From: Actinomycetota bacterium
Lineage (GTDB): Bacteria; Actinomycetota; Actinomycetes; S36-B12
DNA: 34,498 nucleotides
Direction of reading: 5' to 3'
NCBI GenBank assembly: GCA_947472655.1
Contig: CANJCG010000004.1
Span: 1-34,498 of the forward strand
In this document: positions 1 to 34,498 of the stretch, piece by piece
Position numbering within the stretch: the first letter of the stretch is position 1
Layout of the letters: each line of letters begins with the position of its first letter
Position numbers and translations under genes: made by a program
The notes under the pieces: model-generated
The model's database searches: none
What the model was told of the DNA's origin: nothing
The model's input: the letters and a program-made list of their open reading frames with translations, nothing else

Positions 1-84
1 ACTCAAAAAGCCAAACGCGATGATCACAGCGATGACGAGCACGGTGAAGCTAATCCAGCGCTTGGTGTGAAGGAGCGCGAGCAC
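1..84 (-). CDS. SURF1 family protein, N-terminus only (runs off the left edge)
   Basis: Minus strand GTG at 84..82 translates MLALLHTKRWISFTVLVIAVIIAFGFLS, a SURF1-like N-terminal TM segment; it follows the DUF3099 stop, as is common in actinobacteria. Confidence 0.55.
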   Translation of the reverse strand, partial: MLALLHTKRWISFTVLVIAVIIAFGFLS

Positions 85-88
85 AGAC

Positions 89-451
89 TTAATTCGCCTC
101 AGGTGTGGGATCGTGAATGATCCCTGTGATTACTTTTGATGAGCCGCTAGAAGGCAATGATTTTTGAACTTCGGGGACAACCCCCAAATCGCCTACGGCG
201 TCACTTTCTTGACCAGCATTTGCGATAACCACAGCCACATACGGCAAAACAACGGCGCCCGCGATAAGAACCCATCGTGGCCAACCAGGGATGAAGATGG
301 CCGCAATCACGCATCCCGTCCGAATAGCCATGGAGAATAGGTACTTGCGAGTGCGACCGATTTGTTCCTGGCTCAGCGACCGTTGGGCCGCCGTGACGTT
401 GAAAACATCGCCGCTCACGGGTCCTTGGTCTGGGACCGGCCTTGTGCTCAT
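89..451 (-). CDS. DUF3099 family membrane protein
   Basis: ORF with the conserved R-T-R-K-Y-L-F-S-M-A-I-R-T ... LPYVAVVIAN pattern of DUF3099. Confidence 0.8.
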   Translation of the reverse strand: MSTRPVPDQGPVSGDVFNVTAAQRSLSQEQIGRTRKYLFSMAIRTGCVIAAIFIPGWPRWVLIAGAVVLPYVAVVIANAGQESDAVGDLGVVPEVQKSLPSSGSSKVITGIIHDPTPEAN

Positions 452-497
452 GGGTAGAGCCTACGCCTGAGGTTGGGGAGCGGTGTACCGTCCAAGC

Positions 498-716
498 ATG
501 AATCGCACCTATGGGATTACCGAAGTTGTTGGCACCTCCAATGTAGGTGTTGACGCCGCTATCCGTAACGCTGTCAGCCGCACGTCAAAGACCATCCGAC
601 ATTTGGACTGGTTCGAGGTCACCCAAGTTCGCGGATATGTCCGCGACGGCGAGGTTGACCACTTCCAGGTCTCCCTCAAGGTTGGATATCGCATGGAAGA
701 TCAGAACGCTCAATAG
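498..716 (+). CDS. Dodecin family flavin-binding protein
   Basis: MNRTYGITEVVGTSNVGVDAAIRNAVSRTSKTIRHLDWFEVTQVRGYV... is a clear dodecin. ATG at 498 preferred over GTG at 483. Confidence 0.93.
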   Translation: MNRTYGITEVVGTSNVGVDAAIRNAVSRTSKTIRHLDWFEVTQVRGYVRDGEVDHFQVSLKVGYRMEDQNAQ

Positions 717-734
717 TTCAAGAAAGGGACAGTC

Positions 735-1439
735 ATGTCTCGTGTTGCCCTCGTTACTGGTGGAAACCGCGGAATCGGGCTGAGTATTGCCTTGTTGCTT
801 CGTGATGCCGGATACACCGTCGTCGTAGGAACGCGATCTGGCACCGCTCCAGTTGGATTGAATGCCGTCACCATGGATGTCGCCAACACCGCGTCTATTG
901 ACGCCGGGTTCACCGAAATCGAAGAAAAATTCGGGCCGGTAGAGATACTGATCGCTAATGCGGGGATGACTCGTGACACGTTGTTGATGCGCATGTCGGA
1001 TGACGATATTGACGAAGTACTCAACACAAACTTGGCGGGCTCAATCAAGTTAGCGCGGCGTGCTCTACGTAGCATGCTCAAGGCGCGCTATGGGCGAATC
1101 ATCTTCATGTCATCAGTGGTGGGAATTATCGGATCAGCAGGACAGGTGAATTATTCTGCTGCCAAGTCGGGGCTGATTGGAGCAGCCCGTTCACTCGTTC
1201 GCGAAGTGGGCGGCCGCGGCATCACCGTCAATGTGCTGACCCCGGGTTTCGTCAACACTGACATGACCGCAGAACTCGGCGATGAGCGACGCGCCCAGAT
1301 CGTCAGCATCGTACCGCTGGGTCGTTATGCTGAACCAGAAGAAATTGCCACAGTTGTGGAATTCCTCGTCAGTGATGGTGCCGCTTACATCACGGGTGCG
1401 GTTATACCTATTGATGGTGGATTGGGAATGGGCGACTAA
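735..1439 (+). CDS. fabG: 3-oxoacyl-[ACP] reductase FabG (MabA-like SDR)
   Basis: SDR glycine motif TGGNRGIG, NYSAAKSG active site; immediately upstream of an InhA-like enoyl reductase; SD AAGGGA. Confidence 0.93.
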   Translation: MSRVALVTGGNRGIGLSIALLLRDAGYTVVVGTRSGTAPVGLNAVTMDVANTASIDAGFTEIEEKFGPVEILIANAGMTRDTLLMRMSDDDIDEVLNTNLAGSIKLARRALRSMLKARYGRIIFMSSVVGIIGSAGQVNYSAAKSGLIGAARSLVREVGGRGITVNVLTPGFVNTDMTAELGDERRAQIVSIVPLGRYAEPEEIATVVEFLVSDGAAYITGAVIPIDGGLGMGD

Positions 1440-1460
1440 CGCTCGTATGAGAGGATTTAC

Positions 1461-2228
1461 GTGGGCATTCTTGAGGGCAAGAACATCGTTATCACGGGTG
1501 TTCTCACCGATCAGTCCATCGCTTTCCATGCTGCACGCTTGGCCCAAGAAGAGGGCGCCAATGTCGTGCTCACCGGATTTGGTCGTGCCTTGTCCCTCAC
1601 AAAGCGGGCCGCAGGGCGTCTTCCCAAAGATGCACCCGTCCTTGAGCTTGATGTGGTTAACCAAGACCATCTTGATGCCTTAGCCGGTGGAATCCGCGAG
1701 CATATGGATCACGTGGATGGTGTACTTCACTCAATTGGTTTTGCACCCGCAGAGGCTCTCGGCGGCAATTTCCTCAATACTTCCTGGTCTGATGTCGCAA
1801 TCGCGCTCGAAGTATCGGCGTTTTCATTTAAATCCCTTGCAATGGCTTGCTTACCGCTGATGGGGAAAGGCGGATCAGTAGTGGGCTTGGACTTTGACTC
1901 CACAATGGCCTGGCCAAAATATGACTGGATGGGCGTTGCCAAGGCGGCTTTCGAAAGCACTTCGCGATACTTAGCGCGCGATCTAGGACCCATGGGGATC
2001 CGCGTGAACCTTGTTGCCGCAGGCCCGATCCGCACGATGGCAGCAAAAGGAATTCCAGGTTTCGAAGGATTCGAAGAAGTCTGGGCAACACGTTCACCTA
2101 TTGGCTGGGATCTCGACGATCCAGAACCAGCTGCCAAGGCGTGTATCGCACTGATGTCAGATTGGTTCCCAGCAACAACAGGTGAAATCGTGCACGTTGA
2201 CGGTGGAGTCCACTCTCAGGGAGCCTAA
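1461..2228 (+). CDS. fabI: Enoyl-[ACP] reductase (NADH), FabI/InhA family
   Basis: GILEGKNIVITGVLTDQSIAFHAARLAQEEGANVVLTGF...LHSIGF...VAAGPIRT...SDWFPATTGEIVHVDGG matches InhA/FabI. Confidence 0.93.
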   Translation: MGILEGKNIVITGVLTDQSIAFHAARLAQEEGANVVLTGFGRALSLTKRAAGRLPKDAPVLELDVVNQDHLDALAGGIREHMDHVDGVLHSIGFAPAEALGGNFLNTSWSDVAIALEVSAFSFKSLAMACLPLMGKGGSVVGLDFDSTMAWPKYDWMGVAKAAFESTSRYLARDLGPMGIRVNLVAAGPIRTMAAKGIPGFEGFEEVWATRSPIGWDLDDPEPAAKACIALMSDWFPATTGEIVHVDGGVHSQGA

Positions 2229-2230
2229 GC

Positions 2231-2740
2231 ATGCCTTTTGGCACATTGGTGCTGCTACGCCATGCGAAATCTTCATATCCAGATGGTGTCATCGACCATG
2301 ATCGGCCGTTGAATCACCGAGGGCGTCGTGATGCTGCTCAAGCTGGAGTTTGGCTCCAAGACCATGCTGGTGAGATATTCAGTGCTACTCCGGACGTATT
2401 AGTTTCCACAGCGACTCGAGCTCAACAAACGTGGGACATCGTCTCGGACATATACAAGGTTGCGCATGTGGATGACGAGCGTCTGTACGACTCTGCAGTT
2501 TCGACATTAATTGAAGTGGTGCGCGCCAAGATTGAACAGGGCATCGATGTGCTGGTCGTATCACACAACCCAGGTCTTGAGCAGTTGGCGATTTACCTCA
2601 CTCTGGGGCATGCAGCCAAGAAACCTGAAACAGCCCTGAGTCACATGCCAACTTCATCCATCGTCGTGCTTCGAATGAACGATACGCAATGGTCAGATAC
2701 CAGCGCAGATCTGAGCCATTTCGTAATTCCCCGAAGTTAA
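2231..2740 (+). CDS. SixA-like phosphohistidine phosphatase (histidine phosphatase superfamily)
   Basis: LVLLRHAKSSYP...DHDRPLNHRGRRDA...VSHNPGLEQL. Confidence 0.88.
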   Translation: MPFGTLVLLRHAKSSYPDGVIDHDRPLNHRGRRDAAQAGVWLQDHAGEIFSATPDVLVSTATRAQQTWDIVSDIYKVAHVDDERLYDSAVSTLIEVVRAKIEQGIDVLVVSHNPGLEQLAIYLTLGHAAKKPETALSHMPTSSIVVLRMNDTQWSDTSADLSHFVIPRS

Positions 2741-2769
2741 GTCGACGACGAACGGTGTGAAAAACCGAC

Positions 2770-3975
2770 CTACAAGCCCGGTGACGGAGTGATGAAGCCG
2801 GCGAGTTCATCAGCATCCTCAATATCTTCACGTGTGATGCCAAGCAAATAGAGCACCGAATCCAAGTAGGGAACATTGACAGAAGTATCGGCCGCGTCTC
2901 GTGCGGCAGCCTTAGCATTGAACGCAACACCTAGACCCGCTGCCTCAAGCATGTCAATGTCGTTTGCCCCGTCACCGATTGCGATTGTCCGGCGCATTGG
3001 GATGCCAAACTCTGCGGCGAATTCTTCCAGCGCTTGACGCTTTCCGAGGCGGTCAACGATGGGGCCTTCAACCTCACCCGTGAGGAACCCGTTTTGAACG
3101 CCTAGACGATTGGCACGGAGTCGATCGATGCCCAGTTCATCCGCAAGTGGACTGATGACTTCGACGAACCCACCAGAAACCATGCACACGCGATAACCCA
3201 AGGTTTTCAGGGTGCGGCAAAGGGTACGCGCGCCTGGAGTGAGCGTTATCTGTCCTCGTACCTTTTCGAGTGCCGTAACCGGTAAGCCTTTGAGTAAGGC
3301 AACCCGCTCGCGCAGAGACGCTGCGAAATCCAACTCTCCTGACATCGCTCTTTCAGTGATGTTGGCTACCTCGCTGAGAACTCCAGCTTCTTGGGCGAGC
3401 AGATCAATTACTTCGTTTTGGATCACGGTGGAATCGACGTCCATCACAACGAGATGTTGCCCACGACGGTCTAACCCCGCATCTTGAACAGCAATGTCTG
3501 CACCAGTCTCGACGGCGGCTTGGGCCAGTCCGCGTCGGATACTTGTAGCTGTTGCTCCAGATACATCAAAGAGAAATGCAGTGACGGGATAACTTGCAAT
3601 ACGCCGAATTCGATCGACATTTGCCCCACGCTCGGTGAGTTCTTGAGCGACGCGAGTAATGGCTTCGGGGCGAAGAGGTGCTCCGAGCAGTGTTATTTGG
3701 ATTCGATCACGTTTCTTGGTGGTGCTCTGAGCAACATTTTGTTCGATAGAAAGTTCAAGATTAAGGTCCACAGCTAATGCGCTCACAGTGATGATCGTCT
3801 CTGCGACAAGCATTGATTCAATATGAATCAATGCCGTAAGGACAAGGCGATCTCGGATAACAAGTTGTTCGATGTCGAGCACAATCGCGGACGGGTCCAG
3901 CTGAGTGAAAAGGCTTTTGGTCACTCCGGGTCGATCTTGCCCAGAGAGGGTGATTAATAGCGTCTGCGTATCCAT
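2770..3975 (-). CDS. serB: Phosphoserine phosphatase with N-terminal ACT-type region
   Basis: HAD motif VVMDVDSTVIQNEVID, later CMVSGGF and IGDGANDIDML; N-terminal ACT-like LLITLSGQDRPGVTKSLF. Confidence 0.93.
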   Translation of the reverse strand: MDTQTLLITLSGQDRPGVTKSLFTQLDPSAIVLDIEQLVIRDRLVLTALIHIESMLVAETIITVSALAVDLNLELSIEQNVAQSTTKKRDRIQITLLGAPLRPEAITRVAQELTERGANVDRIRRIASYPVTAFLFDVSGATATSIRRGLAQAAVETGADIAVQDAGLDRRGQHLVVMDVDSTVIQNEVIDLLAQEAGVLSEVANITERAMSGELDFAASLRERVALLKGLPVTALEKVRGQITLTPGARTLCRTLKTLGYRVCMVSGGFVEVISPLADELGIDRLRANRLGVQNGFLTGEVEGPIVDRLGKRQALEEFAAEFGIPMRRTIAIGDGANDIDMLEAAGLGVAFNAKAAARDAADTSVNVPYLDSVLYLLGITREDIEDADELAGFITPSPGL

Positions 3976-4033
3976 GACATACCAACGCTAGCTGTTACCC
4001 GGATCTACAGGTGAGTCCGGCTAGGGTCGTGTC

Positions 4034-4819
4034 GTGCCTGAAGTCCTGAAGTGTGCTGACATCGTCGTGCGACGGGGAAACCGGCATCTCGTCGATCACG
4101 TTGATTGGGTGGTAAACGAAGGGGAACGTTGGGTGATTTTGGGGCCCAATGGAGCTGGCAAAACCACCCTGATGTTGGTCTGCTCTGGCCGGATGTTCCC
4201 GACCTCAGGGCTGGTTGAACTCCTAGGAGAACAGCTAGGTAAGACGGATATGGCTGAACTCAAGCCGCTCATCGGCTGGGCCAGCAGCGCAATGATGAAT
4301 GACATCCCACCAGGTGAACGAGTTGGTGACGTTGTTCTTACAGGTGCATATTCAGTTACCGGTCGTTGGCGTGAAGAGTATGAAAGTGCAGACATTGTGC
4401 GCGCTGCAAAGTTGATGTATTCCTGGGGCTTAAGTCATCTGGCCCGTCGCACGTTTGGCACACTTTCTGAGGGTGAACGTAAACGTGCCTGTATTGCTCG
4501 CGCATTGATGTCGAATCCGGAATTGCTTTTACTAGATGAGCCGGGAGCAGGGCTCGACTTAGGTGGACGCGAAGACTTGGTCTCCCGGATGTCTGAGTTA
4601 GCAAGAGATTCAGCTGAGCCAACTCAGATCCTTATCACCCACCATGTTGAAGAGATTCCGGCTGGTTTCACGCACGCGTTATTGATGCGGGATGGCAAGG
4701 TGATCTCCCAAGGATCGATCAACGATGTCATTACTGGACCTTGGTTGAGCGCCGCATTTGGATTACCAATCAAAGTGACTCGTGATGGCGAGCGTTTTCT
4801 AGCGATGCGTGATGCCTAG
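4034..4819 (+). CDS. ABC transporter ATP-binding protein (YlmA/ModF-like, no adjacent permease)
   Basis: Walker A GPNGAGKTT, signature LSEGERKR, Walker B LLLLDEPGAGLD, H-loop ITHHVEE. GTG start. Confidence 0.9.
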   Translation: MPEVLKCADIVVRRGNRHLVDHVDWVVNEGERWVILGPNGAGKTTLMLVCSGRMFPTSGLVELLGEQLGKTDMAELKPLIGWASSAMMNDIPPGERVGDVVLTGAYSVTGRWREEYESADIVRAAKLMYSWGLSHLARRTFGTLSEGERKRACIARALMSNPELLLLDEPGAGLDLGGREDLVSRMSELARDSAEPTQILITHHVEEIPAGFTHALLMRDGKVISQGSINDVITGPWLSAAFGLPIKVTRDGERFLAMRDA

Positions 4820-5375
4820 CAACCGCGTTTGGACGGTGCCTAATGCGCTGAGTATGTCTCGGCTCGTTGGCGTCCCGATTTTTCTTTGGCTAGTGCTTGT
4901 GCCGCAAGAAGATGGTTGGGCCTTTCTCGTTTTGGCCGTTGCCGGAGTCACCGATTGGCTCGACGGCGCGTTAGCTCGGGCACTGAATCAACAAAGTCGC
5001 ATTGGTGAAATTTTGGATCCCGCGGCCGACCGCCTCTACATCGCAGCCACCATCATTGGGCTTGCGATCAGGGGAATCATCCCTTGGTGGCTCGTCGTCA
5101 TTCTTGTTGCCCGAGATGTGATGCTGCTTGGGCTCATTCCGCTTTTGCGCAAGCATGGAATGTTGACTCTTCCGGTGACCATGGTTGGCAAGGCAGCAAC
5201 CTTTTGTTTGTTATGGGGTTTTCCAACATTGTTGTTGAGTTCTTACGACAACTTGTTTGGTTCACTTGCAGGCGCAGCTGGTTGGGCATTTTCGCTGTGG
5301 GGGACCGGCTTGTACTGGTGGGCAGGCATCGACTACATCAGGTCTGCCAGAGCTCTATCGTCCCCGTCAACTTAG
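4809..5375 (+). CDS. CDP-alcohol phosphatidyltransferase (PgsA-like)
   Basis: CDP-OH-P motif DGALARALNQQSRIGEILDPAAD; hydrophobic protein; overlaps the ABC gene end. GTG at 4809 or ATG at 4812. Confidence 0.9.
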   Translation: MMPSNRVWTVPNALSMSRLVGVPIFLWLVLVPQEDGWAFLVLAVAGVTDWLDGALARALNQQSRIGEILDPAADRLYIAATIIGLAIRGIIPWWLVVILVARDVMLLGLIPLLRKHGMLTLPVTMVGKAATFCLLWGFPTLLLSSYDNLFGSLAGAAGWAFSLWGTGLYWWAGIDYIRSARALSSPST

Positions 5376-5442
5376 AGCACCGATGACATAGAGTTAGGCT
5401 ACGTACATTCGATGGACACGTACGCCAGATGAAAGGACCTCC

Positions 5443-5820
5443 ATGAATCCGCAAGAACTTCGCTACACCGCTGAGCACGAGTGGGTTCGCTTTTCTGGAG
5501 ACGTGGCTGAAGTAGGGATCACGGCGTACGCCCAAGAAGCACTTGGCGACATCGTGTATGTCAGTTTGCCCAAGGTTGGCGACATCGTGGCCGCTGGTGA
5601 TGCTTGCGGTGAAGTTGAATCCACAAAAAGTGTCAGTGATATCTACGCACCCCTGACGGGAACGGTCACTGAGGTCAATGAACTTCTTGACGCCAGCCCG
5701 CAAACCATCAATGAGGCTCCTTATTTGGGTGGTTGGCTTTTTAAGGTAAAATTGACCGATCCAAGCGCCCCAGACGAGTTGCTGAGCGCAGACCAATACG
5801 AAGAGCAAACGCGCGCCTAG
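5443..5820 (+). CDS. gcvH: Glycine cleavage system H protein
   Basis: RYTAEHEWVR... and lipoyl site GEVESTKSVSDIYAP; SD AAAGGA. Confidence 0.97.
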   Translation: MNPQELRYTAEHEWVRFSGDVAEVGITAYAQEALGDIVYVSLPKVGDIVAAGDACGEVESTKSVSDIYAPLTGTVTEVNELLDASPQTINEAPYLGGWLFKVKLTDPSAPDELLSADQYEEQTRA

Positions 5821-5855
5821 TGGTCGCTCTTGGCCCTACAAGGTAGATTCGGATC

Positions 5856-6350
5856 ATGCTCCAGTGCGGCTCTTGCTCAAAGTCGGTGCCTGGCGACGCG
5901 CACTTTTGCCCAGACTGTGGCGCAGACCTTCAGCAGAATCTCGAATTTACTGGGGCCATCACGTCAGTTATTCCACTCACCGGATCAGGCACAAGCGGCT
6001 CTATGGCGGCAGTTGGAGCTAACAAACAACCAGGTATTCAGGCTGGTTCGGCAATGCTTGTGGTGCACCGCGGTCCCGGCGAAGGTACAGAGTTTCCGCT
6101 TGACTCCCACAAAGACGTCGTAACTATCGGTCGTGCGCCAGAGGCAGATTTATTCTTTGATGACGTGACAGTAAGTCGCCGACATGCAGAAATTCGCCGC
6201 GGTGCCCAGGGATGGAGCATCCGCGATGTTGGAAGTTTGAACGGTACCTACGTCAATCGAAAGCGGGTAGATGATCACCACCTCGCTGGCGGTGATGAAC
6301 TTCAGATTGGCCGATTCCGGTTCGTGTTTCTTGTCGGAACACAACCATGA
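5856..6350 (+). CDS. FHA domain protein with N-terminal zinc ribbon, GarA/OdhI homologue by position and FHA sequence
   Basis: N-term CGSC-x10-CPDC zinc ribbon; FHA TIGRAPEADLFFDDVTVSRRHAEIRR...DVGSLNGTYVNRKRV; lies between gcvH and ftsR-like merR. Confidence 0.9.
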   Translation: MLQCGSCSKSVPGDAHFCPDCGADLQQNLEFTGAITSVIPLTGSGTSGSMAAVGANKQPGIQAGSAMLVVHRGPGEGTEFPLDSHKDVVTIGRAPEADLFFDDVTVSRRHAEIRRGAQGWSIRDVGSLNGTYVNRKRVDDHHLAGGDELQIGRFRFVFLVGTQP

Positions 6351-7045
6351 GTGAGGCACCCCGCATCATCACAGGGACGATAAGCATTGGGGAAGTGCTC
6401 TCGCTGCTCAAGCGTGAGTTTCCGGATGTAACGATTAGTAAAATCCGATTTCTTGAAACTGAGGGTCTGGTTACCCCAGAGCGAACGGCTTCTGGATATC
6501 GCCGTTTTAATGAGAGAGACATTGCCCAATTGCGCGCAGTGCTGACGCTGCAGCGCGATCAGTACTTGCCCCTCAAAGTAATTCGTGAGCATTTGGATTC
6601 TGAGACCTCTGAAGCCCCAGTAGTAGTCGCTGGTTCTGGTCTTCGGCCCGACGATTTTCGAGCAGGGGCTGGTCGAGTTCGCTTGACTCGCACTGAACTG
6701 GCAGAACAAGTTGAATTGCCTGAAGCAACTATTGCCCAACTCGAATCATTTGGTTTATTGGCAGTCACTGCGGGTGGACACTACGACGAAGACGCTCTGG
6801 CGGTTGCAACCGTCGTTGCTCGACTTTCGGAGTTTGGAGTGGAACCCAGACACCTTCGCTCCTTTAGAGTCACAGCAGACCGCGACAGCGGTCTTGTTGA
6901 GCAAATCGCAACCCCATACTCCAAGCCACGCGATCGTGAGGCCGCCGCTCGGGGTCAAGAAACCATCCGAGAATTGGCGTCACTATTTGTACAACTCCAC
7001 GCAACTTTGCTTCGGGCCGAACTCGTTCGCGGCGGCAAGGTCTAG
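6347..7045 (+). CDS. ftsR: MerR family regulator, FtsR-like (Rv1828 type)
   Basis: ISIGEVLSLLKREFPDVTISKIRFLETEGLVTPERTASGYRRFNERDI; position in the gcvH-garA-ftsR block. Confidence 0.8.
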   Translation: MSEAPRIITGTISIGEVLSLLKREFPDVTISKIRFLETEGLVTPERTASGYRRFNERDIAQLRAVLTLQRDQYLPLKVIREHLDSETSEAPVVVAGSGLRPDDFRAGAGRVRLTRTELAEQVELPEATIAQLESFGLLAVTAGGHYDEDALAVATVVARLSEFGVEPRHLRSFRVTADRDSGLVEQIATPYSKPRDREAAARGQETIRELASLFVQLHATLLRAELVRGGKV

Positions 7046-7061
7046 GGCTTAGGGTTGCGAC

Positions 7062-7529
7062 GTGCATTCAATGGAGTTTTTAGGCGTGCGGATGGAGATG
7101 CCATCCAACACGCCCATCGCCCTGCTCAAAGAAGTTGACGGCTCTCGGGTCCTTCCGATTTGGATTGGTGCGGTTGAGGCCACGGCCATTGCGTACGTGA
7201 CTCAAGGGGTGGTCCCGCCCCGCCCTATGACGCATGATCTCATCAAGAATCTACTTGCAGCTTTTGACGTTGATCTGGTTGAAGTGCGGATCGCGGATCT
7301 GATCGATGGAGTCTTTTACGCGTCTCTCATCTTCTCTAATGGGGTTGAGGTGAGCGCCCGTCCGTCAGATGCTCTAGCCCTGGCACTGCGCTCTGAGGTA
7401 CCCATCACCGCGGCCCCGGACGTCCTTGAGCAAGCCGGCGTGGAGATGGCCGAAGAGGCAGAAGCCGAGGATGAGGTTCAGCAGTTTCGTGCATTTTTAG
7501 ACGAGATATCACCCGAGGATTTTCAATAA
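7062..7529 (+). CDS. Bifunctional nuclease family protein (Rv1829-like)
   Basis: LLKEVDGSRVLPIWIGAVEATAIAYVTQGVVPPRPMTHDL motif; synteny. GTG start. Confidence 0.9.
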   Translation: MHSMEFLGVRMEMPSNTPIALLKEVDGSRVLPIWIGAVEATAIAYVTQGVVPPRPMTHDLIKNLLAAFDVDLVEVRIADLIDGVFYASLIFSNGVEVSARPSDALALALRSEVPITAAPDVLEQAGVEMAEEAEAEDEVQQFRAFLDEISPEDFQ

Positions 7530-7582
7530 AGAACCCTCATCTAGAGGTCCAGACTTTGGTTCTCAAAATACCGTGTGTTGCG

Positions 7583-7612
7583 TTGACCCGGGTAGCCATT
7601 AGTTCGTAACGT
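7583..7612 (+). promoter_or_regulatory. Candidate housekeeping-sigma promoter for the downstream merR
   Basis: TTGACC (7583-7588) - 18 bp - TAACGT (7607-7612), in the 133-bp gap before the gene. Confidence 0.45.
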
Positions 7613-7662
7613 CGCTCTTGCCCACTTCCCCCGGTGGTTCCAATGTGCACAGGAGGCAATTC

Positions 7663-8229
7663 GTGAACGTAGATCAACCACAGGTTGACCATCAGGGTGC
7701 ATTATTTGACGATGCAGATCTGCGTCCATTGCCTGCCGATCTTGGATACCGCGGACCGGTTGCTTGTGCAGCGGCTGGGATCACCTATCGCCAGTTGGAT
7801 TACTGGGCTCGCACTGAACTCGTAGTTCCCAGCGTACGAGGCGCTCATGGCTCCGGTACTCAACGGCTATACAGCTTCCGAGATATTTTGGTTTTGCGCA
7901 TCGTTAAGCGGCTCATCGATACAGGAGTTTCACTGCCAAATATCCGGGCGGCTGTAGATCACCTCGCAGTTCGTTCAAGTGAAGATGTTGCCCGCATGAC
8001 TCTCATGAGCGACGGTGCGACGATTTATGAATGCCGAAGTGCCGATGAAGTCATTGACATCGTGCGCGGTGGGCAAGGAGTTTTTGGCATAGCGATCGAT
8101 AGTGTTTGGCGAGAGGTAGAAGGAACCTTGGCGAACTTGCCGGGGGAGCGACCAGATGGTGAGTCTGTCATCGCAAACGACGCCGCTGATGAACTAGCCG
8201 CCCGGCGCGCGCGTCGCGTGGCTGGTTAA
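7663..8229 (+). CDS. MerR family regulator (Rv1830-like)
   Basis: PVACAAAGITYRQLDYWARTELVVPSVRGAHGSGTQRLYSFRDILVL; SD AGGAGG 5' of GTG at 7663, preferred over the longer ORF start at 7618. Confidence 0.88.
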   Translation: MNVDQPQVDHQGALFDDADLRPLPADLGYRGPVACAAAGITYRQLDYWARTELVVPSVRGAHGSGTQRLYSFRDILVLRIVKRLIDTGVSLPNIRAAVDHLAVRSSEDVARMTLMSDGATIYECRSADEVIDIVRGGQGVFGIAIDSVWREVEGTLANLPGERPDGESVIANDAADELAARRARRVAG

Positions 8230-8262
8230 AAATTGCTCCGTTAGACTGCGATTGCTGATTGA

Positions 8263-8460
8263 CCCCACGCGGGAGAGTCTTTCCATCATTGCCAGTGATG
8301 CTAGGCGCCGAAGGAGCAAATCTCCCCGACAACCTCTCAGGCAAAAGGACCGCATGGGGAAGGCACCTCTGGAAGGTGGGCCTCGGCCCCACCGACGGTG
8401 AAACTGATGCTTTGCATCGGGAAACTCTCAGGTCGCGATTATCGCGGGAGACAGAGGGGG
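8263..8460 (+). ncRNA. Tandem glycine riboswitch (two aptamers) upstream of gcvP
   Basis: Aptamer 1: GGGAGAG...GCGCCGAAGGAGCAAATCTCCCC...CTCTCAGGCAAAAGGACCGC, P1 ccccacgcgg (8263-8272)/ccgcatgggg (8350-8359) with one mismatch. Aptamer 2: P1 cctctg (8366-8371)/cagagg (8452-8457), CCCACCGACGGTGAAA, GGGAAACTCTCAGGTCGCGATTATCGCGGGAGACAGAGGGGG. Confidence 0.93.
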
Positions 8461-8464
8461 AGAT

Positions 8465-8478
8465 GACACACGTGTGTC
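8465..8478. repeat. Perfect 14-bp palindrome between glycine aptamer 2 and the gcvP SD
   Basis: GACACACGTGTGTC equals its own reverse complement. Confidence 0.85.
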
Positions 8479-8496
8479 TTCGACCCTAGGAGAAGT

Positions 8497-11355
8497 ATGT
8501 CCGCGCAAGAGTTCACTTTCGTTGATCGTCATATTGGCCCCGACGAAACTGCCATCAATTACATGTTGCGTGCTGTCGGATACGAGAGCCTCGATGCCCT
8601 CACTTCTACGGTGGTACCTGAGGTAATCGCGTGGACACAATCTTTGAATCTGCCAGAGGCACTCGACGAAGCTGCAGTCCTTGAAGAGTTACGGGTTCTA
8701 GCTTCTAAAAATATTATGCAAACGAGCATGATCGGTTTGGGTTATTACGACACATATACGCCAGCGGTCATTCGACGTAATGTTTTGGAAAACCCTTCTT
8801 GGTACACGGCGTACACGCCCTACCAACCAGAAATCAGTCAGGGCCGACTAGAAGCCCTGCTGAATTTCCAAACAATGATCGAAGATCTCACGGCGCTCCC
8901 TGTAGCGGGCTCATCGTTGCTGGATGAGCCGACAGCTGTAGCCGAGGCAATGACTCTGGCTGTGCGCCAGGGGCCTAAGAACGTCGCGAGATTCCTCGTG
9001 GACTCGGACACCCACCCTCAAACTCTTGCGGTCTTACATACCCGCGCAGAACCAATCGGGGTTGAACTTGTTCTCGCAGATCTTGAACGAGAATTTCCGG
9101 CAGGCCCCTGGTCGGGTGTGCTCGTGAGTTACCCGAGCTCCTCAGGAGTCGTTAAAAATATCAAAAAAACCATCGATGAAGCTCATACTCATGGCGCGAT
9201 CGCAGTGGTGGCCGCTGATTTGTTAGCACTGACCTTGTTGGCGCCACCAGGAGAGTTGGGTGCTGATGTGGTTGTTGGAAGTGCCCAACGCTTTGGTGTT
9301 CCGATGGGCTTTGGTGGCCCGCATGCGGGATATATGTCTGTACGTGCAGGGCTGGAACGCTCTCTACCTGGTCGCCTCGTAGGTGTCAGTATTGATGCCG
9401 ATGGCAATTCCGCGTATCGCTTGGCTTTACAGACTCGAGAACAACATATCCGCCGAGACAAGGCAACAAGCAATATCTGCACCGCGCAGGTATTACTCGC
9501 GATTATTTCGGCGATGTATGCAAGCTATCACGGGCCAAGCGGACTCACCGCGATCGCGCAAAGGGTCAATCGGGCCGCACTGACCTTGCGCGCGGGTCTG
9601 AAACAGCTTGGCGCGAAAACGGGGGATTCACCGATCTTCGACACGGTGCAATGGTCAGTGGTCGGGCAAGCACAAAATATTGCAGACGCTGCTGCCAAAG
9701 CTGGGATCGCAATTCGCGTCGTCGACCAAGACACAGTCTCAGCGTCCACCGATGAGGTAACCAAGAATGAACATATCGAAGCGCTTTGGCGCGCGACTGA
9801 TGAGAAGTCAACGCTCGCATTCGTAGATGTATCTACGTCTATCGATGCATTTTCAACACGCACATCGCCATTCCTATCCCACCCTGTCTTTACAACTCAT
9901 CACAACGAAACTTCAATGATGCGTTATCTGCGAAAACTAGCTGATCTAGATATAGCTCTTGATCGCGCGATGATTCCGCTCGGTTCATGCACCATGAAAC
10001 TCAATGCCGCAACGGAGATGGAAAGCATTACTTGGCCCGAATTTGCAGGAATGCATCCGTTCGCTGAAATCCATAACGCTCGAGGTTCAATTGAACTCAT
10101 ACAAAACTTAGAAGGGTTCCTCGCAGAGGTGACTGGCTACGACGCCGTCAGCGTGCAGCCCAATGCTGGGTCCCAAGGTGAATTCGCAGGACTTCTAGCG
10201 ATTCGCGGTTATCACCTCGCTCGGGGTGATGCGCATCGCGATGTCTGCTTAATACCTAGCAGCGCCCACGGCACAAACGCAGCTAGTGCGGTGATGGCTG
10301 GGATGAAAGTCGTCGTGGTCAAATGTGACGAGCAAGGCAATGTCGATGTTATTGATCTTCAGGAGAACATCGCAAAGCACGCAACTCACCTGTCGGCGTT
10401 GATGATCACCTATCCGTCGACTCACGGAGTCTTCGAGACGGCGGTCACTGACATCTGCGCGATGGTTCACGATGCCGGAGGGCAGGTATATGTAGACGGG
10501 GCCAACTTGAACGCTCTTGTTGGCCTAGCAAAACCAGGCAAATTCGGCGCCGACGTTTCTCACTTGAATCTACATAAAACTTTTTGTATCCCGCATGGTG
10601 GTGGAGGCCCAGGGGTTGGGCCGGTGGCCGTACGCGGGCATCTTGCACCGTATTTGCCATCGCACCCTTTGCGCCCTGAAGCTGGTCCGCTGGGGCGCGG
10701 CCACGACGATGGGGGAGTAGGTCCTGTAAGTGGAGCACCTTGGGGCAGTGCCGGGATTCTGCCTATCCCTTATGCCTACATCAGACTCATGGGAGCCGAT
10801 GGGCTCAAGCGCGCAACGCAGGTTGCGATTTTGTCGGCAAATTACATTGCTGCGCGACTCAATGCTCATTTTCCCGTTCTCTACACAGGTAGCGGTGGCT
10901 TAGTTGCCCACGAGTGCATCTTGGATGTGCGTCCCATCACTGCTGCCTCGGGAGTCAGCGTTGATGACATAGCCAAGCGTTTAATGGATTACGGCTTTCA
11001 TGCTCCAACGATGTCATTCCCGGTTGCGGGGACTTTGATGATTGAACCAACCGAGTCAGAGGACCTAGCTGAAATCGACCGGTTCATTGACGCAATGATT
11101 GCGATCAAAGGCGAAATCGATCAAGTGATGGCAGGGGAGTGGCCAATAGACGAAAGCCCGCTACGCAACGCACCTCACACCGCAGACTGCGTTATCGGTG
11201 ACTGGGACAAACCGTACCCAGCGCGATTGGGCGCATACCCCACGGGCAAGGTAACGCCTTCAAAGTATTGGCCTCCGGTCAGACGTATTGACGGTGCTTT
11301 TGGTGATCGTAATCTTGTGTGTAGCTGCCCAACACCGGAAGAGATGGCTGTTTAG
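8497..11355 (+). CDS. gcvP: Glycine dehydrogenase (decarboxylating), P protein
   Basis: 952 aa, [11 protein letters not shown]-terminus, PLP-lysine region [29 protein letters not shown]. Confidence 0.97.
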
Positions 11356-12131
11356 CGGGGGTAACGCAAGACCCCGGTGGTTGAATACGTCGCCAACAGT
11401 TGGCCGCTAACATCAACGATATTCCCGTCGCCATGAATGCGACCTTGCCCGGCGTACTTGGTGGTGGAACGCAGGACGATCCCAGATACGAGGTCTGCAG
11501 GTTCCAATAAAGTGATGGTTTGCACTAAAACGTTTCCAGCCATTCTTCCGGCCGAAGCTTCAGGCATCACGTTGAACTCTCGCATGGAAGACATCACAGC
11601 AGGTTCAGTTATCAAGGCTAGTAATGCGCGGGTCATCGTTGGAGTGGGTTGTTCATCAAGCCAGTAGTGCAGCCCTGCAACTTCGGCTCCAGATCCTTGC
11701 CAATGTCGAGCCTGCCCTGGCCACATACCCGCACTCGTGGGCTCCCATGAAGGCAGATCAATCGGGGGAGCACCGGCATTGCGATGGTGCAGGAAGTCTT
11801 CCTCGTCGACCGTCAGCATAATTTCACTACGGGAAACAACAATGTCGCCTTGAAAATACGTCAATGTAAGGAAAGCGAATGAACGACCGTTTTGTAAGGT
11901 GTCGATTTTGATTTGAGCCGGTTGACCACTAGCACCGCCATTGGCAAAAACAGTTTGTACCGAGATAACCCTCTTTCCGGGCACAGCTAATTCCGCAACA
12001 AGAACTAGCTGGAAGAGTTGATACGCGCCAAAAATCCCGCCGTGTGGGGTGCTCGTAGTTGCAACTTCATAAACGCCACTGATTTCGCGGATATCCGCTA
12101 AAACGGCAAGGTTGTCTGATCCAATATCCAT
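11352..12131 (-). CDS. Acyl-CoA thioesterase, TesB-like double hotdog
   Basis: [39 protein letters not shown]...; repeated hotdog-like architecture; SD AAGGGA. Confidence 0.75.
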
Positions 12132-12175
12132 GTTTGTTTCTTTCCCTTAAACCAAATGCCTCGTGCGCGATCTTG

Positions 12176-13075
12176 CTATTTACCTCGAGGATCACCCGGG
12201 ATTTGAATGTCGGTAAAGCGCATTGGCGCACCGAAAGTCTGTGCAGGATCCGCGAGAAGGGTGTGCTCATCTCTGGCAATAATGTTGATGTTCTTGGAAG
12301 CGAGGAATTTTTCAGCGCGCTCAAGATCGAGAACTTGCCATGCCACGGCGTGACACATATCGCCATTGAGAGCCAAGTCTTGGCCAGCGATTGAATCGAC
12401 TTCAAGTGGTTTTGCAATTTCCACGATCGTGTTTTCACCAACAAGAATATAAACGTTTCGCGTACCGGTGAGGTCAGATATGGACTCGTGCAATTTTTTA
12501 CCACGCAGGGTGTTCACGAAAAGATTGACGGCCTTATCAATGTCATCGACAACTACAGTCGCGTACGCAAGACGAACAAGTCCTAGTGGCTGCTTTTCCC
12601 AGGCTAATTCATCGAAGTCAGGGGAGTAGCGGGGATCAATTGGCATAACATGTGGATAGAACTCAAGTTGGGTATGGGTATCCCGGGGATGCGTAAACAA
12701 AGATCCTGATGTCGGACGTTCTGGTAATGCCACGCCGCCATCGGTGACCACGCGTACCCCGAGGTCGGTCATTTGCTGCCAGGCAGCGCCAACATCGTCG
12801 AGGTACCAAGCTAGCGAATGCCAATGGCGTCCAAAGCGCGCATAAAACCTGCCGACAGGCAACTCTTCAGCGCCATCCATCTTGCTGGCTGCCATCGGCT
12901 CAATGATCGCGTCGCCGATGACCACGAGGGAAGCATCGCGCTTCTCGATCTCGGAGAATCCGTTGTCCATGATTCCGCGAGTGGGTTGAAATATTTCGTC
13001 GTACCAAGCATCGAGTTCGGCTAAATCATCTGAAATGTGAATGATGTGGAAAAGTTTTCCGATAGTGAAGCTCAT
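12176..13075 (-). CDS. VOC (glyoxalase/bleomycin-resistance/dioxygenase fold) protein with four modules
   Basis: Repeated VOC modules (LFHIIHISDDLAELDAWYDEIF; HWHSLAWYLDDVGAAWQQMTDLGVRV; LAYATVVVDDIDKAVNLFV; CHAVAWQVLDLERAEKFL). Start ATG at 13075 preceded by GGAG. Confidence 0.85.
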   Translation of the reverse strand: MSFTIGKLFHIIHISDDLAELDAWYDEIFQPTRGIMDNGFSEIEKRDASLVVIGDAIIEPMAASKMDGAEELPVGRFYARFGRHWHSLAWYLDDVGAAWQQMTDLGVRVVTDGGVALPERPTSGSLFTHPRDTHTQLEFYPHVMPIDPRYSPDFDELAWEKQPLGLVRLAYATVVVDDIDKAVNLFVNTLRGKKLHESISDLTGTRNVYILVGENTIVEIAKPLEVDSIAGQDLALNGDMCHAVAWQVLDLERAEKFLASKNINIIARDEHTLLADPAQTFGAPMRFTDIQIPGDPRGK

Positions 13076-13188
13076 GATGATTCTCCGATGCAAGCGATGG
13101 CGAGATAGTGGTAGAGACGATATCTCGTGTGCGATAGGCGCTGAGGGCGAATAGTTGAATTCATGCCCTGAAGCGATGTGGCTAGGGA

Positions 13189-13217
13189 TTGAGCACCAAT
13201 AAGAATAGTGTCATAAT
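13189..13217 (+). promoter_or_regulatory. Candidate promoter for the + strand VOC gene
   Basis: TTGAGC (13189-13194) - 17 bp - CATAAT (13212-13217). Confidence 0.55.
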
Positions 13218-13226
13218 GTACATTAT
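13213..13226. promoter_or_regulatory. Perfect 14-bp palindrome, candidate operator overlapping the -10 element
   Basis: ATAATGTACATTAT is identical to its reverse complement and overlaps the predicted -10 in the divergent VOC intergenic region. Confidence 0.6.
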
Positions 13227-13305
13227 CGGTTTTATTCAGAGCCCACGAATGTCCCCATGATCACATCAATAACTGCCAGACTGCTCACCTGCCTCTGGAG
13301 GAAAC

Positions 13306-14061
13306 ATGACAGTCCACACGATTTCACACATTGCGGTTAATGGTTCTGACGCTGACGCCTATGGAGCCCTCTACGTAGATTCTTTGGGGCTCAATCTGGT
13401 GCGCCGGGTGCAGTCTGAGATCACCCAAGACGATGAAATTGGTCAGGCGTATGCGAGCGAAACGATCATTTTTAACAATGGTGAACGAGGCGTTGCTATT
13501 GAAGCAATCTGCCGCTCCATAACCAATCCTGCGCAGATTCCATTCTCAATGGAGCCAATTCAACTAGGCGTCGATCGCATTTATATTCAGTCGGCAAAAC
13601 ATGAAGGAAACGACATCACTGTCGTGGATCCTGATGGCACGAATGTTCAGGTGTCAGCTGGCGAACGCAGCTACATCAAGGGCGTGCGGATGCTCGTTCC
13701 AAATTACAAGGAATCCCGTGAATTCTGGCCAGCCACTATTGGTCTTGAGGTCATGGATGCGCCGGCTGGCAACGATTTCCAGGGCTTCACCGAAGTGCGT
13801 AGCGGTGGCGATATTTTTCGTATTGAATTCGAAGAGTCGTCTGCGCCAGTGATGGAAACCAACGCGTATCAATTAGGCGCAGGTCGTTTGGCTTTTACGG
13901 TAGACGACGTCGAGGGCACCCTGAATAGGGCTTTGGCCGCGGGCGCCAAGGAGTACAGCAAGCTGGGACGCTACGAACTTGGCCCCGTAACCATGGTTGC
14001 TGGTTTTTGGTTAGAACCCAGTGGTGTGATCATGCAAGCACTGCAATTTATTAAGAAGTAG
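13306..14061 (+). CDS. VOC family protein
   Basis: ISHIAVNGSDADAYGALYVDSLGLNLVRR and VRMLVPNYKESREFWPATIGLEVMDAP VOC modules; SD GGAGG. Confidence 0.85.
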   Translation: MTVHTISHIAVNGSDADAYGALYVDSLGLNLVRRVQSEITQDDEIGQAYASETIIFNNGERGVAIEAICRSITNPAQIPFSMEPIQLGVDRIYIQSAKHEGNDITVVDPDGTNVQVSAGERSYIKGVRMLVPNYKESREFWPATIGLEVMDAPAGNDFQGFTEVRSGGDIFRIEFEESSAPVMETNAYQLGAGRLAFTVDDVEGTLNRALAAGAKEYSKLGRYELGPVTMVAGFWLEPSGVIMQALQFIKK

Positions 14062-14084
14062 TACGCCGCGACTGAGGGTTGGTC

Positions 14085-14633
14085 CTACTTCGTCCGTGTA
14101 TCGATGATTGCAAAGAGATGAACAAGTGCCTCGCTGAAAGCTTCGTATGTTTCTAATTCCAAGATTTCTTGGCGAGTGAACCATCCGGCAGCCTTATTTT
14201 CCCATTGCAAGTTCTCAGGAACGGCGAAGCGATCCCCTACTTGTACGACCACCGTGGTGTACGCCCAAGTCTCGTGAACATGCTCGGCATGATGACCCAA
14301 GACATCGACATCAATGTCTACCTCGATTTCTTCACGGAATTCCCTTAACGCACCTTGGACGGGTGTCTCCCCCGCTTCCAGAGCGCCACCAGGTAGAGCC
14401 CACTGATTACGGCCCCCTTCGACGTTGTCGCCACGCTGGGCCAGAAAAAAGGTCTCAAAACCTTCAGGATCCACATGTCGAATAAAGACACCTGAGGCGC
14501 CGTTTAGACCCCACCGGCGCTCCCCATTGGGGAAAAACACGAATCCATCGCCGCTAGCGCCCCAGGGCACCGGAACCAATACCGGCTCGCCTTTATTGAC
14601 CGCTTGTGCAGAAAATTCTTGATGCCACTCCAT
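14085..14633 (-). CDS. NUDIX hydrolase
   Basis: Nudix box [23 protein letters not shown] (one deviation, E for the late G); start ATG at 14633 preferred. Confidence 0.88.
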
Positions 14634-14667
14634 GGCAGACACTTTACGACGGTCTGGGCCCACTCAG

Positions 14668-14689
14668 TGTCAGTTACGACCGATACGGT
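14668..14689 (+). promoter_or_regulatory. Candidate RecA-NDp / PafBC-dependent promoter
   Basis: TGTCAGTT-N8-TACGGT versus published consensus TGTCRGTG-N8-TANNNT; -10 ends 6 nt before the ATG of the small protein gene. Confidence 0.5.
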
Positions 14690-14695
14690 TAACCC

Positions 14696-14917
14696 ATGAA
14701 TCGCATCAGGGTCCTCAGCCTCGCGCTGGCCGGTCTCACCACTGGTGTGTTGCTGCTTTGGGCAAATGTGGAGCCCACAGGTCCCCTGATGAATGCAACG
14801 TGGCTAATTTTTGGGATTTCAGGAGCGTTCATAGCCATTTGGCTGGCCTGGCGCCCTCGTAGTCATTCATTTCATGAGGTCGACGGCGAAATGGAGCATA
14901 GTTACACCGAACGGTGA
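14696..14917 (+). CDS. Small predicted two-TM membrane protein, unknown function
   Basis: 73 aa: MNRIRVLSLALAGLTTGVLLLWANVEPTGPLMNATWLIFGISGAFIAIWLAWRPRSHSFHEVDGEMEHSYTER; two hydrophobic helices and a charged tail; promoter-like element abuts the start. Confidence 0.65.
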   Translation: MNRIRVLSLALAGLTTGVLLLWANVEPTGPLMNATWLIFGISGAFIAIWLAWRPRSHSFHEVDGEMEHSYTER

Positions 14918-14986
14918 CTCTGCCCGGCTCATCTTTTGCCAGAAGTTCGCTCCTCATGATTGGGCGGACCAAGTGCTCATCTGCTT

Positions 14987-15013
14987 GGAACCCAAGGCGC
15001 ATTTTCTTCGTCC
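14987..15013 (+). promoter_or_regulatory. Candidate ECF-type sigma promoter for rbpA
   Basis: GGAAC (14987-14991) - 17 bp - CGTCC (15009-15013), upstream of rbpA. Confidence 0.4.
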
Positions 15014-15054
15014 AACACCCAAGAAGGTTCATTTCTAGGTGAAGGAGTTGCCAG

Positions 15055-15420
15055 ATGAATGAGTTATCAATGCGGGGGTCACGGATCGGTGCTCTCAGCC
15101 TCGAGAACGATCTACATGTCGTCCCGGCCCAACGTCAAACACTCCAATACGTCTGTAGCGCAGGTCACTCGACAATTGTTCCGTTTTCGATCGAAGCGGA
15201 AGATATACCTCACACATGGGGTTGCCGCTGCGGTCGCGAAGGACAAGCAACAGGAACACTAGAAAAGATGGCGTCCACCGAGATCAAAGAAGAGCGGTAC
15301 GTTCGTTCGCATTGGGACATGCTCCTAGAAAGACGAACGATTGCTGATCTCGAGGTCCTGCTCAGTGAACGTCTTGCTCTGCTACGGGCACATGAAATTC
15401 CGGAGCTCAAGACGGCCTAG
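15055..15420 (+). CDS. rbpA: RNA polymerase-binding protein RbpA
   Basis: RGSRIGALSLEND...VPFSIEAEDIPHTWGCRCGREG...RSHWDMLLERRTIADLEVLLSERLALLR. Confidence 0.94.
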   Translation: MNELSMRGSRIGALSLENDLHVVPAQRQTLQYVCSAGHSTIVPFSIEAEDIPHTWGCRCGREGQATGTLEKMASTEIKEERYVRSHWDMLLERRTIADLEVLLSERLALLRAHEIPELKTA

Positions 15421-15437
15421 TCAATCGCTTATTGTAG

Positions 15438-15857
15438 TTACAGGGGGTCGTCGTTCTCATGAATGACGACCCCCTCAACTATTTGTGAATCCTGATTCCA
15501 ATTATTCAATCGGACGTTTATGTTTCCCGTGTGAGTATTCATCGCAGCGAACGGAGCTGCCAAAATCTTTTGAACGAACGGGATTAAACACAACACCGCC
15601 AAAATGTCCGTCCATACTCCGGGAATCATCAATAGGACTCCGGCCAGCATGTGAAACGTTGTTCTCGAGGCCGGCACTTGCTTTTGTTGCGCAGCATCAA
15701 GTGCGCTGCGCCCTGCTTTCTTGAACAATAACCAGCCTAGAGGCAGGCCTGCCACGTAGACGAAGACCGTCCATCCGAAACCAAGCCAAATAATGAGCAA
15801 CCAGGCGGTCGAGATTTCTAGAAGTGGGTAGCCAAAGATTAATAACCTTTTGCGCAC
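15438..15857 (-). CDS. FxsA family membrane protein
   Basis: Hydrophobic; LLMIPGVWTDILAVLCLIPFVQKIL motif typical of FxsA. Confidence 0.85.
   Translation of the reverse strand: MRKRLLIFGYPLLEISTAWLLIIWLGFGWTVFVYVAGLPLGWLLFKKAGRSALDAAQQKQVPASRTTFHMLAGVLLMIPGVWTDILAVLCLIPFVQKILAAPFAAMNTHTGNINVRLNNWNQDSQIVEGVVIHENDDPL
15443..15474. terminator. Stem-loop between convergent rbpA and fxsA, candidate bidirectional terminator inside the fxsA 3' end
   Basis: gggggtcgtcgttc-tcat-gaatgacgaccccc: 14-bp stem with one G.U pair and a tetraloop; no strong U tract on either strand. Confidence 0.55.
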
Positions 15858-15859
15858 GG

Positions 15860-16639
15860 CTATTGCCCCTCCCGTTGTGCTTGCGCCCGCCGACGTGAAG
15901 CTTTGCGACGCACACGCGTCACGCGGTCGTCTAGGCCCCAGACAGTTACTCGCCAGAGCGCCTCAACAACGATCTTCTGGCTCATCTTGCTAGATCCCGC
16001 AGTTCGCTCAACAAAGGTGATGGGAACTTCAACAACCTTGAGGTGACGTTGGGAGGCGCGCCAAGCTAGGTCTACCTGAAAGCAATAGCCCTGCGATGCA
16101 ACTTCGTGTAAATCCAATTTACGAAGTGCGTCCGCACGAAAGGCGCGATACCCACCAGTCACATCGCGAAGTGGGATGCCAAGCAGCACCCGTGTATAAA
16201 AACTTCCGCCTTTAGACAAGAACTGGCGACTCTTTGGCCAATTCTCGGTTCCGCCGCCTACAACCCAACGCGAGCCCAGCACTAGATCGGCCTCGCGCAA
16301 TGCATCGAGCAGGCGCGGTAGTTGCTCGGGTTGATGAGAACCATCCGCGTCCATCTCAACGACAACGTCGTATCCCTGCTGCAAGGCCCAGGCGAAACCC
16401 GCGAGATACGCTGCACCAAGACCCTCTTTGCCAAGACGATGCATCACATGAATATTCGCGTCGCGATCTGCAAACACATCGGCTAGACGCCCAGTGCCAT
16501 CAGGAGAGTTGTCATCCGCGACGAGGATGTGCACCTCTGGAACGCTGGATCGCACACGCTCTAAAATCATCGGTAATGATTCAAGTTCATTGAACGTTGG
16601 AATAATGACCAAGATCGGGCCCAAGTCTTCGAATGTCAC
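15860..16639 (-). CDS. Polyprenol monophosphomannose synthase (DPM1/Ppm1 D2-like)
   Basis: IIPTFNELESLPMILERV...ADDNSPDGTGRLAD...MDADGSHQPEQLP GT2 motifs. Confidence 0.92.
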   Translation of the reverse strand: MTFEDLGPILVIIPTFNELESLPMILERVRSSVPEVHILVADDNSPDGTGRLADVFADRDANIHVMHRLGKEGLGAAYLAGFAWALQQGYDVVVEMDADGSHQPEQLPRLLDALREADLVLGSRWVVGGGTENWPKSRQFLSKGGSFYTRVLLGIPLRDVTGGYRAFRADALRKLDLHEVASQGYCFQVDLAWRASQRHLKVVEVPITFVERTAGSSKMSQKIVVEALWRVTVWGLDDRVTRVRRKASRRRAQAQREGQ

Positions 16640-18171
16640 CCCGCAACCTTACGTTGCTCGGCCCGCGTACCCGCCATGGCGCGCACCGCTACCAAGCCGG
16701 CCATAAAAATTGCCAAGAGAGACCACGCTGCAGCTAATGGGCGCCCTATGTATGCGCTCATATTCAATGAGCCTCGCAGTGCCACTTCGTGCACCAGAGC
16801 GCCTACCTGACCCTCTGGGACTTGCGCTTGCACTGAACCATCAGGACCGATGAATGCGGAGATCCCCGTGGTGGCTGCAACGACGACACTGCGACCAGTC
16901 TCTAAGGCTCGCATCTGTTCAATCGCCAGTTGCTGTTCTGGCTGCGCTGTGCCGGAATACGTGGCGTTATTCGTCTGCACCATGAGCACTCGTGCACCGT
17001 CATCTATGCGTGTATAGATCACGCTGTTGTAGGCCACTTCGAAGCAGATAACGTCACCCGTTTTGACTCCGTTGATATCAAAAATCCCCGTGTCAGTGCC
17101 GGCTGCAAAATCACGGCCTATTCGATCAAATCGATCTATGAGAGGGGCTATGAATGACCGGAAGGGGATGTACTCGCCAAAAGGCACAGGATGAGTCTTG
17201 CTGTAGTGCTGACCGGCACCCATGAGTGGATCCCACAAGATTCCTTGGTTTAAAACAGTACTTGAGTCGTCAGGATTATTGACCACGGCGCCTACGAGTA
17301 TCGGCACATTTAGAGCGCGAGCCGCAACACCGATTGCTGCCTGAGCCGCACTATCAATGTACGGATCAAGATCAGATGAATTTTCTGGCCACAGTACGAA
17401 TGCCGGCTTCGACTGCTTGCCGTGCGCAACATCAATAGCGAGCAGCATCGATTGACGAACGTGTCTGTCCAGAACGGCGCGACGTACATCGAAGGCACCT
17501 AGACCAATCTCAGGCGTACCGCCTTGAACAACTCCGATCTGCGCAGTTGCCGCTCCCCCATCCGTGTCACCCTCCGTGGGAGGCGAAATAAATAAAGGGA
17601 GAATGAAAGTCGCCAGTAATAGGACAAACCACGAGGCGGCTTGCCGCACATTGAGTGAGTACAACGCGGCTATCGATGCAACCAGTGCGCAGGAGCCCAG
17701 AACCAGCCAGCCCCCAGATCCAAGCATTCCCAAAACGACGGCTGAACGTCCAAAAAGAGTATCGCCCTGCGAAAACGCGAGACTGCCCCAAGGAAAACCC
17801 CCGAAAGGAAAACTACCGCGTACCCATTCCTGAGCAATCCACACGCCAGGTACGAGCAGTGGCCACCATTTGATACGAGTCAATAACGCGATTCCGATAC
17901 CCATAACACCGAAGGAAAGCGCGCAGACCAACGCCAGTAGGAGCCAGGCGTCATAACCAACGATCGTTAACCAATACAAAAGCAGCGTAAAGAAAACAAA
18001 CCCGCATAGAGACGAATAGATGAAGGCCCGATGCCATGAGGAACCAAGGAGCACTGCGACCAAAGCACACGCGGCCGGGAAAGCTGCCCAACCCAAAGCC
18101 AATGGAGCAAATGCCGACCACATGAGAGCACCGCTCAACGGCGCCATAATCCAGCGCCAGTGCTTCAGCAC
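16636..18171 (-). CDS. lnt: Apolipoprotein N-acyltransferase
   Basis: Multi-TM N-terminus; nitrilase-like WPENSSDLDPY, YSKTHPVPFGEYIPF, CFEVAYNS; QTNNATYSGTAQPEQQLAIEQMRALETGRSVV. GTG start. Confidence 0.92.
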   Translation of the reverse strand: MLKHWRWIMAPLSGALMWSAFAPLALGWAAFPAACALVAVLLGSSWHRAFIYSSLCGFVFFTLLLYWLTIVGYDAWLLLALVCALSFGVMGIGIALLTRIKWWPLLVPGVWIAQEWVRGSFPFGGFPWGSLAFSQGDTLFGRSAVVLGMLGSGGWLVLGSCALVASIAALYSLNVRQAASWFVLLLATFILPLFISPPTEGDTDGGAATAQIGVVQGGTPEIGLGAFDVRRAVLDRHVRQSMLLAIDVAHGKQSKPAFVLWPENSSDLDPYIDSAAQAAIGVAARALNVPILVGAVVNNPDDSSTVLNQGILWDPLMGAGQHYSKTHPVPFGEYIPFRSFIAPLIDRFDRIGRDFAAGTDTGIFDINGVKTGDVICFEVAYNSVIYTRIDDGARVLMVQTNNATYSGTAQPEQQLAIEQMRALETGRSVVVAATTGISAFIGPDGSVQAQVPEGQVGALVHEVALRGSLNMSAYIGRPLAAAWSLLAIFMAGLVAVRAMAGTRAEQRKVAG

Positions 18172-18219
18172 GGTGATGTCATCGCAGCTGACGAGACGAC
18201 TCGATATTCATATCGTGTA

Positions 18220-19356
18220 CTAATCAACCACGACAAGTTCGTGTGGCTGATTATTCATCGACTCAATGCCAGTCTCAGTACACACCACAATGTCTTCGAT
18301 GCGTGCACCAAATCGGCCTTCATCATAAAAACCAGGCTCAATACTGAAAGCCATTCCAGGTTCGAGTAGAAATGGGTTTCCTTGATATATGTACGGTTCT
18401 TCGTGAGTTTGCATACCGATTCCGTGACCGGTGCGATGAATGAACAATTCACCTAAACCATGCTCATCTAGATGGCTTCGAGCCGCTGCGTCAACGCTGC
18501 CAGCGCTCACTCCCGGCCTAGCCATTTCTCGAGAGTTCTTTTGAGCGTCGAACAAAATGTCATACTTAGCGAGATACTCTTGGCCGGGATCACCCACTGC
18601 ATACATGCGCGTGCAGTCGCTGCAGTATCCGTCAGGCATAGTTCCACCGATATCTACAACAACTGCGTCGCCAAATTGGATGACGTAATCTGAAACATCA
18701 TGGTGCGGGCTTGCTCCGTTAGCACCTGCGGCCACGATGACGAAATCGACACTGACGTGTCCCTCACTGATGATGAGTTCGGCAATATCGCGCCCTACTT
18801 CGCGTTCTGTTCGTCCGACTCTCAACAGCGCTGGCACTTGAGCATGAACTCGATCGATTGCAGCGCCTGCCCTGCGAAGTGCCGCAATTTCGCGGGCATC
18901 TTTTCGCATACGGATAGGTTCAATAAGCCCACCAGCGAGTTGCTGTTCGGCATCTGGCATCGCCGCTTTCAAACGAAGAACCTTAGAAGCCCACATATGG
19001 TCGTCAACGGCGATAGACAGGGCTCCGGGTAAAAGATCAGCCACTCGAGCATAAGGATCTTGCCCTTCACCACAGCCGATCACTGGCAAACCGAGGTCAG
19101 CGATCGGGCTTGCCAATGCTGCCAGGACTTCCAAATTCGGAACCACGATAGACGCGTCTCCGTGAGTTGGAATCACCAAGCACGTGAGCCTCTCAAGAGC
19201 TTTGGCGTCGTATCCCGTCAAGTAGCGGAGGTCGGCTCCAGGCGTGACTAAAACAGCATCGATGCCTACTGCTCGAGCAGCTGACTTTACTTTGTCCATT
19301 CGGCTCAGGAAGTCAGCTGTTCCAAATTCGCTCTTCACCGTCTTAATGTAAGGCAT
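18220..19356 (-). CDS. M24 family Xaa-Pro aminopeptidase
   Basis: DIGGTMPDGYCSDCTRMYAVG, HRTGHGIGMQTHEEPYI, FSIEPGFYDEGRFGARIEDIV. Confidence 0.93.
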   Translation of the reverse strand: MPYIKTVKSEFGTADFLSRMDKVKSAARAVGIDAVLVTPGADLRYLTGYDAKALERLTCLVIPTHGDASIVVPNLEVLAALASPIADLGLPVIGCGEGQDPYARVADLLPGALSIAVDDHMWASKVLRLKAAMPDAEQQLAGGLIEPIRMRKDAREIAALRRAGAAIDRVHAQVPALLRVGRTEREVGRDIAELIISEGHVSVDFVIVAAGANGASPHHDVSDYVIQFGDAVVVDIGGTMPDGYCSDCTRMYAVGDPGQEYLAKYDILFDAQKNSREMARPGVSAGSVDAAARSHLDEHGLGELFIHRTGHGIGMQTHEEPYIYQGNPFLLEPGMAFSIEPGFYDEGRFGARIEDIVVCTETGIESMNNQPHELVVVD

Positions 19357-19397
19357 TGTCCGTCAACTTTTAGCCGGAGTTCTGGCAGGATTGGTTC

Positions 19398-20309
19398 ATG
19401 TCCTTGGGCCCGGTATTACTTTTGGACAGCGCATCGCTGTATTACCGAGCCTTTTATGCGCTTCCCGAGTCCATGACGGCCCCAGATGGCAGGCCGCACC
19501 ACGCCATTCGAGGCTTCCTTTCCATGGTGGATGCCCTGCACCACACCTACTCCCCTAGCGGATTAGTGGCTTGCTGGGACTTTGATTGGCGTCCTCAATG
19601 GCGGGTTGATCTCATGCCTTCGTATAAAACGCACCGAGTTTTGGAAACAACGGCTGAGGGTGAATTCCTCGAAGACGAGCCTGACAGCCTCGGGGCGCAA
19701 GTGGACGCCTTAGCTGAATTGCTTGACGTCAGTGGCATTGCACGCATTGGAATACAAGATTTTGAAGCTGATGACGTCATAGCCTCATTAGCGAGCCAGA
19801 TAAGCGGTGACGTCCTTGTAGTTTCGGGCGATCGAGATTTAGTGCAACTCGTGAACGACGCCAAACATACAAAATTATTGTTGGCTGTCAACGGTGGAAT
19901 GTCGAAGTGGCCATTATTAGACGAGCAAGGCGTAGTGGATCGTTATGGAGTTCATCCATCGCATTATGTTGATTACGCAATTTTACGAGGTGATCCATCC
20001 GATGGAATTCCAGGAGTCCCCGGAATTGGCGAGAAAACGGCTGCTGCATTAATCGGCGCCTTTGGCGACTTGGACGAAATTATCAAGGCTGCATCGGGTG
20101 TTCCTGTGAAACCTATGACGCCGCGCTTCGCAGGTTTATTGACCCAGCATGAATCAGATCTGCGCGTTGCCCGGCAGGTTGCAACTGCAGTTCGCGATCT
20201 TGAAATAGAAATTGATGCGCGGATACCCTCGGCCCCAAAAGATCCTGATCGTCGCCTTGAACTGGTTTCGTCTTGGGGTGTCGCACGCTTTCTACCAAAG
20301 TGGATGTGA
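19398..20309 (+). CDS. 5'-3' exonuclease (PolA-type FEN domain, stand-alone)
   Basis: LLLDSASLYYRAFYALP, DFEADDVIASLA, VVSGDRDLVQLV, GDPSDGIPGVPGIGEKTAAALI. Confidence 0.94.
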   Translation: MSLGPVLLLDSASLYYRAFYALPESMTAPDGRPHHAIRGFLSMVDALHHTYSPSGLVACWDFDWRPQWRVDLMPSYKTHRVLETTAEGEFLEDEPDSLGAQVDALAELLDVSGIARIGIQDFEADDVIASLASQISGDVLVVSGDRDLVQLVNDAKHTKLLLAVNGGMSKWPLLDEQGVVDRYGVHPSHYVDYAILRGDPSDGIPGVPGIGEKTAAALIGAFGDLDEIIKAASGVPVKPMTPRFAGLLTQHESDLRVARQVATAVRDLEIEIDARIPSAPKDPDRRLELVSSWGVARFLPKWM

Positions 20310-20333
20310 ACTACATCTGTGATTGTGCGTCTC

Positions 20334-23039
20334 CTACACCTGTGACACAGAAGCGACGACACCGCGGTTAACGAGATCGGCGGCCGCAAGGGCTGTCGCG
20401 CGTAATTCGTTATCAGCAGGAACTGCTTGCGCAATTTGTCCGAGTAGGTCTATGACTTGTCTTGACCAACGCACGAAATCGCCGGCCGTGAGTTCTTCTC
20501 TGGATAAGACGGAATACAGGGATTGTCCTTGACACCATCGATACATGGCCCACATGAAACCAGCGTCCAAGGATTTCGTGGCACTAACTTGGTGACGAGA
20601 TTCGATTCCATGAATGTCGAACCACATATCGTGCATGACATCAAGTGCGTCACGGATGGCCCCGTGTGGAATTTTGGGCGCCTCGTCTTCGCTGGCTCTT
20701 GATTCGAACACGAGGCTGGAACACACCGCGGCTAATTCGGGAGCGGTGAGCGATTCCCAGGTGCCCTGTTGCAGACACAAGGCAGTGAGTAGGTCAGCCT
20801 CTGTGTAAAGCCGCATAAGTAACTGGCCCTCTGGCGTGACCTTCGCATCATCATTGGCGCTCGTGAGATAGCCCAATTCGCTTAACACTTCACAGACTCG
20901 ATCAAAGTGGCGAGCAATTGAGTTTGTGCGTCCTTCAACTCGTTGTTCAAGATCGTGAATTTCTCGTTGAGCGCGATGAAATCGTTCTGCCCACCGAGCA
21001 TGTTGTTCGCGCTCATTGCATCCATGACATGGATGTTGTCGCATGCTCGCCCGAAGGGTGCTCACAACTTCATCTTCAGTCTGCGCGGGCTTCGTGCGTC
21101 GTCCTGTCGCGTGATCTCCTGCCACCTCACGCAACGCCGAGATGAGCTCTCGTCGTGCTTGTGGATTGCGGGCGGAAAAAGTCTTTGGGATTCGAATGCG
21201 ACCGAGGACTTCAAGGTTGGCATTGACTTCCAGACTCGAAATGCGGCGCACTTGGCGATCTGTGGTGAGCACGAGAGGGCGCGGGTCTGCCTCATCTCCC
21301 CCAAATCCGGTATCCAAAACGACTGCGGGGCCAGCACGCTTACCGGCAGGGATCACGATGACATCGCCTGGTTTAAGGGCCCGCAGTGTGTCGGTGGCAA
21401 CCTCTCGACGCTGTGCGGCCGCAGTTCGTGTGATGTCCTTTTCTCGTCGTGAAATTTGTTCGCGCAGCGATGAGTACTCAGTAAAATCACCAAGGTGACA
21501 GGCCATCGCATCTTGATAGCCAGAGCGGCCTTCTTCGAGCTTACGAATCTGGGTTGCAAGTCCAACTACAGATCGATCAGCCTGGAATTGTGCGAAAGAG
21601 GTCTCGAGAACCTCACGTGCAGTGTGTCTTCCCAGGCGTGCCACTAAATTCACTGCCATGTTGTACGAAGGGGTGAACGACGAACGTAAAGGGTAGGTGC
21701 GAGTAGAGGCTAAACCTGCGACTGCTCGTGGATCCAAAGACTCTTGCCAAAGAACAACACCGTGACCCTCAACATCGATCCCTCGTCGACCGGCACGGCC
21801 CGTGAGCTGGGTGTACTCCCCCGGGGTGAGATCCACGTGGGATTCACCGTTCCACTTGGATAATTTCTCTAGGACTACGGATCGCGCAGGCATGTTGATG
21901 CCAAGTGCCAAAGTTTCAGTTGCAAACACCACCTTGATGAGGCCACGTTGAAATAGATATTCGACCACTTCCTTAAAGATCGGCAGCAGACCTGCGTGGT
22001 GGGCGGCTATGCCGCGCTCAATCCCATCCATCCAGTCGTCGAACCCAAGTGCTAAAAGATCTTCATCCGATAAATGCCTCGTGGCTTCAAGCGCATATTC
22101 CCGCACTTCGATTCGTTCGTCTTTAGAATTCAGGCGAAGCCCGGAATGCATAACCTGCTGAACGGCGTCATTGCAACCATTGCGACTAAACAGAAAGTAG
22201 ATAGCTGGTAGCAACTCGTTTTCTTCAAGTTTTCGCACCACATCGCTGCGATACGGTGTGAGCGCATTTCGGCGGCGGTGGCTTTTCGCGTCACGGCTGT
22301 GTCTGCGTGATGCATCCCTGGACAAACTCTCTAGTTCTGGATTGACGATTTGCTGGTCATCGTCGACGAAAAGGTCATACAGGCGGTTACCTGCCATTAC
22401 GTGCTGCCACAACGGAACAGGTCGATGTTCCTCCACGATTATGTCGGTTTCACCGCGCACAGTAGCCAGCCAAGCTCCAAATTCTTCAGCATTGCTGACG
22501 GTGGCCGACAGTGCTGCGATGCTGACAGTGGCTGGAAGGTGAATCATCACTTCTTCCCAAACGGCGCCTCTGAAGCGATCAGCAAGATAATGAACCTCAT
22601 CCATCACAACATACGAAAGATCGTGAAGTGTGCTTGATTCTGCATAAAGCATGTTTCGAAGGACCTCGGTGGTCATAACCACAACAGGAGCCTCGCTATT
22701 GATCGAAGTGTCACCGGTCAGAAGGCCAATGCGCTCAGGCCCGAAATGTTCTACGAGATCGTGATATTTCTGATTCGAGAGTGCCTTAATTGGTGTTGTG
22801 AAAAAACATTTTCGCCCTGCTTCAAGAGCAAGGAAAACAGCAAACTCCCCCACAACAGTCTTGCCTGATCCGGTAGGTGCAGCTACGAGTACGCTTTTCC
22901 CACTTTCAAGGCTGCGACAGGCGCGTAGTTGAAACTGATCTAATCCGAAGGCGAATCCACTTGCAAAGGCTTGCACTTGTGGAGAGTGTGCTCGCTGCCG
23001 AGAAGCGGCGTACCTTTCAGACGGGCTATTCATCATCAT
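20334..23039 (-). CDS. helY: DEAD/DEAH box (Ski2/Mtr4-like) helicase, HelY-type
   Basis: APTGSGKTVVGEFAV, VVMDEVHYLAD, SATVSNAEEFG, LTGRAGRRGIDVEGHGVV; located next to tatC as in mycobacteria. Confidence 0.9.
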   Translation of the reverse strand: MMMNSPSERYAASRQRAHSPQVQAFASGFAFGLDQFQLRACRSLESGKSVLVAAPTGSGKTVVGEFAVFLALEAGRKCFFTTPIKALSNQKYHDLVEHFGPERIGLLTGDTSINSEAPVVVMTTEVLRNMLYAESSTLHDLSYVVMDEVHYLADRFRGAVWEEVMIHLPATVSIAALSATVSNAEEFGAWLATVRGETDIIVEEHRPVPLWQHVMAGNRLYDLFVDDDQQIVNPELESLSRDASRRHSRDAKSHRRRNALTPYRSDVVRKLEENELLPAIYFLFSRNGCNDAVQQVMHSGLRLNSKDERIEVREYALEATRHLSDEDLLALGFDDWMDGIERGIAAHHAGLLPIFKEVVEYLFQRGLIKVVFATETLALGINMPARSVVLEKLSKWNGESHVDLTPGEYTQLTGRAGRRGIDVEGHGVVLWQESLDPRAVAGLASTRTYPLRSSFTPSYNMAVNLVARLGRHTAREVLETSFAQFQADRSVVGLATQIRKLEEGRSGYQDAMACHLGDFTEYSSLREQISRREKDITRTAAAQRREVATDTLRALKPGDVIVIPAGKRAGPAVVLDTGFGGDEADPRPLVLTTDRQVRRISSLEVNANLEVLGRIRIPKTFSARNPQARRELISALREVAGDHATGRRTKPAQTEDEVVSTLRASMRQHPCHGCNEREQHARWAERFHRAQREIHDLEQRVEGRTNSIARHFDRVCEVLSELGYLTSANDDAKVTPEGQLLMRLYTEADLLTALCLQQGTWESLTAPELAAVCSSLVFESRASEDEAPKIPHGAIRDALDVMHDMWFDIHGIESRHQVSATKSLDAGFMWAMYRWCQGQSLYSVLSREELTAGDFVRWSRQVIDLLGQIAQAVPADNELRATALAAADLVNRGVVASVSQV

Positions 23040-23856
23040 TCAATGACAAAGGTGAAAGTTCATCATCACCGAGCATGGAGTAGTCAATTTCTCCCTTGCG
23101 TTTTCGAGTCCTACGCCTATCGTTCAACAGGGAGAAAACAATTGCCAACGATACGAGGAGAAATATTGGACCAGCAAGTAATGCCATATTAATTGGGTCA
23201 CCCGTGGGCGTTGCGATGGCCGCGAAAACAAAAATAATCATGATGATCCACCGCCACCAAGACAATAATCTCCTACCAGTCAGTACTCCAGCCATATTCA
23301 TGCCGATGAGCACGAGCGGAGCGATAAAGCCAATGGCAAAAACCATGATCATGCGTAGGAAGAAAGAAAGATAACGATCAACGCCGACGATGTTTGCTAC
23401 TCCATCTGGAGTAAAGCCAAACAGAATGTTGAGTCCGACAGGAAGTACGGTGTACGCCATGTAAATTCCCGCGCCAAACAGTGGAGTGGCGACGAGAACA
23501 AAACCCAGCGCCCATCGCTTTTCATGTTTATGTAGACCCGGGGTTATAAATCTCCAAAGCTGATAGAGCCAGACCGGAGAGCTCAAGACGAGTCCTGCTA
23601 CTGCAGCGACTTGCAACTGCAATACGAATGGGTCCGCCACACCGGTGAGCGCCAAGGTGATATTTCGGCCTTCTCCACGGGCCTGATTCACGACGTCATT
23701 GAATGGTGTACTTATCCATTCGAAAATTGGTGTGTAGAAAATCCAGCCGACCACCATGCCAATGAGGATGGCGATTGCTGACTTCACCAACCGCGAACGT
23801 AACTCGCGAAGATGATCCGTAAGCGGCATTGCCGCTGTACGGTTTTTATCGGGCAC
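23026..23856 (-). CDS. tatC: Sec-independent protein translocase TatC
   Basis: MPLTDHLRELRSRLVKSAIAI, six hydrophobic segments, FITPGLHKHEKRW. Confidence 0.95.
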   Translation of the reverse strand: MPDKNRTAAMPLTDHLRELRSRLVKSAIAILIGMVVGWIFYTPIFEWISTPFNDVVNQARGEGRNITLALTGVADPFVLQLQVAAVAGLVLSSPVWLYQLWRFITPGLHKHEKRWALGFVLVATPLFGAGIYMAYTVLPVGLNILFGFTPDGVANIVGVDRYLSFFLRMIMVFAIGFIAPLVLIGMNMAGVLTGRRLLSWWRWIIMIIFVFAAIATPTGDPINMALLAGPIFLLVSLAIVFSLLNDRRRTRKRKGEIDYSMLGDDELSPLSLNDDE

Positions 23857-23864
23857 TGGGTCGG

Positions 23865-24083
23865 CTACTCGTCCGTAGTCTTTTTGGCAGTTTCAGCCTC
23901 TTTTTTCGCCGATACTGCATCACTTGCCGGATCACCTTCGATGAGTCCTTTTGTCTCTGCCTTGAAGATACGAAGCGAACGCCCAAGACCTCGCGCGGCA
24001 TCGGGTAGACGCTTTGCCCCAAAGAGCAACGCAATGATGAGCACAATGATCAGTACCTCGGTACCACCGAAATTCTTGAACAT
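23865..24083 (-). CDS. tatA: Twin-arginine translocase TatA/E family
   Basis: [46 protein letters not shown]; internal ATG at 24083 chosen over the longer ORF. Confidence 0.93.
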
Positions 24084-24109
24084 TCCCTGTTCCTTCGCTT
24101 GAGAGTGAC

Positions 24110-25024
24110 TTAAGAATACGACGTATACGCGGCAGCGGCTGCATCCGCCACCCATTTGCGAGCTTCTCTGGGAGATTGCACAGTCAATGAACCTCCCATA
24201 GAAAGCACCACCTGAACTAGCCAATGAGGATCGCGAAAGGCCAATTCAGCTTCGATGGTCCCATCTGGGCCATCTTGGATGTTCGCGAAGGGGTAGGTGT
24301 CTAAGGCCCAGCGGGCGGTACTCGCCAAGGTCACTGCGGCACGGGTCTCTTGTGAAATCGGTGTCTGCATACCCATAGAGGTCGGCATTGGTTCACCAAG
24401 GAGTGCCGTGATGATGCGATCAACCCGGAAGGTCCGGATGGCTTGTGCTCGTTCACAGAAGCCTTCCAGGTACGTGTGACCTCCGGAGGTGACAACGCTG
24501 TGTGGCAAAACGATTCGATCGGTAACAAGGTCGTCAGTTCCAGCCGCATAAATGATTGATAGCTTTCTGTTCTCACGCAAAGCTGCCTCGATCATGTGCG
24601 TGGTTGCATCCGAAACCCCACTGTCGATCACCATGGTGGATGCCGTGTTCGTTTCGAGACTGCCTTCAAGTCGTTCAATCAAGGCAACGAGCGTTTTTCG
24701 ATCATGTGAGCCAGGCACCTGAATCAAGAGCCTTAACGCCACAAGAAGCGCCATCACTTCATCGCCCGAGAGACGCAGAGGACGGTCGAGAGTTTGTGGA
24801 TCAACGACATGAATACGTCCATCATCCCAGAACTGAATGTCCACGAGTTGATCTGGCATGTGCCCGGGTAATCCGCAGACCACCAGGAGCCATAAATCTT
24901 TTTCACATTGTTCAGCGGATATTCCAAAATGATCCGCGGCAACGTCAATACTGACACCATCATGATTGATGAGCCACGGAACCATTGTCATGAGTCGAGA
25001 CAACCGCGTACTCGATGTCGTCAC
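24110..25024 (-). CDS. pafC: PafC, WYL-domain transcriptional regulator
   Basis: HTH-WYL architecture; overlaps pafB stop by 4 nt; paired location in the Pup-proteasome locus. Confidence 0.88.
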
Positions 25025-25980
25025 GTTGCGTCCTGGTGATCGCGTAGAATTGTGTGCAGGGAATCACGAACCATCAGAAGAATTTCGTTTGGCTCAATGA
25101 CTTTGACACCACCGCCCGCCGCACAGATTTGTGAGACGAGCACATCGGCGGACACCGCTGAAATCGTGATCTCTGCATTTTCAAAGGGACTTATATTCGC
25201 TCCGTTGGCTTGCCGCAGCGCTGCACCGTGGCCGCCCTGGATCCAAACGGTTGCAGTGACCGGACGCGCAACGTCTTCACCGCGGACGACCTCAGTGAGA
25301 TCGAGATCAGATGGGCGAGCAACTTCTAGGCTTTTAGCCGTTACCGTCACAGAGCCCGTGATCCGTGAAACGCGAAAAGTGCGCCGTTCACCCCGATCAT
25401 GATCGTGACCTACGAAATACCAGTGCCCGAGATGGGCTACTAGGCCCCAAGGGTCGACAATGCGACGTGCAGGTTGCGGATCTGATCTGCCTTGATATTC
25501 GAAATTGACCACATGTTGTTCACGCAGCGCGGCCATAAGAGGTAATAACGCAGCATCAGTAGCGGTGACTCTGACCGATTCAAGACCTTGAACCGCTGGT
25601 GCATCGCCACTAATGGATTCGATCTTTCGTATGGCGGTAGTAGCGGGAGCCTCTAAAATCGCTTCCTGCCAGGTGGCAGCTGCCAGCGCTAAAAGGGCCA
25701 ACTCATCAGCCGAGAAATTCAGATCTTCAGGTGTGGTCTGCCGAGCAATGAGATAGCCCTCGACTTCGCCATTCACATCAAGCACAGTTTCAACCGGTAT
25801 ACCCATACCGCGTAGCTCATCTTTATCTCTCTCGAACATCCGCTCAAAGGCAACATCGCTTGCGTCAACGTCATACCCTGCAACGAGCCGACGGATATCT
25901 GATCGAGGAATGGCACGAGACGCACCTAAGAGACAAAAAACTACATTGAGTAAGCGTTCGGTGCGATCAACTCTTGCCAA
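25021..25980 (-). CDS. pafB: PafB, WYL-domain transcriptional regulator
   Basis: VDRTERLLNVVFCLLGASRAIPRSDIRRLVAGYD... HTH; FEYQGRSDPQPARRIVDPWGLVAHLGHWYFVGHDHDRGERRTFRVSRI. Confidence 0.9.
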   Translation of the reverse strand: MARVDRTERLLNVVFCLLGASRAIPRSDIRRLVAGYDVDASDVAFERMFERDKDELRGMGIPVETVLDVNGEVEGYLIARQTTPEDLNFSADELALLALAAATWQEAILEAPATTAIRKIESISGDAPAVQGLESVRVTATDAALLPLMAALREQHVVNFEYQGRSDPQPARRIVDPWGLVAHLGHWYFVGHDHDRGERRTFRVSRITGSVTVTAKSLEVARPSDLDLTEVVRGEDVARPVTATVWIQGGHGAALRQANGANISPFENAEITISAVSADVLVSQICAAGGGVKVIEPNEILLMVRDSLHTILRDHQDAT

Positions 25981-25985
25981 GACAG

Positions 25986-26345
25986 CTAGCCGACGTTGAG
26001 GAGATCAATTATGAAAACCAAAGTCCGTCCAGCAAGGCGATGCCCACCGGACTCGCCATAAGCCAAAGCTGGAGGAATAACCAGCTGCCGACGTCCACCA
26101 ACCTTCATGCCGGGGATACCTTCTTGCCAGCCAGCAATCAGGCCATTCAGTGGAAAGGTGATGGATTCGCCTCGATCCCAGGAAGAGTCGAATTCTTCAC
26201 CATTTTCGAAATCCACACCCAAGTAGTGAACCTCTACCCGACCCCCAGCGACCGCCACAGCTCCATCACCAACAAACACGTCGCTGATGATTAACGTGGT
26301 AGGTGCGGGACCGTCGATAAAGTCTACTTCTGGTTTCTGCGTCAT
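25986..26345 (-). CDS. FKBP-type peptidyl-prolyl isomerase (cytosolic)
   Basis: VEVHYLGVDFENGEEFDSSWDRGESITFPLNGLIAGWQEGIPGMKVGGRRQLVIPPALAYG. Confidence 0.94.
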   Translation of the reverse strand: MTQKPEVDFIDGPAPTTLIISDVFVGDGAVAVAGGRVEVHYLGVDFENGEEFDSSWDRGESITFPLNGLIAGWQEGIPGMKVGGRRQLVIPPALAYGESGGHRLAGRTLVFIIDLLNVG

Positions 26346-26354
26346 ACGAGAATC

Positions 26355-26948
26355 TTATTTGTCGATTGATACAAGTTCGACGACGAACACGAGTGATTCA
26401 TCGGGAAGGATTCCCGAACCGGCTGGCGGAGTAGGACCATAGCCCTGTTCCCCCGGAATGATGAGGAGTCGTTGCTCACCGATTTTCATACCCGGCATCC
26501 CCACGCTCCAGCCCGGAATCAGACCTGCAAGATCGTAAGTGAGCGGAGCGCCATTGGCCCAAGAGGAGTCGAATTGAGTCTGGCTCACCAATCCAACGCC
26601 GCAATAATTGAATGTAAGCGTGTCTGAAGCTTTGAGCACCTTGCCCTTGCCAGGTATCAACGTCTTGGTTTGAACCTCAGTGGCCGCAGGTAGAGCCGGC
26701 GCAATCGTGATCACGGGGGCTTTGGCTTGCGCGACAGTAACTCCAGACACAGTGGTGCCCTGAATGGGTGCCGCGTTCTCAGCTGTCGGATCTCCACCCT
26801 GAACCGCGCAGCGTGAGGTCACGAATTGTGAACTGACACTGGCGCTGGGAGCTGGCTCAGTGGCAGCACCTGGGTCGGCTGACGGAGTGCTTGAACACGC
26901 AGCGAGAAGGATGAGAATGGGAACCAACAAGATAACGGGACGTCGAAT
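26355..26948 (-). CDS. FKBP-type peptidyl-prolyl isomerase, lipoprotein
   Basis: Lipobox LAAC plus FKBP core FDSSWANGAPLTYDLAGLIPGWSVGMPGMKIGEQRLLIIPGEQGYG. Start uncertain: TTG 26930 (ORF track) or ATT 26948, which gives MRRPVILLVPILILLAAC. Confidence 0.85.
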   Translation of the reverse strand: MRRPVILLVPILILLAACSSTPSADPGAATEPAPSASVSSQFVTSRCAVQGGDPTAENAAPIQGTTVSGVTVAQAKAPVITIAPALPAATEVQTKTLIPGKGKVLKASDTLTFNYCGVGLVSQTQFDSSWANGAPLTYDLAGLIPGWSVGMPGMKIGEQRLLIIPGEQGYGPTPPAGSGILPDESLVFVVELVSIDK

Positions 26949-26987
26949 CTCAACAGTCTAAGCGGGCTTAGGCCCAGATTGGTGTAT

Positions 26988-28352
26988 CTACATTCGGGAA
27001 ATAAGGTGCTGCACTCTTTCATCGACCGCTGTGAAGGGGTCCTTGCAAACAACGGTACGCGGAGTCTGGTCATTGAGTTTGAGATTGACCCAATCAACTG
27101 TGAAATCTCGATGGTGCTGCGTGGCACTTTTGATGAAATCACCACGTAGTTTGGCCCTCGTTGTTTGAGGAGGAATCGATTTAGCTTCAAAGACATCGAG
27201 TTCCCGAGTCACACGGCTTGCCATCCCGCGTCGTTCCAGAAGGTAGAAAAGCCCCCGGCTACGCGTGACATCGTGATAGGCGAGATCCATTTGCGCGATT
27301 CTCGCCGAGGATAGGTCAAGATCATGTTTTGCCATATAACGCTCGAATAATTTTTTCTTGATAACCCAATCGATGTCTTGATCGATCAAAGTGAGATTTT
27401 CAGTTTCTAGGGCAAGTAGTACTTTCTCCCAAAGATCCAGAACCCGACGATGTACTGGATCATCGCTTAGGCCACGTTCGTTGGCGAATTGGCTCACTCG
27501 TTCGAAATACTCTGTCTGTATTTGGATCGCGGTGAGTTCTTGTCCATTCACGAGTTTGACTTTTGTCTTGCCGGTCGAGTCGTGGCTTATTGCACGTATT
27601 GAGCGCACTGGATTTTCTAGGGTCAAATCTTTCATTGCGAAGCCGCCCTCAAGCATGCGTAAAACTAGGTCAACCATTCCAAGCTTCAACATTGTGGTTG
27701 TCTCACTCATATTTGAGTCTCCGACGATCACATGAAGTCGACGATAAAGCTCCGCATCAGCATGTGGTTCGTCGCGAGTATTAATTATTGGTCGCGAACG
27801 AGTGGTCGCGCTTGAGGTACCTTCCCAAATGTGATCAGCTCGCTGGCTTACAGCGAAAATTGTTCCTTTAGGTGTCTGAAGCACTTTGCCGGCGCCCGTG
27901 AGCAGCTGGCGAGTAATGAGCAGTGGGATAAGCCGATCAGTGAGGCGAGCGAAATCACCATGGCGCTCAACTAGGTAATTTTCATGACATCCGTAAGAGT
28001 TTCCCCCCGTGTCGGTGTTGTTCTTAAAAAGATATATCTCGCCTTCAATTCCCTCGGCTTTGAGTCGAATCTCTCCATCATTAACGAGACCCTCAAGTAT
28101 TCGATCACCAGCACGATCATGAGTAAGCAATTGCGTCACACTGTCGCACTCTGGAGTGGCGTATTCAGGATGGCTTCCAACATCGAGATACAACCGAGAT
28201 CCATTTGGGAGAAACACGTTGCTGCTACGTCCCCACGAAACCACACGCCGAAACAGATAGCGCGCAACCTCGTCTGGGCTCAGGCGTCGGTGTCCCTGAA
28301 AGCTACAGGAAACTCCGTACTCGGTCTCCAGACCAAAGATGCGACGATGCAT
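26988..28352 (-). CDS. pafA: Pup-protein ligase PafA
   Basis: [38 protein letters not shown]... carboxylate-amine ligase fold shared with Dop. Confidence 0.96.
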
Positions 28353-28361
28353 GAGTTCACA

Positions 28362-29051
28362 CTAAGACAGAAGTTCTTCCAGTCTTGGCCCATTGATTCG
28401 AATGAAGGTTCGGCGTGGTCTATTTCGATCGAGAATGGCGACTTCCAGCTCCGCTGGGGTCAACGTGCGCTGTGCCTCGCCACCAAATTCCCCGAGAAGC
28501 CGTACCGCGAGGTTCAACGAGGTAGATAAGTCCATCCCCTGGGTCCATTGTTCAGCAAGCGCATTGCTGATGGCCTCTGCCTGACCGCCCATGGCGACGT
28601 AACCCTGTTCATCGGCCACAGAACCGTCAAAAGAGAGGCGATAAAGCTGGTCTTCATGTGCGCTCTCGCCCACCTCAGCGACCACGATTTCGACTTCATA
28701 CGGCTTCGGCTGATCAGTGAAAATAGTTCCAAGAGTTTGAGCGTAGGCATTTGCGAGGCTTCGGCCGTTCACATCTCGACGATCGTAGGAATACCCGCGC
28801 ATGTCGGCCAGTCGAACACCCGCGACACGCAGATTTTCGAATTCATTGTATTTACCCACTGCTGCGAATCCAATGCGATCGTAGATCTCACTGATTTTGT
28901 GGAGGGCTCGTGATGGATTTTCGGCTACGAAAACTACGCCGTCTATGTACTCCAAGACAATCACGCTTCGACCGCGGGCGATTCCCTTACGGGCATAATC
29001 CGCTTTATCTTTTATGAGTTGTTCTGGCGCAACATAGTAAGGAGAACTCAT
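28362..29051 (-). CDS. prcA: Proteasome subunit alpha
   Basis: [35 protein letters not shown]; overlaps prcB stop by 4 nt. Confidence 0.95.
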
Positions 29052-29893
29052 GACTGACCTTCCAAAACTACGAGTGGTCCATCAGGGCGACGTTGTCTAC
29101 CAGCAACAATGGCTTGCACCATCGGTGTTAAAACCTCTTCATCGAGGAGCCGAACACCAGTTGAATCGCTGATGGCGACTACCGGATAGATCCCCCGGGC
29201 CAAATCCGGACCGCCAGTTGCGCTGTCATCATCCGCGGCGTCATATAAGGCCTCGAGAGCTATCGCGGTGGCCTGGTCTGCAGAAATATCCTCGCGATAC
29301 ATCTTCTTGATCGAACTCTTGGCGAAGAAAGACCCCGACCCAACCGCGTGGTAGTCATGTTCTTCATAGCGACCACCGGTCACGTCATAGGAGAAGATTC
29401 TTCCGCGATCGCGATCAAGATCGTAACCGGCAAACATTGGTACCACTGCTAAGCCTTGCATGGCCATACCCAGGTTTCCGCGTAATAGAGCAGAAAGTCG
29501 ATTGGCTTTGCCATCGAGACTGAGCTGCAGCCCTTCAATTTTTTCATAATGTTCAAGTTCAACCTGGAACAGTCGGACAAGTTCAATGGCCAAACCCGCA
29601 GTCCCTGCAATACCAATCATGGAGTGTTCATCAGCCAGGAAGACTTTTTCAATATCACGTTGAGAAATCACGTTGCCCATAGTTGCGCGCCTGTCTCCGG
29701 CCATCACTGCTCCAAAGCTGCCACGCAGGGACACGATTGTGGTTCCGTGAGGAGCCAGATGCGTGGTGTCAATGTTCGACTGGAGCAAGCGAGCAGTGAG
29801 CACATCAGGTGCGAGATCGGCGAGGAAATCAGCAAACGATGGTGAACCATTGCGCATGAAAGCGGGAGGCAACATACCTCCTGAATTTGTCAC
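29048..29893 (-). CDS. prcB: Proteasome subunit beta
   Basis: Propeptide then [26 protein letters not shown] with predicted catalytic Thr; overlaps pup stop. Confidence 0.95.
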
Positions 29894-30096
29894 TGCCCAC
29901 CCTTTTGGACGAAGGACTTCACAAATTCTTCAGCGTTGATCTCAAGGACCTCGTCGATTTCATCAAGCAATGAATCGACGTCCGCATCGAGTGCGGCCTT
30001 GTGCTCAGTACTTGTAGATTGCACCTGACCGTCGCTTGCGGCATCCTCTTGTTGAGGACGATTGACCTTGCGTTCTGCGTTCTCGCGTTGCGGCAT
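29890..30096 (-). CDS. pup: Prokaryotic ubiquitin-like protein Pup
   Basis: 68 aa, acidic, C-terminus SFVQKGGQ, immediately upstream of prcB. Confidence 0.96.
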
Positions 30097-30121
30097 GTTC
30101 CTAGAGTACCTTCCGTTATAT

Positions 30122-31639
30122 CTAAGTGCTCAGCAACTTGATGAGTTCTTCGGCACTTTCTGCCTGGTCGAACAGAGGCCCCACATGATCGAAGGTGCCT
30201 CGTGCTGGCTCCATTGTGGGTACTCGTACTAAGGATTCTTGGCCGGGAAGGTCAAAGACTATGGAATCCCAAGAGGCCGCCGCTATCTCGTTTGGAAACC
30301 TGCGTAAGCATTCGCCTCGAAAATAGGCCCGGGTGTCGCGCGGTGCAAAAAGTCGTGCATGTTCAACTTCATCGTCACTGAACATGCGAAGTAATTGACC
30401 GCGTTGTTCAAGCCGGAGTGCTAGTCCACGCTCAGGTCGAATATCTGCGTATTGCAGATCGATCGCCTGCAACTGAGGTGCTGACCAGTCAAGATTGTCC
30501 CTCGTTCTGTATGCCTGCATCAATCGATATTTCGCAGCCCAATCGAGAATATCTGCGCATCCGAGAGGATCTTCGTCGAGACGATCGAGAACACTGCCCC
30601 ACTGCTGCAGCAGATCACGCGTTTGGTCATCTATATCGGCCCCGTACTCAGCCTCGCAATACAACGCACACATCTCCCAGAACTCACGCTGGATCTCGAT
30701 GGCCGACATGTGACGGTCCCCCGTGAGTGTTAAGCGCTTCTGTAGAGCGACATCGTGGCTAACGGCATACATGGCGCGCAGAGGCTCTTCTACGGTGAGG
30801 TCTTTACCGATTAAGAAGCCGCTTTCCAACATGCTGATCACCAGCGATGTCGTACCCATTTTCAGATACGTAGCAGTGTCGCTCATATTGGCGTCTCCCA
30901 CGATGACATGGAGGCGACGAAAACGTTCAGCGTCACTATGCGGTTCATCGCGAGTATTGATTATTGGTCGCTTAAAGGTTGTTTCCAGCCCGACTTCCGC
31001 CTCGAAGAAATCTGCACGCTGGCTTAACTGATACACCATTTTTTTCGGATCTTGCCCAATACCGAGGCGGCCTGCCCCGGTAAAAATCTGACGACTGATG
31101 AAAAAAGGTGTGAGCCAGGCAACTATTGATGAAAAAGGAGTCGTTCGCGACATGAGGTAGTTCTCATGGCATCCATAAGAAGCTCCCTTGTTATCGGTGT
31201 TATTTTTGTAGAGGAGAACCGGTAAATCCACACCATCCGTGGAGGTGTGTGTCGCCGCGCGCTGCATGACAGCCATGCCAGCCCTATCCCACAACACAGC
31301 GTCACGTGGATTGGTTATTTCTGGAGAGGAGTATTCCGGGTGGGAATGGTCGACATAAAAACGAGCACCATTCGTCAAAATAATGTTCGCCATGCCCAAA
31401 TCATCATCAGTCAACTGTGAAGGATCGGCATCCGCACGACTCATGTCGAAGCCACGCGCATCGCGCAGAGGTGCCTCTTGCGAATAGTCCCATTTAGGAT
31501 TTCTTTGACGACCCTGCACATGGTTGCGTGCATAAGCGTTTACCAAACGCGTTGATGTGGCCATCGCGTTACTGACTCGCTCGCCAGGGACGGTGATCCC
31601 GTATTCGGTTTCAATGCCCATGATGCGATGAACGGTCAT
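30122..31639 (-). CDS. dop: Deamidase/depupylase of Pup, Dop
   Basis: MGIETEYGITVPGE...NPKWDYSQEAPLRDARG...VDHSHPEYSSPE. Confidence 0.95.
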   Translation of the reverse strand: MTVHRIMGIETEYGITVPGERVSNAMATSTRLVNAYARNHVQGRQRNPKWDYSQEAPLRDARGFDMSRADADPSQLTDDDLGMANIILTNGARFYVDHSHPEYSSPEITNPRDAVLWDRAGMAVMQRAATHTSTDGVDLPVLLYKNNTDNKGASYGCHENYLMSRTTPFSSIVAWLTPFFISRQIFTGAGRLGIGQDPKKMVYQLSQRADFFEAEVGLETTFKRPIINTRDEPHSDAERFRRLHVIVGDANMSDTATYLKMGTTSLVISMLESGFLIGKDLTVEEPLRAMYAVSHDVALQKRLTLTGDRHMSAIEIQREFWEMCALYCEAEYGADIDDQTRDLLQQWGSVLDRLDEDPLGCADILDWAAKYRLMQAYRTRDNLDWSAPQLQAIDLQYADIRPERGLALRLEQRGQLLRMFSDDEVEHARLFAPRDTRAYFRGECLRRFPNEIAAASWDSIVFDLPGQESLVRVPTMEPARGTFDHVGPLFDQAESAEELIKLLST

Positions 31640-31661
31640 CCTGTAGCTCTTTTCCTATCGG

Positions 31662-33326
31662 TTAGAGGTACTGACCGGTGTTAGCAACCGTAGCAATAGA
31701 GCGCCCAGTCTCATTGCCCTTGGCCCCGTGCACCAAGGTTCTGATGTAGACGATGCGCTCACCCTTCTTGCCTGAGATCCGTGCCCAGTCATCAGGATTC
31801 GTGGTGTTAGGTAAGTCTTCATTTTCCCGGAACTCATCAAGTGCTGCATCGAGGAGATGTTGGACTCTGATTCCCTTGTCGCCTGAGTCGAGGAAATTCT
31901 TAATGGAAGCCTTTTTCGCGCGCGCAACGATATTTTCAATCATGGCGCCTGAATTAAAGTCCTTGAAATATAGGATTTCCTTGTCGCCACCTGCGTAAGT
32001 GACTTCAAGGAATCTGTTTTCATCAGAATCCGCGTAAATCATTTCAACTGCCCGTTGAATCATCGCTACACATGCGGCATTACGGTCACCGCCATGCTCA
32101 GCAATGTCATCTTCATGAATCGGTAATTCAGGCAACAGGTACTTACTAAAAATTTCGCGTGCAGCCTCAGCATCAGGCCGAGCAATTTTGATTTTGACGT
32201 CAAGCCGGCCTGGTCGCAATATTGCAGGATCAATCATGTCTTCACGGTTTGATGCACCAATGACAATCACATTTTCGAGACGCTCAACACCATCTATTTC
32301 GGCCAGGAGCTGCGGCACGATTGTGTTCTCGACATCGCTAGAAACACCAGATCCTCGTGTTCTAAAAAGAGAGTCCATCTCGTCGAAGAAAACAATGACA
32401 GGGGTGCCTTCAGACGCCTTCTCTCGTGCCCGCTGAAAAACCAGCCGAATATGGCGTTCGGTTTCTCCGACATATTTATTGAGAAGTTCAGGGCCTTTAA
32501 TGTTGAGGAAGAAACTGCGTCCCTCCTCTGTTCCGTTACGCTCCGCGATTTTCTTAGCCAGAGAATTAGCAACGGCCTTAGCGATCAGAGTTTTTCCACA
32601 CCCTGGTGGACCATATAAAAGTATGCCTTTAGGTGGCTTTAGGTGATGCTCGGTGTAAAGGTCTGGATGCAGAAATGGTAATTCGACTGCATCGCGGATT
32701 GACTCAATTTGGTCGCGAAGCCCACCGATATCTTCATATTCAATATTGGGAACTTCTTCCAGAATGAGATCGTTCACTTCAGACTTGCTCACTCGTTGCG
32801 TTGCATATCCGGAACGAGTATCCAACAAAAGTGAGTCGCCCGCCCTTAGCTTTTCAGCTTGTAAAGGCTTAGCGAGTCGAATAACGCGTTCATCGTCAGA
32901 ACTTCCCACGATCAGCGCACGAGTGCCCGATTCAAGAATTTCCTTGAAAGTTACGATTTCTCCGACATCTTCAAAATCGCGGATCGAAATAATGCTCGTG
33001 GCGTCATTCAGCATGACTTCTTGCCCAGCAACGAGAGTGGATAGGTCCACCCCAGGACTGACGGGAACCGTCATCTTGCGTCCTGCTGAAAGAACATCCG
33101 CGCTGTGTTCACCGACAGCACCTATAAATGTGGCAAACCCTGCTGGTGGCAGTGCTAATCGATCTATCTCACTCTTCAGTGAGATGATTTGCTCACGCGC
33201 TTCTTTTAGTGTGTCAATGAGGCGCGCGCTGTGATCCCTTTGAGACATCAAATCAGCGCGGAGACGATTTAAGGCAGCCTCAAGAGCAGCTACGCGGTCC
33301 GCTTCTGGCGAGAGTGAATCCGTCAT
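31662..33326 (-). CDS. mpa: Proteasome-associated ATPase Mpa/ARC
   Basis: N-terminal coiled coil, [31 protein letters not shown]-terminal GQYL proteasome-docking tail; SD AAGGAGG. Confidence 0.96.
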
Positions 33327-33348
33327 AACGCCTCCTTGATGTGACTAT

Positions 33349-34266
33349 TTACTCTAACTGCTGCTCATTATTTGCCTCGGTACCGGCGCGCTCTGCACCC
33401 GGTCCCGTGTAGTCCTCACCGTAGGCACCTGGCGCCGGTCGGCGTCGACGAGGCGGTAACTGAGCGCCTGGGGCCAATCGACGGGTCGATACAAGAAATC
33501 CCGTATGACCATTCATGCGATGGTCGGGCCGAACTGACAAGCCATCGAGGTGCCAAGTGCGCAAGAGCGACTCTTCGGCGCGAGGCTCGGTCCACTGACC
33601 TGTGACGCGAATAGATTCAACGAATTTGGAGAGCTGCGTCGCAGTGGCGACATAGCCGATCATGACCCCACCGGGTGCGACAGCGTCAGCTACTTTTTCA
33701 AGACATTCCCAAGGAGCGAGCATGTCAAGCACGACAGCATCCAGATCGCGTTCTTCCAGATCCAGGGCTAAATCACCAAGTTTCAACGTCCAGGAGTGGG
33801 GATGTTCACCAAACCAAGTAATGACATTAGTTTCAGCAACCTTGGCAAACTCTTCACGCCTTTCATAACTGAAGAGTTGCCCATCCGTGCCAATTGCTTT
33901 GAGTAGCGAACAGGTTAATGCGCCAGACCCAACGCCTGCTTCGGCGATGCGATCCCCTGGATGCAGATTCATGAGACCAACGATGCGTGCAGCATCCTTC
34001 GGGTACACCGGAGTAGCTCCACGAGGCATAGACAGCACGAAATCATCCAGGAGCGGGCGAAGTACCAAATATGCGGCGCCATTAGTCATATGAATGACAG
34101 AACCAGACTCCAAACCAATGATGGCGTCGTGATCCACCCCTCCTCGATGCGTGTGAAAGACCTTTCCCGGGGTCAACTTGACCGTGTGCAGCTTGCCCTT
34201 TGGATCGGTCAGTTGGGCCAGATCACCCACACGAAATGGTCCTTTACGGTTCGCACTTGTCGACAT
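33349..34266 (-). CDS. trmI: tRNA (adenine-58-N1)-methyltransferase TrmI
   Basis: FRVGDLAQLTDPKGKLHTVKLTPGKVFHTHRGGVDHDAIIG...GDRIAEAGVGSGALTCSLL; internal ATG at 34266 chosen over the longer ORF. Confidence 0.92.
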   Translation of the reverse strand: MSTSANRKGPFRVGDLAQLTDPKGKLHTVKLTPGKVFHTHRGGVDHDAIIGLESGSVIHMTNGAAYLVLRPLLDDFVLSMPRGATPVYPKDAARIVGLMNLHPGDRIAEAGVGSGALTCSLLKAIGTDGQLFSYERREEFAKVAETNVITWFGEHPHSWTLKLGDLALDLEERDLDAVVLDMLAPWECLEKVADAVAPGGVMIGYVATATQLSKFVESIRVTGQWTEPRAEESLLRTWHLDGLSVRPDHRMNGHTGFLVSTRRLAPGAQLPPRRRRPAPGAYGEDYTGPGAERAGTEANNEQQLE

Positions 34267-34306
34267 TCGGGCAAGCGTAGTCGTGGTTGGCTCTACAGTG
34301 TCGTTG

Positions 34307-34498
34307 GTGAGTCCCACATTCCCTTCGACGCTGTCTCCATCGCGAGCCAATGATTTCCAAAGTTGCCCGTTAAAATTCAGATTGCGCAGCATCGATCGTG
34401 TTCCTGAAGAACCGTCCGCAGCAGCCTTGCGGGGCAACCTGATTCACACAGCACTAGAACGGCTATTCGACCTACCTGCAAATGAACGCACCCTTGAT
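34307..34498 (+). CDS. RecB-like PD-(D/E)XK nuclease family protein, N-terminus only (runs off the right edge)
   Basis: Hand translation MSPTFPSTLSPSRANDFQSCPLKFRLRSIDRVPEEPSAAALRGNLIHTALERLFDLPANERTLD; not in the ORF track. GTG start at 34307 is tentative (34298/34304 also possible). Confidence 0.8.
   Translation, partial: MSPTFPSTLSPSRANDFQSCPLKFRLRSIDRVPEEPSAAALRGNLIHTALERLFDLPANERTLD

Follow-up and report, generated by a model that had tools for sequence, protein, structure and literature searches.

A predicted PafBC-type leaderless promoter preceding an undescribed two-helix small protein in an uncultured freshwater actinobacterial lineage

The window, i.e., the whole stretch of 34,498 nucleotides that was analysed, belongs to a 1.66 Mb MAG of 182 contigs and 74% completeness, and the comparisons were made with drafts and MAGs. 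A small open reading frame (ORF) coding for 73 amino acids lies between a divergent NUDIX hydrolase gene and, 137 bp downstream on the same strand, an rbpA paralogue that is the second RbpA of the genome. The features are presented in Table 1. An earlier reading of the letters without database searches (the sequence-only reading) had placed the NUDIX start 62 bp from the ORF, and the ATG at 14633 is indeed its most likely start; its assignment of PafBC to 24110-25980 is borne out by Pfam domains. Of 18 genomes examined for PafC, 17 contain it. Elsewhere in the window, tandem glycine riboswitch aptamers (Rfam RF00504, 65 and 33 bits) occupy 8260-8461, just upstream of a gcvP-like gene at 8497.

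Table 1. Features of the window that bear on the 73-aa ORF and its promoter.
Feature	Position	Strand	Basis or remark
Divergent NUDIX hydrolase gene	14085..14633	-	Pfam NUDIX 1e-13; synteny
PafBC-type -26 element TGTCAG	14668..14673	+	-28..-23 with ATG = +1
-10 hexamer TACGGT	14684..14689	+	-12..-7
Predicted leaderless ORF, 73 aa, two predicted TM helices	14696..14917	+	ORF call, conservation, hydropathy, AF2
Putative ECF-sigma-type rbpA promoter	14987..15012	+	GGAACC 14987-14992, CGTC 15009-15012; boxes conserved in 9-genome alignment
rbpA paralogue, second RbpA of genome	15055..15420	+	Pfam RbpA 4e-32
pafC (HTH_PafC, WYL, WCX)	24110..25024	-	Pfam
pafB (WYL, weak WCX)	25021..25980	-	Pfam

The order NUDIX(-), ORF(+), rbpA(+) is kept in the genus genomes with enough sequence; the contig of G004 begins just upstream of the ORF and carries the ORF and rbpA. 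Two rbpA genes are present in all but two of 59 genomes, and the genus-type NUDIX gene was not found beside the second rbpA in 20 other genomes of the family, two or three of these stretches being short. In the genus, the NUDIX gene has a TANNNT-like box a few nucleotides before its start, without TGTCAG. Given this box just before the start codon, the NUDIX gene may also be leaderless.

PafBC is best understood in mycobacteria. It works through the RecA-NDp motif (PMC6789036): PafB reads a -26 motif, ssDNA activates PafBC, and sigma-A RNA polymerase is redirected to promoters with the -26 motif (PMC11804915). The forward strand reads TGTCAGTT ACGACCGA TACGGT at 14668-14689, followed by TAACCC and by the ATG at 14696 (exact match), just as the sequence-only reading had described it (TGTCAGTT-N8-TACGGT, 6 nt before the ATG). 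With the A of this ATG taken as +1, TAACCC fills -6 to -1, and TGTCAG would coincide with the -26 motif read by PafB, whose position is taken from PMC11804915. This position of the -10 hexamer would put +1 at the start codon, as in a leaderless mRNA. The exact LexA/SOS box GAAC-N4-GTTC is absent from the entire window.

The pattern TGTCRGTK-N8-TANNNT has a single match in the window, both strands considered, where shuffles lead one to expect 0.05, which agrees with the earlier by-eye claim that this is the sole correctly spaced motif. The leaderless form TGTCRG-N10-TANNNT-N6-RTG also has a single match on both strands (0.01 expected). When one mismatch is tolerated, the window holds 2 motif matches against 1.35 expected, and the source genome alone presents 2 matches against 3 for the reversed pattern, i.e., no enrichment. 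The motif in one genome is modest evidence, and its significance comes from its being conserved across genomes.

Clear orthologues of the 73-aa protein are confined to the genus in a protein search of 59 relatives, and a single-protein search of GTDB genomes with the 73-aa ORF gave no match. Within the genus, the ORF and the promoter are present in all nine genomes, one motif being slightly degraded: eight of the orthologue promoters contain exactly TGTCAG-N10-TACGGT, and the remaining one contains GGTCAG-N10-TAGGGT. In the -26 element, GTCAG is invariant in the nine genomes and the leading T is kept in eight; in the -10 element, TA and GGT are invariant and the C is found in eight; and the spacer holds an invariant CG in the nine-genome alignment. 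The 22 motif columns have a mean identity of 7.5/9, compared with 4.7/9 for the 45 nt upstream. From TANGGT to the ATG or GTG, the distance is 6 nt in eight genomes and 7 nt in one, such that the leaderless geometry claimed for the window recurs in all nine. A lack of ORF and motif in relatives, which would have counted against the sequence-only reading, is thus not what was observed. In five of the genus genomes, the tighter string TGTCAGT-N9-TACGGT has a single occurrence, each time at the 73-aa ORF. The core conserved in the genus is TGTCAG-N10-TANGGT, whereas positions 7-8 of the first half are free. Since these two positions vary freely, the one deviation from the mycobacterial consensus that the sequence-only reading had pointed out, a T for G at the last base of the first half, is of no consequence here.

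Two hydrophobic helices, as proposed for the protein, were found by both the hydropathy scan and an AF2 model, at residues ~3-24 and ~30-52, the model having low confidence (mean pLDDT 66, pTM 0.31). The N-terminus is positively charged, and the loop is short. The charged C-terminal tail that had also been described is variable, and in several orthologues it is shorter. According to the positive-inside rule, both termini would be cytoplasmic. Besides the start M, the invariant residues in the genus alignment are S8, L9, A12, L19, A47, A51 and W52. Searches against Pfam, NCBIfam and PHROGs yielded no match above threshold; sub-threshold matches were dropped as typical of short hydrophobic proteins. 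The product is best described as a predicted, previously undescribed small two-helix membrane protein.

Close pairs of orthologues present dN/dS of about 0.2-0.5 by Nei-Gojobori counts, with dS near saturation in distant pairs (dN/dS values of 0.35/1.21 for G000-G008, 0.32/1.61 for G004-G005 and 0.39/2.08 for another pair). Given that dN is well below dS in close pairs, the ORF is translated and under purifying selection. This bears on the question of whether the promoter serves mainly the downstream rbpA paralogue, with the ORF as a short leader cistron. The distance and shared strand of the two genes agree with such an arrangement, as does the position of rbpA, which directly follows the ORF in each of the nine genus genomes. 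However, rbpA has a conserved putative ECF-type promoter of its own, GGAACC-N16-CGTC, between the two genes, which argues that it is independent of the PafBC promoter, and the second-genus homologues described below do not adjoin rbpA. Because of this separate promoter and the selection on the ORF at the protein level, a leader-cistron arrangement was set aside as very unlikely. In eight of the nine genomes, a GGAATAT box is found upstream of the rbpA promoter.

The motif is shared with recA and with repair genes, as the sequence-only reading had suggested should be looked for. In the genus, the recA promoter is TGTCAGAG-N8-TAGGTT, with a 5' leader, and its variant in G003 is TGTCACAG. In the four genomes whose recA upstream DNA was read, a LexA-like CGAAC-N4-GTTCG box lies beyond this promoter on its upstream side; together with the PafBC-type motif, this corresponds to the double control by LexA and PafBC known for mycobacterial recA (PMC8223512). 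A TGTCRG-type element with a TANNNT -10 at fixed spacing is hence found in the window, in the nine orthologues and at recA. In the source genome, this class includes recA (with its leader), pcrA, dnaX, a CxxC protein and the 73-aa ORF, and the genus adds uvrB, xseA and a second UvrD-type helicase.

Across the nine genus genomes, TGTCRG-N10-TANNNT-N6/7-RTG yielded 42 sites, compared with 5 for the reversed pattern. This control is imperfect, as reversal removes the real -10 and with it the ordinary -10/leaderless component, and the gene identities are a stronger argument than the site counts. Genes were mostly named by reading their sequence, with representatives checked against NCBIfam and Pfam. 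The sites precede the 76-aa CxxC protein (9), the 73-aa ORF (8), pcrA/uvrD1 (5), the second UvrD-type helicase (5), dnaX (3), DNA methyltransferases (3), xseA (1), uvrB (1), a DEDD exonuclease (1) and others (6). Altogether, 36 of the 42 lie before one of the two conserved small proteins or before genes with a part in repairing, replicating or modifying DNA. In the second genus, also represented by nine genomes, 63 leaderless sites were found against 7 for the reversed pattern, and the targets of the 29 sites read include uvrB, pcrA, dnaE, dnaB, a DEDD exonuclease and the CxxC protein.

These identities also bear on a rival reading, in which the motif would be a chance match or a housekeeping promoter of the ordinary kind with no link to DNA damage. 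In its favour, the motif by itself carries little weight in one genome, and TANNNT boxes often lie just before a start codon, as one does at the NUDIX gene. Against this, conservation in nine of nine genomes with exact spacing and the nature of the genes behind the 36 sites make this reading very improbable. The earlier assignment to the RecA-NDp/PafBC type is strengthened by the identical motif and spacing before recA and many repair genes of the genus, and, on the joint reading, it is highly likely that 14668-14695 is a PafBC-type promoter giving a leaderless mRNA within a damage regulon. PafBC would be the regulator of the 73-aa ORF, with predicted induction by damage and a predicted transcription start at the ATG.

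Other members of the promoter class were also noted. In each of the nine genus genomes, a leaderless PafBC-type promoter precedes the gene of the CxxC protein (64-86 aa, M[IN]IDC..C..A...C.DCVVSVL.G), which has no Pfam or NCBIfam match. It is found at G000:C60 (L161:1529-1765), and counterparts occur in the remaining eight and in several second-genus genomes. In G004, its gene is ~0.4 kb from, and divergent to, the DEDD exonuclease gene, which has its own motif copy. At G000:C11 (L118), TGTCAG-N10-TATGGT/TAAGGT is followed by a leader of ~200 nt and then by the gene of a secreted-looking protein, MR.AHK.A......PMAAPA.A, with similar sites in G005, G006 and G008; L118 and L121 have no Rfam match at gathering level. 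Leaderless PafBC-type promoters also precede MmeI-like restriction-modification genes and the gene of a C5-type DNA methyltransferase, at G002:C11 (L150), G003:C103 (L177) and G005:C1:255387 (L156). In the second genus, genes that on reading resemble DUF222/13E12 HNH-type repeat proteins have such promoters in several copies per genome (L252, L261, L249, L245, L254 and others).

A profile of the nine proteins matched candidates in the second genus with E-values of 1e-5 to 1e-3 and 22-29% identity, values tempered by the ease with which two-helix proteins match each other, and a second-round profile added three more in that genus. These proteins are probable distant homologues of the 73-aa protein. 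Across the order (119 genomes) and the class (395 genomes), the profile search produced no further convincing homologue; matches in other genera with E-values of ~1e-3 lay inside long ORFs and were counted as chance, and one inside a 1022-codon frame was discounted as a homologue. Where read, the second-genus candidates occupy another neighbourhood, not next to rbpA, three of the four read being between MBL-fold RNase-like and DUF2461-like genes (named by reading).

Six second-genus candidates could be assessed for the motif, the upstream DNA of G087 leaving its contig. The candidate of G033 has a perfect leaderless site upstream; in G025, the motif is exact, and ~24 nt separate its -10 from the start. 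In G013, TGTCAC replaces TGTCAG; in G095 and G093, the motif lies ~95-100 nt upstream; and the upstream DNA of the G090 candidate contains no motif. We count this pattern as supportive rather than conclusive. Given the conservation of promoter and ORF, the company of repair genes and the motif upstream of most second-genus homologues, the 73-aa gene is very probably a core member of the PafBC regulon.

In the mechanism we propose, ssDNA at damaged DNA would activate PafBC, which would let the housekeeping RNA polymerase start at the promoter formed by the -26 TGTCAG and the -10 TACGGT. The transcript would begin at or within one base of the A of ATG 14696, a start at this ATG making the mRNA leaderless, and it would code for the two-helix protein of the inner membrane. 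Since the PafBC-type promoter is the same, the protein would be made upon damage alongside RecA, PcrA/UvrD, DnaX and other regulon members. It might then act as a membrane damage-checkpoint effector that binds the divisome or cell-wall machinery and delays division. The protein is a good candidate for membrane action, perhaps on cell division, under DNA damage; division inhibition is our leading guess, put forward tentatively and by analogy with DidA, which delays division in Caulobacter under the WYL activator DriD. The sequence-only reading had likewise offered damage induction, and possibly division inhibition, as an inference.

Many small membrane proteins act as accessory tuning subunits. 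Under the same promoter, the 73-aa protein could likewise tune a transporter, a protease or a redox/cell-wall enzyme when the cell is under genotoxic or oxidative stress and have no part in a checkpoint, as this common mode of small membrane proteins and the neighbouring NUDIX enzyme and stress-type rbpA would suggest. Oxidative-stress genes also occur within PafBC regulons (PMC8223512). However, no partner gene is conserved, and the different neighbourhood of the second-genus homologues speaks against a fixed partner; such a role is conceivable without being probable.

An effector that acts on the membrane itself, lowering its potential or forming pores under damage so as to slow growth or limit phage, with TisB-like logic or as a minimal SLATT-like protein, would also suit the promoter. 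Two helices without other domains, the restriction-type methyltransferases in the same promoter class and weak matches of 4 of 13 family members to NCBIfam SLATT_1 (best E-value 0.005, 16.7 bits against a cut-off of 41) are in its favour. Yet matches so far under the cut-off are typical of any two-helix protein, the 73-aa gene adjoins no recognised defence gene or antitoxin, and few residues are conserved, which makes this role rather doubtful. Returning to division control, the broader proposal is that of a PafBC-controlled, LexA-independent membrane checkpoint in freshwater actinobacteria, the counterpart of DriD-DidA, whose 73-aa effector would block division or depolarise the membrane during repair; drawn by analogy, it is a possibility we rate as unlikely to be right.

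A study of Streptomyces reports that the PafBC motif known from mycobacteria does not seem to be kept there and that known damage-induced division inhibitors are missing (PMC9380542). The present results suggest that a PafBC-type motif and a coherent repair regulon, much of it apparently leaderless, can be read from the sequence of an uncultured freshwater lineage, and that the two undescribed conserved small proteins in it are candidates for the factor, so far missing, that would couple the cell envelope of Actinobacteria to DNA damage. TGTCRG-N10-TANNNT-N6/7-RTG offers a simple pattern for finding such genes in raw sequence.

In comparison with the mycobacterial RecA-NDp promoters (recA P1 and others), the promoter studied here presents the same spacing of TGTCRG and TANNNT and the same -26 position, and the genus also has in common with mycobacteria the recA and repair targets and a genomic pafBC. 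Unlike in mycobacteria, the bases after TGTCAG are free, with T, A, G and C all occurring, many sites have a leaderless geometry in which 6-7 nt separate the -10 from the start codon, and the target is a new predicted small membrane protein.

SidA, SosA, YneA, DivS and ChiZ, small damage-induced membrane proteins, are under LexA/SOS control in their hosts. The 73-aa protein resembles them in logic only: the window has no LexA box, no domain is common to them, and two helices are predicted, where SidA has one. The DriD-DidA system of Caulobacter crescentus also resembles the present case in logic, in that an ssDNA-responsive WYL activator, as DriD is described in PMC12340889, drives a membrane protein of about 70 aa (DidA, 71 aa; PMC4211646) outside LexA. 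DidA, whose partner is FtsN, has one TM helix, and the likeness to the 73-aa protein is again one of logic. Given its two predicted helices, and with no sequence relation in evidence, the protein was kept out of the DidA/SidA family; it was also kept out of SLATT, due to the sub-cut-off scores, and out of the LexA regulon, due to the missing SOS box. What is new, as far as prediction goes, is a small-protein member of a known regulatory kind and, for an uncultured lineage, the outline of a PafBC-type regulon whose sites are largely leaderless.
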